Source of the DNA: an uncultured Marvinbryantia sp.
GTDB taxonomy: Bacteria; Bacillota; Clostridia; Lachnospirales; Lachnospiraceae
Reading direction: 5' to 3'
NCBI GenBank assembly: GCA_934394985.1
Contig: CAKRRF010000009.1
Span: 1 to 64,000 of the forward strand
Length of the DNA: 64,000 nucleotides
The translations under genes were made by a program, and so were the position numbers. Positions 1-64,000 of the stretch are shown in pieces. The notes under the pieces were generated by a model that was given only the letters and a program-made list of their open reading frames with translations, did no database searches and was not told the DNA's origin. Numbering within the stretch: position 1 is the first letter of the stretch; every line of letters starts with the position of its first letter.

Positions 1-34
1 TGTCGTAATCACCCATAACTGCAATTTTATACAT
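1..34 (-). CDS. ntpG: V-type ATP synthase subunit F (NtpG), 5' end only
   Basis: Only the first 11 codons lie in the window; they read MYKIAVMGDYD on the minus strand, and the rest runs off the left edge. This is the usual N-terminus of the small central-stalk F subunit (NtpG in Enterococcus hirae naming), a Rossmann-like protein that couples the rotor to the catalytic head. The start codon overlaps the end of ntpC by 8 nt (27-34), which is typical of translational coupling. The position straight after ntpC matches the standard gene order, so A, B and D subunits are expected beyond the window. Confidence 0.85.
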   Translation of the reverse strand, partial: MYKIAVMGDYD

Positions 35-998
35 ACATTTCCCTTACCCTTTCCCGGATGGAATCTTCCGGCAGGTTATTGGCCTTTGCGGATAATATGA
101 TTCTTACCGTTTTGATTTCATTTTCCCTTGCCAGTACATAAGCAACCAGCGGTTCTACGGAAAATGGGTTGTATTTCTGAGGCTTGATAGTCTGAATAAT
201 TTTATTATCGCACCAGCGTTCAAATGCGGATGGTGATTCCGCCAGTGCTTCTGCGCCCCCTGCATAAGCAGTGCCTGACAGATATTCGCAAATGGCATCT
301 ACACTGTTCAGTGCAGCTCTTGCCAGCAGATCAATATTCAGGCTGTCGCATTCTACCATAGCCTTTTTCATAAATTCTAATGACTTTGCGGTCTTCTGTG
401 AACGTACAGCAATCTTAATATCAGCAACTGCAACGGTATCTTCTGCATAGCTTTTCAGAATACCTGCTTTTGCTTTTTTTCCTGCTGCATAGATTGCTTC
501 CAGTGTCGCTTTGTCAATAATGACATCACACAGTTGTCCGTCTCTGGTATGCATCAGGGTTTCATAAGCTTCCTGTGCCGCTGCTGCCATATATTCAGGC
601 ATTCTGGAAAAATCTTTTTCTCCGATAAGTTTTTCCAGTTCTTCGCCTGATGGCTCACAGTCTTCGTAATAAATTCCAGGATGTTTTCCCTTCCGGCAGG
701 TTTCACGGATAGCTGCCTTCAGATTATGGAACTGATTCGGATAGGACAATACATCAAAAACGGACATATCAATTCCCATTTCTTTTATAGTGTTCCATGT
801 CTTTTCAGTCTCCCGGTTCAGCATTGCATCTGCCTCTAAAGGTGTGTCACTGTCTCCCCAGCCTTTTTCTGCCAGAAGCTGCAGACAATTCTGCTCTGTC
901 GGGCAGGCTATCAGCTGTTCAATCACAGTTGCATTCAGCAGTGATACTTCCAGTGCACGGATTCTCGCAACCGCAAAGGTAAAATCTATATCTGACAT
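27..998 (-). CDS. ntpC: V-type ATP synthase subunit C (NtpC)
   Basis: 323-residue all-helical subunit that sits at the top of the membrane rotor ring and links it to the central stalk of the V1 part. The N-terminus (DIDFTFAVARIRALE) and the Arg-rich C-terminus (ENEIKTVRIILSAKANNLP...IRERVREMYV) are typical of the vATP-synt_AC39 family, and the length is normal for bacterial and archaeal members. It lies 27 nt downstream of ntpE and overlaps the ntpG start, so it is an internal gene of the V-ATPase operon. An AGGAGGAC ribosome binding site precedes the ATG at 998. Confidence 0.95.
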   Translation of the reverse strand: MSDIDFTFAVARIRALEVSLLNATVIEQLIACPTEQNCLQLLAEKGWGDSDTPLEADAMLNRETEKTWNTIKEMGIDMSVFDVLSYPNQFHNLKAAIRETCRKGKHPGIYYEDCEPSGEELEKLIGEKDFSRMPEYMAAAAQEAYETLMHTRDGQLCDVIIDKATLEAIYAAGKKAKAGILKSYAEDTVAVADIKIAVRSQKTAKSLEFMKKAMVECDSLNIDLLARAALNSVDAICEYLSGTAYAGGAEALAESPSAFERWCDNKIIQTIKPQKYNPFSVEPLVAYVLARENEIKTVRIILSAKANNLPEDSIRERVREMYV

Positions 999-1025
999 GT
1001 AAGTCCTCCTTTACTGGGTTACGAT

Positions 1026-1619
1026 TCAGGAAAATAATATTTTCTGTACAAGATCCTGGCAGTCATCCTTCTTTGCATCAAACATTGCTTTGAAGGAGCA
1101 GTTTTCTTCGATTCCGCCATAAGATAAGATGAAACCTTTTTCCACTGCTGCCGGGGACTTGGAAAGAACCAGTGAACCGCCCTTTTTCTTTGCAATTTCA
1201 TCCACTTCTTTTTCAAATCCTGCAGGTAATTTTGCAAGATCCTGTGCATTCAGTGAGATTTCCCCCTTCTGAGGTGCCGCAAATTTTTCTACCATCTTTT
1301 TCAGTGTCTCAAAATATTCTGCATCATCCTTAGCACAGAACACTTCGTACGCTTTCTGAATGGTCTCAGCAATCAGTTCCTGCTTTGCAGCTAACAGCGC
1401 TGTTCTGCGTCTCAGATCTGCAGAAGATTTTACTCTTTCCTGATATCCTGCAAGATCTGCTGCTGATTTCTGTGCAATTTCTGCAGCCTTTGCTTCAGCC
1501 TCTGCTTCAGCTGCTGCCCGGATACGGTCAGCTTCCGCTGCTGCTTCAGCTTTCTTACTGTTGGCGGAGGCATTTGCTTCTTCCAGAATCTGGTTCATCA
1601 TTTTTTCTAATCCAGTCAT
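1026..1619 (-). CDS. ntpE: V-type ATP synthase subunit E (NtpE)
   Basis: 197-residue peripheral-stalk subunit that with NtpF forms the stator holding the catalytic head against rotation. Residues about 5-75 are a long Ala/Glu/Lys-rich coiled coil (ANASANSKKAEAAAEA), followed by the globular C-terminal domain (EKGFILSYGGIEENCSFKAMFDAK) typical of vATP-synt_E. It follows ntpK in the operon but is separated from it by 347 nt of hairpin repeats, an unusually long gap for this otherwise tight operon. A GAAAAGGAGAGC ribosome binding site supports the ATG at 1619. Confidence 0.95.
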   Translation of the reverse strand: MTGLEKMMNQILEEANASANSKKAEAAAEADRIRAAAEAEAEAKAAEIAQKSAADLAGYQERVKSSADLRRRTALLAAKQELIAETIQKAYEVFCAKDDAEYFETLKKMVEKFAAPQKGEISLNAQDLAKLPAGFEKEVDEIAKKKGGSLVLSKSPAAVEKGFILSYGGIEENCSFKAMFDAKKDDCQDLVQKILFS

Positions 1620-1966
1620 TCCTAGTGCTCTCCTTTTCTCTAAATTATCTTTTTACGTTCGCTCCGAACGCGCACTCGAGAGCTTCGCTCTCTCGTTCCC
1701 GTTGCACTCACATGGGTCTGCCAATCTGAAAACAAACCTGACTGCAAGCAGCTCTTCAAACGTCTACGTTCGCTCCGAACGCGCACTCGAGAGCTTCGCT
1801 CTCTTTTGCCTGCAAGCAGCTCTTCAAACACCTACGTTCGCTCCGAACGCGCACTCGAGAGCTTCGCTCTCTCGTTCCCGTTGCACTCACATAGAGCTGT
1901 ATGACAGAAAACTGTCCTGTCTGCAAGCAGCCGTCCAGTTTCTGCATCCATCTCTGCGTTCGTCGC
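1620..1966. repeat. Intergenic triple hairpin repeat between ntpK and ntpE
   Basis: This 347-nt gap holds no gene. It contains three copies of a 40-60 bp unit, at 1654-1713, 1765-1804 (shorter) and 1833-1892. Each unit carries two small inverted repeats, GTTCGCTCCGAAC and GAGAGCTTCGCTCTC; the full-length copies end in CGTTGCACTCACAT. A second short motif, CTGCAAGCAGCTCTTCAAAC, occurs at 1742-1761 and 1810-1829, with a truncated form at 1921-1931. Both inverted repeats would fold as stem-loops in the ntpK-ntpE transcript. Open frames across the region only read through the repeats and lack credible ribosome binding sites. Confidence 0.85.
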
Positions 1967-4466
<2,500 letters not shown>

Positions 4467-4604
4467 ATCCGCATCCCTCCTTTTCTCTAATTTTTTAACT
4501 ATGAGAATCACACTCTGTGAGTTTCTCAAGTTATTGCGCAATCACCAAGGTCTCGTGCATGCACGGCTTTGGCTCGTTGCTCACATAAATAAAAAAATGA
4601 GCAC
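4467..4604. repeat. Structured spacer between ntpF and ntpI
   Basis: The 138-nt gap carries several inverted repeats: TGAGAA/TTCTCA arms at 4502-4528 around CACTC-TGT-GAG, TTGCGCAA at about 4533-4540, and a perfect 12-bp palindrome CGTGCATGCACG at 4554-4565 extended by CCAA/TTGG outer arms (4545-4572). It ends with GTTGCTCACAT, which resembles the CGTTGCACTCACAT end of the repeats downstream of ntpK. Its function is unknown. It could act as an RNA-processing or stability element in the operon transcript. Confidence 0.5.
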
Positions 4605-4913
4605 TCAAAACAGAGCCGCAATGACAGCTTCCGTTGCCTGTGCTTCTTTTCCTGCTGCAAGTGTTTTTAATGCAGCAATCTCTTTCTGGATATCTGCTTC
4701 TACAGATTCCATAAATTTTTCTGCTTCTTTCTTTGAAGCTTCCATGGCTGCTCCGGCTTTATCCTTCGCTTCCTGAAGTCTGGCTTCCTTCAGTGTCAGG
4801 GCATCCTTTTTTGCCTGCTCTACCATGTCTGTGCATTGCTGTCGGCATTCTTTTGCAATTGTATCTGCCTTGCCTTCTGCTTCCTGCACTTTTTTGATTG
4901 TCTCAGCTACCAT
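4605..4913 (-). CDS. ntpF: V-type ATP synthase peripheral stalk subunit (G/H, NtpF-like)
   Basis: 102-residue, almost entirely coiled-coil protein (VAETIKKVQEAEGKADTIAK...AKKDALTLKEARLQEAKDKA), as expected for the small peripheral-stalk partner of NtpE. I take MVAETIKK at 4913 as the start because of the upstream GAAGGTGGTGAG; a longer frame begins 57 nt earlier, over the probable transcription start. It is the first gene of the operon, as in Enterococcus hirae ntpFIKECGABD. Coiled-coil sequences diverge fast, so the subunit identity rests mainly on position. Confidence 0.85.
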   Translation of the reverse strand: MVAETIKKVQEAEGKADTIAKECRQQCTDMVEQAKKDALTLKEARLQEAKDKAGAAMEASKKEAEKFMESVEADIQKEIAALKTLAAGKEAQATEAVIAALF

Positions 4914-4941
4914 GTTCTCACCACCTTCTTCGCATAGATTG

Positions 4942-4970
4942 AGTCTATCACATGCTTTGTTAATTTTCAA
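4942..4970 (-). promoter_or_regulatory. Sigma-A promoter of the V-ATPase operon
   Basis: On the minus strand a -35 TTGAAA (4970-4965) is separated by 17 bp from a -10 TAGACT (4947-4942). Transcription would begin near 4935, about 22 nt before the ntpF start codon. The same -10 TAGACT is seen at the uxaC and kdgA promoters in this window. Confidence 0.7.
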
Positions 4971-5052
4971 ACACTTTTATAACTAATCCACAATTATTTT
5001 TTCTAAAGTTTTTATAAATTATGCACTATTACTTCCTATTAAAATAGGGGGC

Positions 5053-5229
5053 TTAAATTTGTTTTCGTACTACCGCATATTCATCCCCGTTTCGATAGTA
5101 GGGACACTGGTAATGTGTATCTGAGAGAAACCGGACCAGTTCATCCTCGTCCAGATCCATATCACAGATATAGCACTCATACTCTTCATCATAACTGTAA
5201 TAGGCACAGGTATCACATGCTGCCTGCAT
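5053..5229 (-). CDS. Small Cys-rich protein (DUF6472-like)
   Basis: 58-residue acidic protein with two Cys pairs, CDTCAYY and CYICDMDLDEDE, and a later Cys in YQCPYYRNGDEY. The spacing looks like a small zinc-ribbon fold. It resembles short clostridial proteins annotated as DUF6472, a recalled rather than searched match. I place the start at 5229 (MQAACDTC) because AGAGG lies 6 nt upstream; a frame 15 codons longer lacks a site. It is transcribed away from the LTA-synthase-like gene. No function is known. Confidence 0.7.
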   Translation of the reverse strand: MQAACDTCAYYSYDEEYECYICDMDLDEDELVRFLSDTHYQCPYYRNGDEYAVVRKQI

Positions 5230-5431
5230 TATCATCCTCTTTTCTGTTTCCTTGAAAATCTGATCACTTAACATGTATCCTGTTTAGCACTGTCACACTG
5301 TAATCAGATATAGTATATCAGATTTTTGCCATCATGTGTTGACAAACATGTATTTCTGTCGTAAAAAATACATGTACCATTTTTAGCAACTTATAAACAT
5401 GTAGTATACGATTTTATAAGGTTAGATATTT
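5230..5431. promoter_or_regulatory. Divergent intergenic region with four ACATGTA motifs
   Basis: The region between the Cys-rich gene (-) and the LTA-synthase-like gene (+) has four exact copies of ACATGTA, starting at 5271, 5346, 5370 and 5397. A plus-strand -35 TTGACA lies at 5339-5344, with only a weak A-rich -10 (TAAAAA, 5362-5367) 17 bp further on. The repeated half-palindrome could be an operator for an unknown regulator; this is inference from repetition only. Confidence 0.45.
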
Positions 5432-7528
5432 ATGAAAAAACTTATCAGACACTTTAAACAGAGAAAAAAACTTTTCCACACCAAAAACCGTGACACCTCT
5501 GCCAGAGGCAAATTAACCGCACTGTTTTATAAATATCAGAATGAGTCTGTTTCAGACGGCTATCTTCTCTGCTATCTGGTGCTGCCTCTTGTTCTGGTCT
5601 TTCTGATCGAATGCATGGCATATCATTCCGTGATCGGTGGGTTTCAGTTTATTATTTTTCATCCATACTCCTATCTGATCAATGTCATGATTGTGTCAGC
5701 ATCCTTTACCTTCGCCCTGGTTTTCCGGAAACGAATCGGTGTGATTATTCTGATCAGTCTGTTCTGGCTGATCGGAGGTATTGTGAACTTTGTGCTGCTG
5801 TTTTTCCGAGTAACACCTTTTACCAACAGTGACCTGCTTCTGGTAAAGGACGGACTGGATGTCGCTGCCAAATATCTGAACACTCTGCAGTATATTGCCA
5901 TCGGTATTCTTATCGCTGCTGTGCTTATTTTGTTTATTCTGTTCTTTTTAAAAACTCCAAGGGCAGAAAAAAAGCCGAAATATATCCATTCTATTCCGAT
6001 TATTCTCGCTTCACTGCTGTTGACCTGGGGTGCCATTTTAATCGGACAATCTGCCGGACTTCTGGAGACCGCTTTTCGTGAACTCTCGCAGTCCTATCTG
6101 AAAAATGGATTTATTTACTGCTTTGGCGCAAGCCTGATTGATACCGGAATCAGCAAGCCAAGCGATTATTCTGAAGAAGCTATGGAACAGCTGACGGAGA
6201 ACTATGATTCTCTGCCATCTGATGAGATCGCCACCTATACTTCGCGCAAACCAAATGTGATCATTGTACAGCTGGAATCTTTTTTCAATGTAAATCGACT
6301 GAAGGATATCAAATTTTCCAGTAACCCGCTTCCAAACCTGACCAGAATTATGGAGGAATGGCCCTCCGGTGCGTTTAGTATGCCGGTAGTCGGTGCCGGC
6401 ACGGTAAACTCCGAATTCGAAGTCCTTACCGGCATGAATATCGATGATTTCGGTATTGGGGAATATCCATATAAGACGATTGTAAAAGAAACTGCCTGTG
6501 AATCCCTGGCCTACAACCTGAAGCCTTACGGATATCACTCTTTTGCCATCCACAATAATACCGGCAGCTTCTATGACCGGAATCTTGTTTATCCAAATCT
6601 GGGATTTGATACTTTCACCTCCGTGGAGTATATGTGGCCAGACAGCTATACGCCTCTGGACTGGGTAAAGGACTCTGTTCTTACCGACGAAATCAAAACT
6701 GCTCTGGATTCCACCGAGGATCAGGACTTTGTCTTCACGGTGTCTGTTCAGGGACATGGAAGCTACCCTTCCGATTCCAGTGTCAGATATTCTCACCATG
6801 TTACCCTCTCCAGTGACACGATCACGGATGAAGGGTATCTGAATCAGTTAAGCTATTATGTAAATCAGCTTTATGAAATGGATCAGTTTATCGGGGATCT
6901 GGTTCATATGCTCAGCGAACGTAAAGAACCTACGATTCTGGTAATGTATGGCGATCACTGTCCAAGTCTGAGTCTGACGGATGATATGCTTGCCACAGGT
7001 ACTATTTACGATACCGAATATTTTATCTGGAACAACGCTGGTCTGACGTTCGACAACCAGGATATGCAGGCTTATGAGATAGGTTCTACGCTTCTTAGTG
7101 CCCTGGAAGTTCCAGACGGTGCTATAAATGCCTACCATCAGAATTCCGGCCGTCAGCTGCGAAATGGTGAGATCACGGAAGAAGATTATCTGAATGGTCT
7201 GAAAGAACTGGAATACGATGTACTCTATGGTGACAGAATCACCTATAACGGAGAAAATCCATTCGTTCCTACACATCTGCAAATGGGATTTTTCCCGATT
7301 ACCATCGAGGCTGTGAACTATACCAAGGATCATGTTCTGATTGTCCGTGGTAATAATTTTACCCGTTACAGTACCGTTCATGTCAATGGAACTTCCTGTG
7401 ATACCCTGTATCTGGATCCCAATACACTGGTTGTGGCAAATGCTGATCTGTCAGGAAGAACGGAAATCACTGTATCACAGGCTTCTTTAAGTGAAACAGA
7501 TAACTACGTATTCTATCCAAAAAAATGA
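5432..7528 (+). CDS. LTA synthase family protein (membrane sulfatase) with extra C-terminal domain
   Basis: 698-residue membrane enzyme. Residues about 45-230 hold roughly five membrane helices, followed by an extracellular alkaline-phosphatase/sulfatase domain from about 273 (KPNVIIVQLESF). The metal/nucleophile residues expected for LtaS-type phosphoglycerol transferases are present: Glu282 in QLESF, the catalytic Thr324 in GAGTVNSEFEVLTG, and a late MYGDHCPSL motif. The likely reaction is transfer of glycerol phosphate from phosphatidylglycerol to a cell-surface polymer. Residues about 605-698 (PITIEAVNYTKDHVLIVRGNNFTRYSTVHVNG) look like an IPT/TIG-type beta domain, which standard LtaS lacks. 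It stands alone on the plus strand. A paralogue acting on another polymer is possible. Confidence 0.88.
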   Translation: MKKLIRHFKQRKKLFHTKNRDTSARGKLTALFYKYQNESVSDGYLLCYLVLPLVLVFLIECMAYHSVIGGFQFIIFHPYSYLINVMIVSASFTFALVFRKRIGVIILISLFWLIGGIVNFVLLFFRVTPFTNSDLLLVKDGLDVAAKYLNTLQYIAIGILIAAVLILFILFFLKTPRAEKKPKYIHSIPIILASLLLTWGAILIGQSAGLLETAFRELSQSYLKNGFIYCFGASLIDTGISKPSDYSEEAMEQLTENYDSLPSDEIATYTSRKPNVIIVQLESFFNVNRLKDIKFSSNPLPNLTRIMEEWPSGAFSMPVVGAGTVNSEFEVLTGMNIDDFGIGEYPYKTIVKETACESLAYNLKPYGYHSFAIHNNTGSFYDRNLVYPNLGFDTFTSVEYMWPDSYTPLDWVKDSVLTDEIKTALDSTEDQDFVFTVSVQGHGSYPSDSSVRYSHHVTLSSDTITDEGYLNQLSYYVNQLYEMDQFIGDLVHMLSERKEPTILVMYGDHCPSLSLTDDMLATGTIYDTEYFIWNNAGLTFDNQDMQAYEIGSTLLSALEVPDGAINAYHQNSGRQLRNGEITEEDYLNGLKELEYDVLYGDRITYNGENPFVPTHLQMGFFPITIEAVNYTKDHVLIVRGNNFTRYSTVHVNGTSCDTLYLDPNTLVVANADLSGRTEITVSQASLSETDNYVFYPKK

Positions 7529-7540
7529 TGCATTCATAGA

Positions 7541-7588
7541 AAAAGGGCACACATGACAGCTTTTATCATGTGCGCCCTTTCTTCTTTC
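7541..7588. terminator. Bidirectional terminator between ltaS-like gene and lacI
   Basis: A strong inverted repeat pairs GGGCACACATGA (7545-7556) with TCATGTGCGCCC (7566-7577), preceded by an A-run and followed by TTTCTTCTTTCTT. It lies between convergent genes and could end transcription of both. Confidence 0.85.
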
Positions 7589-8593
7589 TTACAAATCGGC
7601 AGAGGTATCTCTTGGCACTATTTCGCCTTTTACCACCGTTTTCTGACTGACTATTTCTTTTTTCAGTATCTTCATCAACAAATCTACTGCCAGACTCCCT
7701 GCCTCGCGCATATGATTATCCATCGTACTGATCTCCGGTTCACTGCATATGCTGATCTTGGAATTGTTATATCCCAGAATCTGCATATCCTGCGGTACCT
7801 TCAGTCCCTGTACTTTTGCAAACTTGCATGCGCCTACCGCCAGTTCATCGTCTGATGCCATAATCACATCCCAGGTTTTCCCCTGCTCCCACCGCTCCTG
7901 CAAAAATCTTTTTGTATCTTCGATACTACTGTCCTTCATAAGCACAATCTGGTCTTTTCGCAGCTTTCGTCCACACTGCGTATACGCATCTTTTATTCCC
8001 TGTATTTTCTGTCTTCCGCTATAGGAAAGTGAACGGTACAAATATAAAATTTCCCGTTTCTGTGCAAGAAATTTTTCTGTTGCACACCGCATCATCTCCC
8101 GGTCATCACAGACTGCACAATATACATTTGATGCATCCAGATAAGCATTTACCAGCATGACCGGCACTTCTTTTGCCGCATCTATGATATACTGATTCTT
8201 TTCCATATTTTTCTCAATAAAACTGGAGCCTACTAAAATCAATGCATCCACTCGCTTGGAAAGGAGCAGGTTCATATATTTAGCCTTTTCCTTTGCCTCA
8301 TATCCGGTACAGCACAATAAAACATCATACTGATATTTATGCAATTCCTGCTCAACATCATAAACTGCTGAAGCCAGTACAATATCCGAACTGTCCGCAC
8401 ACATCACACCAATCGTATTCATGGTATTCAGTCCCAGTCCTCTGGCAAATACATTTGGCTGGTATCCGGTTTCTTCCATCACCGCCAGTATCTTCTGTCT
8501 GGTCTTCTCGCTGACCTTACTGTTCCCGTTCAGCACTCGGGATACCGTTGCAATCGATACCCCGGCCTTTTCTGAAATGTCATAAATATTCAT
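7589..8593 (-). CDS. LacI-family regulator of the galacturonate genes
   Basis: 334-residue LacI/GalR repressor with an N-terminal helix-turn-helix (MNIYDISEKAGVSIATVSRVLNGN) and a periplasmic-binding-protein-like effector domain. Start 8593 is supported by AAAAAGGGGG; an in-frame extension 17 codons upstream has no signal. It is the last gene of the uxaC-uxaB-uxaA operon, 85 nt after uxaA, so it probably responds to galacturonate or a pathway intermediate. Its likely sites are the ATGTAAGTGCTTACAT-type palindromes at 13350-13365 and 15546-15561. The link between this protein and those sites is inference from position. Confidence 0.88.
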   Translation of the reverse strand: MNIYDISEKAGVSIATVSRVLNGNSKVSEKTRQKILAVMEETGYQPNVFARGLGLNTMNTIGVMCADSSDIVLASAVYDVEQELHKYQYDVLLCCTGYEAKEKAKYMNLLLSKRVDALILVGSSFIEKNMEKNQYIIDAAKEVPVMLVNAYLDASNVYCAVCDDREMMRCATEKFLAQKREILYLYRSLSYSGRQKIQGIKDAYTQCGRKLRKDQIVLMKDSSIEDTKRFLQERWEQGKTWDVIMASDDELAVGACKFAKVQGLKVPQDMQILGYNNSKISICSEPEISTMDNHMREAGSLAVDLLMKILKKEIVSQKTVVKGEIVPRDTSADL

Positions 8594-8677
8594 GTAATAC
8601 CCCCTTTTTGTACCTCCGTTTACAGGCACCAAAATCAGGGGCAAATTCGTTGCCCCTGATTTTACATTTTTTCCGTC

Positions 8678-10156
8678 TTATAATACCACACCATCTTTAA
8701 AGATAGAAATGCCTCTGTATCCACGACGTTCTGCCTGGGTTTCTTTACCATTGGCAGTCTCGATTACCAGCTCCATAAGACGTTTTGCTGCATCGTCAAT
8801 GGATTCTCCGTCTACAATAGAACCTGCATTAAAGTCGATCCAGCCCTGCTTTTTACCAGCCAGCTGACTGTTGGTTGCCAGCTTCAACGTAGGAGCCGGT
8901 GCACCAAATGGTGTTCCACGTCCTGTGGTAAACAGGATCATGTGTGCTCCTGCTGCTGTCATTGCGGTTGCAGATACCAGATCATTTCCCGGTCCGTACA
9001 GCATATTCAGTCCCTTGGTCACTACCGGGTCACCATAGCCGATTACGTCCATAATCGGTGCGCTTCCGCCCTTCTGTACGCATCCACAGGACTTGTCTTC
9101 CAGTGTAGTGATACCACCCTGACGATTTCCAGGGCTTGGATTGTCATATACTACTTCATGATGACTGATAAAGTAATTCTTAAATCCGTTGATCATGTCA
9201 ACTGCTTTGTCAAAGATCTCTGTATTGATACAGCGATTCATCAGGAATCCTTCTGCACCAAACATTTCCGGTACTTCTGTGAGTACAGTTGATCCGCCTC
9301 TTGCTACCATCATATCACTGAAACGTCCTACGGTAGGGTTTGCAGTAATACCGGAAAGTCCATCGGACCCTCCACACTTCATACCGATTACCAGTTCGCT
9401 TACCGGAATCGCTTCTCTCTTGAACTGTCCGGCATATGCCGCACATTCTTCCAGAAGCTTTCTTCCGGCTTCGAATTCATCTTCTACTTCCTGACAGGTA
9501 AGGAATTTTACTCTGTCATGATCGTAATCGCCCAGTTCTTCCAGGAACTGTTCATGTGTCAGGTTCTCACATCCAAGGCTCAGTACCAGCACAGCTGCCG
9601 CATTTGGATGACGAACAAGCGCTGCCAGAAGCTTTCTGGTCTGTGCATGATCTGCACCGGTCTGGCTGCATCCAAATGGATGGTCGAACGTATACAGGCC
9701 ATCGATGGTGCCCTGAACCAGATCCTGGTTCAGAGATACCATACGTTTTGCCACGTCATTTACGCATCCTACCGTCGGGATAATCCAGATCTCGTTACGG
9801 ATCGCTGCTCTGCCGTCTTTTCTGCGGAAACCATTGAAAGTCTCCGGTTCTACCGGTGTTACCGGTGTAATCGCCGGCTGGTAAGTATATTCTACTTCAC
9901 CCTCCAGATTCGTAGCCATATTGTGGCTGTGTACCCAGTTACCTACTTCGATCTCTTCTGTCGCATGTCCGATCGGGAAACCATATTTCACTACATTGGT
10001 ATCTTTCGCGATCTTTTTCAGAGCGATCTTATGTCCCTGTGGAATATCTTCCGCTGCAATTACAGTATATTCACCTGCAGTAATACTTTCTCCCTTTGCA
10101 ATCGGAGCCAGTGCTACTGCCACATTATCAAGTGGATTAATCTGAATTGTTTTCAT
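8678..10156 (-). CDS. uxaA: Altronate dehydratase UxaA
   Basis: 492-residue enzyme that dehydrates D-altronate to 2-keto-3-deoxygluconate in galacturonate breakdown. It has the N-terminal SAF-type domain (to about residue 100) and the UxaA/GarD catalytic part, with the family signatures DHPFGCSQTG, VLSLGCEN, GMKCGGSDGLSGITANPTVG and CGCVQKGG, whose Cys/His residues fit the Fe-dependent dehydratase class. Length is normal. The gene sits 8 nt downstream of uxaB and is translated from an AAAAGG site. Galactarate dehydratase is the nearest alternative, but the neighbours make altronate the substrate. Confidence 0.96.
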   Translation of the reverse strand: MKTIQINPLDNVAVALAPIAKGESITAGEYTVIAAEDIPQGHKIALKKIAKDTNVVKYGFPIGHATEEIEVGNWVHSHNMATNLEGEVEYTYQPAITPVTPVEPETFNGFRRKDGRAAIRNEIWIIPTVGCVNDVAKRMVSLNQDLVQGTIDGLYTFDHPFGCSQTGADHAQTRKLLAALVRHPNAAAVLVLSLGCENLTHEQFLEELGDYDHDRVKFLTCQEVEDEFEAGRKLLEECAAYAGQFKREAIPVSELVIGMKCGGSDGLSGITANPTVGRFSDMMVARGGSTVLTEVPEMFGAEGFLMNRCINTEIFDKAVDMINGFKNYFISHHEVVYDNPSPGNRQGGITTLEDKSCGCVQKGGSAPIMDVIGYGDPVVTKGLNMLYGPGNDLVSATAMTAAGAHMILFTTGRGTPFGAPAPTLKLATNSQLAGKKQGWIDFNAGSIVDGESIDDAAKRLMELVIETANGKETQAERRGYRGISIFKDGVVL

Positions 10157-10164
10157 ACCTTTTC

Positions 10165-11664
10165 TTACAGGCAGCTTGCGTAAGCAGCCTTTGCTCCTTC
10201 CTCACGGATCTTCTTCAGGTCAGCTACTACAGTTGCTTCCAGGTCTTTGATCTGGGTCAGATCCTGATCCCACATCTTTTCGTTGGTCAGTACAGCGTGT
10301 ACCAGCTCTTCTGCGCTGTCATTTCTGTGCTCATAGTAGAATTCCAGTGCCCAGCGGTCATCACTTACTGTGTATTCATTTCCAGCAGGACGTTTGCATA
10401 CCAGACCTGCATCTGTCAGAGACTGAATGTCATTGCTGTAGAATGCAATGTATGCTGCCAGTGACATGGTCAGGCATACAGGCAGTTCCCCTTTTTCTTT
10501 GATGTATTCCAAGAAGGACGGCATATTTCTTGCTTTCCACTTAGAAGTAGAGTTCAGGGAAATGCTCATCAGTTCATGGTTTACAAACGGGTTGTTGAAA
10601 CGGTCTGAAACTGCTGCTGCAAAGTTCAGCAGATCCTGCTTATCCAGTGGCAGAGTAGGGATAACTTCATCATACAGCATCTTGTTCATGAAACCTTTGA
10701 TCGTCTCATCCTGCATACAGTCACGTACGATATTTTCTCCAGCCAGGTAAGCACCCAGAACAAATCCGGTATGTGCACCGTTCAGGATACGTACTTTTCT
10801 TTTCTTGTATGGGCTCATATCTGGTACTACAAATACTTTATCTTCCAGTCCTGCTTTCTTGAATGGAAGTACATCATTCAGCTTTGGATCTCCTTCGATT
10901 ACCCATACACCGAATACTTCACCTACATCCAGCAGTGGGTCAGCATAACCATGTTTCTGTTCCAGTTCTGCTACTTCTTTTTCATCACGGATACGTCCTG
11001 GTACGATACGGTCAACCAGAGATCCGCAGAAAGTACATTCTTCATTTACGTATTTCTTGAATCCATCTTCCAGTCCCCACTGATCAATGTACTGATTTAC
11101 ACATTTCAGCAGTTCTTTTCCGTTGTTATCGATCAGCTCACAGGCAAGCATAATGATACCTTTTTTGCCTGCTTTATAACGATGATACAGTACCTGTGTC
11201 AGTTTTCCAGGGAAGCTGGATGCTGGCTGATCGTTCAGCTGGCAGGATGGATCGTACTGGATACCTGCTTCTGTTGTATTAGAAACAATGATTTCCAGAT
11301 CATCACTTGCTGCTACTTCCATCATCGCATCAAAATCTGCTGCTTCGTATGGGTTCAGGCAGTTCTTTACGCTGGAGATGACACGCTTAGCGTCAACCTT
11401 CTGTCCGTTTTCGCTTCCGCGAAGGTACAGTGTGTACAGACCTTCCTGTTCGTTGATCATCTTTGCAAGACCTGGAGCAATTGGCTGTACCAGACAGCAT
11501 TTACCATTCCAGTCTGCTTTTTCATTGGCAAGGTCAAACCAGTAATCTACGAATGCACGAAGGAAGTTACCTTCTCCGAACTGCATTACCTTTACCGGTG
11601 CATCTTTTAATACATATCCGTCATATCCAGACTTTTCCAGGACTTCATAATTTAACTTTTCCAT
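10165..11664 (-). CDS. uxaB: Tagaturonate reductase UxaB
   Basis: 499-residue NADH-dependent oxidoreductase of the mannitol dehydrogenase superfamily that reduces D-tagaturonate to D-altronate. The start region VKVMQFGEGNFLRAFVDYWFD carries the nucleotide-binding signature of UxaB, and KKRKVRILNGAHTGFVLGAYLAG holds the catalytic Lys region. It lies between uxaC and uxaA. The presence of uxaA rather than uxuA supports galacturonate over glucuronate use. A GGAGAAGAG site precedes the ATG. The gap to uxaC is filled by a structured repeat. Confidence 0.96.
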   Translation of the reverse strand: MEKLNYEVLEKSGYDGYVLKDAPVKVMQFGEGNFLRAFVDYWFDLANEKADWNGKCCLVQPIAPGLAKMINEQEGLYTLYLRGSENGQKVDAKRVISSVKNCLNPYEAADFDAMMEVAASDDLEIIVSNTTEAGIQYDPSCQLNDQPASSFPGKLTQVLYHRYKAGKKGIIMLACELIDNNGKELLKCVNQYIDQWGLEDGFKKYVNEECTFCGSLVDRIVPGRIRDEKEVAELEQKHGYADPLLDVGEVFGVWVIEGDPKLNDVLPFKKAGLEDKVFVVPDMSPYKKRKVRILNGAHTGFVLGAYLAGENIVRDCMQDETIKGFMNKMLYDEVIPTLPLDKQDLLNFAAAVSDRFNNPFVNHELMSISLNSTSKWKARNMPSFLEYIKEKGELPVCLTMSLAAYIAFYSNDIQSLTDAGLVCKRPAGNEYTVSDDRWALEFYYEHRNDSAEELVHAVLTNEKMWDQDLTQIKDLEATVVADLKKIREEGAKAAYASCL

Positions 11665-11703
11665 TGTTCTCTTCTCCTTTTCCTTATAATACCCTTTGAT
11701 CGA

Positions 11704-11863
11704 GTCAAGCGGATATTCGCAATCCGCTTCGCTACTTGCTCATAACCGAATAACTGCTCCGCAGTTTATCAGAAGGAGCTTGCACTCCTCCTGATACAAG
11801 CAAGTCCCCACCCACTGCTTATTGCTTTTCGCAATGGAAGCAGGGGACTTACTTGATTCGGTT
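11704..11863. repeat. 160-bp structured intergenic repeat, full copy
   Basis: The gap between uxaC and uxaB is filled by an element that abuts the uxaC stop codon. It holds nested inverted repeats: AAGCGGATA...ATCCGCTT near the left end, AGGAGCTTGCACTCCT in the middle, and a long arm pair AAGTCCCC...GGGGACTT enclosing ATTGC-TTTTC-GCAAT at 11804-11851. Its first 44 bp (11704-11747) match 38361-38404 at about 35 of 44 positions, and both copies end in TGATTCGGTT. It is therefore a dispersed, non-coding element. No open frame inside is credible. Confidence 0.75.
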
Positions 11864-13277
11864 ACACTGTTTTCAGATCGAAACCAAAATAATTTACTGC
11901 ATTGTTGAAGAAAATTCCTTTTACAATCTTCTCCAGTGCCTTGTAGTCATCCGGATATTCACCGTTTTCTACCCATCCACCGATCAGTTCGCAGAGAATG
12001 CGGCGGAAATATTCATGTCTGGTGTAAGACAGGAAACTTCTGGAGTCTGTCAGCATACCTACAAAGTTGCTGAGCAGTCCAAGATTTGCCAGAGAAATCA
12101 TCTGGTTCATCATACCTACTTTGTGATCATTGAACCACCATGCGCTGCCCTGCTGAATCTTTCCGGCAACTTCCGGTCCCTGGAAACATCCAAGAATCGT
12201 TCCGATGGATTCGTTGTCATTCGGGTTCAGAGAATACAGAATGGTCTTTGGCAATTCATCTGTAGAGCTTAATGCGTTCAGGAAGTCTGCCATCTGTGCG
12301 CTTGGTGCGTAGTTGTTAATGCAGTCAAATCCTGTATCTGGTCCCAGCTGATTATAACGGAATACGTTGTTATCACGCTTGCATCCATAATGAAGCTGCA
12401 TGATCCAGTTGCGTTTATGGTATTCTTTTCCAACTGCTGTCATGAATGCAGTCTTGAACTTCATCTCATCTTCTCTGGATACGCTGCCGCCATTCAGTCT
12501 GTCTGCGAAGATCTTTTCGATCTCTTCTTCAGAAGCAGGAGCATACATTACATATTCCAGTGCGTGGTCAGATACACAACATCCCATAGATGCGAAGAAA
12601 TCCATACGAAGAGACAGTGCTTTCATCAGGTCTTTGAAGCTCTTTACTTCTACACCGCTGACTTCGCTTAAAGTCTTCAGGTAATCCAGATATTCTGGTT
12701 TTTCCAGATTCATGGCCTTGTCAGGTCTCCATGCCGGCAGTACCTGCACATCAAAAGTCTTATCATCTGCGATGACTTTATGCCATTCCAGAGAATCAAC
12801 AGGATCGTCTGTGGTACAGATCAGTTTTACATTGGACTGCTTAATCAGATTACGTACTGTCATAGAATCTTCCTGAAGCTTCGCATTACACAGATTCCAT
12901 ACTTCTTCTGCTGTCTCACCGTTTAAATATCCTTCATAACCGAAATACTTTCTCAGTTCCAGATGACTCCAGTGATACAGTGGATTACCGATTGCTTTTT
13001 CCAGAGTTTCAGCCCATTTCTGGAACTTTTCACGGTCACTTGCACCACCGGTAATATAATATTCATCAATTCCGTTGGATCTCATCTGACGCCATTTGTA
13101 GTGATCGCCACCCAGCCATACCTGTGTGATGTTCTCAAACTTTCTGTCTTCTGCGATCTCCTTTGGATTAATATGGCAATGATAATCCAGAATCGGTGTA
13201 TTTTCTGCGAAGTCATGATACAGCTTCTGTGCTGTCGGTGTGCTCAGCAGAAAATCCTTGTCCATAAATGCTTTCAT
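11862..13277 (-). CDS. uxaC: Glucuronate/galacturonate isomerase UxaC
   Basis: 471-residue metal-dependent isomerase of the amidohydrolase superfamily that converts D-galacturonate to D-tagaturonate (and D-glucuronate to D-fructuronate). The N-terminal motif PILDYHCHINPKEIAEDRKF contains the metal-binding H-x-H. Later family signatures are ICTTDDPVDSLEWH and the C-terminal RSFLSYTRHEYFRRILCELIGGWVE (split here as family knowledge; both are visible in the translation). It is the first gene of the uxaCBA-lacI operon, with an ACAGGAGGAAC site and a strong promoter/operator upstream. Confidence 0.97.
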   Translation of the reverse strand: MKAFMDKDFLLSTPTAQKLYHDFAENTPILDYHCHINPKEIAEDRKFENITQVWLGGDHYKWRQMRSNGIDEYYITGGASDREKFQKWAETLEKAIGNPLYHWSHLELRKYFGYEGYLNGETAEEVWNLCNAKLQEDSMTVRNLIKQSNVKLICTTDDPVDSLEWHKVIADDKTFDVQVLPAWRPDKAMNLEKPEYLDYLKTLSEVSGVEVKSFKDLMKALSLRMDFFASMGCCVSDHALEYVMYAPASEEEIEKIFADRLNGGSVSREDEMKFKTAFMTAVGKEYHKRNWIMQLHYGCKRDNNVFRYNQLGPDTGFDCINNYAPSAQMADFLNALSSTDELPKTILYSLNPNDNESIGTILGCFQGPEVAGKIQQGSAWWFNDHKVGMMNQMISLANLGLLSNFVGMLTDSRSFLSYTRHEYFRRILCELIGGWVENGEYPDDYKALEKIVKGIFFNNAVNYFGFDLKTV

Positions 13278-13349
13278 GTTCTGTTCCTCCTGTGATCTTT
13301 GTAATATTTACATAGCATTTCTGCTTCATGTTCAGCATCTGTTCTATCT

Positions 13350-13441
13350 ATGTAAGTGCTTACATTTAGTCTACTATTTCTCCCATCAAATGTCAAATAG
13401 AAAGAAAAAAAATAATTACCAAAAATGTGTAAGCGCTTTCA
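13350..13441 (-). promoter_or_regulatory. uxaC promoter with LacI operator and upstream cre site
   Basis: On the minus strand a consensus -35 TTGACA (13396-13391) and a -10 TAGACT (13373-13368) are 17 bp apart. Just downstream, over the expected transcription start, lies the LacI-type palindrome ATGTAAGTGCTTACAT (13350-13365, plus-strand reading). Upstream of the -35, TGTAAGCGCTTTCA at 13428-13441 fits the catabolite-responsive element consensus TGWAANCGNTNWCA exactly. The layout suggests induction by the uronate pathway and control by CcpA. Confidence 0.8.
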
Positions 13442-13464
13442 TGAAAAATACACAAAAGCGTATT

Positions 13465-13535
13465 GAAAAAAAACTGCCGCAGGCAGTGGATATCAGATTA
13501 CATCACGTATCTTTCTCCTCTGCTCTGCGGCAGTT
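13465..13535 (-). terminator. Terminator of the kdgA-kdgK operon
   Basis: Reading the minus strand after kdgK, CTGCCGCAG (13533-13525) pairs with CTGCGGCAG (13482-13474) and is followed by a T-run (13473-13465). The loop is about 40 nt and holds a further short pairing. It separates kdgK from the uxaC promoter. Confidence 0.75.
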
Positions 13536-13553
13536 CTCTATGATTCAGTTTTT

Positions 13554-14651
13554 TTATCTCTGTACTCTTGCGCCAGCTCCGCCCATAATAGCTTCTACTT
13601 CTTTCTTGCTTGCCATTGTGGTATCACCAGGTGTGGTCATAGCAAGTGCGCCATGTGCTGCACCATAGTTTACAGCCAGTTCAGCGTTCTCTGTAGTCAT
13701 CAGTCCGTATACCAGACCTGATGCGAAAGAGTCTCCACCACCTACACGGTCCATGATTTCCAGTCCCTTGTAGTCTTTTGCTTTGTAGATTTCTCCATCT
13801 GCCCAGCAGATTGCGCTCCAGTCATTTACAGTAGCAGTCTTAACTGTACGAAGTGTAGTTGCAACTGCTTTGAAGTTCGGATATGTCTTTGCTGCTTCGT
13901 TGATCATCTTCTTGTAACCTTCCAGATTCAGTTCTTTCAGGTTTGCATCATTTCCTTCGATCTCAAATCCAAGGCATGCAGTAAAGTCTTCTTCGTTACC
14001 GATCATAACGTCAACGTATTTTGCAATTTCTTTATTTACTTCCTGAGCCTTAGCCTGTCCTCCGATAGCGCTCCACATGGATGGACGGTAGTTCAGGTCG
14101 TAAGATACGATGGTTCCGTATTTCTTTGCAGTCTTGATTGCAGCCAGAACGGTCTCACATGTCTGCTCAGAAATAGCAGCGTAGATTCCGCCTGTGTGCA
14201 GCCAGCGAACTCCCAGTTCACCGAAGATGTAATCGAAATCGAAATCTTCCGGTGTAGCTTTGGAGATAGCAGTGTTCGCACGGTCAGAGCATCCTACTGC
14301 TCCACGGATACCAAATCCTCTTTCTGTGAAGTTGATACCGTTTCTGCAGATTCTTCCGATACCGTCTGTAGGCATCCATTTGATCAGGGATGTATCTACA
14401 CCACCCTGGCAGATGAAGTCTTCCATCAGCATACCTACTTCGTTGTTAGCAAATGCTGTGATCACTGCAGTATCCATCTTGAAACATTTTCTTAAACCAC
14501 GGATTACGTTATATTCTCCGCCGCCTTCCCATGCACGGAAAGATCTTGCTGTACGGATTCTTCCTTCGCCCGGATCAAGACGAAGCATTACTTCTCCAAG
14601 AGAAACTGCGTCAAACTTACATTCGCTTTTTGGTCTTACATTTAAATTCAT
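13554..14651 (-). CDS. kdgK: 2-keto-3-deoxygluconate kinase KdgK
   Basis: 365-residue PfkB-family sugar kinase that phosphorylates 2-keto-3-deoxygluconate to KDPG. The N-terminus has the substrate region VSLGEVMLRLDPG...EGGGEYNVIRGLRK. The C-terminal ATP site and catalytic Asp are in GLEIMDRVGGGDSFASGLVYGL, with the anion-hole GGGD typical of the family. It follows kdgA by 37 nt and has an AGGAGAAAAG site. The role is assigned from the family plus its place between kdgA and uxaC; related PfkB kinases (fructokinase and others) look alike, but the context is strong. Confidence 0.93.
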   Translation of the reverse strand: MNLNVRPKSECKFDAVSLGEVMLRLDPGEGRIRTARSFRAWEGGGEYNVIRGLRKCFKMDTAVITAFANNEVGMLMEDFICQGGVDTSLIKWMPTDGIGRICRNGINFTERGFGIRGAVGCSDRANTAISKATPEDFDFDYIFGELGVRWLHTGGIYAAISEQTCETVLAAIKTAKKYGTIVSYDLNYRPSMWSAIGGQAKAQEVNKEIAKYVDVMIGNEEDFTACLGFEIEGNDANLKELNLEGYKKMINEAAKTYPNFKAVATTLRTVKTATVNDWSAICWADGEIYKAKDYKGLEIMDRVGGGDSFASGLVYGLMTTENAELAVNYGAAHGALAMTTPGDTTMASKKEVEAIMGGAGARVQR

Positions 14652-14688
14652 TCTTCTTTTCTCCTAATTAAAATTTATTTAAAAATGA

Positions 14689-15324
14689 TTATCCTCTGAT
14701 CTCTTTTGCCAGCTCAACAGCTTCTTTTGCCATCTGCGCAATCTTGTCAAACTCGCCTGCTTTTACCAGATCACCTTTTACCATCCAGCTTCCGCCACAG
14801 CAAAGGATCTTGTCACAGCTTAAGTAATCTTTCAGGTTCTTTAAGCTGACACCGCCTGTCGGCATGAATTTTAATGTAGTATATGGTGCTGCCATTGCTT
14901 TAATTGTAGCAACTCCACCGAACTGTTCTGCAGGGAAGAATTTTACAACCTTCAGTCCTCTCTTCACAGCCTGTGCTGCTTCGGAAGGAGTAATGATACC
15001 AGGGAAGATCGGGATCTGCTTTTCGATACAGTAATCTACTACTTCCGGATCAAATCCAGGGCTAACGATAAATTTTGCTCCTGCATTTACTGCTCTGTCA
15101 ACCTGTTCAATGGTCAGAACTGTGCCTGCTCCAACTAACATATCCGGATATTTCTGTGCCATGATACGGATGGATTCTTCTGCTGCGTCTGTACGGAATG
15201 TTACCTCTGCACAAGGAAGTCCGCCTTTTACCAGTGCATCTGCCAGTGGCTCTGCATCCTTTACATCATTCAATACTACTACTGGTACGACACCCAGTGC
15301 TGCAAACTGTTCTGCAATACTCAT
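14689..15324 (-). CDS. kdgA: KDPG/KHG aldolase KdgA
   Basis: 211-residue class I aldolase that splits 2-keto-3-deoxy-6-phosphogluconate into pyruvate and glyceraldehyde 3-phosphate, the last step of uronate breakdown. Visible signatures are the catalytic Glu in CAEVTFRTDAAEESIR, GAGTVLTIEQVDRAVNAGAKFIVSPG, and the Schiff-base Lys in VVKFFPAEQFGG. I use MSIAEQFAALG at 15324 as the start because AAAGGAGAG precedes it; a 28-codon extension reaches back toward the promoter and lacks homology. First gene of kdgA-kdgK. Confidence 0.96.
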   Translation of the reverse strand: MSIAEQFAALGVVPVVVLNDVKDAEPLADALVKGGLPCAEVTFRTDAAEESIRIMAQKYPDMLVGAGTVLTIEQVDRAVNAGAKFIVSPGFDPEVVDYCIEKQIPIFPGIITPSEAAQAVKRGLKVVKFFPAEQFGGVATIKAMAAPYTTLKFMPTGGVSLKNLKDYLSCDKILCCGGSWMVKGDLVKAGEFDKIAQMAKEAVELAKEIRG

Positions 15325-15709
15325 TTTCTTTCTCTCCTTTTTATTTGCTGTCCCCAAAAAATCGAATTTCAGAGACGTGTCATATTTTCGTAACTGTTCT
15401 GTCCTCACTGTGAAAGTACGGAACAGATACGATGTCCTACAAATTTACTATACACTGAAACATGTGGTAAATCAAACCCTAAAATCCGGCAATTTCGTAC
15501 TATTTTACATACATAATTATGCATTTAGGCTATGATTCATCAATATTGTAAGTGCTTACATTTATAAGTCTACACTGTCCATCCACAAATGTCAAATATA
15601 TCTTCGTGAAAAGATTGCCAAATTTCATATTCTACTTTCATTTATATTATACAAAAACGGCAAAAAAGGCCACTCCACTTTTGTGAAATAGCCTTTCTTA
15701 TATTTTCTC
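15325..15709 (-). promoter_or_regulatory. kdgA control region with promoter and LacI operator
   Basis: This gene-free gap of 385 nt contains, on the minus strand, a -35 TTGACA (15595-15590) and a -10 TAGACT (15572-15567) 17 bp apart, then the palindrome TGTAAGTGCTTACA (15547-15560) over the expected start. The layout, including the TTGACATTTG context and the distance from -10 to operator, closely copies the uxaC promoter, so both operons probably answer to the same LacI protein. Between 15325 and 15540 I see a long leader with no further clear element. The TRAP-operon terminator is at the left edge of the neighbouring gene (15662-15700). Confidence 0.8.
15662..15700 (-). terminator. Terminator of the first TRAP transporter operon
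   Basis: After the dctM-like gene the minus strand reads AAGGC-TATTTCAC-AAAA-GTGGAGTG-GCCTT followed by TTTTGCC; the hairpin occupies 15668-15693. Confidence 0.75.
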
Positions 15710-17014
15710 TTAACCTGCCATAACTGGCATGATCATATTTGTAATTGTCATGGTAAATGCCGGCCAGTAGGTAACGATTGCCAGAACAGCAAGCATTACT
15801 GCGAAGAATGGCAGCAAGGTCTTTCCAAGACGTTCAATCGGTACCTTTGAAATAGCAGAACCAATGAACAGGGTGGATCCTACAGGAGGAGTTACCAGAC
15901 CAATACCAAGGTTCAGGATCATGATACATCCAAACTGAACCGGGTCTACGCCGATCTGCTGTGCGATTGGGAGCAAAATCGGTGTAAGAAGAAGGATATT
16001 ACAGCTCATATCCATCATAGTACCAAAGATCAGCATGATGATATTCATCAGCAGAAGAATCAGATACTTGTTATCTGTGATACCAAGGATTGCATCTGAA
16101 ATGATCTGAGGTACTTTTAAGTATGTCAGACACCAGGAGAACGCACTGGAAGTAGCAATCAGAATCAGAACAATTGCCAGTGTATTTAAAGCACGTTCCA
16201 GAACCTGCCAGAAACCTTTCAGAGTCAGTTTCTTATAGATAAATGCTCCACAGATGATAGCCCATACAACGGCGATCGCTGCAGATTCTGTTGCAGTAAA
16301 GATACCGGCAACTACGCCTACTACTACGATCAAGACAGTCATCAGACCCCAGATGGCACTGATAAAGCTCTTAATACAATGTTTCAGGTTAAATGCATCT
16401 CCCTTTGGATACTGTTTCTTTACAGAAATAACATAACTGTAAATCATCAGTGCAAGTCCAAGAAGAATACCAGGCATATAACCTGCAATGAACAGACGTC
16501 CTACAGATACACTTCCTGCAACGGTTGCATAAATAACCATATTGTGGCTAGGCGGGATCAGGATACCCTGTACGGAAGATGTCATCGTTACGTTTGCTGA
16601 AAAGTCATCATCATATCCCTGGTCGATCATCATAGGGATCAGGATCGTACCAAGAGATGCACAGTCTGCTGCGGAAGATCCGGAGATACCACCGAAGAAC
16701 ATGGAAGCCACGATATTAACCATTGCCAGACCACCACGCATCCATCCAACCAGTGCATTAGATAAATCGATCAGCTTATCCGATATACCGCCTTCCCCCA
16801 TTAGCTCACCGGCCAGGATGAAGAATGGAACAGCCATCAGAGAGAAACTAAATACACCTTTTACCATCAGCTGAACGACCTGCTGAAGATTCAGCTGCAT
16901 ATAAATCATACCTACTACAGATGCAATACCGATTGCATATGCAATTGGAAAACTAAGTGCAATAAACAGGAAAAACAATACAATTAAAATGATAATAGCG
17001 GTTGTTTCATTCAT
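15710..17014 (-). CDS. TRAP transporter large permease (DctM-like)
   Basis: 434-residue polytopic membrane protein of the DctM family, the large subunit that moves the substrate using a Na+ gradient. It shows the repeated hydrophobic helices and conserved loops VPFFILAGELMGEGGISDKLIDL, GGISGSSAADCASLGTILIP and GLVTPPVGSTLFIGSAISKV. The start codon overlaps the dctQ stop (TAATG at 17014), so the two are translationally coupled. Given its position beside uxa and kdg genes, a hexuronate such as galacturonate is the likely cargo; this is inference. Confidence 0.95.
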   Translation of the reverse strand: MNETTAIIILIVLFFLFIALSFPIAYAIGIASVVGMIYMQLNLQQVVQLMVKGVFSFSLMAVPFFILAGELMGEGGISDKLIDLSNALVGWMRGGLAMVNIVASMFFGGISGSSAADCASLGTILIPMMIDQGYDDDFSANVTMTSSVQGILIPPSHNMVIYATVAGSVSVGRLFIAGYMPGILLGLALMIYSYVISVKKQYPKGDAFNLKHCIKSFISAIWGLMTVLIVVVGVVAGIFTATESAAIAVVWAIICGAFIYKKLTLKGFWQVLERALNTLAIVLILIATSSAFSWCLTYLKVPQIISDAILGITDNKYLILLLMNIIMLIFGTMMDMSCNILLLTPILLPIAQQIGVDPVQFGCIMILNLGIGLVTPPVGSTLFIGSAISKVPIERLGKTLLPFFAVMLAVLAIVTYWPAFTMTITNMIMPVMAG

Positions 17015-17565
17015 TACTTTTCAACCTCCTGATCTAAAACTTCAGGTGGATTCACCTTATAATCATAGTATCCTTTTACCGGATACTTCATCATCTTCAT
17101 AATAAACAGAAAAAACAGCTCACTCTGCATCAGAAGCATGCAGACGCCTGCAACAGGAACTGATGCGTACAGCCATGCTTTTGCAATCGGAATACCGGAA
17201 AGTAAACTTTTTGACATCAGCTGTGTAAACTGTGCACCATAAACGATCATAAATAAACTGAACAGGAAGATACAAATTTCACTAAGTCCGTGTAAAACAC
17301 CCATAACCTTTTCGCGCATGTGGGATGGGAATACATACTGAATCATAACTACTCTCAGATGCTTATCTGTACGAATTGCAAGACTGGCACTGATCATTGC
17401 CATATAAACCATGCAAAGCAGGATAGACTGCTCACCCCAGCGAGGAGTCTTACTCATTACGAAACGCATAAATACAACGTAAGCTGTAATACAGATGGAA
17501 GCAATAAAGATCAGTTTACAAAATGTCATGAATATCCAGTAAATGGTATCATAAAATTTTCTCAT
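17014..17565 (-). CDS. TRAP transporter small permease (DctQ-like)
   Basis: 183-residue protein with four hydrophobic segments and the family region SKTPRWGEQSILLCMVYMAMISASLAIRTDKHLRV. DctQ subunits pair with DctM to form the permease. An AGAAAGGAAAAG site precedes the ATG at 17565. It lies 146 nt downstream of the binding-protein gene, and that gap holds a long hairpin. Confidence 0.93.
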   Translation of the reverse strand: MRKFYDTIYWIFMTFCKLIFIASICITAYVVFMRFVMSKTPRWGEQSILLCMVYMAMISASLAIRTDKHLRVVMIQYVFPSHMREKVMGVLHGLSEICIFLFSLFMIVYGAQFTQLMSKSLLSGIPIAKAWLYASVPVAGVCMLLMQSELFFLFIMKMMKYPVKGYYDYKVNPPEVLDQEVEK

Positions 17566-17596
17566 AATCTTTTCCTTTCTACTTTAACCCATAAAC

Positions 17597-17670
17597 AGGG
17601 GAAGAGAATCCTGTCTGAGGCTGTATCAGATTGGAGACTGACTCCCATCTGATGTCACTTCTCTTCCCCT
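17597..17670 (-). promoter_or_regulatory. Long intercistronic hairpin between dctP and dctQ
   Basis: AGGGGAAGAGAA at 17597-17608 pairs with the complementary TTCTCTTCCCCT ending at 17670; ATCAGAT and ATCTGAT form an inner stem. No clean T-run follows, so this looks like an RNA stability or partial-readthrough element. It would leave more binding-protein message than permease message. A similar hairpin lies at the same place in the second TRAP operon (48589-48618). Confidence 0.65.
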
Positions 17671-17711
17671 TTATCACTGATTCAAATTTCAGATATCAAA
17701 CAATATCAGAA

Positions 17712-18719
17712 TTACTGCTGAAGATCCTGGATCTGCTGAAGTTCATCTTCCAGGCCTTCTGTGTACTGAGCCCATACAGGCTGGCAAGCTTCCTGAGCTG
17801 CTGCAAGGTCTTCTGCCGGTACGTCGATGATAGTAACGCCTTTTTCTTCCAGACCTTTTCTCAGTTCTGCTTCTTCCGCTTCGATCTGTTCTTTGTTCCA
17901 TTCAGAAGCTTTCTTTCCAGCTTCTCTGAGGATTGCCTGATCTTCTTCACTTAACTGATTCCATTTTGCTTCTGCCATAAGGATGATTCCAGGGCTGAAT
18001 GTATGTCCATCAAGCAGGTAGTAAGGAGCTACTTCATAGAATTTGTTGCTGTCATATCCTGGGTATCCGTTTTCTCCACCGTCAACGACGCCTGTCTGGA
18101 TGGAGCTGTAAAGTTCGCTGTATGCGATAGGTGTAGGTTCTGCACCAAGAGCTGTCATGGTATCCATCATCAGAGTAGTCTCTGGTACACGGATCTTTTT
18201 GCCCTTCAGGTCAGCAATGCTGGAAATTTCCATAGAAGTAAATGTATTACGTGCGCCTTCATCTGTGTATGTAATACCAACCATACCGGCACCTACTTCA
18301 ACACCTTCGTCCATGAATGCCTGTCCGATTTCTTCGGAATCAAGTACTTTCCACATATTGTCACGGCTTGTGAAGATATATGGAAGACCGAACATGTTCA
18401 GTTTTCTGAAACCATAGTCAGACAGAGAGTTTGTATTTCCTCTGTAGAAGTCAACTGTTCCGCCACCCATCTGAAGAGCATTCAGACATTCAACTTCCTG
18501 TCCCAGTGTAGCTGCTGTGTAAACTTCGATCTCAATACGTCCTTCTGATAATTCATTTACGTATTCTGCAAACTTATAACCAACTCTGGCGTTGATGTTG
18601 TCATCACTGTTAAGTTCCGCATACTTAAATGTCATCTCCGGTTCTGCTGCCATTGCACTGATTGCACCCATGGATAAAAGTGTTCCAAATGCCAGTGCTG
18701 TAACTACTGCCTTTTTCAT
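17712..18719 (-). CDS. TRAP transporter substrate-binding protein (DctP-like), uronate candidate
   Basis: 335-residue secreted solute receptor. Residues 1-24 are a signal peptide ending AISAMA|AE, with no lipobox Cys. The mature part shows DctP-family landmarks: ATLGQEVECLNALQMG, the ligand-carboxylate Arg region LKGKKIRVPETTLMMDTMTALGAEPTPIAYSELYSSIQTGVVDGGENG, and SEEDQAILREA. It is the first gene of its operon, in the usual order dctP-dctQ-dctM. The neighbourhood suggests it captures galacturonate or glucuronate. How a protein without a lipid anchor is kept at a Gram-positive surface is unclear. Confidence 0.93.
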   Translation of the reverse strand: MKKAVVTALAFGTLLSMGAISAMAAEPEMTFKYAELNSDDNINARVGYKFAEYVNELSEGRIEIEVYTAATLGQEVECLNALQMGGGTVDFYRGNTNSLSDYGFRKLNMFGLPYIFTSRDNMWKVLDSEEIGQAFMDEGVEVGAGMVGITYTDEGARNTFTSMEISSIADLKGKKIRVPETTLMMDTMTALGAEPTPIAYSELYSSIQTGVVDGGENGYPGYDSNKFYEVAPYYLLDGHTFSPGIILMAEAKWNQLSEEDQAILREAGKKASEWNKEQIEAEEAELRKGLEEKGVTIIDVPAEDLAAAQEACQPVWAQYTEGLEDELQQIQDLQQ

Positions 18720-18758
18720 TTCTCATACCTCACTTCTTCTTTTTTATTTTTTTATAAT

Positions 18759-18782
18759 AAAACAATATTATTATATTGTTTT
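18759..18782. promoter_or_regulatory. 24-bp palindrome upstream of dctP
   Basis: AAAACAATAT (18759-18768) and ATATTGTTTT (18773-18782) form a perfect inverted repeat around TATT. On the minus strand it contains TATAAT, so it may overlap the -10 of dctP and act as an operator. It differs from the TGTAAGTGCTTACA sites of uxaC and kdgA, so a separate regulator may control the transporter. Confidence 0.5.
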
Positions 18783-18855
18783 TTATCATATTTATTGATA
18801 AACTCCGCAGTTTTTTCTCTTTCTATTGTCTTTTTTGATAAAATATTTTTTCTTG

Positions 18856-18884
18856 TTTACCTTTTTTTTAACGTCTATTATAAT
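18856..18884 (+). promoter_or_regulatory. Promoter of the YcxB-like gene
   Basis: A -10 TATAAT (18879-18884) lies 17 bp after a moderate -35 TTTACC (18856-18861), about 36 nt upstream of the start codon. Confidence 0.55.
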
Positions 18885-18920
18885 AATGGAGATGTAAAAA
18901 AATACGTAAAGGAGAAAATT

Positions 18921-19445
18921 ATGAACGATATCAAAGTCACATGTAACCTTACTGAAAAGCAATACCGTAACTATATGACCTTTCATGTACTTGGCAAGAA
19001 AAAGGATCTCTTACTCCATCTGTTCTGGTGCCTGTTGATCCTGGCATTCGGACTGGTCAATTTTCACATTAACGGTCCGATTCTTGGATGGGTATTTACG
19101 ATTGCCTCTGTCTACCTTTTTGTCAGCCGCTACTTACGTTTCTTTATTAGCGTAAACCGCATCTCCGAACAGTACGGATTGTCCGACACACCAAAGTACT
19201 TTTACACGGTCGTATTTCAGCCGGCTTCTTTCCAGGTCAGAAGTCAGAAAGAAACTGCCCGTTATAACTGGGGCGACATTTTCCAGATCCACATTATGGA
19301 ACAGAAAAACATGATCTACTTATATATGAATAAAGATACTGCATTTCTTCTTCCATATGAGGGTATTGAAAATGGTACGATTTCTTCTCTGAAGGATCTT
19401 TTTTCCGGAAAACTTCCGGCAGAGAAAATTACCATTCATTCCTGA
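18921..19445 (+). CDS. YcxB-like membrane protein of unknown function
   Basis: 174-residue protein with two adjacent hydrophobic segments (about residues 30-72: LLLHLFWCLLILAFGLVNFH and VFTIASVYLFVSRYL) followed by a small soluble domain (YFYTVVFQPASFQVRSQKETARYNWGDIFQIHIMEQKNMIYLYMNKDTAFLLPYEG). The W-x-D-I and PY-x-x-I pattern resembles the YcxB C-terminal domain. The start follows AAAGGAGAAAA. It is one of two plus-strand genes in the window, standing between the TRAP and URO-D operons. No role is established for the family. Confidence 0.75.
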   Translation: MNDIKVTCNLTEKQYRNYMTFHVLGKKKDLLLHLFWCLLILAFGLVNFHINGPILGWVFTIASVYLFVSRYLRFFISVNRISEQYGLSDTPKYFYTVVFQPASFQVRSQKETARYNWGDIFQIHIMEQKNMIYLYMNKDTAFLLPYEGIENGTISSLKDLFSGKLPAEKITIHS

Positions 19446-19513
19446 CTATCATCTGAATTTTTATCACAGGCGGGGCTTCATCAGCCCCTCCTTTTTTGTT
19501 CATGCTAATACTG

Positions 19514-20575
19514 TTATTTGTCTGCAACTTCCTTTGCAACCGTCTGGCACGCTTTCAGGAAATAACGAATCTGTTCATCCGCTACATTGGAATCCAGTCC
19601 TACGCAGGAAATAGATACCTGTCCTGCAGGGTTCATGCCGCCTGCGATCAGATCTCTGACTTCTGTCATTACTTCGTCTTCGCTTGCTTTACCCAGTCTT
19701 ACCGGACTGTATCTTGCATTCAGGAACACATCCGGAAGTACTTCACGTACTCTGCGAATATCAGAAAATGCTCCCACTTCTGCAAACTTCAGATTTGGCA
19801 CTTTACGGTAGCCTTCTACTACATGCTCCATGGTCTTTCCACAATGGTGGATACCAAAATTCGGGAATGCCTTTGCCAGCTGTGTATCATAATCCAGAAG
19901 GAATTCTTCATAGATCTGATTGGATACCATTTCTACGGAGCAGTTACTGGTCAGATAATTACCTGGAGCCACCTGCTGTACAATGGCTGTTACACCACCT
20001 GAGATATCCTTGGAAAGACTGTAAAAACGTTTTCCGATCTCGATGGACATATCTGTAATCTTCTGCATCAGCTCACGAACTTCGTCCGGTGCGCTGTAGT
20101 AAGCAACCATAACATCCTGTCCCATGATATCCATGGCGATATTCTGGATTCCCATCAGGTTGACATGAGATTCTACTCTTCCGTATTTCTCCAACAGATA
20201 ATCAATCTGCTTCTGTGTTCTCTGCCATACCGGGTTCTTATCCAGATCCGGTTTCTGAATCTGTTCGATTTCATCTTCATCCAGATTCATGCAGACAACC
20301 TGTGGGGAATTATCTTCTTCGTATTTGATCTCACATCCCATCAGTTCGGAATACAGATAACCAGCTGCCAGGAAATTCGTTCCAAGAAGCGGTCTCTTTA
20401 CCGGTTCTTTTTCTCCCAATCCGAACTCTCCGAAATGTTCGTATAATGCTTTCTTCATCTTCAGATCCGCTTCCATACGGTATTCAGGATCATCAAAAAA
20501 TTCCTGTGTAAAATCCACCCCGGCATATTTGTGCCACCATGATGGATGAAAGGTAATATCATATTTTAAATTCAT
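19514..20575 (-). CDS. URO-D fold methyltransferase-like protein, first of a pair
   Basis: 353-residue member of the uroporphyrinogen decarboxylase superfamily. It is not a likely HemE: it carries GIHHCGKTMEHVVEGY with His243 and Cys245, plus Cys324 in SISCVGLDSN, the His-x-Cys...Cys zinc pattern of MtaA/CmuA-type methylcobamide methyltransferases. The N-terminus (FHPSWWHKYAGVDFTQEFFDDPEYRMEADLKM, read in the translation) is typical of a divergent gut-anaerobe group. Start 20575 follows GGGAGAAGAA; a six-codon extension is possible. It lies 14 nt after its partner gene. The methyl donor and acceptor are unknown, and no corrinoid protein is encoded nearby. Confidence 0.85.
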   Translation of the reverse strand: MNLKYDITFHPSWWHKYAGVDFTQEFFDDPEYRMEADLKMKKALYEHFGEFGLGEKEPVKRPLLGTNFLAAGYLYSELMGCEIKYEEDNSPQVVCMNLDEDEIEQIQKPDLDKNPVWQRTQKQIDYLLEKYGRVESHVNLMGIQNIAMDIMGQDVMVAYYSAPDEVRELMQKITDMSIEIGKRFYSLSKDISGGVTAIVQQVAPGNYLTSNCSVEMVSNQIYEEFLLDYDTQLAKAFPNFGIHHCGKTMEHVVEGYRKVPNLKFAEVGAFSDIRRVREVLPDVFLNARYSPVRLGKASEDEVMTEVRDLIAGGMNPAGQVSISCVGLDSNVADEQIRYFLKACQTVAKEVADK

Positions 20576-20589
20576 AATTCTTCTCCCTC

Positions 20590-21726
20590 TCAATCTTTCT
20601 CTGCCATCTCGTGAAGCATGTTGTAAAGTTTTTCCTGTTCTTCCGGTGTCTTGCAGTAAGTAACCGCGATCATCTTCTGGTTTGGTCTCCAGATCTTCTT
20701 CAGTGCTTCGAAGCTGTGTTCACAGTCTCCTACTGCACGGCAGTTCAGAATGATTCCGCTGCCTGCGAAGCCATCTCCGAAAAGTTCCGGACGGTTTGGT
20801 GAAGGGTCTGTCTCAATGGTAAATGCACCGTCTGCCATAAAGATGTTACGATAGCTCTTAACCATCTCAATCTTCTTTTCCCAGATTCCGCAGGAATGAT
20901 ATACCATTCCGCCAAATTCATCACCGATGCGTTCGTCAGCCGGCATAAACAGATCTTCGTAATCATCTGCCTGAATCATGATAGAAGCATCATCACTTAA
21001 TCCTACCCCTTTGAATACACGGCTGCTTGCAAATCCATGTCCCGGACTTGCCAGCGCATCCCCAATGATATCTCTCTGCTTTTTCAGGAAATCAATCAGT
21101 AGGGTAGCTGTCAGTTCTGCTGCCTGCTTTGTCTCATCCGGAGAATCAAACACCTCCATAAACAGGTCATTCATCGGAAGCAGATAAGTCAGCATGTTCA
21201 TTGGAGACTGTATATCACAGAAAGATACCGGCACTTTTCCCTTTGTCTGATCCATGAAATACTCTACCATCTCCAGAATCTGTTTTCCTTCTTTGGTCTG
21301 ATCAATCGGAACAAAATCAGAATCCAGAATTTCCTGCATGCTGCTGAATTTTGCTTTTACATGAGGTGCCTGTTCCGGCGTCCATTCATACTCTGCCCCA
21401 AAGCAGGATGCGATGTAACCGATGCCATACCATGGCTCCAGGAAATTTGCCACATCTGCTTTATATTTCATACTCTCTTTCAGTGCTCCCAGCTGCAGTG
21501 CCAGAGATTCTTTGTAGTCTTTACATTTGTCATAGAATACGCCATTTGCACGTACCCGGCGGTATACCTGAAGTCCGCTGGACGCTTCTACAAACTTCTT
21601 ATTGCCTTCCAGAAGTCCCGCTTCATATTCCTGATAAGCATCCAGATCAAAATCTTCTGGTTTCACAGGCGCCACTTCCGTTCCCTGGGAATCTCTCAGG
21701 GTGGTGTCAAACTTTACTTCTTCCAT
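20590..21726 (-). CDS. URO-D fold methyltransferase-like protein, second of a pair
   Basis: 378-residue URO-D superfamily protein, diverged from its neighbour but with matching zinc-type residues: His277 and Cys279 in VYHSCGIWEKKIEMVKSYRN, and Cys329 in IILNCRAVGDCE. A further region, PVSFCDIQSPMNMLTYLLP, fits the substrate pocket position of the fold. It is the first gene of the pair, with a GAGGAGG site, and is preceded by a promoter whose spacer carries a cre-like palindrome. The two proteins probably act together, for example on one methylated plant compound; that is inference. Confidence 0.85.
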   Translation of the reverse strand: MEEVKFDTTLRDSQGTEVAPVKPEDFDLDAYQEYEAGLLEGNKKFVEASSGLQVYRRVRANGVFYDKCKDYKESLALQLGALKESMKYKADVANFLEPWYGIGYIASCFGAEYEWTPEQAPHVKAKFSSMQEILDSDFVPIDQTKEGKQILEMVEYFMDQTKGKVPVSFCDIQSPMNMLTYLLPMNDLFMEVFDSPDETKQAAELTATLLIDFLKKQRDIIGDALASPGHGFASSRVFKGVGLSDDASIMIQADDYEDLFMPADERIGDEFGGMVYHSCGIWEKKIEMVKSYRNIFMADGAFTIETDPSPNRPELFGDGFAGSGIILNCRAVGDCEHSFEALKKIWRPNQKMIAVTYCKTPEEQEKLYNMLHEMAEKD

Positions 21727-21773
21727 TTTCTCCTCCTCTGATCCATAACCGGATCTGCGGGATTTTCCCGCTC

Positions 21774-21802
21774 ATTATATGTAAACGCTTACATTCTCAT
21801 GA
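21774..21802 (-). promoter_or_regulatory. URO-D operon promoter with cre-like operator in the spacer
   Basis: On the minus strand a -10 TATAAT (21779-21774) is present. ATGTAAACGCTTACAT (21779-21794, plus reading) lies immediately upstream, filling the -35/-10 spacer. Its core fits the cre consensus TGWAANCGNTNWCA, and it also resembles the uxaC operators. The -35 position (21802-21797, TCATGA) is poor, so activation or another start is possible. Confidence 0.6.
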
Positions 21803-21833
21803 GTAGTTATCCTACTCTGTAAATCGTTTTTTA

Positions 21834-22913
21834 TCACATGAACAAATTTATTGCACTGTCCCAGCTCTTTTCAAATATCGGGATACTGCTCTGGAATACA
21901 ATTTCACTTCCCACATTGATCAGAGCTGACGCAGGTCTGGTTCCTTTTAACAGATATTCCACCAGAGCCTTCGCCGCCAGATAAGTCTGAGCGTATGGAT
22001 TCTTTATAGCAAGATTGGTAAATACCCCTCGCTTCAGAAAGTCCATATTCTCCTGGAAAAGGTCACTGCCAACTGCCGCCAGCGTACCTGCCCTGCCGCT
22101 TTCTTCCAGTGCCTGTCCAAGTAATACACTGCCTCGTGCATAAACACTGAAACATCCTCCGATATCTTTTTCATTTTTCAGAAAACGAAGGAGTCGTTCA
22201 TAGCGCTCCTCTGTCTCGTTCTCTCTGTTCTGTATTTTGTAAATGTGTCTTACAGATCCTTTTTCTCTTAAATAACTTTCAAAACCTTCCACAATCCGAT
22301 AATGGGATGGCCACATGCTGTCTCCGGCCATAATCAAAAAGGCCTGATCTTCTCCAACTCTGGGCATCAGAAGTTCTGCAAGCGTCCTGCCAATTACTTC
22401 ATAATTAGGCTGTACACAGCAAAGTCTTCCGGTATCCGGTCTGTCATCGCCAATCAATGCTACCGGAATTCCCTTATCTGTAAAATGCTTTACCGAAATT
22501 CTTTTTTTCAGATCCATATATCCGGACGTAAGTAGTCCATCCGCTTCATAGCTGTCAATCAGGCCGGTCAGTTCCTCTGTTGACTCCTCATCATATGGAA
22601 GCTCCTGCAGTTCGATCTTAAAATCCCGCATGGCATCCATACACTCCCTGACACCTTTCCAGACACTGTTATAATAATACTGGTTTCCATTCACAGGTTC
22701 CGGAAATGCAGCTATCACACGATAGGTCTTTCTGTTCAAAGATGCTGCGACTTTATTAGGTTCATATCCCATCCGCTTTGCAGTATCTAAGATCTGCTGC
22801 CGTGCCGCATCTCCCACTCCCGGTTTCCCATTCAGCGCACAGTGTATGGTCGCTATGGAGTAACCAGACTCTCTTGCCACATCCTTTATCGTCACTCTTT
22901 TTTCACTATTCAT
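21834..22913 (-). CDS. LacI-family regulator beside the URO-D pair
   Basis: 359-residue LacI/GalR-type protein with an N-terminal helix-turn-helix (VTIKDVARESGYSIATIHCALNGKPGVG; note IHCAL in place of the usual VSRVL) and a type I periplasmic-binding effector domain close to ribose/xylose receptors (RTYRVIAAFPEPVNGNQYYYNSVWKG). Such domains usually sense a sugar. Start 22913 uses GAGG 5 nt upstream; a GTG two codons earlier is possible. A perfect 20-bp palindrome lies 18 bp upstream of the start codon, so it probably represses itself. The altered recognition helix may explain an operator unlike its neighbours'. Confidence 0.88.
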   Translation of the reverse strand: MNSEKRVTIKDVARESGYSIATIHCALNGKPGVGDAARQQILDTAKRMGYEPNKVAASLNRKTYRVIAAFPEPVNGNQYYYNSVWKGVRECMDAMRDFKIELQELPYDEESTEELTGLIDSYEADGLLTSGYMDLKKRISVKHFTDKGIPVALIGDDRPDTGRLCCVQPNYEVIGRTLAELLMPRVGEDQAFLIMAGDSMWPSHYRIVEGFESYLREKGSVRHIYKIQNRENETEERYERLLRFLKNEKDIGGCFSVYARGSVLLGQALEESGRAGTLAAVGSDLFQENMDFLKRGVFTNLAIKNPYAQTYLAAKALVEYLLKGTRPASALINVGSEIVFQSSIPIFEKSWDSAINLFM

Positions 22914-23200
22914 AAACACCTCAGTAACATGTTACCAAAACGTTTTGGTAATTTTAGTTTACGTCTTTTCCTATTTTTTGTCAATTACATTCGTATAAAC
23001 TGACTAATTTTTGTGTATTTTACACATTTTTATTATCTATTTTTTATGCACTTGTAATATGAATCCCGAAACGTTTTGGTTGTTTCCTTTTTACATAACA
23101 TTTTCATTTCAGAAAACATATCCGTCTATTATACAAAAAACAGGATTATACCCGAAGGTACAATCCTGCTTTTTGTTACCTGTATAGAATTCTATGCATT
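22914..23200 (-). promoter_or_regulatory. lacI promoter, autoregulatory operator and second half-conserved site
   Basis: On the minus strand -35 TTGACA (22984-22979) and -10 TAAACT (22961-22956) are 17 bp apart. The perfect palindrome TTACCAAAACGTTTTGGTAA (22932-22951) lies just downstream. A similar site, CCGAAACGTTTTGG, is at 23066-23079 about 100 bp upstream, at a distance that would allow looping. The rest of the gap up to the terminator at 23141-23168 is AT-rich without other clear elements. Confidence 0.75.
23135..23173. terminator. Terminator after the marR-like gene
   Basis: CAGGATTATACC (23141-23152) and GGTACAATCCTG (23157-23168) form a stem with a CGAA/TTCG tetraloop. On the minus strand TTTTTT follows; a T-run also follows on the plus strand. 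Confidence 0.9.
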
Positions 23201-23653
23201 CTATCGTGTCTCTTCACTCTTCAGCTGATCGATCTCTTTCATTACATTGGCATCACATTTTTCAAAAAAGTTATATACTGCGTCCTTTTCTTCTTCCGTA
23301 ATACCTTTCAGAATCTTTGCCAGACAACTCTCATACAACTGCCACAGTTCTCCTGCGATCGGTCTGGATTTTTCTGTCAGCGCCAGACGATGAATCTTTT
23401 TGTTCTTTTCATCCATCCGGATACTGACATATCCTTTTCTCTCAAGCATGCGAATTCCATTTGATACATTAGATTTTGCAATTCCTCGCATCTTACAGAT
23501 ATCCCGTGCTGTATTGTACACGCTGTCATCTCTCAAGAAAAGTAAGATCTGTATCTCTGTTTCTGTCAGATGATGCATTTCCCCATACCGTGCATAGACC
23601 AGATGAAATAACTCTTTGAAATGCATACTCCAGAAAACACTTTTCCCAGGCAT
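23201..23653 (-). CDS. MarR-family transcriptional regulator
   Basis: 150-residue winged-helix regulator. The recognition region is TARDICKMRGIAKSNVSNGIRMLERKGYVSIRMDEKNKKIHRLALTEKS, followed by a helical dimerisation tail. AAAGGGGGG lies upstream of the ATG at 23653. It stands alone between the lacI gene and the GH13 gene, with its own terminator. The ligand is unknown, and no transporter is adjacent on its strand. It might act on an unlinked gene. Confidence 0.88.
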   Translation of the reverse strand: MPGKSVFWSMHFKELFHLVYARYGEMHHLTETEIQILLFLRDDSVYNTARDICKMRGIAKSNVSNGIRMLERKGYVSIRMDEKNKKIHRLALTEKSRPIAGELWQLYESCLAKILKGITEEEKDAVYNFFEKCDANVMKEIDQLKSEETR

Positions 23654-23747
23654 ATCTGTCCCCCCTTTTCAATTGTCAATCGTACATTTTTTAACAAATA
23701 AAATTATAACAAACCCTGTCTGTCTGTGTCAAATATAATCTACGATA

Positions 23748-25925
23748 TCAGGTATATTCTTTCCAGGCTGTATAAACGTTTTCCTCACTGCCGTTTTCTT
23801 CTTCCGGAAGTGCGGCATCCTCGCTTCTACGCAATGCACGAAGCACAATCGCAGAGTTTGGCGGTAACGTCAGTGTCACGTCATATCGCTGCATCTGATA
23901 CACAACCGCATCCGTATGATATCCGTCCCGATCCGTCATCATCAGCTGAATCAGATTATCATCTGTGGTAATCCCCATATCGCGCACCCGAATCGTGCGT
24001 TCCATGGTATCTCTTCCCGCATTAAATACTACCAGCACCTGATCCTGTTCGGTAAATCGCCCATACGCAAGGAAATTATAATCCGCCTGAAGTATCATCA
24101 CAGAGCCTCTCATAATAGCCGGACAGGCTTTATGAATCCTGATCATCTGTTTATGGAAATTGATCAGGTCATGATCCTCATGTCCCCATGGATAAGTTCT
24201 CCGATTATCCGGATCGGTAAATCCACAGACTCCTGCTTCATCACCATAATAAATCGTCGGTGCTCCCGGCCAGGTAAACTGCATCACTACCGCACTTCGC
24301 AGCACAGATTTGTCCACGTTCTGAGATGCCGCATCATAGCCCAGTTGAGCCACACGTCCTACTTTGTGATTCGTTCTGGTCAGGAATCTGGAATGATCAT
24401 GATTGGACAATTCATTCATCGCCGTCTCCAGCGATGGTGCCTGAAAGCTGTTCATATAATGATTCATTGCCCAGCGAAAATGCAGTCCATTCCCCAGCAT
24501 ATCTTCCCGGTACTGATCACTGTGTTTTTCCATACCGGTAAAAAACCAGGTCAGTGGCTCCATAAATGCATCATAATTCATAACCGTATCCCACTGATCT
24601 CCCTGCAGCCAGGATTTCGGATCTCCATAATGTTCTGCCAGGATCAGTGCATCTGGATTCGCTTCTTTCACTACATCCCGGAATTCTTTCCAGAACTGAT
24701 GATTGTATTCATTGGAAAAGCCAAGGTCGGCAGCCACATCCAGTCTCCATCCATCCACATTATATGGTGGGGAAACCCATTTTCTTGCTACATGCAGAAT
24801 GTAGTCATGTAATTCCCGGGAATTTTCATAAGCAAGCTTTGGTAGCGTATCATGCCCCCACCATCCATCATAATTCGGATTGTACGGCCATGCATCCTGA
24901 TTATTAAACTTAAAGAAATTCCGGTATGGGCTGTCTGCAGAAATATATGCTCCTTTTTCATATCCCGGCGCATGTTCATAAATACGTTCCCGATCCAGCC
25001 ACTTATTGAAAGAACCGCAGTGATTGAACACACCGTCCAAAATAATCCTCATTCCTCTGCGATGAACTTCCTCCACAAATTCTGCAAAGAACTGATTGCT
25101 GGCTTCCAGATTTTCCTTATCCGTCACACGACAGATGTACTTACTCGCATGTGCATTTTCCTGATCGCCCGGTGCCAGCACTTCTCCGCCGTCTTTTACA
25201 ATTTTCCCATAATGTGGATCCACGTAATCATAATCCTGGATATCATACTTGTGATTCGACGGTGAAACAAAAATCGGATTGAAATATATAACATCCACTC
25301 CCAGATCCTGCAGATAGTCCAGTTTGTCCCAGACTCCCTGGATATCGCCACCATAAAACTCACGAATTCCCATATATGCAGGACATTTGTTCCAGTCTGT
25401 CACTTTCACCGTAGTATCTCCTATATAGAAATACTCCCGATCTTCCACATCATTGGTCGGATCTCCATTGTAAAATCGATCCACAAAAATCTGGTACATG
25501 ACAGCTCCCCTGGCCCATTCCGGCACTTTAAAGCCAGGCGTAATGGTAAAACAGCAGTCCTGGCGGATCTCTTTGCTGATTCCGCACTTGTCATAATAGC
25601 AGGTCAGCCTGCCTGCTCTGACCTGAAACCAATAGTGCAGCGGACGAATCCCCAGCGGAATCTCTGCGCGATAGTAATCAAAATTCTTATCATCATAGTC
25701 ATATTCCATGACCACCATTTCCCTGTCATAACACAGGTAAACCGCATCCACATTATCCTTTTTGGTGCGAAAACGAATCGTTACGGTATCTCCCGCTTCC
25801 GGCTGAGACGGAGTCACATAATTTTCTGTCTCATCACTGAATAATGCACCAGGCCGGAAAATCGGCCGCATGCCCAGAATATAATATTGCATCTTAATCA
25901 GTAATTCAATTTTTTCCCATTCCAA
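23748..25925 (-). CDS. GH13-family alpha-glucan hydrolase (neopullulanase/cyclomaltodextrinase type)
   Basis: About 725-residue cytoplasmic enzyme without a signal peptide. Residues about 15-140 form an N-terminal beta domain (CBM34-like), followed by the GH13 barrel starting at RGAVMYQIFVDRFYNGD. The catalytic residues are visible: nucleophile Asp in DGWRLDVAAD, general acid Glu in ALILAEHYGDP, and the third Asp in ELSNHDHSRF. It likely opens maltodextrins or cyclodextrins after import. The start is uncertain. A TTG at 25925 has AGAGG 8 nt upstream, while a GTG 18 nt further has none. No sugar transporter lies beside it. Confidence 0.9.
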   Translation of the reverse strand: MEWEKIELLIKMQYYILGMRPIFRPGALFSDETENYVTPSQPEAGDTVTIRFRTKKDNVDAVYLCYDREMVVMEYDYDDKNFDYYRAEIPLGIRPLHYWFQVRAGRLTCYYDKCGISKEIRQDCCFTITPGFKVPEWARGAVMYQIFVDRFYNGDPTNDVEDREYFYIGDTTVKVTDWNKCPAYMGIREFYGGDIQGVWDKLDYLQDLGVDVIYFNPIFVSPSNHKYDIQDYDYVDPHYGKIVKDGGEVLAPGDQENAHASKYICRVTDKENLEASNQFFAEFVEEVHRRGMRIILDGVFNHCGSFNKWLDRERIYEHAPGYEKGAYISADSPYRNFFKFNNQDAWPYNPNYDGWWGHDTLPKLAYENSRELHDYILHVARKWVSPPYNVDGWRLDVAADLGFSNEYNHQFWKEFRDVVKEANPDALILAEHYGDPKSWLQGDQWDTVMNYDAFMEPLTWFFTGMEKHSDQYREDMLGNGLHFRWAMNHYMNSFQAPSLETAMNELSNHDHSRFLTRTNHKVGRVAQLGYDAASQNVDKSVLRSAVVMQFTWPGAPTIYYGDEAGVCGFTDPDNRRTYPWGHEDHDLINFHKQMIRIHKACPAIMRGSVMILQADYNFLAYGRFTEQDQVLVVFNAGRDTMERTIRVRDMGITTDDNLIQLMMTDRDGYHTDAVVYQMQRYDVTLTLPPNSAIVLRALRRSEDAALPEEENGSEENVYTAWKEYT

Positions 25926-25963
25926 TGTTTTTACCTCTATCACTTTACAGTCATACTATTTTT

Positions 25964-25993
25964 ATGATACCACATATCTCTCGCCACTTACAA
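25964..25993 (-). promoter_or_regulatory. Possible promoter of the GH13 gene
   Basis: Minus-strand -35 TTGTAA (25993-25988) and -10 TATCAT (25969-25964) with 18 bp between them, about 30 nt upstream of the start region. Confidence 0.45.
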
Positions 25994-26012
25994 GAATATA
26001 TTTCTGTAACGT

Positions 26013-26040
26013 AAAAAGGACAGCCGACGCTGTCCTTTTT
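26013..26040. terminator. Terminator after ftsH
   Basis: Perfect stem AAAAAGGACAGC / GCTGTCCTTTTT around CGAC; the T-run on the minus strand ends the tilS-hprT-ftsH transcript. It is symmetrical and could work in both directions. Confidence 0.9.
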
Positions 26041-26168
26041 AGAGAAGGTATTTCTTCTTATGGGTGTTGCAAAAACTATATAATGTATTGGGGGGTTTTT
26101 ACGATATTTAATATAGCATACCTTTTCAAATCTGTGTGCACAAACTTCACAAAAAATCAATTTTGTTT

Positions 26169-27983
26169 TTATGCATTTTCACCAAAAAGAGCTTCGAACT
26201 CTTGCTGTCCGATCTTTTCTTTTTCTATCAACAATGCTGCACAGCGATGTAATACATCTATATGCTCTCTGATCAGTTCGGTTCCTTTTTCATGTGCGTC
26301 ATCAATAAGGCGTTTCACTTCCTCATCAATGACAGCTGCCATGGACTCGCTGAATCCTCTGGAATGTGCCAAATCTCTGCCGATAAAGACTTCCCCTTCA
26401 TCGTTCCCATAATCAATCAGTCCTACCCGTTCTGACATACCATACTGAGTTACCATGGCCTTTGCCAGCTGAGTAGCCTGCTTAATGTCCTGTGATGCTC
26501 CTGTCGTGATATCCCCGATAATCAGTTCTTCTGCAATACGTCCGCCCAGATCTACCATTAAAGTATCCAGCATCTTTCCCTTTGTCATAAACATCTCATC
26601 TTTTTCAGGAAGAGGCATCGTATAGCCTGCTGCCCCCATGCCGGTCGGTATAATCGATACTGTATGCACCGGTCCCACATTTGGAAGCAGATGGAATAAC
26701 AATGCATGCCCTGCTTCATGATAAGCAGTAATCCGTTTTTCTTTATCAGAAATCAGGCGACTCTTCTTCTCTGCTCCGATGCCTACTTTTATAAACGCCT
26801 GCTGAATATCCTGCTGCTGAATATACGTACGTCCTGACTTTGCCGCCCAGATCGCAGCCTCATTCATCAGATTCTCCAGATCTGCCCCGGTAAATCCGGC
26901 TGTAGTTCTGGCAATATTCTCCAGGTTCACATCATCCCCCAGTGGTTTTTCCTTGGCGTGAACTCTCAGAATCTCTTCTCGCCCTTTTACATCAGGCTTT
27001 CCTACCCCAATCTTACGATCGAAACGTCCCGGTCTTAAAATTGCCGGATCCAGAATATCCACACGGTTTGTTGCTGCCATAACAATGATGCCCTCATTCA
27101 CGCCAAAGCCATCCATCTCTACCAGCAGCTGATTTAAAGTCTGCTCGCGTTCATCATGACCGCCTCCCATACCGGTTCCACGCCGTCTGGCCACTGCATC
27201 AATCTCATCAATAAACACAATGCATGGTGCATTCTTTTTTGCATCTTCAAACAGATCCCGGACACGGGAAGCACCCACACCTACAAACATTTCCACAAAA
27301 TCTGAACCGGAAATACTGAAAAACGGCACTCCCGCCTCTCCTGCCACTGCTTTTGCCAGCAATGTCTTACCGGTACCAGGAGGTCCCACAAGAAGTACTC
27401 CTTTCGGGATACGTGCTCCCATTTTTGTGTACTTCTGCGGCTCTTTTAAGAAATCTACCAGTTCCTCCAGGTCTTCCTTTTCTTCCTGAAGACCTGCCAC
27501 ATCCTTAAATGTCTTTCTTCTGGCATCCGGCATAATCATCATGGCACGGCTTTTTCCAAAATTCATCATCTTGTTATTTCCGCCGCCTGCCTGGCGATTC
27601 ATCATGGTAAACAGGGAAATCATTACCACTGCCATGATCAGAGTCGGCAAAATACTGGTCATAAATACACTGGTCTGTTCCACATCATGAAGACAGGTGT
27701 CAACATCTGACTGACTTAATTCTTTCTGTGCTGCTGTCACATCACTGACATTCAATGTCTGCCGGCTGCCGTCTGTCAGTGTCAGGGTCAGTCGTCCCGT
27801 CGGTACCTGACTGTTCTGATAAATATCCACGCGACTGATCTTTCCACTCTCCAGTTCTTCGCTGTATTCCTGATAGGTGATCGTCTGGTTATCTGACCAG
27901 CCGCCCCGAAAAGCATACAGCAGAAGCAGTACAATGGCAATCGTCATAAAATAGATGCCAATTCCTTTTGAATTCCTACTCAA
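26169..27983 (-). CDS. ftsH: ATP-dependent zinc metalloprotease FtsH
   Basis: 604-residue membrane-anchored AAA+ protease that degrades misfolded and regulatory membrane and cytosolic proteins. It has two N-terminal membrane helices (about 9-25 and 107-127) flanking a small extracytoplasmic domain, the AAA module with Walker A GPPGTGKT (200-207), Walker B IVFIDEID and the SRH region, and the zinc site HEAGH (422-426). The start is a TTG at 27983, preceded by AGAAAGGAG with good spacing. The order tilS-hprT-ftsH is widespread in Firmicutes. Confidence 0.97.
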
Positions 27984-28004
27984 AAATATATTCTCCTTTC
28001 TTGC

Positions 28005-28532
28005 TTACTCCGTAAAGGAAAGTACGCCAATATAAGGCAGGTTACGATATCTCTGATCATAATCCAGGCCGTATCCCACTACAAATTCATCCGGAATCTC
28101 AAATCCCGTATAATCCACATTCACCTGCTTCACTCTTCTGTCTGGTTTATCCAGAAGTGTACAGAGTTTTAAGCTGGCAGGCTTTCTGGCGCTTAAGATC
28201 TCCAGAAGATAGCTTAATGTTCTTCCGGAATCAATGATATCTTCTATCACGATCACATTTTTCCCTTCCAGCGGTTCATCCAGGTCTTTTACCAGCTTTA
28301 CCACCCCGCTGGACTTGGTGTCCGCTCCGTAACTGCTGCAAGACATAAAATCAATCGTTACCGGTACAGTAATTCTCTTTGCCAGTTCGCAGGTAAAGAA
28401 AATGCTTCCTTTTAAGATACAGATCAGATGTACTTCCTGCCCCGCATACTCTTCACTGATCTGCTTTCCCAGTTCCTCAATCCTCTTATCAACCTTTTCT
28501 TCTTCTATCAGGACACTGATATTTTCTGCCAT
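28005..28532 (-). CDS. hprT: Hypoxanthine phosphoribosyltransferase
   Basis: 175-residue purine-salvage enzyme that makes IMP (and GMP) from hypoxanthine or guanine and PRPP. The PRPP-binding loop is VIVIEDIIDSGRTLSYLLEIL, the PPi loop ILKGSIFF, and the purine-contact region PDEFVVGYGLDYDQRYRNLPYIG. Its first 25 nt overlap the end of tilS, and AGGAGGC precedes the ATG. Length and motifs are typical. Confidence 0.97.
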   Translation of the reverse strand: MAENISVLIEEEKVDKRIEELGKQISEEYAGQEVHLICILKGSIFFTCELAKRITVPVTIDFMSCSSYGADTKSSGVVKLVKDLDEPLEGKNVIVIEDIIDSGRTLSYLLEILSARKPASLKLCTLLDKPDRRVKQVNVDYTGFEIPDEFVVGYGLDYDQRYRNLPYIGVLSFTE

Positions 28533-29911
28533 GATACTGCCTCCTTATACGTAATTTCCAGTATTTCTTTTGTATCTTTTTCTACTTTGTATCCTTCGCT
28601 GATCCGGTAACCTGGCACCCAGAGTACCTCCTGCCCCATTGTCAGAAGCGGGATATATGCTCTCTCTTCTGCCGGAATTTTTTCTTCGGTAAAATAGGAT
28701 TTTAGCTTTTTTCTGCCGCCCTGCCGGTTCACTGTCAGGAAATCACCAGCCTGTCGCGTGCGAAGGTAAATACTCTTGGTTATTTTATCATAACTCAGCC
28801 ATTTCGTATACTTATTTTGTGGAATTGACTGATTTTCATAAAAAATAATTCTGGTCGTAAATATGCCCCAGGGCGTCCTGGTGTCACCCGGAATCTTCAG
28901 CTTAATCGGTTCCGGCACCGTCTTCTCTTGTTTTTCTGCTGAAGCTTCTTCTATAATAATCTGATCAAATGCACGTCTGGCAGTCCATCCCCCCGGCAGC
29001 TGAATCTGTCTGCCTGACTGTTTTTCCTGTAATTCGCAAATTGCCTGTATGTGCCCTCGCTGAATATCCTTCAGACCACACCCGGCCTCTTTCAGGCAAT
29101 TACGCAGGATTCTTTCCTGAAAAAACTTTTTTTCTTCACACAGTTTCTTCAAATCCACAACAGCCCGTCCCGGATGAATCTGTGTCATGTTCTCACAGGC
29201 ATCACAAACCAGTCCCTGCAGGAACTCCCGTGTCTGCTGCATTTCCGTTCCAAATTCTGCCAGGTGCTCCACAATCCCGGCATTTAACGTTTCCTGCATC
29301 TGTGGAAACAGCAGATTTCGTATCACATTCCGGGTATAATCCAGTTCCTGATTGGTACGGTCTTCTCTCCATGAAATATTTCTCTTCTTCAGCCAGGCTT
29401 CAATCTCTCTGCGACTGCACTCCAGCAGCGGACGGATAATCGTTTCCCGCACCGGCCGGATTCCTGTTGCTCCGTCCAGACCGCTTCCCCTTGCCAGATT
29501 CCACAGAATCGTCTCTGCCTGGTCATTCTGATTGTGGGCTACTGCAATTTTCCCTGCATGCCAGACTTTTTGAACCTGACTAAAAATCTGGTATCTGGCT
29601 ATCCTCCCGGCTTCCTCTTCCGATATTTTTTGTTCTGCTGCCATTGTAGGAATATCCACAGAAACACATTCATATTCTACTCCCAGTGTTTCGCAGAGTC
29701 CCTTCACATATTCCGCATCCTGCAGACTTTCTTCCCCACGAATCCCATGCTCCACATGTACTGCTTTCATGGCAAAATCCATCTGCTTCTGATATTCCAG
29801 AAGTACCAGAAGCAGGCAGACAGAATCTGCTCCTCCTGATACACCCACCAGTATCCGGTCTCCCGGCTGAATCATATGATATTTTTCAATTAACTGAAAT
29901 GCTTTTTGCAT
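28508..29911 (-). CDS. tilS: tRNA(Ile)-lysidine synthase TilS
   Basis: 467-residue enzyme that converts the C34 of CAU-anticodon tRNA-Ile to lysidine so that it reads AUA. The N-terminal PP-loop ATPase motif is VGVSGGADSVCLL, followed by AVHVEHGIRGEES and HNQNDQAETILWNLARGSGLDG. The C-terminal domains end in the TilS substrate-binding region (RTRQAGDFLTVNRQGGRKKLKSYFTEEKIP). It overlaps hprT by 25 nt. An AGGAGAG site precedes the ATG at 29911. Confidence 0.96.
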   Translation of the reverse strand: MQKAFQLIEKYHMIQPGDRILVGVSGGADSVCLLLVLLEYQKQMDFAMKAVHVEHGIRGEESLQDAEYVKGLCETLGVEYECVSVDIPTMAAEQKISEEEAGRIARYQIFSQVQKVWHAGKIAVAHNQNDQAETILWNLARGSGLDGATGIRPVRETIIRPLLECSRREIEAWLKKRNISWREDRTNQELDYTRNVIRNLLFPQMQETLNAGIVEHLAEFGTEMQQTREFLQGLVCDACENMTQIHPGRAVVDLKKLCEEKKFFQERILRNCLKEAGCGLKDIQRGHIQAICELQEKQSGRQIQLPGGWTARRAFDQIIIEEASAEKQEKTVPEPIKLKIPGDTRTPWGIFTTRIIFYENQSIPQNKYTKWLSYDKITKSIYLRTRQAGDFLTVNRQGGRKKLKSYFTEEKIPAEERAYIPLLTMGQEVLWVPGYRISEGYKVEKDTKEILEITYKEAVSWQKISVS

Positions 29912-30021
29912 TGCGCTCTCCTGCTACTTTGCTGTGGAACGCATCTTTTTATCCGATTCGATACCGCAGCGTTTTTCTTCTCTCCTCACTATAATGAATT
30001 TATCTGCAAAAAGCAACTCTT

Positions 30022-31404
30022 TCATTTTCTCCAGAAGCCACCGGCCAGGATCGTCATGTCATCCAAAATGCCATCCTGGCAAAATTCCAGCACCTGATCC
30101 AGTAAAAGCTGAGCCGATTCTGCCGGATTGTCATTTGTCAGGCTATTGATAAAATACTTCATCATATGTTCCCCTTCACCGGGCGGCAGTGCATCCAGTA
30201 CTCCATCCGATACCAGAAATACCATATCTCCGTTTTCCAGACGTACTTCCTTCGTTTCAACATCAGCTTCCCGAAACACACCCATTGGAAGACTGGTGGA
30301 ACGAATTACTTCCACGTTCTCCTCTTTTCGGATAAATGTAGCTGCGGCCCCCACTTTCATCAGCCTGCCTTTTCCCTGATACAGATTAATTTCCAGCAAA
30401 TCCAGTGTCGAATATCTGCACACGCCCCGCTGCAGCACCATAGAGGAGTGAATCATCTTCACTGCCGTCTCTGCGGTAAATCCTGCTTCCAGAAATTGCT
30501 CCACCAGTTCAATAATGGTCTGGCTCTCCTGACTGGCCTCCACGCCTTTTCCCATTCCATCTGAGACAGCCATCACTACCTGTCCATGATTGCTGTTGAG
30601 AATTGCATAATTATCACCAGATGAAACCTGACCGCTGCATTTTGCCGCTGCATACCCGGTCAGCATATAATATCGGGTTTCTTCTACAAAATGAATACTG
30701 CACCAGTCTTTTCCGATCATAAGTCGGCTGTCTCGTTCCGGTACCATAGATCTTCCATAACTCTCTGTCAGAATATCCGCCACCTGACCAACCGGCACGG
30801 TCCCTCTGCGGCAGCATAATGTCAGGATCATTTCCGGATGACCGGTCACACCACGCAGAATTCCCATGTCCTTTACCAGGATACGATGCATTCTCAGCAT
30901 TACTTTCAGCTTCTGTTCCAGATTTCCCTGCAAGGGTTCTGCGCGATAAGCTGTACAGGCAATTTCTTTAATAATCGCTGCTGTCTGTTGCAGTTGTCCG
31001 GCTACAGCCGCCCGGTTTTCCATCATCCGATTTGTCCACAGCATGTTCAGCCTTGCCCGAAGAAATCCGCGCTCCAATTCTTCCCGAAAGCTTCTCCCTT
31101 TTACGCAAAACTGATACCATTCTTTCTCTGCATCCGATATCGGTTCCTGCCCTTCTTCAATCATCTGAAGCAAACGATAAGCCAGTTTCCAGGTTTTCTC
31201 CTGTTCCCTGATCCAGCAGATCTGTTTTTTCCCACAGGAAACACATACCTTTTCTCTCACTGTTTCAAATATTTCCTGAATGTCTTCCTCATTCAGCCGT
31301 TCTTTCTTCTCCGGCATCTCTCTGAATATTTCCGCTAACTGGCGAAAGGATTCCGCATATCTTTCGATTCTGTCTCTTTCGATCAAACCTGTCCACTCAT
31401 CCAT
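30022..31404 (-). CDS. spoIIE: SpoIIE-like PP2C phosphatase lacking the membrane domain
   Basis: 460-residue soluble protein. Residues 1-250 match the central regulatory part of SpoIIE, including the Cys cluster at Cys54, Cys57 and Cys63 (VCVSCGKKQIC). Residues about 255-460 are the PP2C phosphatase, with Mn-binding motifs VAVSDGMGKGVEASQES (Asp282), VFLVSDGVLD and DDMTIL. Bacillus SpoIIE is about 830 residues with roughly ten N-terminal membrane helices; none are encoded here or in the 149 nt upstream. The gene is at the expected place next to tilS. The ATG at 31404 has GAGAGGGG upstream. It probably dephosphorylates SpoIIAA; septal targeting would have to differ. Confidence 0.85.
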   Translation of the reverse strand: MDEWTGLIERDRIERYAESFRQLAEIFREMPEKKERLNEEDIQEIFETVREKVCVSCGKKQICWIREQEKTWKLAYRLLQMIEEGQEPISDAEKEWYQFCVKGRSFREELERGFLRARLNMLWTNRMMENRAAVAGQLQQTAAIIKEIACTAYRAEPLQGNLEQKLKVMLRMHRILVKDMGILRGVTGHPEMILTLCCRRGTVPVGQVADILTESYGRSMVPERDSRLMIGKDWCSIHFVEETRYYMLTGYAAAKCSGQVSSGDNYAILNSNHGQVVMAVSDGMGKGVEASQESQTIIELVEQFLEAGFTAETAVKMIHSSMVLQRGVCRYSTLDLLEINLYQGKGRLMKVGAAATFIRKEENVEVIRSTSLPMGVFREADVETKEVRLENGDMVFLVSDGVLDALPPGEGEHMMKYFINSLTNDNPAESAQLLLDQVLEFCQDGILDDMTILAGGFWRK

Positions 31405-31502
31405 AGGGATCCCCTCTCATATAAGGTGCGTCCTGAGGTCCTTCTTCTCTCTGTGAAGTCACAGACAGCATCAGGCCTTTTGACACTATAATCCCAGTAT
31501 AT

Positions 31503-31543
31503 AAAAAATCCTGCGCAGTTTTTGTCAAAACTCTGCGCAGGAT
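31503..31543 (-). terminator. Terminator of the ribU-creatininase operon
   Basis: ATCCTGCGCAG and CTGCGCAGGAT (31508-31543) form a long stem with inner TTTT/AAAA pairing; the minus strand continues with TTTTTT. Confidence 0.9.
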
Positions 31544-31553
31544 CAGAACTATC

Positions 31554-32348
31554 TCAATTCTTCCAGTTTCGGATTTCTAAAAGCCCCGGGATCAGTACTT
31601 TTGCACTGGTGCGAAGAATGATCTCACCTTTTTCTGCCGTAGCACCTGATGGATCTCCTCCTATCCCAATCGGTCTGCCGTCTTCTGTTTTCCAGTCTTC
31701 CGATACCCATCCAATGGATACCGCTCCATAGGGCAGCAACGTCTGATTATTCATAAACGCCTCTGGCTGTCCGGCTTCTGAAGTATCCAGTTTCACCAGA
31801 CTTTCATCTACAGCCATCACCATAGAGGTCTCCATCTCACCGCCATGAAAATCCCATTTATTACCTTCTGAAATGGTAGCCTTCACATCTGGATGTCCAA
31901 AGGCTCCGGATGATAAGATAAACGGGGATATTCCCAGTTCGCTTCTCAGTTCCCGACTGAGAATCTGTACTATCGGTGCATTCCCCCCATGGCATACCAG
32001 AAACGCAATTTTCTGAAATCCATGATGTGCCAGACTGACACAGATATCATATAACATATGGTAATATGTATCCGGTTTAAAGGTAATGGATCCACAAAAA
32101 TTCCTGTGTTCGGTACTTAAGCCCACCGGAATCACCGGAAATGCCAGAATCGGGCAATCCTTTTCCCCGGCAGCCTCCAATTCTTCTCCCAGATATTTTA
32201 CCATTGCCTCTGCTATGATATCATCTGTCCCAAGAGGCGCCTGATTGCCATGCTGCTCCAAAGCCCCAAGGGGAATCAATATAATTGTCTCTTTTTTATC
32301 TACCTGTTCCATCTCCAGACGGGTCAGTTCTCTATAATTACGGATCAT
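31554..32348 (-). CDS. Creatininase-family amidohydrolase under FMN riboswitch control
   Basis: 264-residue member of the creatininase/ArfB/MftE family. The metal ligands expected for the family are visible: Glu31 and His33 in GALEQHGNQAPLGTDD, Asp42, His120 in FLVCHGGNAP, and Glu171 in FHGGEMETSMV. The start codon overlaps the ribU stop (ATGA), so translation is coupled to the riboflavin transporter and both are read from the FMN riboswitch. In archaea the ArfB members deformylate a riboflavin/F420 precursor, so a role in flavin salvage or breakdown is a reasonable inference. True creatinine hydrolysis seems unlikely here. Confidence 0.85.
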   Translation of the reverse strand: MIRNYRELTRLEMEQVDKKETIILIPLGALEQHGNQAPLGTDDIIAEAMVKYLGEELEAAGEKDCPILAFPVIPVGLSTEHRNFCGSITFKPDTYYHMLYDICVSLAHHGFQKIAFLVCHGGNAPIVQILSRELRSELGISPFILSSGAFGHPDVKATISEGNKWDFHGGEMETSMVMAVDESLVKLDTSEAGQPEAFMNNQTLLPYGAVSIGWVSEDWKTEDGRPIGIGGDPSGATAEKGEIILRTSAKVLIPGLLEIRNWKN

Positions 32349-32962
32349 GCTTCCACTGCTTTCTTTACAAAGCTGACTTTATGAATTCGCTCATACAGCA
32401 GATATCCTGCAACGCAGTTCAGTCCGATCTTGATTACGTTAAACGGAATCGTTGCGAGAACAATAAAGGATGTCAGATTTGTGATTGATGGATTTACTGC
32501 AGCCACCATCTGAATTACCTGATCCAGCGGAAGTTCCATTGCTTTTGCATACAGCGGCAGTGTAATGCAGGCATTACAGAAGCAGGCAAATACCGTACGA
32601 ATCACCACGCTGGATACCATGGAAACCACTGCTGCTTTTCTGTTCTTTCCCATTTTCTTATACACCAGCCACATTGGAATCACAAACAATGCAATACCAA
32701 TCAGATTGGCAAATTCACCTACATACATGGTGTTTGTTCCCACTGTTACCAGCTTAATCAGGATCTTGATCACTTCCACTGCAGCAGCAGATGCCGGTCC
32801 CATAAGAAACAGTGCAATGATTGATGGAATATCACTAAAGTCCAGCTTGTAGAATGGCGGCATCATCGGTACCGAAATCTCCAGAGACATCAGTGCCCCT
32901 GCCAGTGCTGCCAGCATTGCTGTGTAAATCAATTTTTGTGTGCTCCATTTTTTCTTTTCCAT
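32345..32962 (-). CDS. ribU: Riboflavin ECF transporter S component RibU
   Basis: 205-residue membrane protein with about six helices, the substrate-binding subunit of an energy-coupling-factor transporter. The segment PPFYKLDFSDIPSIIALFLMGP contains the riboflavin-contact motif typical of RibU, and EVIKILIKLVTVGTNTMYVGEFANLIG is also characteristic. An FMN riboswitch upstream confirms a flavin substrate. GGAGGAAAAAG precedes the ATG. The energising EcfA/T genes are not in the window and are presumably shared. Confidence 0.95.
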   Translation of the reverse strand: MEKKKWSTQKLIYTAMLAALAGALMSLEISVPMMPPFYKLDFSDIPSIIALFLMGPASAAAVEVIKILIKLVTVGTNTMYVGEFANLIGIALFVIPMWLVYKKMGKNRKAAVVSMVSSVVIRTVFACFCNACITLPLYAKAMELPLDQVIQMVAAVNPSITNLTSFIVLATIPFNVIKIGLNCVAGYLLYERIHKVSFVKKAVEA

Positions 32963-33105
32963 TTCTTTTTCCTCCAGTTTTCTATTATGAGCAGAATTTG
33001 ATTACAGCGATTGCTTCGTGCTGCGCACAGGTAGGCTCAGCCCCTTTGACACTGTAATTCATATAAATCCCGGAAAGATATGTGGTTCTGTCAGATATCG
33101 AAAAC

Positions 33106-33136
33106 AAAAAATCTCAGGTTCCGGGGAACCTGAGAT
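33106..33136 (-). terminator. Riboswitch expression-platform terminator
   Basis: ATCTCAGGTTCC (33111-33122) pairs with GGAACCTGAGAT (33125-33136), followed on the minus strand by TTTTTG. It sits downstream of the aptamer and before ribU, so FMN binding should cause early termination. Confidence 0.88.
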
Positions 33137-33195
33137 CTTATTTTTCAATTCTGATATTACATGACCAATCCGCCATGTATCCATACTTGAATCAT

Positions 33196-33305
33196 CTTCT
33201 CTCATCCAGACTATACTGTCGGTACCGGAATCTCACCGGTTCAGCTGCTCTCACACAGTTCGCGGACTATACCGCCGGTAGGGAATTACACCCTGCCCCG
33301 AAGAA
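33196..33305 (-). ncRNA. FMN riboswitch (RFN element)
   Basis: The minus strand shows the conserved RFN blocks in order: TTCTTCGGGGCAGGGTG, ATTCCCTACCGGCGGTA, TAGTCCGCGA, then GAGCAGCTGAACCGGTGAG, ATTCCGGTACCGACAGTA and TAGTCTGGATGAGAGAA. These are the hallmark paired segments of the FMN aptamer. It controls ribU and the coupled creatininase-family gene. Confidence 0.97.
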
Positions 33306-33329
33306 TTTATTCTATTCTGTTCTGCACTT

Positions 33330-33358
33330 AAGATAGCACAATGAAGTAGATCTGTCAA
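33330..33358 (-). promoter_or_regulatory. Promoter of the FMN-riboswitch operon
   Basis: Minus-strand -35 TTGACA (33358-33353) and -10 TATCTT (33335-33330) with a 17-bp spacer, about 25 nt upstream of the aptamer. Confidence 0.8.
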
Positions 33359-33384
33359 CTGACTTTTGGCAATTACACGAAACA

Positions 33385-33420
33385 GAATGCACCATCTCAG
33401 GCATGTGAAATGGCGCATTC
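33385..33420 (-). terminator. Weak hairpin after the phosphohexomutase gene
   Basis: GAATGC-CCAT-TCA pairs with TGA-ATGG-GCATTC across 33385-33420. There is no real T-run after it on the minus strand (TGTTTCG), so it may be an inefficient terminator. Confidence 0.45.
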
Positions 33421-33456
33421 GCACGTTCATCTACTTTATATGTATCTCTATATTTT

Positions 33457-35139
33457 TTATGCAAACAATGGCTTTAATGCCTCTGCCAGCTTGTCTTTCT
33501 GTGCCTGTGCCTCTGACAGATCTTTACCAAGTGTAGTGAAATAGGTCTTGATCTTTGGTTCGGTTCCGGATGGACGAACCACTACAGTCGCACCACCTTC
33601 CAGCGCATAGATCAGTACATTGGCTGCCGGAAGTCCGGTCTCTTCCGGCTTCTTATAATCGGTAACCTTCGTTACTGCGTATCCTGCGAATTCTGTCGGT
33701 GGGTTGTCACGAAGCTGCTGCATGATACCAGCCATTTTGTCCATTCCGGTCAGACCCGGGAATTCGTAGCTGTCTACCTTGTTCAGGTAACGGCCATACT
33801 GTGCGTAGATCTCTTCCAGACGCTGTTTCAGGGAGCTTCCGATGCTGCGGTAGTAAGCTGCCATTTCGCAGATCAGCATAGAACCGATAACGGCATCTTT
33901 ATCACGTACATATGGGCCGGCCAGATATCCGTAGCTCTCTTCAAATCCGAAGATAAAACGGTCTACTTCGCCTGCTGCCTCCAGCTGTGCGATCTGATCA
34001 CCGATCCACTTAAATCCGGTCAGTACGTTTCTCATCTCTACACCGTAATGAGCTGCTACAGCATCTGCCAGTGGTGTGGATACGATGGATTTTACTGCTA
34101 CTGCTCTTTCCGGCAATGTACCTTTTTCAATTCTTCCTGCACAGATATAATCCAAAAGAAGAACACCTACTTCGTTTCCGCTTACCAGTTCATAAGAGCC
34201 ATCCGGGCACTTCATGGCGATACCTACACGGTCTGCGTCTGGATCCGTAGCCAGCATCAGATCTGCACCGGTTTCTTTTGCCAGTTCCAGACCTTTTTCC
34301 AGTGCTGCAAAAATCTCCGGATTCGGATAACTGCATGTCGTAAAATATCCGTTCGGATATTCCTGTTCCGGTACAATGGTAATATCAGTAATACCGATAT
34401 CCTTTAAGACCTGTGTTACCGGTACCAGACCCGATCCGTTCAGCGGGCTGTATACCAGCTTCAGTCCTGCGGTCTTGCAAAGTCCCGGACGAACCTGGCG
34501 GGATTCAATGGCTTCGTAAAGTGCCTTCTTGCAGTCATCTCCTACGAAACGAATCAGTCCCTGTTCCACACCTTCTGCAAAGGATACATATTTTGCACCA
34601 TTCAGTACATCTGTCTTCTGAATCTCGTCATATACAATGGCAGCTGCATCGTCCGTCATCTGGCAGCCATCTGGTCCATAAGCCTTATAACCATTATACT
34701 GCGCCGGGTTATGGGATGCAGTCACCATAATACCTGCATTACACTGATAGTAACGTGTCGCAAAAGACAGTGCCGGTACCGGCATCAGTGCATCATAGAT
34801 TCTTACCTTAATACCATTGGCAGCCAGCACACCTGCTGCTGTCTTCGCAAATACATCACTCTTCAGACGGCTGTCATAGCTGATCGCTACTGTCTGAGTA
34901 CCTCCTTGTGTCTTTACCCAGTTTGCCAGGCCCTGTGTGGCCTGACGCACTACATAAATATTCATCCGGTTCGTTCCTGCGCCAAGTACTCCACGCAATC
35001 CGGCCGTACCAAACTTTAAGGCAACGGCAAACCGCTCTTTGATTTCATTTTCATTATCCCTGATTTTTGTAAGTTCCGGCTTTAAGTCAGCATCTTCCAG
35101 GTCCGCAGCAAGCCAACGTTCGTATTCATTTCGATACAT
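33457..35139 (-). CDS. pgcA: Phosphoglucomutase/phosphomannomutase (PgcA-like)
   Basis: 560-residue alpha-D-phosphohexomutase that interconverts hexose 1- and 6-phosphates, feeding UDP-glucose and wall polymer synthesis. The phosphoserine loop is GIMVTASHNPAQYNGYK, the Mg loop LMLATDPDADRVG, the sugar loop FGFEESYGYL, and the phosphate-binding loop VVVRPSGTEPKIK. Length fits the PgcA branch. Start 35139 (MYRNEYERW) has AGGAG 8 nt before it, while an in-frame GTG three codons earlier overlaps that site. Confidence 0.93.
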   Translation of the reverse strand: MYRNEYERWLAADLEDADLKPELTKIRDNENEIKERFAVALKFGTAGLRGVLGAGTNRMNIYVVRQATQGLANWVKTQGGTQTVAISYDSRLKSDVFAKTAAGVLAANGIKVRIYDALMPVPALSFATRYYQCNAGIMVTASHNPAQYNGYKAYGPDGCQMTDDAAAIVYDEIQKTDVLNGAKYVSFAEGVEQGLIRFVGDDCKKALYEAIESRQVRPGLCKTAGLKLVYSPLNGSGLVPVTQVLKDIGITDITIVPEQEYPNGYFTTCSYPNPEIFAALEKGLELAKETGADLMLATDPDADRVGIAMKCPDGSYELVSGNEVGVLLLDYICAGRIEKGTLPERAVAVKSIVSTPLADAVAAHYGVEMRNVLTGFKWIGDQIAQLEAAGEVDRFIFGFEESYGYLAGPYVRDKDAVIGSMLICEMAAYYRSIGSSLKQRLEEIYAQYGRYLNKVDSYEFPGLTGMDKMAGIMQQLRDNPPTEFAGYAVTKVTDYKKPEETGLPAANVLIYALEGGATVVVRPSGTEPKIKTYFTTLGKDLSEAQAQKDKLAEALKPLFA

Positions 35140-35265
35140 TTTTACCACTCCTACCTTTGTTTTTTCTACAAAATTTGTTCAATTTGACAAATTTCCAATT
35201 TAACTATACCCCTTTTCCACCTTCCTGTCAATTAGTTACAACTACTGTTTTTAAATTCCCATACC

Positions 35266-35306
35266 AAAAAAAGGATACCCTGCATTTACGCAGAATATCC
35301 TTTTTA
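35266..35306 (-). terminator. Terminator after the Hpt-domain gene
   Basis: AAGGATA...CTGC and GCAG...TATCCTTT form a hairpin at 35271-35302, flanked by A- and T-runs on both sides; on the minus strand a T-run follows. Confidence 0.85.
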
Positions 35307-35324
35307 TCAGTTCCTGTCATCTTT

Positions 35325-35681
35325 TTACAGTTCTGCCTGATATGTCTCAATAGCCTGAACAGTCCGGTCATAGGATTCCAGTACCTTCTGATATAGTACC
35401 TCATCTGCTGGCTCTGTACATGGACGAAGCTGCTCTGTCAGTTCTGACGTACGCTCCATCAACTCTGTAAAAGCCAGATTTGCGGCCACACCCTTCAACG
35501 TATGAGCTCCACGGAAAGATTCCTGTATGTTGCCTTCTGTCACTGCGGTTTTCAGGCTGTCCATGGTAGGATCTCCCGGGAACTTCAATACGAACTTCTC
35601 AATCAGTGTATCCATGGCCAGTCTGGATCTGACATCGTCATAATCCCCATGTAACTTCTCATAGCATTCCTGCAGGGTCAT
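35325..35681 (-). CDS. Hpt-domain (histidine phosphotransfer) protein
   Basis: 118-residue all-helical protein with the phosphotransfer motif FRGAHTLKGVAANLAF, with the phospho-accepting His at 60. Stand-alone Hpt proteins shuttle phosphate between hybrid kinases and response regulators, but no such partner is in the window. I use MTLQECYEKL at 35681, with AGTGAGG upstream; a five-codon longer GTG form is possible. It is 18 nt downstream of trpS, so it is probably cotranscribed. The functional link is not obvious. Confidence 0.88.
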   Translation of the reverse strand: MTLQECYEKLHGDYDDVRSRLAMDTLIEKFVLKFPGDPTMDSLKTAVTEGNIQESFRGAHTLKGVAANLAFTELMERTSELTEQLRPCTEPADEVLYQKVLESYDRTVQAIETYQAEL

Positions 35682-35699
35682 TATTTTGTTCCTCACTTT

Positions 35700-36761
35700 C
35701 TATTTCAGCAGATTTTCATTTTCAAAATAGTCAATCTTCATTGCATGACGCACTTCCTGAAGTGTAACTGCCGCAGTTGCTTCTGCTTTTTTACTTCCTT
35801 CTCTTAAGATCTCATATACTTCCGGAAGCTTCTGTTCCCACATCTTACGTCTTTCCCGAATTGGTCCTAACTCTGCCTGCAGTACTGCATTAAGGAACTT
35901 CTTCACCTTCACATCGCCCAAACCACCTCTCTGATAGTGGTCTTTCAGTTCCTGCAGATTCTGATAATCCGGAAGAAATTCCTGGAAGTATTCATCTTTA
36001 CAGAATGCATCCAGATAAATAAATACAGGGTTCCCCTCTACCTTACCAGGATCTTCTACTCTTAAATGATTCGGATCGGTAAACATGGACATAACCTTCT
36101 TCTTAATATCTTCTGCCTCTTCGGAAAGATAAATACAGTTACCCAGAGACTTACTCATCTTCGCCTTTCCATCAATGCCAGGCAGACGCAGGCATGCACG
36201 GTTCTGTGGAAGAATGATATTCGGATCTGTCAAAGTTTCTCCATATATTGCATTGAACTTATGCACAATCTCCTTACACTGTTCGATCATCGGCAGCTGA
36301 TCTTCTCCAACCGGAACAGCTGTGGCATGGAATGCGGTAATATCTGCCGCCTGGCTGATTGGATAACAGAAGAAACCGGTTGGAATACTGGCTTCAAAAT
36401 CTCTCATCTTAATCTCTGCCTTAACAGTTGGATTTCTCTGCAGTCTGGAAACAGTGACAAGATTCATATAGTAGAATGTCAGCTCTGTCAGCTGTGGTAC
36501 CATAGACTGAATAAAAATTGTGGCCTTTTCCGGATCCAAACCACATGCCAGATAATCCAGTGCAACCTGCATAATATTCTGGCGCACTTTTTCCGGATGC
36601 TCTGCATTGTCTGTCAGCGCCTGTGCATCTGCAATCATGATGTAAATCTCATCATATTCCCCACTGTTCTGCAGTCTGACTCTCTCCTTTAAGGATCCTA
36701 CGTAATGTCCTACATGAAGCCGTCCTGTCGGACGGTCACCTGTTAAAATAATCTTCTTCAC
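35700..36761 (-). CDS. trpS: Tryptophanyl-tRNA synthetase
   Basis: 353-residue class I synthetase that charges tRNA-Trp. It has the HIGH-type motif [12 protein letters not shown] near residue 15 and the KMSKS loop ([16 protein letters not shown]), with the usual dimeric TrpRS length. No T-box leader is apparent in the 85 nt before the gene, where the only structure is the upstream tRNA terminator. First gene ahead of the Hpt-domain gene. Confidence 0.96.
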
Positions 36762-36837
36762 AAGTTACCCCCACTTTCTCTGTGATAGTATAAATTCTTT
36801 TTGTATGAATTATGACGTTTTATAGCCTGTCATTCCA

Positions 36838-36880
36838 AAAAAAATACCCCGATAAACCGGTTCATTCAAGTTTATCGAGG
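36838..36880 (-). terminator. Terminator of the tRNA-Met gene
   Basis: CCCCGATAAAC and GTTTATCGAGG (36847-36880) form a stem. On the minus strand the sequence continues TATTTTTTTT, ending the tRNA transcript. Confidence 0.88.
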
Positions 36881-36889
36881 CCATTTACA

Positions 36890-36963
36890 TAGCGGAAGGG
36901 AGATTTGAACTCTCGACACCACGGGTATGAACCGTGTGCTCTAGCCAACTGAGCTATTCCGCC
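36890..36963 (-). tRNA. tRNA-Met (CAU)
   Basis: The minus strand folds as a cloverleaf starting GGCGGAATAGCTCAG, with D-stem GCTC/GAGC, anticodon arm CACGG-TTCATAC-CCGTG (anticodon CAT), a T-arm with loop TTCAAAT, and acceptor end TTCCGCT plus discriminator A. CCA is not encoded. The body matches elongator Met rather than the lysidine-type Ile tRNA. The first acceptor pair is G-U and the T-stem has one A-C mismatch. Confidence 0.95.
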
Positions 36964-36975
36964 GCAACAATCAAT

Positions 36976-37004
36976 ATTATAACGGATGATGTGAATGTTG
37001 TCAA
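36976..37004 (-). promoter_or_regulatory. tRNA-Met promoter
   Basis: Perfect minus-strand consensus: -35 TTGACA (37004-36999), 17-bp spacer, -10 TATAAT (36981-36976), about 13 bp before the tRNA. Confidence 0.92.
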
Positions 37005-37037
37005 CTATTTTTTGAATTTTTTTCAAAATCAACCCCG

Positions 37038-37334
37038 CTAATTTTGTGCACGAAACAATATCTCATCCTCGCCTACCATTCCGAGCTTTTCTTTTGCAAT
37101 CTCGCCTGCATACTCTTCTGTCTTAACTTTTTCTTGCAGCTGTGCGATACTCTCTGTACGTTCACTCTCATCTTCCAGCTGAGCATTCAGGTCCTCAATC
37201 TGCTGCACATATCCGGCATTCTTATCTTTCAACTGACTGCTCTGCACCAGCATGACACACAGTAAAATAAATACAACCGCCGAAATACAGATAATTTCTC
37301 TGCGGTTACTGCCTTTATATCTTTTTCTTGCCAT
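37038..37334 (-). CDS. divIC: Septum formation initiator DivIC/FtsB family
   Basis: 98-residue bitopic protein with a short basic cytoplasmic end (MARKRYKGSNRRE), one membrane helix (about 15-33), and an extracellular coiled coil (QLKDKNAGYVQQIEDLNAQLEDESERTESI, read in the translation) ending in the conserved YAGEIAKEKLGMVGEDEILF. It acts in the FtsL/DivIB/DivIC division complex. Start 37334 follows GGGAGTATAGG. It lies after yabQ, as in Bacillus. Confidence 0.92.
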   Translation of the reverse strand: MARKRYKGSNRREIICISAVVFILLCVMLVQSSQLKDKNAGYVQQIEDLNAQLEDESERTESIAQLQEKVKTEEYAGEIAKEKLGMVGEDEILFRAQN

Positions 37335-37367
37335 CCTATACTCCCAAAAAGTCATAAACCTGTTATC

Positions 37368-37700
37368 TTATGTCATTCTACCTCTATTTTTGAACTTTTT
37401 CAACAGCTTTGTACAAATCCACCGCAAAAAATACAGCACTCTCCATTGAAACCATGCTCCCAGAATCACCGCCGCTGCGGAGTAAATTCTAATCACTCCG
37501 TTGTTTTCCCGAAAAACTGCTATAAAAATCGTCAGTGCCACACTGCACCAATAAAAGAAATCTTCCAGATTTACCGCCAGCCTTCCGTGTCGGATCATTT
37601 TCCGTAAACCTTCCAATAACAGATACTCCCAGATCAGCATCATTCCAACCAGAAAACTTACTGCAAAAAAAGCTGCTTCTTGCCTGATTTCCTGACTCAT
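37368..37700 (-). CDS. yabQ: Spore cortex biosynthesis protein YabQ
   Basis: 110-residue membrane protein with four hydrophobic segments and the YabQ landmarks LLLEGLRKMIRHGR, LEDFFYWCSVALTIF and RENNGVIRIYSAAAVILGAW. YabQ is needed for cortex formation in Bacillus spores. The start (MSQEIRQEAAFF) overlaps the yabP stop region. It sits in the conserved rqcP-yabP-yabQ-divIC order. Confidence 0.92.
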   Translation of the reverse strand: MSQEIRQEAAFFAVSFLVGMMLIWEYLLLEGLRKMIRHGRLAVNLEDFFYWCSVALTIFIAVFRENNGVIRIYSAAAVILGAWFQWRVLYFLRWICTKLLKKFKNRGRMT

Positions 37701-37702
37701 TC

Positions 37703-37987
37703 TCAACTCATCATCCTTTGCAGCAAACTTCCTTCTTTTTTCTTTTTATGTCCTTTGGCTGAATAAGTCAGACTATCCACCTGGCCTTCCAGATCTGCTT
37801 CGCCTTTTTCCAGATTCAGTTTACTGATATGCAATCCTTTTCCCTTAATACTCAGCATTCCAAGCTCTGTATCCATAAGGATCTCTGTTTCATCAAACGC
37901 GAGCACATCAGTAATGCCTGTCACGGTTCCGTTTTTTCGACCGGAAATCCAGATCTTATGACCTCCGGAAAGCTGCTTTTCTTCCAT
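37703..37987 (-). CDS. yabP: Sporulation protein YabP
   Basis: 94-residue protein of the YabP/YqfC family. Features are the repeating beta pattern GHKIWISGRKNGTVTGITDVLAFDETEILMDTELGMLSIKGKGLHISKLNLEKGEADLEGQVDSLTYS, seen in the translation at residues 9-75, and a Lys-rich tail. It is a mother-cell sporulation protein whose partner is YabQ, overlapping next door. A possible sigma-E-like promoter lies just upstream (CATAACA near 38015), but the match is weak. Confidence 0.92.
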   Translation of the reverse strand: MEEKQLSGGHKIWISGRKNGTVTGITDVLAFDETEILMDTELGMLSIKGKGLHISKLNLEKGEADLEGQVDSLTYSAKGHKKKKEGSLLQRMMS

Positions 37988-38057
37988 TCTCTCACCCTCT
38001 TAGCCGGTCTGTTATGGTCTTTCTTTATCTTATGCCCGGCTGCTGATCTCAGAACAG

Positions 38058-38103
38058 AAAAAACTCGCAAATGATGCCCCTTGTCGATCAGATGCGAGTT
38101 TCT
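38058..38103 (-). terminator. Terminator between rqcP and yabP
   Basis: AAACTCGCA and TGCGAGTTT (38061-38101) form a hairpin followed on the minus strand by TTTTTTC. It would separate vegetative rqcP from sporulation-specific yabP-yabQ. Confidence 0.75.
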
Positions 38104-38105
38104 TT

Positions 38106-38345
38106 TCAGATATATCTGTACAATTCCTGTGCTTCGTCTTTTTTTACTGTCTCCTGCACATTCAATACTTCCACTTTTACACTTCTTGTTCCAAACTGAA
38201 TCTCAATGATATCCCCGGCTTTTACATTCACCGATGCTTTTGCCACTTTATCATTCACCAGAACACGTCCTGCGTCACACGCCTCATTGGCAACTGTACG
38301 TCTCTTAATCAGTCTGGATACTTTTAAAAATTTATCCAGTCTCAT
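38106..38345 (-). CDS. rqcP: S4-domain RNA-binding protein RqcP (YabO)
   Basis: 79-residue S4 RNA-binding protein (MRLDKFLKVSRLIKRRTVANEACDAGRVLVNDKVAKAS at residues 1-38). In Bacillus, RqcP (YabO) binds tRNA/50S particles and helps add Ala tails in ribosome quality control. Start 38345 has AGGAG 5 nt upstream; a two-codon longer form is possible. It lies between HU and yabP, as in related genomes. Confidence 0.93.
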   Translation of the reverse strand: MRLDKFLKVSRLIKRRTVANEACDAGRVLVNDKVAKASVNVKAGDIIEIQFGTRSVKVEVLNVQETVKKDEAQELYRYI

Positions 38346-38360
38346 AAGCACTCCTGTAAT

Positions 38361-38414
38361 GTCAGGCGGATATTCGCCATTTCCTTCACTGCCTTCTCAT
38401 AACCTGATTCGGTT
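38361..38414. repeat. Internally deleted copy of the 160-bp repeat
   Basis: 38361-38404 matches 11704-11747 at about 35 of 44 positions (GTC-GCGGATATTCGC...CTCATAACC). It is followed directly by TGATTCGGTT, the right end of the full copy. The middle is missing. It lies in the short gap between HU and rqcP. Confidence 0.65.
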
Positions 38415-38440
38415 AAAAAAGGGAGCTTTCCAGCTCCCGA
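38415..38440 (-). terminator. Terminator of the HU gene
   Basis: GGGAGCTTTCCAGCTCCC (38421-38438) forms a short GC-rich stem; TTTTTT follows on the minus strand. Confidence 0.92.
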
Positions 38441-38454
38441 TTCTCTGTCTCTGA

Positions 38455-38727
38455 TTAGTTGATAGCATCCTTTAATGCTTTTCCAGCTTTGAACTTTGGA
38501 GACTTGGATGCTGCGATCTGCATGGTCTCACCTGTCTGAGGATTTCTTCCTTCTCTTGCTGCTCTTTCGGATACTTCAAATGTTCCAAATCCTACTAACT
38601 GGATTTTTTCACCTTTTTTTAATTCTTCTTCCACAACTTCTGTAAAAGCCTTTAATGCTTTTTCTGCATCTTTTCTGGATAATTCTGTTTTTTCAGCAAT
38701 TGCTGCGATTAATTCTGTTTTGTTCAT
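38455..38727 (-). CDS. hup: HU family DNA-binding protein
   Basis: 90-residue nucleoid protein with the standard HU start ([28 protein letters not shown]), the beta-arm signature [22 protein letters not shown], and the C-terminal [12 protein letters not shown]. It dimerises and bends DNA. It has its own promoter and terminator. Its place before rqcP is common in Clostridia. Confidence 0.97.
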
Positions 38728-38817
38728 GAAAATAATTCCTCCTCTTATCTCTTCCTCTTTTCCGAAACGGAAAAGATCCTATGCACTGAAACTTTCTCTT
38801 TTCATATGCCTGTTATA

Positions 38818-38846
38818 TTTATATAACGAGTACCCCATTTTGTCAA
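38818..38846 (-). promoter_or_regulatory. HU gene promoter
   Basis: Minus-strand -35 TTGACA (38846-38841), 17-bp spacer and -10 TATAAA (38823-38818). Confidence 0.88.
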
Positions 38847-38850
38847 GCAT

Positions 38851-39834
38851 TTAGCGTATCTGTCGCAGAAATACGCGTCTTTTTTCCTCCTGAAAAGCCA
38901 GTTTTTTCAGTTTTTCTCCATTCTTACAGGAAATACAGGATTTTCTGCAATTGTAATACTGATTGGCCAGTTTCCAGAATTTTTCCGGATAGCAGAGGCG
39001 AATCTTCAGATAATGCCATTCCCGGTCTGATAATGGCTTTGTTCTTTCGTAGGCGTTTACCATCTTCCCGGCTATTCCTGTCTGCCATTCCTGTTTCTCC
39101 ATAATTTTTCTGATAAACTGATACAAATCATTGACAGGAATATCATACCCGCATTTTTCAAAATTAGTCGTAAAAATCTGTTTTTTCCCCAGAAAATAAA
39201 TGTTGTGCTGATTATAATTACCATGACACATTTTTCCGGCATCTATACTGTCCTGATACAGAGCCTCATATTCAGAAGCTTCCAGCATGGCCAGTGCTTC
39301 CTGTGCCTGTCCGGCAAACCCGGGATACAGCTTCAGAAACAGACTTTCAAATTCTGTCTTCTGTTTTCTTTTCCGAATGAATGTATTTACTTTTTTCAAT
39401 TCACGGTTATGGCGTCTCCAGATTTCTGTCATCCGTTCGCCAACATACTGCCTATCTTCTTCCGTCTGCGGCCACACCATGATGCTGTGAAGCTGCGCCA
39501 GATGTGCCGCAGCAGCCTCCACGTCAGCCGGATTGGAGGCATCACATTCTCTTCCCTCCTGCCAGTCCTTTAACACACAGGTATTTTCATCCCTGTCACG
39601 GCATAAATAATTTCCCTCTCTTGCAGCCATTATTTTATCCGTATATAGAAGCCCTCTTTGTTCCATTCGTTCCAGAAGCTGATTGGTAAACAGGATCTTT
39701 TTTTCTGATCCCTTATAGTCCGTCAGCAGCTTTTTTCCAAGAGAGGTCTCACAAATATAAGAGCCTCTTCCCCTTCTTGTACTGATCAGTTCTATCTCAT
39801 ACTGCTCCAATAATTTCAGGCTTTTTTCGTTCAC
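38851..39834 (-). CDS. CotS-like spore coat protein (kinase fold)
   Basis: 327-residue protein with an aminoglycoside-phosphotransferase/CotS-type fold. The N-lobe starts LLEQYEIELISTRRGRGSYICETSLGKKLLTDYKGSEKKI, seen at residues 8-48. The catalytic-loop equivalent is MCHGNYNQHNIYF, where Asn replaces the usual Asp of HGD. The metal site looks like TTNFEKCGYDIPVNDLYQFIR instead of a clear D-F/D-x-D. These changes suggest a structural role or an unusual kinase. The C-terminus is Cys- and Lys-rich (YNCRKSCISCKNGEKLKKL). It lies between cca and HU. Confidence 0.75.
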   Translation of the reverse strand: MNEKSLKLLEQYEIELISTRRGRGSYICETSLGKKLLTDYKGSEKKILFTNQLLERMEQRGLLYTDKIMAAREGNYLCRDRDENTCVLKDWQEGRECDASNPADVEAAAAHLAQLHSIMVWPQTEEDRQYVGERMTEIWRRHNRELKKVNTFIRKRKQKTEFESLFLKLYPGFAGQAQEALAMLEASEYEALYQDSIDAGKMCHGNYNQHNIYFLGKKQIFTTNFEKCGYDIPVNDLYQFIRKIMEKQEWQTGIAGKMVNAYERTKPLSDREWHYLKIRLCYPEKFWKLANQYYNCRKSCISCKNGEKLKKLAFQEEKRRVFLRQIR

Positions 39835-39883
39835 TCATACCCCTCCCCCCTGCTCTTTCTATCCTATGCAGGGGCGAATCTGT

Positions 39884-41221
39884 TTATGAGTCAGCTTTTT
39901 TACCAGGGCCGTAAGCTGTGAGCAGATATTCCGGAACGTTGTGCTCCGGATGTTCCAGAACATCTTCCAGCATTCGATTCAGTGTCTCACCAATTTCTTT
40001 TCCCGGTCTCATTCCTGCCGCAATCAGATCCCTTCCCGTCACCTGAAGAGTCTTCAGAGATATGCAGTCCTTTCGCTTCAGAATTTCATCATATGCCTGA
40101 TGAACCCGTTCCAGATTAACCAGTTTCTCCATCTTCTGATATTCACTCTGAGCCAGTATATCTGCCCCCATTACCTGAAACAGCCCAGGAAATATATCTT
40201 CTCCGGCGCGATGAAGCAGTTGTCGAATCTGACAGTCCTCTGGCTGTGGCCTGGCATCATGATACAGAACCATACGCTTTACCTGATCTAATGAAGCATT
40301 GTCAAACTTTAATCTTCGCATAATTCTGACTGTTTCTTCTGCGCTTACCTTCGCATGCCCATGAAAATGATCCACACCATTTTCGGTTGTCCTGGTCTGT
40401 GGCTTTCCAAAATCATGGAACAATACTGCCAGACGAAGTACCTTTTCCGGATCCGTAAATTCCAGTGCCTTCAAGGTATGTTCTCCCACAGAATACATAT
40501 GATGTGAATGATGCTGAGGTGTCTCCATAATACGGTCAAACTCCGGCAGCACTTCTCTGGTAATTCCCAGTTCATACGCTGTACGAAGCATCTCCGGATG
40601 TGGAGAAACCAGCAGCTTGACCAGTTCGGTCTGAATCCGTTCTGCGCTGATTGCCTGCAGATTTCCAGCCAATTTTCGGGCTGCAAGCGCAGTCTTTTCT
40701 TCAATTACAAATCCCAGCTGAGCTGCAAAGCGCACTGCCCGTAAGATACGCAGTGCGTCCTCTTCAAATCGTTCTTCCGCTATACCTACGCAACGGATCA
40801 CACCATTTTCCAGATCCTGTATTCCGCCAAACGCATCTACCAGCCCACAGCTGTCATTATATGCCATTGCATTGATGGTAAAATCTCTTCTTCTGAGATC
40901 TTCCTTTAATTCCCCGGTAAAATTGACCTGTTCCGGATGACGGTGATCACGGTATTCTCCATCAATCCGATAGGTGGTTACTTCAAACCCTTCCTTTTCT
41001 ATCATCACGGTTACTGTTCCGTGTTCAATACCGGTGTCAATTGTCCGGTGAAACTGTTCTTTTACCTGTTCAGGCAACGCCGAAGTGGTAATATCCCAGT
41101 CCGCCGGAACCCTTCCAAGTACACTGTCACGAACGCAGCCGCCTACTGCATACGCTTCGTAGCCGGCTGCCTCCAGTGTCTGTATAATACTTTTTACCTT
41201 TTCCGGTAATACTATTCTCAT
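39884..41221 (-). CDS. cca: CCA tRNA nucleotidyltransferase
   Basis: 445-residue class II nucleotidyltransferase that builds or repairs the 3' CCA of tRNAs, which the tRNA gene here lacks in its DNA. Motifs are the poly(A) polymerase head EAYAVGGCVRDSVLGRVPADWDITTSA, the RRDFTINAMAYN region, the RILRAVRFAAQLGF neck, and a C-terminal HD domain (VLFHDFGKPQTR). Start 41221 follows AAAGGAGC; a 38-codon extension covers the uppP-cca gap and is unlikely. Confidence 0.95.
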   Translation of the reverse strand: MRIVLPEKVKSIIQTLEAAGYEAYAVGGCVRDSVLGRVPADWDITTSALPEQVKEQFHRTIDTGIEHGTVTVMIEKEGFEVTTYRIDGEYRDHRHPEQVNFTGELKEDLRRRDFTINAMAYNDSCGLVDAFGGIQDLENGVIRCVGIAEERFEEDALRILRAVRFAAQLGFVIEEKTALAARKLAGNLQAISAERIQTELVKLLVSPHPEMLRTAYELGITREVLPEFDRIMETPQHHSHHMYSVGEHTLKALEFTDPEKVLRLAVLFHDFGKPQTRTTENGVDHFHGHAKVSAEETVRIMRRLKFDNASLDQVKRMVLYHDARPQPEDCQIRQLLHRAGEDIFPGLFQVMGADILAQSEYQKMEKLVNLERVHQAYDEILKRKDCISLKTLQVTGRDLIAAGMRPGKEIGETLNRMLEDVLEHPEHNVPEYLLTAYGPGKKADS

Positions 41222-41240
41222 CTTTGCTCCTTTTTTCGAC

Positions 41241-42068
41241 TTAGCCCTGTGTCCAGAAGAATGCCAATACCGCAATACCAAGAGCGATACGATACCATCC
41301 AAATACAGTAAAGCTGTGCTTACGGATATACCCAAGCAGAAGCTTGATCACCACGATCGATACTACAAAAGCCACTGCCATACCGATCAAAAGCAGCACA
41401 ATTTCATCTGTAGAAAATACCAGACCAAACTTCAGGATCTTTAGCAGGCTGGCTCCCAGCATAACCGGTACCGCAAGGAAAAAGGTAAACTCCGCTGCCA
41501 CTGTTCTGGAAATACCAATCATGATTGCCCCCAGAATGGTAGCGCCGGATCTGGAGGTTCCCGGAAATACTGCTGCGATCAGCTGAAATGCACCGATGCA
41601 AAATGCCATCGGATACGTAATGTCAGCAATGCTGTTCACTTTCGGTACCATATCTTTATTTTGATGTTCAATAATAATAAATAATACACCAAATACAATC
41701 AGTGCAAACGCTACCGTCCAGTAATTGTAAAACAGACGATCCAGTTCATCCTCAAAGAGGATTCCCACTACCGCAGCCGGTACACAGGCCACCAGAATCT
41801 TAAACCACATAGAAAATGTGTCTTTTTTTATAAAGAACTTTTCTTTTTTGGAAAATGGCCATAGCTTCGGAAAATACAATACTACCACCGCCAGTATGGC
41901 ACCAAGCTGTATTACCACCAGAAACATGGACATAAATGCTTCTGTCACATCCAGTCTGACCAGCTCATCCAGAAGAATCATATGCCCGGTACTGCTGATT
42001 GGGAGCCATTCTGTGATTCCCTCTACGATACCGAATAAAATTGCTTTTAAAATTTCAATAATTTCCAT
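41241..42068 (-). CDS. uppP: Undecaprenyl-diphosphatase UppP/BacA
   Basis: 275-residue integral membrane phosphatase that recycles undecaprenyl pyrophosphate, the wall lipid carrier, and confers bacitracin tolerance. It shows both family signatures: GIVEGITEWLPISSTGHMIL near the N-terminus and AVFPGTSRSGATILGAIMIGISR in the middle, with catalytic Glu, Ser and Arg. About eight membrane helices. It precedes cca by 19 nt and has an AAAGGATAG site. Confidence 0.97.
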   Translation of the reverse strand: MEIIEILKAILFGIVEGITEWLPISSTGHMILLDELVRLDVTEAFMSMFLVVIQLGAILAVVVLYFPKLWPFSKKEKFFIKKDTFSMWFKILVACVPAAVVGILFEDELDRLFYNYWTVAFALIVFGVLFIIIEHQNKDMVPKVNSIADITYPMAFCIGAFQLIAAVFPGTSRSGATILGAIMIGISRTVAAEFTFFLAVPVMLGASLLKILKFGLVFSTDEIVLLLIGMAVAFVVSIVVIKLLLGYIRKHSFTVFGWYRIALGIAVLAFFWTQG

Positions 42069-42090
42069 TTTCTATCCTTTCTGTTCTCGT

Positions 42091-44541
42091 TTACTCTTTA
42101 TACTTTTCCAGGAAGCCAATAAACTGATTACCCGATTTTTCAAACAGTTCCAGGGAATCCTCATCACTAAGCAGATAGGTTTCTTCCGCTCCCGGTTCAT
42201 AAAAACTGATATTTCCCCACTGGTCATATCCATTTAAAATCCGGATACCATCTGTGGTATCGGCAATAATCGGATTGCCTTCACTGATAAAGTAAAGAAT
42301 CTCATCCATATTGCATCCGGCCAGATTCAATACCATCTTATCCGGAAGCTGCTGAGCAAGTGCAGCTTCATCCATCGTACCACTCAAAATACACGGATCG
42401 ATGGATGACAGTGGTATGGTACTTTCTGTCGCCTTATTTCCTCTTTCCCAGATATACTGATGGCTCTGATTCACCACTACTCCCAGCAATTCATCTGCTT
42501 TGACAATTGCTGTATTGGCATGTTCATAAATACCGGAAAGTGTTCCTTTTGCATATACGTAATAAGCCTCTTCGCTGTCTTCTCTGTATGGAACAGATAC
42601 GGTATGATTGCCGGTCTCTGCCACCATACTGCTGCGAATCACCTTCGGTGTCTGAGATATCATACCAGCTCCGATCAAGAGTACCACTTCCGTCTTTTTC
42701 CGGTCTGTTATCTGCGTAGTCAGACCAATACCGGTATCATCTGCCACATTATCAATAATATGATCTTCCGCTGTCTCCACCCAGTCATTTCCAGATCGCT
42801 GTACTCTGGTCATAGTCAGCAGACGGTCAGAAATCTCTCCTCCGGTCACATAATATCCGGTCTGTGCATACTGCTTCAGCGGTTCCCCGTTTTCATCCAC
42901 GATCGTCACCTGTTTCATAGGGAAAAGCTCTGTTCCCTCCTGACTGCTGTCAATATCAGCCTCATCTGCCACACCATATACCAGAGAATCTCCCAGATAC
43001 CCCAGCATGCGGATCCGTTCTCCACCTGCACAACTGATTTCTTTCACTGCACCGGTATCCAGATTCATCATGGCAATCGTAGTAGAATTGTACGGTTCAT
43101 TTTCTTTCAGATAGGCAAAATGCTGTCCGGTAGCAGATCCTTCCACACATCCCAGCTTCAGACCTTCCATCAGAGTGCTCATCTCCATCGTCGCCAGATT
43201 TACCTGATAAATACATCCATCCAGAAGCATATAAAAGGTGCTCTGGTCTTCTGTGATATAAGCCAGTTCTTCCACATCTCTCCTCAGTAAATCATAGGAA
43301 CGATTTGTATCCACAAACAGTTTTTCCTCTACCGTGCCGGAGGATGCATCATAATGATACAATCCCACACCGGATTCGCCTTCATGGCGCCCCCGGTTCA
43401 TGTAACCGGCTACGATAAAATATACGTTTCCACCAGGACTGACATTCAGTACTTTTATATCATGTTCTCCGTAAATATCCCGGTAATCACTGTCTCCCTT
43501 CTGGCGGAATGTAAAGATCTGTGCCATTTTTCCGCTCTGTACATCATAACTCCATAATTCTCCGCTCTGTTCAAAGGCAAAATAATTATGATTGGAGTCA
43601 CTGGCAAAAGAAATATCATTCTGAGTAATTCCAAGATCAATTCCGCTGTCTGTGATCACTCCGTTGTCCGGATCAAAAACTTCATCTGTTGTCCGTTCAA
43701 AATCCAGCAGCATCACCACTTCATCCGCGTAACGCAAACGGAAATATTCATTCACGGTATAAAGTTCTACATTACCATCTTCATCTGTTGCACTGATCAG
43801 ATACTGCTGCGTAATCGTAGCTGTCGTCTCATTCAGCTCCTTAATTGCCGGAATCGACTTATAATAAATCTGTGGATTCAGATTGCCCCACTCCAGCTGC
43901 TCTGTTGTTGTGTGAATATCCATATAAGACAGATTCGTCTGTTCCGCATCATGTTCCGGTTCCAGATAAACAGCCAGAGAATCCGCATTTTTGTTCAGGC
44001 ATTTTTCCGAGAACATATTCACAAAATCCAGATATTCCCTGGTATGAAGGCTGTCCTGCTGAACCAGCCTGGTGTAATAATACACATCCCTTCCGTCTGA
44101 CTTTAACTGTATCTTCAATACATATTCCTGATTCATGCGAATCTTGCTCGCCAGTGTAAAATTCGCCGTAATATCATCTCCGTCATTCTGGATATCCGTC
44201 ACCTTGGTATTTTCCAGCGATTTGGATCCATCTATCGTCAGGACCTCAAAATAAATATCCTGCACATTTGCATCATAGGTCTGAATATGCAGTGACACAT
44301 CACGGTCTGTGGAAATCGGTGTCAGAGTATCCCGTATTGTCAAAGCCGCCATGGGTTCCACATAACCATGCAGAGGATTCATATCTGTATCCTTATACCG
44401 CATATAGACCAGTGGTAAGGTTGCTTTTTTCATGTCTTCTGTCTGAATGGTGGTCTCATCGTCCATAATATAGGCAAAACCAGCCACCGAACCAATAAAG
44501 ATCAGAAAAAGCACCAGACATCTAATCAGTATCTTTTTCAT
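42091..44541 (-). CDS. Large membrane-anchored extracytoplasmic protein, unknown function
   Basis: 816-residue protein that I do not recognise. Residues 5-24 form an uncleaved-looking membrane anchor (ILIRCLVLFLIFIGSVAGFA), and the rest is predicted outside. Residues about 60-290 are beta-rich. Residues about 300-600 show repeating blocks such as FAFEQSGELWSYDVQSGKMAQIF and YHYDASSGTVEEKLF, suggesting a beta-propeller. The end (GNPIIADTTDGIRILNGYDQWGNISFYEPG) resembles the second half of a C39-like papain fold, but without a clear catalytic His. It overlaps the methyltransferase gene by 20 nt. An envelope role is only inferred from the anchor and the uppP neighbour. Confidence 0.8.
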   Translation of the reverse strand: MKKILIRCLVLFLIFIGSVAGFAYIMDDETTIQTEDMKKATLPLVYMRYKDTDMNPLHGYVEPMAALTIRDTLTPISTDRDVSLHIQTYDANVQDIYFEVLTIDGSKSLENTKVTDIQNDGDDITANFTLASKIRMNQEYVLKIQLKSDGRDVYYYTRLVQQDSLHTREYLDFVNMFSEKCLNKNADSLAVYLEPEHDAEQTNLSYMDIHTTTEQLEWGNLNPQIYYKSIPAIKELNETTATITQQYLISATDEDGNVELYTVNEYFRLRYADEVVMLLDFERTTDEVFDPDNGVITDSGIDLGITQNDISFASDSNHNYFAFEQSGELWSYDVQSGKMAQIFTFRQKGDSDYRDIYGEHDIKVLNVSPGGNVYFIVAGYMNRGRHEGESGVGLYHYDASSGTVEEKLFVDTNRSYDLLRRDVEELAYITEDQSTFYMLLDGCIYQVNLATMEMSTLMEGLKLGCVEGSATGQHFAYLKENEPYNSTTIAMMNLDTGAVKEISCAGGERIRMLGYLGDSLVYGVADEADIDSSQEGTELFPMKQVTIVDENGEPLKQYAQTGYYVTGGEISDRLLTMTRVQRSGNDWVETAEDHIIDNVADDTGIGLTTQITDRKKTEVVLLIGAGMISQTPKVIRSSMVAETGNHTVSVPYREDSEEAYYVYAKGTLSGIYEHANTAIVKADELLGVVVNQSHQYIWERGNKATESTIPLSSIDPCILSGTMDEAALAQQLPDKMVLNLAGCNMDEILYFISEGNPIIADTTDGIRILNGYDQWGNISFYEPGAEETYLLSDEDSLELFEKSGNQFIGFLEKYKE

Positions 44542-45706
44542 TTTCTCCTCCTAACCGAAGTCTGTAAAATAATGGGTTCACATGCCAGCTATCCATACAT
44601 CCCTGCAGAGATTCCCGTAGCTTTGCTCTTTTTTCTGGTGAACATGGTTTTCCCTGCTTCACTGCGCGTATCAGAATATTTTTCGGTGTATGTTCCATAT
44701 CAATAAACTCCAGCACCTGCACCTGATATCCTTCCAGTTCCAGTACATCTGCACGAAATGCATCGGTCATCAGCGCTGCCATCCGTTCCTGGATCAGACC
44801 ATATTTCAATATCGGCTGCATTTCTTCACTTTGTATCTGTCGATTTACCTCGTGGTGGCAGCACGGCACTGCAAAAATCACTTTTGCTTTCCACTGCAAT
44901 GCTTTTTCCAGTGCATAGTCTGTCGCTGTATCACAGGCATGAAGAGATACCACCATATCCACCTGATCCACCCCATCGTAATCGGCGATATCTCCTGTCA
45001 GGAATGTCAGTCTGTCATATCCATAGCGATCTGCCAGCTCCTGACAATGTTCCATCACATCTTCCTTCAGATCCAGCCCGATCATTCGTATCCGGTACTG
45101 TTTCTTTACGGTCAGATAATAATACAGTGCAAAAGTCAGATAAGATTTTCCACATCCGAAATCAATCAGGGTCAGCTCCCGGTCTTTATCCAGTTCCGGA
45201 AGAATATCTTCTACAAACTCCAGATATCGGTTAATCTGACGGAATTTATCATATCTGGACCGGACAACAGCTCCTTCCGGTGTCATGACCCCCAGATCTA
45301 CCAGAAACGGAACCGGAATCCCTTCTTCCAGCAGATAACGTTTTTTTCGATTATGTTCCAGCAATCTCGCACTGCGCTTCTGTATGGCAATCTTTTGTTT
45401 TATCGTTGCTTTTCCTTTTTTACTTACCAGTGCCTGTACGGACTGTCCGGTAGTATCCATCTGCAGCTGTTTATAATCTTTTCTCATCCAGCTATCCAGC
45501 TGTTCCAGTAATTCTTCTTTCCGATAGTTTTTATGAAATTCTTTTTTCCCATCCGAAATACTGGTCTGAAAATACAGCTGATCTTTCAGCTTCACCGGCC
45601 GGATCTTTACAGTATCTGACAGATCCCCATGGCGTTTTCCGCTGACCGTCATACGCAGCATCTCTTCATTCAATGTTGTTCTCAGTAAATTTAATAATTG
45701 TTCCAT
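44522..45706 (-). CDS. Class I SAM-dependent methyltransferase (probable RNA methyltransferase)
   Basis: 394-residue protein. The N-terminal about 180 residues are a charged helical region (RYDKFRQINRYLEFVEDI at its end). The methyltransferase domain follows, with motif I TLIDFGCGKSYLTFALYYYL, an acidic loop MIGLDLKEDV, and the unusual VSLHACDTATDYALEKA and AVPCCHHEVNRQ. The PCCHHE motif is typical of the Methyltransf_32 group, related to proteins thought to act on RNA. Start 45706 lies one nt after the upstream TPR gene's stop, indicating coupling. The substrate is unknown. Confidence 0.85.
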   Translation of the reverse strand: MEQLLNLLRTTLNEEMLRMTVSGKRHGDLSDTVKIRPVKLKDQLYFQTSISDGKKEFHKNYRKEELLEQLDSWMRKDYKQLQMDTTGQSVQALVSKKGKATIKQKIAIQKRSARLLEHNRKKRYLLEEGIPVPFLVDLGVMTPEGAVVRSRYDKFRQINRYLEFVEDILPELDKDRELTLIDFGCGKSYLTFALYYYLTVKKQYRIRMIGLDLKEDVMEHCQELADRYGYDRLTFLTGDIADYDGVDQVDMVVSLHACDTATDYALEKALQWKAKVIFAVPCCHHEVNRQIQSEEMQPILKYGLIQERMAALMTDAFRADVLELEGYQVQVLEFIDMEHTPKNILIRAVKQGKPCSPEKRAKLRESLQGCMDSWHVNPLFYRLRLGGENEKDTD

Positions 45707-45707
45707 A

Positions 45708-46541
45708 TCACCATTCTTTTCCACAACTGTCACAATGCCATGTGACAGCGTAACGTTCAAATCTTCGTAAGCCAAAAGAGGACGACAGTGTCTTTTTCAT
45801 ATTACTCCATACTGAAATATGAGAAACATGAACACTTCCGCATCTTGGACAACGCACCTCCATTTTCTTTTTCCCGGCTTCCATTACTTTGTCTACATCA
45901 TTCTGGTCCTCCAGTTTTTTAAACTGTTCCTGCCAGAATTTTCGCTTCTGGACCTTACCAAATGCATATTCATAATAATTTGCCACTTTTTTATCCTTTG
46001 GATCCGCAGTCTTGCAGAGGTAAAAATAGGCTGAGGCTCTGATATAATCTTTTTTATTATGATAATAATACAGGCCAATATTTTTCATGGCACTGTTCCA
46101 GATCGGGCCTTTATCTTTTTCGACTTTTCCAAAATAAGAAACCGCTTTTTCCTGATCATCCGGAAATGGTGCATTGATTTTTGGCATGTATAGATTTCCC
46201 AGGAAAAAATAGGATGCACTGTTCAGCCTTGCAGATGCCTGAAAAGCTTCTTCTGTCTTTTTCATATATTCTTTTCGTTCCGGTCTCTCTTGCTGCGCCA
46301 GATTGAAATAAGCTGAACCAAGATTATTGTAAATAGCGGCATCCTTTGTAATCGAAAGTGCCTTTTCAAACATATCGATCGCCTTTTGCTGATCTGCCGC
46401 AATTTCTTTATAATAGTTTCCCAGTTCATTAAAAACCTGCGCAGATTCATTTTTCTCTGCAAGAGCCAGCAATGCCCGTTCTCTTTCTTCACCCTTCAGA
46501 TTTCTTGTCTCTTTCAACTGTGCCCTTAATCTATCATCCAT
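45708..46541 (-). CDS. TPR protein with C-terminal zinc ribbon
   Basis: 277-residue protein. Residues about 20-200 are tetratricopeptide-like repeats (SAQVFNELGNYYKEIAADQQKAIDMFEKAL and AIYNNLGSAYFNLAQ, in the translation). The end is a zinc ribbon with CPRCGSVHVSHIS and WHCDSCGKEW, giving two CxxC pairs. I choose MDDRLRAQLKE at 46541, preceded by AGAAGGAGA at long spacing; an upstream extension lacks homology. It is followed immediately by the methyltransferase, so the two may work together, perhaps on ribosomes or RNA. No function is known. Confidence 0.75.
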   Translation of the reverse strand: MDDRLRAQLKETRNLKGEERERALLALAEKNESAQVFNELGNYYKEIAADQQKAIDMFEKALSITKDAAIYNNLGSAYFNLAQQERPERKEYMKKTEEAFQASARLNSASYFFLGNLYMPKINAPFPDDQEKAVSYFGKVEKDKGPIWNSAMKNIGLYYYHNKKDYIRASAYFYLCKTADPKDKKVANYYEYAFGKVQKRKFWQEQFKKLEDQNDVDKVMEAGKKKMEVRCPRCGSVHVSHISVWSNMKKTLSSSFGLRRFERYAVTWHCDSCGKEW

Positions 46542-46655
46542 GTATTTTTTGTCTCCTTCTAAACAGTATAACCTTATACCAGCAGATCCTTTTTCCGTTG
46601 CCCAGACACCATAGGCCGACCGATACCGGCATACAATACCACAGTAATCATACAA

Positions 46656-46692
46656 TAAAAAGGCACGGACTTCAACAAAAAAGTCCGTGCCT
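46656..46692 (-). terminator. Terminator of the second TRAP operon
   Basis: AGGCACGGACTT and AAGTCCGTGCCT (46661-46692) form a perfect stem; TTTTTATTG follows on the minus strand. Confidence 0.92.
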
Positions 46693-46725
46693 GTAAATTC
46701 ACATTTATGAAATTATCTCGCAATC

Positions 46726-48027
46726 TTACACTGCGTATCCAACCAGACGTGGCAGGAACAGTGATACTGCCGGAACAAAGCTGAGTAACAGCAATGTAAT
46801 AATCATAGCAAGATAGAATGGCAGAGTTGCCTTTACGATCTTTTCAATCTTTACACCCGATACTGCAGAACCGATAAACAATACGGTACCTACCGGAGGT
46901 GTCAGCAGACCAATACCACAGTTCAAGATCATCATGATACCAAACTGGATCGGGCTAATACCGATAGAGGTTGCCAGTGGCAGAAGAATCGGAGTTGCAA
47001 TCAGAACGATTGGTGCCATATCCATGATACATCCCAGAACCAGCAGAATCAGGTTGATCAGCAGAGTCAGCAGAATCTTGTTCGTTGTAACAGATGTAAT
47101 TGCACTTGCAGCAAGATCTGGCACATGCAGATAAGTCAGACAGTAACCGAAGATACTGGATGTACCACAAAGGATCAGTACCATAGCCAGCGTATCGATA
47201 CATTCACCAAATACTGCCCAGAGGCTCTTCCAGTTCAGTTCTCTGTAGATTGCCATACTTACCAGTAAGCTGTACAGAACTGCAATAGCAGCGGACTCTG
47301 TAGCGGTAAATACACCACATACTACACCAACTACTACGATCAGGATCGCCAGCAGTGCCCAGATAGAAATTCTTAACTGATGGAAGAAATTCTTAATGGA
47401 GAATGCTTTTCCCTTTGGATAGTTTCTCTTCATAGAAATAATGTAAGAGAATACCATCAGGGATACTGCCAGAAGTGCTCCAGGAAGATATCCTGCCATA
47501 AACAGCGCACCAACGGAAATACCACCGGCTGCTGTACAGTAAATAACCATGTTATGAGATGGTGGAACCAGAAGTCCTTCTACAGAAGAAGTAATGGTAA
47601 CTGCTGTAGAGAAGTCAGCATCATAACCGGCTTCCACCATCATTGGGATCATCAGCTTACCTACAGAAGCAGTATCTGCTGCTGCAGATCCGGAGATACC
47701 ACCAAAGAAATAGGATGTTACGATGTTTACCATGGCAAGACCACCATGCATCCATCCAACCAGAGACTCAGCCAGTGCAACCAGCTTGTCTGAGATACCA
47801 CCTGCACCCATGATACTTCCCATTGTGATGAAGAATGGTACCGCCATCAGGGAAAAGGAATACACACCTTTTACCATCTGTGTAACAACTGTTGTATACG
47901 GAAGCTTTAAGTAAGTCAGGCAGAGGCAGGATGCAATCGCTACGGCAAATGCAATCTGCACACGTAATGCGACAAGTACTAAAAAGCCCACAATCAGAAT
48001 TAAAATAGCGATTCCGTTTGAACTCAT
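46726..48027 (-). CDS. TRAP transporter large permease (DctM-like), second system
   Basis: 433-residue DctM-family permease, clearly related to the protein at 15710-17014. Shared landmarks are VPFFITMGSIMGAGGISDKLVAL, FGGISGSAAADTASVGKLMIPMMVEAGYDADFS and GIGLLTPPVGTVLFIGSAVS (all within the translation). It is the last gene of dctP-dctQ-dctM and directly follows dctQ. Unlike the first system it has no catabolic genes next to it, so its cargo is unknown. Confidence 0.94.
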   Translation of the reverse strand: MSSNGIAILILIVGFLVLVALRVQIAFAVAIASCLCLTYLKLPYTTVVTQMVKGVYSFSLMAVPFFITMGSIMGAGGISDKLVALAESLVGWMHGGLAMVNIVTSYFFGGISGSAAADTASVGKLMIPMMVEAGYDADFSTAVTITSSVEGLLVPPSHNMVIYCTAAGGISVGALFMAGYLPGALLAVSLMVFSYIISMKRNYPKGKAFSIKNFFHQLRISIWALLAILIVVVGVVCGVFTATESAAIAVLYSLLVSMAIYRELNWKSLWAVFGECIDTLAMVLILCGTSSIFGYCLTYLHVPDLAASAITSVTTNKILLTLLINLILLVLGCIMDMAPIVLIATPILLPLATSIGISPIQFGIMMILNCGIGLLTPPVGTVLFIGSAVSGVKIEKIVKATLPFYLAMIITLLLLSFVPAVSLFLPRLVGYAV

Positions 48028-48028
48028 A

Positions 48029-48541
48029 TTATTTGTCCTCCTTTCCTGACAGTTTTTTCACGTCTTTTAACAATACTTCAAGAATAAATATACAAATGAT
48101 AATACCTGCAATCGGAACACCTGCATACATCCAGAACTTGGACAATGCCGGAAGTGTTGCATATTTTACACGGCTTCCTACGGTAGTTGCAGTATTAAAT
48201 CCTTCATAAATCATAATGATGGAGAATGCCAGAATCAGAAGATCAGCAAAAATATCCAGAACCTGACACAGTTTTTTTGGCAGGAACTCATCCAGAGAGG
48301 TCATACGGATATGGGTTCCTTTTCTGACTGCAAGTGCTGCTGCCAGAAATGCCATATAAGTCATCAGAGTCAATACTACTTCTTCACTCCATGCCGGATC
48401 TTTAAAAAGCGGAATAAATTTACCAACATAACGTCCTGCTACTGCATAAGATGTAATCAGAATATCAGCAATCAGTGCAAGCTTACAGATCAGCATAACC
48501 AGAGCATAGAGTTTATCTAATACACGTTCTATTGCTTTCAT
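48029..48541 (-). CDS. TRAP transporter small permease (DctQ-like), second system
   Basis: 170-residue protein with four hydrophobic segments and the family block FKDPAWSEEVVLTLMTYMAFLAAALAVRKGTHIRMTSL. It pairs with the large permease one nt away. GAAAGGG precedes the ATG at 48541. The gap to dctP carries a hairpin as in the first TRAP operon. Confidence 0.93.
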   Translation of the reverse strand: MKAIERVLDKLYALVMLICKLALIADILITSYAVAGRYVGKFIPLFKDPAWSEEVVLTLMTYMAFLAAALAVRKGTHIRMTSLDEFLPKKLCQVLDIFADLLILAFSIIMIYEGFNTATTVGSRVKYATLPALSKFWMYAGVPIAGIIICIFILEVLLKDVKKLSGKEDK

Positions 48542-48588
48542 TTACGAAAACCCTTTCTTTCAAAACTCAAGACAGCATTCAAAAAGTC

Positions 48589-48618
48589 ATTCCCATCTGA
48601 GAAGACACAGATGGGAAT
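48589..48618 (-). promoter_or_regulatory. Intercistronic hairpin between dctP and dctQ, second system
   Basis: ATTCCCATCTG (48589-48599) pairs with CAGATGGGAAT (48608-48618). No T-run follows on the minus strand. It matches in position the hairpin at 17597-17670 and probably protects the binding-protein message. Confidence 0.6.
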
Positions 48619-48651
48619 CAAACTTCTTATGCTGTGATCAACATTTCAACC

Positions 48652-49644
48652 TTATTCAGCAAGATCTACGATTGCCTGATAGAAATCTTCGATACCCTTT
48701 GTGTTTTCTGCAACTACATCTGCAACTGCTTCTTTGTAAGGTGTCTTGTCTTCTACTGTTGTAAATACAACGCCCTTTTCTTCCAGAGCTTTCATACAAT
48801 CTTCGTCTGTCTGAGCTGCCTGTTCTTTGTTGAATTCCTGAGCTTTCAGAGCTGCTTCCTGAACTGCTGCGAACTGTTCGTCTGTCAGTTTGGATTTTGC
48901 AAGGTCAGAAATAATATAAACTGCATTACCAAGTGTATGCTCGTCAAGAATTACGTTAGGAGCTACTTCATTGAATGCGTTCATCTGGTATGGGGAAAGT
49001 GGCTGTTCTGCACCGTCAACTACACCAGACTGAAGGGAAGTATAAAGTTCACCGGAAGAGATAACTGTCGGTGATGCACCAAGTCCTTCTACGATACCAC
49101 GCATGATTGGGTCATCAGCAACACGGATCTTCTTGCCTGCGATATCAGCGATATCTGTTACAGCATCTTTGAAGAAGAAGCTTCTGAATCCTTCTTCGTA
49201 GAAGCTCAGTCCTGTTACACCAAGTGTGGAGATTTCATCAAAAATCTGGCCCTTCAGATCTTCTGATTCAGCTACTGCCCAGAAGTGGTCACGGCTGTCG
49301 AATAAGTAAGGAAGACCAAGAGCTGCTGTCTTAGGGCAGCTGTAGTTTGTCAGTCTGGAAGTAGTAACACGTTCGATATCTACTGTACCAGCCTGTGCCA
49401 GCATACCATCAAGAATTTCTGTTTCACTTCCAAGTACCTTAGAGCACTGTACATCGATTTCAACTGCACCGTCTGTCAGTTCTGCAACCTGCTCTTTGAA
49501 GTAGTTAGCAACTTTTCCGGACAGAGAATCTTCTGAGTTTTCTTCAGCGAAAACCAGAGTCACATCTGCTGCTGATACAGATGCACATGCGGAAACTGCT
49601 ACAAGTCCTGCTACTGCTGCTGCGCTTAATAATTTTTTGTTCAT
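48652..49644 (-). CDS. TRAP transporter substrate-binding protein (DctP-like), second system
   Basis: 330-residue secreted receptor. The signal peptide MNKKLLSAAAVAGLVAVSACASVSA can be read two ways: VSAC is an acceptable lipobox (Cys20), and SVSA|AD is a good signal peptidase I site. The mature part shows DctP landmarks CSKVLGSETEILDGMLAQAG, IAGKKIRVADDPIMRGIVEGLGASPTVISSGELYTSLQSGVVDGAEQPLS, and SKLTDEQFAAVQEAA. First gene of its operon. The ligand is not deducible; acidic sugars or dicarboxylates are typical for the family. Confidence 0.93.
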   Translation of the reverse strand: MNKKLLSAAAVAGLVAVSACASVSAADVTLVFAEENSEDSLSGKVANYFKEQVAELTDGAVEIDVQCSKVLGSETEILDGMLAQAGTVDIERVTTSRLTNYSCPKTAALGLPYLFDSRDHFWAVAESEDLKGQIFDEISTLGVTGLSFYEEGFRSFFFKDAVTDIADIAGKKIRVADDPIMRGIVEGLGASPTVISSGELYTSLQSGVVDGAEQPLSPYQMNAFNEVAPNVILDEHTLGNAVYIISDLAKSKLTDEQFAAVQEAALKAQEFNKEQAAQTDEDCMKALEEKGVVFTTVEDKTPYKEAVADVVAENTKGIEDFYQAIVDLAE

Positions 49645-49708
49645 TTCTTTCTCTCCTTGTTTGTATATTTTGTGCCTTCTGTCAAAAGACAGCTGCTGGT
49701 ACCCGTGT

Positions 49709-49746
49709 ATTATATATTTTTTTATCGTACAACCGGTATACCGCTT
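49709..49746 (-). promoter_or_regulatory. Second TRAP operon promoter with CGGTATACCG palindrome
   Basis: A minus-strand -10 TATAAT lies at 49714-49709. The expected -35 position is covered by AACCGGTATACCGCTT (49731-49746), whose centre CGGTATACCG is a perfect 10-bp palindrome. The -35 itself is poor, so the palindrome may be an operator or activator site. The same 11-mer CCGGTATACCG recurs upstream of trkA (59448-59458). Confidence 0.5.
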
Positions 49747-49922
49747 TAGTCAGTTTAACATTAAACACTATAAAAAGCAAGCGGTTTTTGATGATATGAC
49801 CATTTGTTAATTTTTTCCCAGGAACTTTTCTTCTGTTATCAGAAATAGCGTTGTTTTTTCAAACATTCAGACCGATTTTACAGAAATTTTTCAACTATTC
49901 GCATCCTTATCTCAGCTGTTGC

Positions 49923-50513
49923 TTACCATCTTCTGCAATTGCGGCAGCGACATCTCCTGTGATACATTTCATCCTGCAGCAGCACCTGAATCAGATCTCC
50001 GAACCAGTTTATATTTCTTCTCGGACAAGGATACTTTGTTGGCTGTGAACATGGCGAAGGCGGTGTTGCCATACGATGATTCATCACATATATGTCTTCC
50101 TCCTGCTGCTGTGCCAGTTCTTCCTCCCATTGCTCCATTTTTTCCCTCATTTTCCCTTCAATTCCTTCTGCCAGTTCCTGAATCCGCTGTTTTTCAGGCA
50201 TCTCATCAAACATAATGCTGCCCTCATACTCCATACTGTCACAGACACGTTCCACTTCTCCCAGAATCTGGCGGATTCTCGATGGATACAGATCTTTTAA
50301 TCTGGCAAGATCTTCTTCATCCTGTCTGAGCAATTCCTTCCATACGACAGGTTCCTTATCCAGATATCCCAGATCCGGTTTTTCCGTTTGCAGCATTTCC
50401 ATCTGCTCCCCTTCCGTCCGCTTCGGTTCCCAGTCTCCTGACATCATCTGGTCGCAATTGGGATAACATGGACAGTGCTGTACGCCACAGCATTCTCTTT
50501 TTTTCATTTCCAT
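49923..50513 (-). CDS. Cys-rich hypothetical protein
   Basis: 196-residue protein that I do not recognise. The N-terminus is Cys-rich (CCGVQHCPCYPNCDQMM). The middle is an acidic helical coiled coil (residues about 55-140). The end is basic and Cys-rich (YHRRCRCRNCRRW). Two separate Cys clusters around a coiled coil could suggest a spore-coat or metal-binding protein, but this is speculation. AGGAG lies 5 nt before the ATG at 50513; ATG two codons later is an alternative. It is 54 nt downstream of the rluA-family gene. Confidence 0.7.
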   Translation of the reverse strand: MEMKKRECCGVQHCPCYPNCDQMMSGDWEPKRTEGEQMEMLQTEKPDLGYLDKEPVVWKELLRQDEEDLARLKDLYPSRIRQILGEVERVCDSMEYEGSIMFDEMPEKQRIQELAEGIEGKMREKMEQWEEELAQQQEEDIYVMNHRMATPPSPCSQPTKYPCPRRNINWFGDLIQVLLQDEMYHRRCRCRNCRRW

Positions 50514-50567
50514 AAAGACTCCTGTTACAGGTTTTCTTTATAAGATATGTTCTTTTCACAGATCCTG

Positions 50568-51236
50568 TCATTCTTCCTGCCCGAATAACTCAAACGCTCC
50601 GCCTTCCGGTTCACAGGTAAACGTCATCTGTTTTCCGGTTGCCGGATGCAGCAGCTGCAGCCGATATGCACACAAAGCAATCTGTTCTCCTTTTTCTGCA
50701 TTTGGATTATACTTCTGATCTCCTGCCAGTGGCATATGCGCCGCCGCCATCTGCACACGGATCTGATGATGTCGTCCGGTAAACAATTCAATTTCCAGCA
50801 GCGACTGTGCATCCTTTTCTTCCAGTACCCGATACTGAAGTGTTGCTTTTTTTGCACCAACTGTCTTTTCGCTGACTGCTTCCGAACAATTCGTCTTTCC
50901 ATTTTTCTTCAGAAAATGCACCAGTGTTCCTTCTTTTTCTGTCAAAGAGCCACAAACAACCGCTTTATAATACTTCTTCATGCGTCCATCCTGCACCTGA
51001 GTACTTAATGCTGCCGCACTTTTCGCATTTTTTGCAAATACCACCAGCCCCTGCACCGGCTGATCCAGTCGATGAATCACTCCCAGATAAGGATTTGTTT
51101 TTCCCTCTTTTTCAAAAAGATATGTCTTCAGAATGCTTTCCAGATCTTTTTTTCCAAAAGATGCATTCTGAACTGCAAGACCTGATGGTTTCCGGCACAC
51201 GATCATATGCCGGTCTTCATATATCATATATTCCAT
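50568..51236 (-). CDS. RluA-family pseudouridine synthase
   Basis: 222-residue enzyme that isomerises uridine in RNA. The catalytic Asp is in GVIHRLDQPVQGLVVFAKN; other landmarks are the KYYKAVVCG strand and LFTGRHHQIRVQMAAAHMPLAGDQKY. No S4 domain is present, so it belongs to the short RluA branch. Start 51236 (MEYMIYED) has AAAGGAG upstream; a 24-codon longer frame overlaps the csp terminator. The exact RNA site is not predictable. Confidence 0.92.
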   Translation of the reverse strand: MEYMIYEDRHMIVCRKPSGLAVQNASFGKKDLESILKTYLFEKEGKTNPYLGVIHRLDQPVQGLVVFAKNAKSAAALSTQVQDGRMKKYYKAVVCGSLTEKEGTLVHFLKKNGKTNCSEAVSEKTVGAKKATLQYRVLEEKDAQSLLEIELFTGRHHQIRVQMAAAHMPLAGDQKYNPNAEKGEQIALCAYRLQLLHPATGKQMTFTCEPEGGAFELFGQEE

Positions 51237-51290
51237 ACGTTCTCCTTTTCTATTCTGAGCTTTCCAGAAAACTCTTCCCTGTAAACTGAA

Positions 51291-51320
51291 AAAAGGACTC
51301 CCGATCAAGGGAATCCTTTT
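51291..51320 (-). terminator. Terminator of the cold-shock gene
   Basis: AAAAGGACTCCC and GGGAATCCTTTT pair around GATCAA, with a T-run on the minus strand. Confidence 0.9.
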
Positions 51321-51345
51321 CTACGCCTCATTAGATTAATCTCTA

Positions 51346-51546
51346 TTATAATTTAACAACGTTAGCTGCCTGCATTCCGCGAGCACCTTCTGTTAAATCG
51401 TAAGAAACAGCCTGACCTTCTTCCAGAGACTTGAATCCTTCACCCTGGATAGCTGAGAAATGTACGAATACATCTGCTCCGTCTTCACCTGTGATAAATC
51501 CATAACCTTTTTCTGCGTTGAACCATTTAACTGTACCCTTATTCAT
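51346..51546 (-). CDS. csp: Cold-shock family protein
   Basis: 66-residue OB-fold RNA chaperone with the RNP motifs KGYGFI and VFVHFSAI ([20 protein letters not shown] at the start). Length is exactly that of CspA/CspB proteins. Start 51546 follows TGGAGGTACC; a 16-codon extension is not credible. It has a perfect promoter and about 70 nt of 5' leader, as is common for csp genes regulated post-transcriptionally. Confidence 0.96.
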
Positions 51547-51621
51547 CTTGGTACCTCCATAAAAATATTGAGCAAATGCCTTCTTGCCGGACACCTTGCC
51601 TGAATCATAACTACGCCCCCA

Positions 51622-51650
51622 ATTATATGCGAAAATACCACAAATGTCAA
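51622..51650 (-). promoter_or_regulatory. Cold-shock gene promoter
   Basis: Perfect consensus on the minus strand: -35 TTGACA (51650-51645), 17 bp, -10 TATAAT (51627-51622). Confidence 0.92.
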
Positions 51651-51693
51651 GTTGATTTTATCCTCAAAACCCGCCACATTCAACAGTTTTCCG

Positions 51694-52974
51694 TCATTTT
51701 TCGCTCTTTGGTTTTTTCTGATTTTCCGGTGTCACGGCACCATAAATCTCCATCGGTACATAGGCTTTGACATAGATTCCATCTCCCTGATATTCTTCCG
51801 CCAGCAGCTGCCCGTACTTTCGGATCAGTTGAATCAATCCGGCGTCTTTATAATCATAAAAACGTTCAATCAGCACGTTTTTTTCATTGAGCAGATCCTC
51901 CAGAATCTGCTTTACCTCTTCCAGGCCTTCTCCCCATTTTGCCGAAATCTTTACTGTTTTTTCTGCCTTCAGATCTCTCGTTGTATCACCGTCTGTCATC
52001 TTATCCTGCTTGTTAAACAGTGTGACAATCTTCTTATCGGTTACCCCCAGATTTTTCAGCGTATCGTAGACCACATACATTTGCTGATCCATCTGTGGAC
52101 TGGATGCATCTACCACATGTAAAATCATATCTGCGTATTTGGCCTCCTCCAGTGTGCTGCGAAAAGCATCAATCAAATGGTGCGGAAGCTTGCGGATAAA
52201 TCCTACAGTATCCGTTAGCAAAATCTCCTGTCCGGAAGGCAATTCCAGTATTCTGGTGGTCGGATCCAGTGTAGCAAACAGTTTATCCTCTTCCAGCACC
52301 TGCGCTCCTGTCAATGTGTTCAGTAAAGTAGATTTCCCTGCATTGGTATATCCCACGATTGCAATCACTGCTGTGGACTTTCTGCTCCTCTTACTTCTGG
52401 CCACTTCCCGGTGACGCTTTACATCTTCCAGCTCACGATTCAACTGTGCAATTCTGCTCTTAATCAGCCGACGGTCCATTTCCAGCTTTTTCTCACCCGG
52501 TCCTCTGGTGCCAATCCCGCCACCCAGACGTGACAGGGAACTTCCAAGCCCCACCAGTCGTGCCTGACGATATTTCAACTGGGCCAGTTCCACCTGGATC
52601 TTTCCTTCACTGGTAGATGCCCTTGAGGCAAAAATATCCAGAATAATCAGTGTCCGGTCCATTACCTTCAAATCCAGTTCTTCTTCCAGATTTTTCAGCT
52701 GAGCCGGTGTCAGTTCATCATCGCAGATAATACCGGTCGCTTCTACCTCATATGCCAGCTGCTGCACTTCTGCAATCTTTCCGCTGCCAATATAGGTTCC
52801 CGGATGAATCTGCTCCCGGTTCTGGATCACGCGTCCCACCGTCACTGCTCCCGCAGTCTTTGCCAGTTCTTCCAGTTCATCCAGGGACTGAACCGTATCA
52901 TCTCCCTCTCCGGTACTCACGCCAACTAAAATGACTCTTTCTTCCACTTCTTCTATAATATCAAATCCTGTCAT
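51694..52974 (-). CDS. hflX: GTPase HflX
   Basis: 426-residue ribosome-associated GTPase that splits stalled 70S ribosomes. It has the N-terminal HflX domain (PGTYIGSGKIAEVQ...DDELTPAQLKNLEE), the Gly-rich linker SLSRLGGGIGTRGPGEKKLE, the G1 loop GYTNAGKSTLLN, G3 LTDTVGFIRKLP, and G4 FNKQDK. GGGAGCGGG precedes the ATG. It lies 9 nt after a TPR lipoprotein gene, so the two are probably cotranscribed. Confidence 0.96.
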   Translation of the reverse strand: MTGFDIIEEVEERVILVGVSTGEGDDTVQSLDELEELAKTAGAVTVGRVIQNREQIHPGTYIGSGKIAEVQQLAYEVEATGIICDDELTPAQLKNLEEELDLKVMDRTLIILDIFASRASTSEGKIQVELAQLKYRQARLVGLGSSLSRLGGGIGTRGPGEKKLEMDRRLIKSRIAQLNRELEDVKRHREVARSKRSRKSTAVIAIVGYTNAGKSTLLNTLTGAQVLEEDKLFATLDPTTRILELPSGQEILLTDTVGFIRKLPHHLIDAFRSTLEEAKYADMILHVVDASSPQMDQQMYVVYDTLKNLGVTDKKIVTLFNKQDKMTDGDTTRDLKAEKTVKISAKWGEGLEEVKQILEDLLNEKNVLIERFYDYKDAGLIQLIRKYGQLLAEEYQGDGIYVKAYVPMEIYGAVTPENQKKPKSEK

Positions 52975-52983
52975 ACCCGCTCC

Positions 52984-53934
52984 CTACCTGGTACTCAAGA
53001 AATCATACTCTTTCTGTCCGGCCTCATCATCCGGATAAAGCTGCATGAATTCTTCCGCTTTTTGTCTGGCTGTCTGAAAATCCTGTTTCTTTTCATATAT
53101 CACAATTTCGTTATACAGCAGATCTCTTTTTGAAGAATCTGATACATCCAGAGACAGCCCGGTCTGGATATCCTGCAGTGCTGTATCATAATCTCCGTCC
53201 GCCATATCACACAGCGCAATTCCATTGTAACTTTCTGCTGTCTCTCCAAAAGTCTCCTTATATTGCTGATATACAACCCATGCAGACTGCGTATCTCCCT
53301 GCGCCAGATAAACCTGTCCCATCAGACGCATAGCCTCTTCTTTTTTTGCCTCTACCGATGGTGCCAGAGCAGCTGCCGCTTTTTCATAATCTCCCAGATA
53401 ATAGTAGATACTGCCTTTCTGGTAATCATCTTCCATATCCGTGGATTCCTGATTCAGTGCCTGCTGAAGATACTGATCTCCAACTGCCGACTGACTGATC
53501 TCTTCATACTGACGATAAATATTCAATGCCATGGCATAATTCTTCGGTTCCAGTGCAACTGCCCCGTCAAAATCTGCTTTGGCTGCATCTGACTCTCCCA
53601 GCTTCAAAAATGCCACGCCACGCATATAATATGCATCTGCATTTTCTCCCAGTGTCAGTATTCTGGTACAGGTATCTTTCAGGCTCTCATAGTCTTCCAT
53701 CTTCATCTGACAGGCTGCTTCGTAAAGAGCGATATCCGTCTTTGTCTCCGGCATTTTTTCATCGCACAATGCATATGCCTCTTCAAACGAAGATACCGCC
53801 TGCTCGTACTGAGCCTGCCCCATAGCAGAAATACCCGCATCTCTGGCTGCTTCCAGATTTTCTCTGGTTTTATCCTGGCATCCTGTCAAAAGCAGCATCA
53901 CTGCTGCCAGTGTCAAAAGGTTTCTCTTTTTCAT
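52984..53934 (-). CDS. TPR-repeat lipoprotein
   Basis: 316-residue surface lipoprotein. The signal peptide MKKRNLLTLAAVMLLLTGC ends in a clear lipobox (LLTGC, lipidated Cys19). Residues about 35-310 are tandem TPR units (AQYEQAVSSFEEAYALC, ADAYYMRGVAFLKLGESDAAKADFDGAVAL and others). TPR lipoproteins usually scaffold envelope complexes; the partner here is unknown. It is upstream of hflX with 9 nt between them. Confidence 0.85.
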   Translation of the reverse strand: MKKRNLLTLAAVMLLLTGCQDKTRENLEAARDAGISAMGQAQYEQAVSSFEEAYALCDEKMPETKTDIALYEAACQMKMEDYESLKDTCTRILTLGENADAYYMRGVAFLKLGESDAAKADFDGAVALEPKNYAMALNIYRQYEEISQSAVGDQYLQQALNQESTDMEDDYQKGSIYYYLGDYEKAAAALAPSVEAKKEEAMRLMGQVYLAQGDTQSAWVVYQQYKETFGETAESYNGIALCDMADGDYDTALQDIQTGLSLDVSDSSKRDLLYNEIVIYEKKQDFQTARQKAEEFMQLYPDDEAGQKEYDFLSTR

Positions 53935-54056
53935 ATATGATTTGTTCCTCCGGAATATTCTCTCCCATACTCTGAATGTCCATGCCGTCTGACAGAGGCA
54001 TTTTCATTCTGAAAGTGGTTTCTGTCCGCTTTCTTTTCTCGTCATAACGCAGGACA

Positions 54057-54078
54057 GGGGATCAGTTTCCTGATCCCC
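54057..54078. terminator. Hairpin after putP
   Basis: GGGGATCAG and CTGATCCCC pair around TTTC. There is no T-run on the minus strand (TGTCCTGCG), so terminator function is uncertain. Confidence 0.45.
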
Positions 54079-54114
54079 ATCATCATAACATACTTTACTT
54101 TTCTTGCAAAGTGG

Positions 54115-55632
54115 CTATTTCCCGGATGCCGCTCTGTCAAATTCATCCAAAATAGACTGATCTGGTGCCGGTGTTGCCAGGCTGACTATTACGATTGCCA
54201 CACATGCTACCATAAATGCCGGAAGCAATTCATAGATATTCCATACGCCCCCCAGCGGACGAACCAGGTATTTCCACACAAAGATCATCACGCCGCCAAA
54301 AAGCATTCCGGCCAGTGCCCCATACTTGTTTGTTCTTCTCCAGAACAATGAGAACAAAACAACCGGTCCAAATGCAGCGCCAAAGCCTGCCCAGGCAAAA
54401 GACACAATCTGAAATACCGAGCTGTTCGGATTTCTTGCAAGAATAATGGAAAATACCGCAATCAGCATAAGGGTTATTCTGGCTACAATAATACCACTCT
54501 TTCCATTTTGATTTAACATATCAGAGGATACTGCTGATGATGCTGCCAGCAGCTGTGAATCTGCCGTGGACATCGTAGATGCCAGAATCCCGGCCAGAAT
54601 TACACCGGCCAGTAATGCAAATATCACTCCATGGCGACTGAGCAGATCTGCAATCTTCACGATAATTGTCTCTGAATTGGAACCTTCCAGTATATCAATT
54701 GCACCAACCTGGCTCATAGAATATCCGATCACACCGATAAAAACTGCAACAGCCATGGAAATAACCACCCATACGATAGCAATTCTTCTGGACATGCTCA
54801 GTTTTTCTTCATCCTCGATTGCCATGAAGCGCAGAAGAATATGTGGCATACCAAAATATCCAAGGCCCCAGGCAAGTGTTGAAACAATCGTCAGCAGACG
54901 ATACGGCGATGCTGTTCCGGTTGCCACATCATAACTCTGGAACATAGACAGATAACCAGGCAGTGCTTTTGCATTATCAATGACTGCATCCATTCCCCCT
55001 GCCACATTGACACCAAAGATCAAGACAATGATCAATGCCACCGACATAATAATACTCTGAATAAAGTCTGTGGTAGATGCCGCCAGGAATCCACCCATCA
55101 TGGTATACCCCACAATGACGATTGCGCTGATCACCATGGCTGTCATATAGCTGACACCAAACAGACTGGAAAACAGCTTACCACAGGCTGCAAATCCGGA
55201 TGCTGTATATGGAATAAAAAAGATGACAATAATGATCGCAGAAATCAGAAGTAAGATCCTGCTGTCGTCATGATAACGATTTTTAAAAAACTGTGGCAAT
55301 GTAATGGAATTGTTTGCCACATGAGAATAACGACGAAGTCTCTTCGCTACAATTAAAAAATTAACATAGGTTCCGATTGCAAGTCCGATCGCTGTCCATC
55401 CTGCATCAGAAATACCCGTCAGATAAGCTACTCCCGGCAGCCCCATTAAAAGCCAGCTGCTCATATCTGACGCCTCAGCACTCATAGCTGTCACCAACGG
55501 TCCCAGTTTTCTTCCCCCAAGATAAAAGTCATCGGTGCTTTCATTTTTCCTGGAACACAGATAACCTACGTAAAGCATTCCGCCAAGATACACAATAATG
55601 GCGATCATGATACATACCTTTGCTGTTGTCAT
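54115..55632 (-). CDS. putP: Sodium/proline symporter PutP
   Basis: 505-residue sodium:solute symporter with about 13 helices. The family features are STDDFYLGGRKLGPLVTAMSAEASDMSSWLLMGLPG near the N-terminus, whose Asp/Ser residues bind Na+ and proline in E. coli PutP, then ILAGILASTMSTADSQLLAASSA and SFAWAGFGAAFGPVVLFSLFWRR. Start 55632 has GGAGGAG upstream; a 17-codon extension crosses the promoter. The palindrome upstream suggests control by the adjacent TetR protein. Proline is a common Stickland or osmotic substrate. Confidence 0.94.
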   Translation of the reverse strand: MTTAKVCIMIAIIVYLGGMLYVGYLCSRKNESTDDFYLGGRKLGPLVTAMSAEASDMSSWLLMGLPGVAYLTGISDAGWTAIGLAIGTYVNFLIVAKRLRRYSHVANNSITLPQFFKNRYHDDSRILLLISAIIIVIFFIPYTASGFAACGKLFSSLFGVSYMTAMVISAIVIVGYTMMGGFLAASTTDFIQSIIMSVALIIVLIFGVNVAGGMDAVIDNAKALPGYLSMFQSYDVATGTASPYRLLTIVSTLAWGLGYFGMPHILLRFMAIEDEEKLSMSRRIAIVWVVISMAVAVFIGVIGYSMSQVGAIDILEGSNSETIIVKIADLLSRHGVIFALLAGVILAGILASTMSTADSQLLAASSAVSSDMLNQNGKSGIIVARITLMLIAVFSIILARNPNSSVFQIVSFAWAGFGAAFGPVVLFSLFWRRTNKYGALAGMLFGGVMIFVWKYLVRPLGGVWNIYELLPAFMVACVAIVIVSLATPAPDQSILDEFDRAASGK

Positions 55633-55665
55633 AATTTTTCTCCTCCTATTTGTTTCTCTTTCGCC

Positions 55666-55727
55666 ATTATACCCCTCTGTCAAAAGGATTTCAAATAGAA
55701 CAAAGTATAGACTAAAGTCTATACTTT
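55666..55727 (-). promoter_or_regulatory. putP promoter and 26-bp palindromic operator
   Basis: Minus-strand -35 TTGAAA (55694-55689) and -10 TATAAT (55671-55666) are 17 bp apart. Seven bp upstream of the -35 lies a perfect inverted repeat with arms AAAGTATAGACT (55702-55713) and AGTCTATACTTT (55716-55727) around AA. This is the size and style of TetR-family operators. Confidence 0.78.
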
Positions 55728-55839
55728 ATTATTGGTTTTTATAATAAAGTCATTATTTATAGTGTTTTTATACTATACGAAAATTATAATTATAATTATA
55801 CTCTATTGTACTTTTTCGCATACAATCATGGATGACATG

Positions 55840-55876
55840 AAAAAGCGCATGTACAATTCCAATTGCACATGCGCCA
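55840..55876 (-). terminator. Terminator of the trkA-trkH-tetR operon
   Basis: GCGCATGT-CAATT and AATTG-ACATGCGC (55845-55874) form a stem; TTTTTC follows on the minus strand. Confidence 0.9.
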
Positions 55877-55884
55877 ATATTATC

Positions 55885-56478
55885 TTATAACCGTTCTATG
55901 CGAAAGTCTGACAGGAATGCCGGCAGCATTCTCTGAGAATAGCTGCGAAGAGAATATTCTCCACCGGAAATACACCAGTCATACATAAGAGCCCGTTCGC
56001 AGATCGCATAAGCCTTTACAATTTCTCCCACTGAAATATCGTCACGCAATTCTCCCCTGTTCTGCCCCTCCAGTATAATCTTGCTCAGCAGGCGGTAATA
56101 CAGGCGGCTGCGATCCAACAATGATTTTTCTCCTCTGGTTACCAGCTGTGTGGATAACAGTCGTGCCAACAGTTCGATCGATATGCTGTTCTCAATCATT
56201 GTGAACAATTCCTGGTTTAAAAACAACAGTTTTTCAAAGCTTCCCATAGATCCGTCCATAGTTTCTATCAATTCTTCATATTTTTCATCGAACAGATACG
56301 CCAATGTACCAAGCAGTGCATCTTTTCCATTAAAGTAATGGTAAAAAGAGCCCTTAGAAGTCTTTGCTGCTGCAATGATCTCGTCTACCGTCGTATTTTC
56401 ATAGCCCTGTTCATAAAACAGCTGCCATGCTGCGGTAATAATATTTCCTCTGGTATTTCTTTTTTGCTTTTTTTCCAT
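55885..56478 (-). CDS. TetR/AcrR-family regulator
   Basis: 197-residue regulator with the N-terminal TetR helix-turn-helix (IITAAWQLFYEQGYENTTVDEIIAAAKTSKGSFYHYFNGKDALL in the translation) and a variable effector domain. It starts 9 nt after trkH, so it is the last gene of a trkA-trkH-tetR operon. Downstream lie its terminator and then the 26-bp palindrome before putP. It may therefore tie potassium and proline uptake (both osmotic solutes) together; this is inference. The ligand is unknown. Confidence 0.88.
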   Translation of the reverse strand: MEKKQKRNTRGNIITAAWQLFYEQGYENTTVDEIIAAAKTSKGSFYHYFNGKDALLGTLAYLFDEKYEELIETMDGSMGSFEKLLFLNQELFTMIENSISIELLARLLSTQLVTRGEKSLLDRSRLYYRLLSKIILEGQNRGELRDDISVGEIVKAYAICERALMYDWCISGGEYSLRSYSQRMLPAFLSDFRIERL

Positions 56479-56487
56479 CTTGAAAGC

Positions 56488-57942
56488 TTATCCCTTCTTC
56501 CAGGTACTTCCTGACAGAAGAAGCAATATCGGGAAAATCTCCAGACGACCTGCCAGCATGTCAAAAATCAGCACCAGCTTTGACAATACACTGTAGGCCC
56601 CGAAATTGCAGGTTGGTCCCACTGCTTCCAGACCAGGCCCGATATTGTTAAAACAGGCCAGTACTGCTGAAAAGTTCGTCGTTGTAGAAAATCCGTCAAG
56701 AGATATGATTAAAAAGCTGACAATAATAATGATCACATATGCAGACAGATACGTGTTGATGTTACTGAGCACACTTTCATCCATCATCTGACCATTGTTG
56801 CATACTACTTCTACTCTTCTTGGGTGCAACGCTTTCTTCAGACTCCGGCGCATATTTTTAAACAGCAGTAATGCACGTCCACACTTAAATCCGCCTCCGG
56901 TACTTCCGGCACTGGCACCAATTACCATCAGACAGAGCAAAATTGCCTTGGAAAAACTAGGCCACAGATCAAAGTCTGTTGTCGCAAAACCGGTTGTCGT
57001 CACAATACTGGCAACCTGAAATGCTGCATGACGGACAGTCTCACCCAGACTGCCATACATCCCACGAACATTGGCTGTGATCAGCACGATACTTGCCAGA
57101 ACCATACCCAGATACATTCTCAGTTCTTCATCTTTCCATACTGTCTTGAACTGCTTAATCAGGAGCAGATAATAGCAGCTGAAATTCACACCAAACAGTA
57201 ACATAAACACGGTACATACATTCTGAATATATGGACTGTAACCTGCGATACTGTCATTTTTAATACCAAATCCACCGGTACCTGCTGTGCCGAAGGCTGT
57301 GCAGACGGCATCAAACAGAGGCATTCTGCCAATCAGCAGAAAAAGAATGTTTAAAATAGTAAGTAAAACATACAGTACATACAGAATCTCAGCTGTCTGT
57401 TTCATCTTTGGAACCAGCTTACCTACATTCGGTCCCGGGCTCTCTGCACGAAGCAGATGCATGGTATATCCACCCTTACTGCCTTTCATAGAAGTAATCG
57501 CCAGCAGAAATACCAGCACTCCCATACCGCCCAGCCAGTGGCTGAAGCTTCTCCAATATAAAATTCCTTTGGATAAGCTCTCCACTTCAGGAAGAATGGA
57601 GGAACCTGTCGTGGTAAATCCTGATACAATTTCGAAAAAACAGTCTATATATGCCGGAATCTCTCTGGAAATATAAAACGGCAGCGCCCCCATCAATCCC
57701 AGTACAATCCAGCTTAATCCTACGCACACCATGCCTTCTCTTGCGTAAAAACGCTTTTTACCCTTTCGGCATATGGCATATAACATCAGTGCCAGCAGTG
57801 AAATAATCACTATACTCCAGGCGAATCCTCGAATCGCCGCACTTTCACGGCAGTAAATACTGATACAAAGTGCCGGAATCATAAAGATCACTTCAATTCC
57901 GAGAATCTGTGCCACAAATCGCCCCATCATCTTGTAATTCAT
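56488..57942 (-). CDS. trkH: Potassium uptake protein TrkH (KtrB-like)
   Basis: 484-residue K+ translocating membrane subunit with four pore loops: GFTTTGSSILP, GTAGTGGFGIKN, TTTGFATTDF and NNIGPGLEAVGP, each with the filter Gly of the TrkH/KtrB family. It also contains STGGGFKCGR, a gating-region motif. It lies between trkA (16 nt upstream) and tetR. With TrkA it forms a nucleotide-gated uptake system. Confidence 0.95.
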   Translation of the reverse strand: MNYKMMGRFVAQILGIEVIFMIPALCISIYCRESAAIRGFAWSIVIISLLALMLYAICRKGKKRFYAREGMVCVGLSWIVLGLMGALPFYISREIPAYIDCFFEIVSGFTTTGSSILPEVESLSKGILYWRSFSHWLGGMGVLVFLLAITSMKGSKGGYTMHLLRAESPGPNVGKLVPKMKQTAEILYVLYVLLTILNILFLLIGRMPLFDAVCTAFGTAGTGGFGIKNDSIAGYSPYIQNVCTVFMLLFGVNFSCYYLLLIKQFKTVWKDEELRMYLGMVLASIVLITANVRGMYGSLGETVRHAAFQVASIVTTTGFATTDFDLWPSFSKAILLCLMVIGASAGSTGGGFKCGRALLLFKNMRRSLKKALHPRRVEVVCNNGQMMDESVLSNINTYLSAYVIIIIVSFLIISLDGFSTTTNFSAVLACFNNIGPGLEAVGPTCNFGAYSVLSKLVLIFDMLAGRLEIFPILLLLSGSTWKKG

Positions 57943-57958
57943 CTATCTTATCCCTCAA

Positions 57959-59317
57959 TTATTCAAAAATATCATTCAGCTGATAAATTACCTTATCACT
58001 GCTGGTAACCACAATTACAGTATCGCCCTGTGTAAAACAGGAATCTCCATTCGGAATCTCAATCTGGCCGCCATGAATAATACTTGCAACCAGTACATTT
58101 TTTCGAATCTTCAGTGCCTTCAGCGGCTCATTGCAATGAATGGTCTTCTCATTTACACGGAATTCCATAGCCTCTGCCTGACCATCTGCGATCGTGTGCA
58201 CAGTCACAGCTGCACCGGTCTGATTCTGCATGGCACGTACATATTGTACAATATTATTGCAACACAACTCCTTCGGGCAAATCACACTTCCAAGCTCCAG
58301 TTCGTCCAGCAGATTCCCGTTTCTGCGGCGTCCTACTTTCGTAATGATCTGAGAAACTCCACATTTTCTTCCGTACATGGCAATGATCATATTCATCTCA
58401 TCCAGCCCTGTTAAAGTCACCAGTGCGTCCATATCTTCGATATCTTCGCTGTACAGCAGTGCCTGACTGCTGGCATCTCCCTGAATGATTGTCACCTGTG
58501 GCAAAAGACTGGCTAGCTGAATGCAACGCTCTTTTTTCTGCTCGATAATCTTTACTGTCATGCCGCTCTTCTGCAGTCTCTGTGCCAGATAAAAGCCGAT
58601 CTTACTTCCGCCACAGATCATGACATTTTTTACTTTCTTTGTAATTACACCAATATTATTTAACAAAATGGCCAGATTATTAGTCGGTGCAGTAACAAAT
58701 ACTCTGTCTCCGGCCTTCAGGATAAAATTACCATCCGGCGTCACTACATTGCCATTTCTGAGAACAGCACAAACAAGCACTCTGCATTTTACAATGCTGT
58801 CCAGCTCATTCAGTGATACGTTGCACAGCTTATTGTTGGCATCCAGACGAATCTCTGCGATCTCCACGCGTCCGCCCACAAATGCTTCTCTGTGAAGGAA
58901 TCCAGGGAATTTTAAAAGACGTTCTATCTCTACTGCCGCCTGCTTTTCTGGATTCACTGCAAGAGACAGGGCAAAGGTATCCCGCATCTTGTAGATCTGA
59001 TTGGAATATTCCGGATTTCGAATTCTGGCAATCGTATGAATCCCAGGCTTCATACCATGCGCCGTCATACAGCAAAGAAGATTCACCTCATCTGCACTTG
59101 TCGCGGCAATCAACAGCTCTGTATCCTGAATACCTGCCTGACTCAGGACATCCATAGATGCACAGTTTCCCTGCACTGTCATTACATCATAACTCTCAAT
59201 ACTTGCTTCCAGTACCTCTGGGTTGGAATCTACCAGTGTAATATCGTGCCCTTCTGCCGATAACTGATTGGTCAGCATATTTCCGACCTTTCCATCCCCT
59301 GCAATAATAATCTTCAC
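57959..59317 (-). CDS. trkA: Trk system potassium uptake regulator TrkA
   Basis: 452-residue peripheral protein with two RCK units, each a Rossmann NAD(H)/ATP-binding domain (GDGKVGNMLTNQLSAEGHDITLVDSN; ICGGSKIGFYLAQRLQKSGMTVKIIEQ) followed by a TrkA-C domain. I place the start at the GTG at 59317. A GGAGG ribosome binding site lies 8 nt before it, inside the first codons of a 5-codon longer ATG frame that has no site of its own. It is the first gene of trkA-trkH-tetR. Confidence 0.95.
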   Translation of the reverse strand: MKIIIAGDGKVGNMLTNQLSAEGHDITLVDSNPEVLEASIESYDVMTVQGNCASMDVLSQAGIQDTELLIAATSADEVNLLCCMTAHGMKPGIHTIARIRNPEYSNQIYKMRDTFALSLAVNPEKQAAVEIERLLKFPGFLHREAFVGGRVEIAEIRLDANNKLCNVSLNELDSIVKCRVLVCAVLRNGNVVTPDGNFILKAGDRVFVTAPTNNLAILLNNIGVITKKVKNVMICGGSKIGFYLAQRLQKSGMTVKIIEQKKERCIQLASLLPQVTIIQGDASSQALLYSEDIEDMDALVTLTGLDEMNMIIAMYGRKCGVSQIITKVGRRRNGNLLDELELGSVICPKELCCNNIVQYVRAMQNQTGAAVTVHTIADGQAEAMEFRVNEKTIHCNEPLKALKIRKNVLVASIIHGGQIEIPNGDSCFTQGDTVIVVTSSDKVIYQLNDIFE

Positions 59318-59403
59318 AGGTTTTTCCTCCATTAAGATCGTTCTGTTTTCAAAAGATATCTCTTTCCATCTGAACGTCTTTTCCGTTTTTTCATCATAAA
59401 CTC

Positions 59404-59458
59404 ATTTTATCACATATTTGCATTAATTCAACCTGTTCCTGCATCTGCCGGTATACCG
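59404..59458 (-). promoter_or_regulatory. trkA promoter with upstream CCGGTATACCG
   Basis: Minus-strand -35 TTGAAT (59431-59426) and -10 TAAAAT (59409-59404) with a 16-bp spacer. The palindromic 11-mer CCGGTATACCG at 59448-59458 lies 16 bp upstream of the -35 and is shared with the second TRAP promoter. Confidence 0.6.
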
Positions 59459-59505
59459 TCAAAGGCCGAAACACTCCGATAGTAACACACTTTCTGAAAT
59501 AAAAC

Positions 59506-59535
59506 AAGGGAATTCTGCAACAACAGAACTCCCTT
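59506..59535 (-). terminator. Terminator of the metal-ATPase operon
   Basis: AAGGGAATTCTG and CAGAACTCCCTT pair around CAACAA; GTTTT follows on the minus strand. Confidence 0.85.
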
Positions 59536-59583
59536 TTCTTCTTTCTTTTCTATCAAATCTGAAATATCTTTCCGCCATTCATT

Positions 59584-61665
59584 TTACAGCAGTTTTCGCA
59601 TACTTCCCAGACTGAGCAGCAACGTAGATGTATTGTGCAGCAATGCAGATGTTGTTGGCTGAATGATCCCAAATACACCAAGTGCAATCAAAGTGGAATT
59701 GATGCCTACAATACTGCGGTAGTTCCGGCGAATTCGTTTCATAAGCTGGTCACTGATTTGTTTCAGAATCAGGATCTGATACAAATCATCTGAGCTGACC
59801 GTAATATCTGCGATTTCTCTTGCCAGTTCTGCTCCATCGCTGATCGCAATTCCGGCATCCGACGCTGACAATGCAGGGGAATCATTGATACCGTCACCAG
59901 TCATAATCACCTTGTGCCCTGCTGCTTTTTCTCTTTCCACAAACTTTGCCTTGTCCCCCGGCAACACTTCTGCATAGAACTCATCTACACCGACTTTTTC
60001 CGCTATAGCTCTTGCTGTATGCTCATTATCGCCTGTCATCATCACTATTTTGGAGATACCGTTCTTTTTTAATGCCCGGATCACATCTGCTGCCTCCGGT
60101 CTTAATGGATCTTCAATGCAGATGACTGCTGACAGTCTGCCTTCAATTGCCATATACAACTGTGAGTAGTTCAATGGCAGGCTCTCCAGCAGGTATTTTT
60201 TTTCTTCCGGAATTGCAGTCTTCTCATCTTCAAATACAAAATGATAACTTCCGATAATTACCTTTTTTCCTTCCACTGAAGAAGAAATGCCATGTGCCAC
60301 CACATACTCGATCCTGGAATGCATCTCCTCATGCTCCAGTCCTCTCTCCTGTGCTGCATGTACCACAGCTTTGGCCATAGAATGTGGAAAATGTTCCTCC
60401 AGACATGCCGCAGTGCGCAAAAGCTCATCTTCACTTCTTCCATCAAACGAAACCACTTTCACAACTGTAGGCTTTGCTTTTGTCAGTGTCCCGGTCTTAT
60501 CAAATACGATCGTATCCGCATCTGCTACTGCTTCCAGAAATTTTCCGCCCTTAACTGTAATATGATGCGTTCCCGCTTCATGAATTGCATATAAAACTGA
60601 AATTGGCATGGCCATCTTCAATGCGCAGGAAAAATCTACCATCAATACTGACAGGGCTTTGGTGATATTACGGGTCAGAAGATATGTTAAGACAGTACCA
60701 CCCAATGTCCACGGAACCAGTCTGTCAGCCAAATGTTCTGCTTTACTTTCCAGTCCTGCTTTGAGCTTCTCGGACTCCTCAATCATCTTCACTACCTGCT
60801 CATAGCGGCTTCTGCCTCCAACAGCGGTAACCTGCAGGGTCAGTTCCCCTTCTTCCAGAACGGTTCCTGCAAAGACTCCTGCTCCGCAGCTCTTATGTAC
60901 AGCTACCGATTCACCGGTCAGAGATGCCTGGTTAACCATACCATCGCCCTCTGTCACAGTTCCGTCAAACGGGATCACATTTCCCATATGTACAACAATT
61001 TTGTCGCCTTTCTGAATCTGACTGCTGTCCACCAGAACTTCTGTCTGTTCCTGTTTCATCCACACTTTTTCCACATGGAGTGACATACTTCTTGCCAGAT
61101 CCCCTACCGATTTCTTATGAGTCCATTCTTCCAGTACTTCACCGATTCCCAGTAGAAACATCACGGATCCTGCAGTTGTATAATCGCCACGTAAAACAGA
61201 TACTCCAATAGCCGTACCATCCAGTACCGGCACCTCGATCCTGCGATTCCACAGACATCGGATTCCTTTCATTATATATGGGATGGCCGCTGCCGCATTA
61301 TAACAGGCTTGTAATGGTGCCGGAAGAAACCACTGCCTTGCATAATGAAAGGCCACCTTCCATACCAGCTTGTCCTGATATACTGCATTTAATTCCCTGC
61401 CTGAATTTTGAATATAATACTCTGGAACTTCCACATCTTCATAATGAAATTCCTGCAGTTTTTTCAATATATTCTGACGATCTGTCTTCTCACCACTATA
61501 ATAAATTACCGCATCACAGGTCTGATCATTCACCTTGATCTGCTCTACACCAGAAAGACCTGACAGAAAATATTGAAGCGTATCTGCCTGCATGTAACTC
61601 ATACGGTATACAGACATATGAATTCTCATCCGTCTTTTTGATTCATTCTTAATCTGAAACTTCAC
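59584..61665 (-). CDS. P1B-type metal-transporting ATPase (FezB-like)
   Basis: 693-residue P-type ATPase. Residues about 14-75 form an HMA-like domain without the CxxC. Core motifs are SLTGES (phosphatase, about 248-253), DKTGT (phosphorylated Asp389) and MTGDGINDSPAL. The membrane metal site, usually CPC or SPC, is SCALK (346-350). The usual HP motif reads EEHFPHSMAKAV. The SCA-type site and the DUF6110-like partner upstream are what I recall of P1B-6 ATPases of ferrosome (fez) operons, which load iron into intracellular granules. Manganese or another metal remains possible. The start is a GTG with GAGG upstream. Confidence 0.85.
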   Translation of the reverse strand: MKFQIKNESKRRMRIHMSVYRMSYMQADTLQYFLSGLSGVEQIKVNDQTCDAVIYYSGEKTDRQNILKKLQEFHYEDVEVPEYYIQNSGRELNAVYQDKLVWKVAFHYARQWFLPAPLQACYNAAAAIPYIMKGIRCLWNRRIEVPVLDGTAIGVSVLRGDYTTAGSVMFLLGIGEVLEEWTHKKSVGDLARSMSLHVEKVWMKQEQTEVLVDSSQIQKGDKIVVHMGNVIPFDGTVTEGDGMVNQASLTGESVAVHKSCGAGVFAGTVLEEGELTLQVTAVGGRSRYEQVVKMIEESEKLKAGLESKAEHLADRLVPWTLGGTVLTYLLTRNITKALSVLMVDFSCALKMAMPISVLYAIHEAGTHHITVKGGKFLEAVADADTIVFDKTGTLTKAKPTVVKVVSFDGRSEDELLRTAACLEEHFPHSMAKAVVHAAQERGLEHEEMHSRIEYVVAHGISSSVEGKKVIIGSYHFVFEDEKTAIPEEKKYLLESLPLNYSQLYMAIEGRLSAVICIEDPLRPEAADVIRALKKNGISKIVMMTGDNEHTARAIAEKVGVDEFYAEVLPGDKAKFVEREKAAGHKVIMTGDGINDSPALSASDAGIAISDGAELAREIADITVSSDDLYQILILKQISDQLMKRIRRNYRSIVGINSTLIALGVFGIIQPTTSALLHNTSTLLLSLGSMRKLL

Positions 61666-61677
61666 CGATGTCCGCCT

Positions 61678-61992
61678 CTATTCTGCTGTCTCTTCTGTAG
61701 TTTCTTTTACTTCTTTGAACTCTTCGTCTTCAAAAAGCTGTGCTTCAGCCTTTTGAGCACGTTCTTCGTTAATATCCTTCGCTCCTTCCAGAATATCTTC
61801 ACAGTTTTCCTGAACAGTTTTCACTGTTTTCATTACACATTCTTTTGCACGAAGGACTGCTGCTGTACACTGTGTATATACTTTCTTTGCATCATCACTT
61901 GCCAGAACCTTTACACCTGCTGTGCCAAACACAAAACCACCTGCAAAAGTTCCTGCTTTTTTCCAGTCTACATTTTTGAATACGTTTTTCAT
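61678..61992 (-). CDS. DUF6110-like small membrane protein, ATPase partner
   Basis: 104-residue protein. Residues about 12-32 (KKAGTFAGGFVFGTAGVKVLAS) form a Gly-rich hydrophobic segment; the rest is a charged helix with two Cys (YTQCTAAVLRAKECVMKTV) and a very acidic tail (EDEEFKEVKETTEETAE). It lies 12 nt before the P-type ATPase and is the first gene of the operon, with GAGGAGG upstream. I recall small DUF6110 proteins next to such ATPases. By analogy with fez operons it may help form or line a metal-storage compartment; this is inference. Confidence 0.78.
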   Translation of the reverse strand: MKNVFKNVDWKKAGTFAGGFVFGTAGVKVLASDDAKKVYTQCTAAVLRAKECVMKTVKTVQENCEDILEGAKDINEERAQKAEAQLFEDEEFKEVKETTEETAE

Positions 61993-62017
61993 GATTATTT
62001 CCTCCTCTGATTAATAT

Positions 62018-62073
62018 AAGTCGGCGCAAACTTCTTATTTTTACATATTACTATCATTAGTGTGCGCTAACTT
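62018..62073 (-). promoter_or_regulatory. Two tandem operator-like boxes before the metal-ATPase operon
   Basis: AGTCGGCGCAAACTT (62019-62033) and AGTGTGCGCTAACTT (62059-62073) share AGT--GCGC-AACTT and are 40 bp apart, about four helical turns. The second also reads TTAG-N6-CTAA (62057-62070), an inverted repeat like DtxR/IdeR-type metal-regulator sites. Both lie downstream of the -10, so binding would block transcription. Confidence 0.65.
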
Positions 62074-62083
62074 TTTCAGAGTT

Positions 62084-62112
62084 ATTCTACTTCACTCAGA
62101 ACGCTTTGTCAA
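62084..62112 (-). promoter_or_regulatory. Promoter of the metal-ATPase operon
   Basis: Minus-strand -35 TTGACA (62112-62107), 17-bp spacer and -10 TAGAAT (62089-62084), about 90 nt before the first start codon. Confidence 0.82.
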
Positions 62113-62121
62113 TTGCTGTAT

Positions 62122-63255
62122 TTACTGTTTTTTATCATATGTCTCCAGGAAATTATGACGCACCCCGCCACTCTTATATTCCACCACTGTATCCAGATTT
62201 ACATTTTCCACACTCTTAAAAATGTTACCCTCAACGAACGGATTCTTTTTCTTTAATGTAGCAATCAATTCTTTGATCTCTACACGTTTCGAACGGTTTT
62301 CTTCGTTGTTACATGTGGTACAGGTATCCGTAAACTTGCAGGCACACTGAATAAAATGCAAATCATTATAATCTCTCCAGGACTTGATATCATCTTCTCT
62401 GATCAGATACAGCGGACGAATCAACTCCATACCTTCAAAGTTGGTACTGTGAAGCTTTGGCATCATTGTCTGCACCTGTCCCCCATATAGCATTCCCATC
62501 AGAATTGTCTCAATCACATCATCATAATGATGTCCCAGTGCAATTTTATTGCATCCCAGTTCTTTTGCATAGGCATACAAATGACCTCTTCGCATCCTGG
62601 CACAGAGATAACATGGTGAATTTTCTATTTCATACACTGCATCGAAAATATCTGATTCAAAAAATGTAACCGGTATATTCAGCCTTCTGGTATTTTCTTC
62701 TATGATGTGTCGGTTGGCTTCATTATATCCCGGATCCATAACCAGATACTTTACTTCAAATTCAAACTTATTATGACGCTTCAGTTCCTGAAACAGCTTC
62801 GCCATTAGCATGGAATCTTTTCCACCGGAGATACAGACTGCAATCCTGTCCCCTGGCTTTACCAGCTCGTACGTATTAATCGCCCGGCAAAATTTAGACC
62901 AGATCCGCTTTTTATAAGTTTTTCTCAGACTCTGTTCCACGTTTTTCACAAAATCAGCATCTTCCTGATGTTTCATATAATCCATCAGCCATGCAACATA
63001 CCCGCCCTCCAGGCTTTCCGCATCGAAGCCCTGTGTTGCCAGATCCGCAGCCAGATCTATACTGCTTCTTCCTCTGGAACAACAAATAATCAGCTTCTTG
63101 GTCTTATCTACCTTTTCACTTTCTGCAACTTCTTCGCCTGGAATGGCCGTTGCCCCGGGAATTGCACCATGGGCAATCTCACTTTCACTGCGAATATCTA
63201 TCAGCTGATATACGGATGGATCCAGCTTTCTTAACTCTTCTATTGTAATGCTCAT
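62122..63255 (-). CDS. Rhodanese-TtcA fusion (tRNA thiolation enzyme)
   Basis: 377-residue fusion. Residues 1-95 are a rhodanese domain with an active-site-type Cys59 in IICCSRGRSS. The rest is a TtcA/TtuA-like ATP-dependent tRNA thiolase with the PP-loop CISGGKDSMLM (143-148), NSPCYLCARMRRG (Cys215, Cys218) and CACKF (Cys304/306), which could bind an iron-sulfur cluster as in TtcA, plus a further C-x2-C (312, 315). The rhodanese part may hand sulfur to the thiolase. The tRNA position is not certain. GGAGAAAAC precedes the ATG. Confidence 0.9.
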   Translation of the reverse strand: MSITIEELRKLDPSVYQLIDIRSESEIAHGAIPGATAIPGEEVAESEKVDKTKKLIICCSRGRSSIDLAADLATQGFDAESLEGGYVAWLMDYMKHQEDADFVKNVEQSLRKTYKKRIWSKFCRAINTYELVKPGDRIAVCISGGKDSMLMAKLFQELKRHNKFEFEVKYLVMDPGYNEANRHIIEENTRRLNIPVTFFESDIFDAVYEIENSPCYLCARMRRGHLYAYAKELGCNKIALGHHYDDVIETILMGMLYGGQVQTMMPKLHSTNFEGMELIRPLYLIREDDIKSWRDYNDLHFIQCACKFTDTCTTCNNEENRSKRVEIKELIATLKKKNPFVEGNIFKSVENVNLDTVVEYKSGGVRHNFLETYDKKQ

Positions 63256-63292
63256 GTTTTCTCCTTTTATTACTTTGTTTCTTTTTTCTTCT

Positions 63293-64000
63293 TTACTTCT
63301 GTACCTTTGCTGCCAGATCTTTCACTACTTCCCCTGCAATAATCAGACCTGCCACCGATGGCACAAATGCCACACTTCCCGGAAGAGATCGTCGTTCTGT
63401 ACCGTTTTGCCCTGCTTCCGCTGTACCGCCGGCATTTGTTTTATAGCTGATAATCTGATCTTCCATTGGTCTGATCGGCTGTTCCTCAGAATATACAACC
63501 TTCAGCTTTTTCACTCCACGTTTTTTCAGTTCATGACGCATCACTTTGGCCAGTGGACAGACCTTCGTTTTATAAATATCTGCCACCTGAAATTTACTGG
63601 CATCCAGTTTATTGCCGGCACCCATGCTGCTCATAATCGGAATATTCAGTTCCTGTGCCTTCATGATTAATGCAATCTTTGCTGTCACAGTATCCACTGC
63701 ATCTACGATATAGTCATATTCCTCAAATGGAAATTCATCTGCATTCTCCGGAAGAAAAAAGCAATTATGAACACGCACATCTGCTTCCGGATTAATTTCC
63801 AACATGCGTTCTTTCATTACCTCTGTCTTATACTGCCCTACCGTCTTTCTGGTTGCAATAATCTGACGGTTCAGATTGGTCAGACATACCTTGTCATTAT
63901 CAATCAGATCAAATGCACCAACCCCGGTGCGCACCAATGCTTCGCATACATAACCGCCCACTCCTCCAATACCAAACACGGCTACGCGGCTGTTTGCCAG
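63293..64000 (-). CDS. tcdA: E1-like tRNA threonylcarbamoyladenosine dehydratase TcdA, 5' end missing
   Basis: The frame stays open to the right edge, where it reads LANSRVAVFGIGGVGGYVCEALVRTG, so the N-terminus lies outside. The visible 235 residues hold the ATP-binding Rossmann glycine loop, DLIDNDKVCLTNLNRQIIA with the E1-type Asn and Arg residues, YDYIVDAVDTVTAK, and SSMGAGNKLDASKFQVADIYKTKVCPLAKVMR, typical of TcdA/CsdL, which cyclises t6A to ct6A in tRNAs. Other ThiF/MoeB members are less likely. It lies 37 nt upstream of the TtcA fusion, so the pair forms a tRNA-modification unit. Confidence 0.88.
   Translation of the reverse strand: MANSRVAVFGIGGVGGYVCEALVRTGVGAFDLIDNDKVCLTNLNRQIIATRKTVGQYKTEVMKERMLEINPEADVRVHNCFFLPENADEFPFEEYDYIVDAVDTVTAKIALIMKAQELNIPIMSSMGAGNKLDASKFQVADIYKTKVCPLAKVMRHELKKRGVKKLKVVYSEEQPIRPMEDQIISYKTNAGGTAEAGQNGTERRSLPGSVAFVPSVAGLIIAGEVVKDLAAKVQK

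What the first reader, a model, noticed from the sequence alone, without database searches (positions are those of the whole stretch)
59584..62112. Candidate ferrosome-type iron-storage operon in a gut-type Clostridium relative
A P1B ATPase with an SCALK membrane site and no CxxC in its HMA-like domain is cotranscribed with a small Gly-rich membrane protein that looks like DUF6110. Known ferrosome (fez) operons pair a P1B-6 ATPase with small membrane proteins and form iron granules. If this is one, the organism may store iron in a membrane compartment. The two-gene layout here would be a minimal version.
Basis: partly seen in the sequence, partly recalled or inferred. Interest (0 to 1): 0.75.

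Follow-up and report, generated by a model that had tools for sequence, protein, structure and literature searches.

The report
Ferrosome iron-storage genes in gut commensals
A two-gene operon in this clostridial DNA is the closest counterpart of the fezAB genes with which Clostridioides difficile builds iron-storing compartments (ferrosomes), so this bacterium is predicted to store iron the same way, and the marker gene of the pair occurs in 79 of 200 sampled genomes of the bacterial family Lachnospiraceae.

Summary
Window 59584-61992 (minus strand) holds a DUF6110 gene (104 aa, E 1.9e-35) and, 12 bases on, a P1B ATPase (693 aa) with DFSCALK in TM4, HN in TM6 and no CxxC. In a C. difficile genome the only DUF6110 gene stands directly before the ATPase closest to this one (55% identity; next best 32%); order and annotation match CD630_05920-05910, the published fezAB, so FezA is a DUF6110 protein (39% identical to the window's). 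In a tree of 79 ATPases the 55 rows without CPC, window and C. difficile included, separate from 24 CPC (Cu/Zn/Cd-type) rows. Two genes are thus the C. difficile layout, not a reduced one. In relatives the operon often follows feoB (25 of 66 loci) and a Fur-family gene (30 of 73), and 42 of 74 upstream regions have a Fur-box-like dyad (5.7% of controls); the window, with only 1.9 kb upstream, shows none of these. New around it: a conserved 26-residue microprotein before DUF6110 in 45 of 80 relatives, absent from the window. Ferrosome formation could not be tested. A new member of a known kind, likely giving many gut commensals ferrosomes.

The parts
61678..61992 (-). fezA-like gene: DUF6110 protein, 104 aa; hydrophobic glycine-rich stretch (residues 14-31, GTFAGGFVFGTAGVKVLA), Glu-rich C-terminus without His or Cys
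   Evidence: Pfam PF19605 E 1.9e-35; 39% identical to the C. difficile DUF6110 protein; AlphaFold2 three helices, mean pLDDT 67.7
59584..61665 (-). fezB-like gene: P1B-6-type ATPase, 693 aa, GTG start
   Evidence: 55% identity over residues 2-693 to the DUF6110-linked ATPase of C. difficile; tree; TIGR01525
61468..61659 (-). N-terminal HMA_2-like domain (residues 3-66), no CxxC
   Evidence: PF19991 18 bits, below the cut-off of 30; coordinates; C. difficile FezB likewise below cut-off, 26.9 bits
60616..60636 (-). TM4 metal-site motif DFSCALK (residues 344-350)
   Evidence: D-[FYI]-[SAC]-C-x-x-[KR] in 55 of 55 rows without CPC, in 0 of 24 CPC rows
59623..59637 (-). TM6 HN motif (HNTST, residues 677-681)
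   Evidence: HN named as a P1B6 feature in PMC9374683 (passage)
62084..62112 (-). promoter-like site TTGACA-17-TAGAAT
   Evidence: 11 of 12 consensus bases; function inferred
62056..62071 (-). first copy of a 16-base element, GTTAGCGCACACTAAT, holding the palindrome TTAG-N6-CTAA just downstream of the promoter; possible repressor site
   Evidence: the only TTAG-N6-CTAA in 64 kb; function inferred
62016..62031 (-). second copy of the element, GTTTGCGCCGACTTAT (12 of 16 identical, 40 bases further)
   Evidence: function inferred
59506..59535 (-). intrinsic-terminator-like hairpin after the ATPase gene
   Evidence: 13 pairs, loop 4, T-rich tail; number of such sites not above shuffles

Best explanation
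The operon encodes orthologues of C. difficile FezA (a DUF6110 protein) and FezB (a P1B-6 ATPase) and would likely build ferrosomes: FezB is predicted to pump ferrous iron from the cytosol into membrane-bound compartments that FezA is predicted to help form. Shown here: family, gene order, metal-site motifs, clade, co-conservation, and iron-gene linkage in relatives. Inferred from C. difficile: the substrate (iron), the organelle, and the role in keeping iron for times of shortage. Inferred from the region's anatomy: one transcript of both genes, and control of that transcript by a metal-responsive repressor that binds the palindromic pair behind the promoter. In C. difficile the pair is repressed by Fur and needed for ferrosomes; expression while iron is scarce would prepare the cell to sequester iron safely when it returns.
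For: C. difficile (genome G419; its sortase B is identical from residue 28 to 224 to PDB chain 5gyj_A and scores 409.5 bits to 4ux7; two of three listed papers that hold '4UX7' are titled on C. difficile sortase) has one DUF6110 gene, directly before the ATPase nearest to the window's. Order and direction fit CD630_05920 (hypothetical protein, Fur box) and CD630_05910 (ATPase), both induced by low iron and in a fur mutant (PMC6311696, passages), and named fezAB in PMC11651100 (passage); FezA and FezB are required for ferrosomes (PMC12574912, passage). Tree: split from CPC rows, 100; window and C. difficile in one set of 39 rows, 98. TM4 motif 55 of 55 against 0 of 24. FeoB upstream on the same strand in 25 of 66 loci with at least 5 kb upstream, 21 of them within 2 kb; a Fur-family gene within 2.5 kb in 30 of 73 loci with at least 2 kb upstream; Fur-box-like dyad (11 or more of 14) in 42 of 74 upstream regions, 4.9% of 2220 shuffles, 26 of 459 control upstream regions. 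Ferritin directly upstream in two other genomes (L150, L152), two feoA genes in a third (L160).
Against: No experiment on this organism. The window's own promoter has no Fur-box-like match (9 of 14, chance level), although the same scan scores C. difficile's promoter only 10, where a Fur box is reported. In two samples not chosen by the ATPase the dyad is less frequent: 12 of 27 (family) and 7 of 30 (class). 41 of 66 loci have no feoB in the stretch held upstream, and the window has none in its 64 kb, of which only 1.9 kb lie upstream. NCBIfam's cadmium-type model TIGR01512 scores above its cut-off (354.5 against 313.5 bits). DUF6110 proteins have also been proposed to assemble P1B6 ATPases into membrane platforms like PacL1, which need not be organelles (PMC9374683, passages).
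Confidence: 0.78

Rival explanations
1. The pair is an iron efflux platform in the cell membrane: DUF6110 acts as a PacL-like scaffold that gathers the P1B-6 ATPase, which exports excess Fe(II) out of the cell; no organelle is formed.
For: DUF6110 is related to DUF1490/PacL1, which scaffolds CtpC foci in the membrane, and is typically encoded with P1B6 ATPases (PMC9374683, passages and abstract). A P1B ATPase pumping away from the cytosol fits either destination.
Against: The C. difficile orthologues are required for ferrosomes and are induced by low iron, the reverse of what an efflux pump needs; in many relatives the operon sits beside feoB and a Fur-family gene. [quoted passage not shown]
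Confidence: 0.15
2. The same machinery stores or exports another divalent metal (Mn, Zn, Co) in this lineage.
For: Metal specificity was not measured; the window's promoter lacks a Fur-box-like match and carries a different palindrome; TIGR01512 (cadmium type) is above cut-off.
Against: TM4 and TM6 motifs are those of C. difficile FezB; feoB, Fur-family and ferritin neighbours in relatives point to iron.
Confidence: 0.06
3. An ordinary Zn/Cd/Cu exporter of the CPC kind with an unrelated small gene beside it.
For: One close relative (P0045, 89% identical) is named a copper-exporting and a Cd(2+)-exporting ATPase by two sources.
Against: No CPC motif, separate clade, and steady pairing with DUF6110: 80 of 80, and in samples not chosen by the ATPase 28 of 30 and 27 of 27.
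Confidence: 0.01

Closest known systems
fezAB of Clostridioides difficile (CD630_05920-05910)
   Same: Same two protein families, order and strand; ATPase 55% and DUF6110 protein 39% identical; same TM4 (DFSCALK) and TM6 (HN) motifs
   Different: Shorter DUF6110 protein (104 against 131 aa); no Fur-box-like match in the window's promoter, a different palindrome pair instead
Multi-gene fez-like clusters on plasmids of Cereibacter azotoformans and Arcobacter (their likeness to the ferrosome clusters of Gram-negative bacteria is recalled)
   Same: SC- or AC-motif P1B ATPase (DYACPVK, DYSCALK) with HN in TM6; HMA2-type protein and FeoA and TonB-receptor neighbours in Cereibacter; a YtxH-annotated small protein directly before the ATPase in Arcobacter
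   Different: More small proteins; ATPases only 31-36% identical; none of three tested small Cereibacter proteins is DUF6110
PacL1-CtpC zinc efflux platform of Mycobacterium tuberculosis (PMC9374683)
   Same: Small single-span membrane protein plus P1B ATPase; HN in TM6
   Different: [quoted passage not shown] zinc resistance

Membership tests
fezAB ferrosome operon (C. difficile type) | FezB: P1B-6 ATPase with SC-x-x-K in TM4 in place of CPC | tested here: met
   DFSCALK in the window and in C. difficile; 55 of 55 rows without CPC, 0 of 24 CPC rows
fezAB ferrosome operon (C. difficile type) | HN motif in TM6 (P1B6 feature) | tested here: met
   HNTST at 677-681; of 55 rows 46 fit the pattern, 8 more show HN by eye, 1 is truncated; 2 of 24 CPC rows also fit
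fezAB ferrosome operon (C. difficile type) | FezA: small DUF6110 membrane protein encoded just before fezB | tested here: met
   PF19605 E 1.9e-35; C. difficile protein in the same family, 39% identical; 12-base gap
fezAB ferrosome operon (C. difficile type) | ATPase in one clade with C. difficile FezB, apart from Cu/Zn/Cd exporters | tested here: met
   quick IQ-TREE, SH-aLRT 100 and 98, no bootstrap
fezAB ferrosome operon (C. difficile type) | Repression by iron and Fur | tested here: inconclusive
   window promoter 9 of 14, no match; relatives 42 of 74; the scan also misses the reported C. difficile box
fezAB ferrosome operon (C. difficile type) | Forms membrane-bound iron granules | not testable with these tools
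   needs iron-shift culture and electron microscopy
fezAB ferrosome operon (C. difficile type) | Further components (FezX, recalled) | not tested
   no held paper names FezX and no whole genome is held for the window
CPC-type Zn/Cd/Cu P1B ATPases | CPC motif in TM4 | tested here: not met
PacL-CtpC metal efflux platform | DUF1490 protein with C-terminal metal-binding motif | tested here: not met
   DUF6110 instead, Glu-rich tail without His or Cys

The most novel reading that the evidence does not exclude
Ferrosomes are a common organelle of Lachnospiraceae commensals, and many of their fez operons carry a third, unreported component: a 26-residue membrane microprotein (DUF6219-like, M-K-x-H-K/R-F-W-A-W-A-...-Y-T-G-Y-K-H-K) directly before fezA, in a module feoAB - Fur-family regulator - microprotein - fezA - fezB that joins iron import to iron storage; the window shows a lineage that has lost or never had the microprotein and swapped the Fur box for another operator.
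Probability: 0.35. Interest if true: 0.68.

Novelty: new member of a known kind. Interest (0 to 1): 0.45.

Why it matters
[quoted passage not shown] The fezA-like gene is in 79 of 200 sampled genomes of the Lachnospiraceae, and the pair is in named species such as Roseburia inulinivorans, Coprococcus comes and Fusicatenibacter saccharivorans, known to me as human gut isolates. If these form ferrosomes, stored iron in abundant commensals would compete with C. difficile for the same resource, and the question can be tested in culture with existing strains.

Tried and rejected
CPC exporter reading: rejected by motif and tree. DUF6110 on plasmids: no match to the window protein at E 0.01, though a Deinococcus plasmid has an annotated DUF6110 gene before such an ATPase, so that search misses distant members. 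PDB search with the DUF6110 protein: no relative (two hits at E 1.4-1.5). AlphaFold2 of the DUF6110 protein: three helices but pLDDT 67.7, too weak for a fold search, and none was run. A Fur box in the window's promoter: none found. Whether the nearest tree neighbour L006 shares the window's palindrome: it does not. Microprotein in the window: none by pattern over 64 kb. Microprotein in C. difficile: no match up to E 1 in the genome. Literature: 'ferrosome' 30 papers, 29 listed; 'FezX' 0; 'DUF6219' 0; 'ferrosome' with 'Lachnospiraceae' 1 paper, of which I saw the ferrosome passages only; a wider search gave 1,046 papers, of which I saw 10 in the listing; a Fur-regulon search gave none. The two founding ferrosome papers are not held; what I say of them comes from other papers' passages or is recalled. 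First count of the DUF6110-ATPase adjacency gave 27 of 30 and 26 of 27; its misses include frames that overlap or that the distance rule cut, so I recounted from domain positions: there the rule passes 27 of 30 and 25 of 27, and the three failures other than L116 and L120 have the ATPase match starting 0 to 4 bases before the DUF6110 match ends, hence 28 of 30 and 27 of 27.
Full report
What is there. On the minus strand of the window, 61678-61992 encodes a 104-residue protein and 59584-61665 a 693-residue ATPase, 12 bases apart. A near-consensus promoter (62112-62084) lies in the 129-base gap to the upstream gene, and a 13-pair terminator-like hairpin follows the ATPase; such sites are not more frequent in the region than in shuffles, so one transcript is likely rather than shown. 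The small protein is DUF6110 (PF19605, 121 bits against a cut-off of 26). The ATPase is a heavy-metal P1B ATPase (TIGR01525) with DFSCALK in TM4, HNTST in TM6, the P-type catalytic motifs and no CxxC in its first 90 residues. Neighbours are a rhodanese/PP-loop protein (nearest to tRNA-thiolation families) and a ThiF-family protein upstream, and TrkA, TrkH and a TetR-family regulator downstream. No whole genome is held for the window, and the window ends 1.9 kb upstream of the promoter.

The pair is conserved. All 80 have a DUF6110-matching frame upstream on the same strand, the ATPase match beginning -16 to 299 bases after it; in L006, L041 and L052 only part of the frame matches. The reverse test, on loci not chosen by the ATPase: of 30 DUF6110 loci of the class sample 28, and of 27 of the family sample 27, have the fez-type ATPase next to it (L116 and L120 do not within the 1.5 kb held). 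The family loci are the best-scoring ones of 79 genomes, as loci were capped at 30, three of them held already. DUF6110 above cut-off was found in 24 of 391 sampled genomes of the class and 79 of 200 of the family of Roseburia inulinivorans, the Lachnospiraceae, and in none of 14 named control genomes. The link between DUF6110 and P1B6 ATPases was already reported (PMC9374683, passages).

Link to C. difficile. The papers that founded the field are not held. Two others give the locus: fezAB is CD630_05910-05920 (PMC11651100, passage); CD630_05910 is an ATPase and CD630_05920 a hypothetical protein with a Fur box, both up in low iron and in a fur mutant at RNA and protein level (PMC6311696, passages). 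Genome G419 is C. difficile by its sortase B, identical to PDB chain 5gyj_A from residue 28 to 224 and 409.5 bits to 4ux7; two of three listed papers that hold '4UX7' are titled on C. difficile sortase (search listing), and that 5gyj is of that species is recalled. G419 has one DUF6110 gene, on the minus strand at 714 kb, with the ATPase directly after it, which is the order and direction that the locus tags imply. The window's ATPase is 55% identical to that ATPase over residues 2-693; the next best ATPase there is 32%. The DUF6110 proteins are 39% identical, and Pfam confirms the family in C. difficile (79.8 bits). So FezA is a DUF6110 protein, FezB is this ATPase type, and the window holds their counterparts. 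FezA and FezB are required for ferrosomes (PMC12574912, passage). That the original paper calls FezB a P1B6 ATPase is recalled.

Which ATPase family. In 10 genomes (one of them a Clostridioides) each has one match of 45-70% identity, and every other match longer than 450 residues is at most 34%. For a tree I took every fourth of the 80 loci and ATPases from part of the other loci: 84 found, 79 rows with the window after identical ones were dropped. Rows were labelled by presence of a CPC motif; the 55 without and the 24 with it lie on two sides of one branch (SH-aLRT 100; quick method, no bootstrap), and the window and five Clostridioides rows fall in one set of 39 (98). Some end branches are long, those of three plasmid rows among them. 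TM4 reads D-[FYI]-[SAC]-C-x-x-[KR] in 55 of 55 rows without CPC and 0 of 24 CPC rows; since the labels rest on the same site, the tree is the independent part. Against this, NCBIfam's cadmium-type model is above its cut-off; I take that model not to separate P1B-6.

Iron context in relatives. Of 66 loci with at least 5 kb upstream, 25 have feoB upstream on the same strand, 21 of them within 2 kb; 41 do not. A Fur-family gene (PF01475, 42.9-48.5 bits in four tested) lies within 2.5 kb upstream on the same strand in 30 of 73 loci with at least 2 kb upstream, in many of them between feoB and DUF6110. A ferritin gene (PF00210) stands directly upstream in two genomes of another lineage and two feoA genes (PF04023) in a third. 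The classical 7-1-7 Fur box (consensus recalled, chosen after I had seen similar dyads) scores 11 or more of 14 in 42 of 74 operon upstream regions, against 4.9% of 2220 shuffles and 26 of 459 control upstream regions from the same loci. Six of 80 loci were left out: L006, L010, L041, L052 and L073 for broken, gapped or uncertain starts, L001 for want of upstream sequence. Related loci are not independent. In the samples the share is lower, 12 of 27 and 7 of 30. The window scores 9, chance level, so Fur control of this copy is not supported; but the scan gives C. difficile's promoter only 10 although a Fur box is reported there. Instead the window has two copies of a 16-base element 40 bases apart just behind the promoter; the first holds the only TTAG-N6-CTAA of the 64 kb. 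The same palindrome class occurs in 7 of 74 relatives' promoters, where the rate over the same loci predicts 2.2% and shuffles 0.7%, and, as TTAGnnTATACTAA, in 9 of 30 feo loci. A metal-responsive repressor is a plausible binder; this is inference.

A new small gene. In 45 of 80 loci a 26-residue frame with a hydrophobic middle lies before DUF6110, its stop codon 78 bases upstream at most (14 bases inside it in one locus). All 45 have ATG, GTG or TTG at the same place and the same length; 42 distinct DNA versions differ mostly at third codon positions (pairwise identity 0.78, 0.87, 0.53), which speaks for a translated, selected protein. In the samples it is in 8 of 27 and 5 of 30 loci. It resembles Pfam DUF6219 below cut-off (20.9-24 bits against 27). 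Short copies away from fez exist in two of the 30 genomes searched (G006, G011), and longer DUF6219-like two-repeat proteins in others, so it is not exclusive to fez. The window and C. difficile lack it. No held paper mentions DUF6219. Whether it belongs to ferrosomes is untested.

How it likely works. FezB is predicted to move Fe(II) from the cytosol across a membrane; FezA, with a glycine-rich hydrophobic helix and long helices after it (model of low confidence), would help to form or mark the compartment. Induction in iron shortage, shown for C. difficile, argues against a plain efflux pump and for sequestration when iron returns. For this organism the organelle itself is a prediction.

Verdict. 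Observation confirmed, interpretation supported: a fezAB operon of the C. difficile kind in a Lachnospiraceae-like genome (placement by the tree of the ATPase only). It is a new member of a known kind, with value mainly in how widespread it is among gut commensals and in the feo-fur-microprotein module seen in relatives.

Noticed in passing
L007:7608-7688 and 44 other loci among L001-L080, upstream of DUF6110: Conserved 26-residue membrane microprotein, DUF6219-like, in 45 of 80 fez operons; absent from the window.
   Followed up: partly
L003:6943-7359, L067:7044-7508, L026:6990-7391 and similar: Fur-family gene within 2.5 kb upstream of the fez operon in 30 of 73 loci, in many between it and feoB.
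   Followed up: partly
L048:6648-7142: Fur DNA-binding domain followed by a DtxR-type metal-binding and dimerisation domain (PF02742) in one 164-residue protein: an unusual regulator fusion.
   Followed up: no
L003:6544-6939: FeoB-associated Cys-rich segment (below cut-off) fused to an HMA domain, encoded shortly after feoB.
   Followed up: no
L150:7212-7739 and L152:7204-7749: Ferritin gene (PF00210 for L150) directly upstream of the DUF6110-ATPase pair in two related genomes.
   Followed up: partly
window 60379-60390 (residues 426-429) and relatives: The P1B 'HP' dipeptide reads HS in 49 of 55 fez-type ATPases, the window included (5 have HP, 1 not found), while 24 of 24 CPC rows have HP.
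   Followed up: partly
window 62016-62071: Two 16-base copies (12 of 16 identical) 40 bases apart behind the fez promoter, one of them with the only TTAG-N6-CTAA of the window.
   Followed up: partly
genomes G421 and G425 (genus of G329/G419): Two of eight genomes of the C. difficile genus have no DUF6110 match.
   Followed up: no
L062:10426-12519 against window 62122-64000: A ThiF gene and a rhodanese/PP-loop gene lie beside the operon both in the window (upstream) and in Eubacterium ramulus (downstream).
   Followed up: partly
L006 about 7640-7970: The nearest tree neighbour of the window has an in-frame stop codon in its DUF6110 gene; real or an assembly error.
   Followed up: no
L116/L144 and L120/L148: Two DUF6110 genes of the class sample (genomes G383, G063) have no fez-type ATPase next to them within the 1.5 kb held in L116 and L120.
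   Followed up: no
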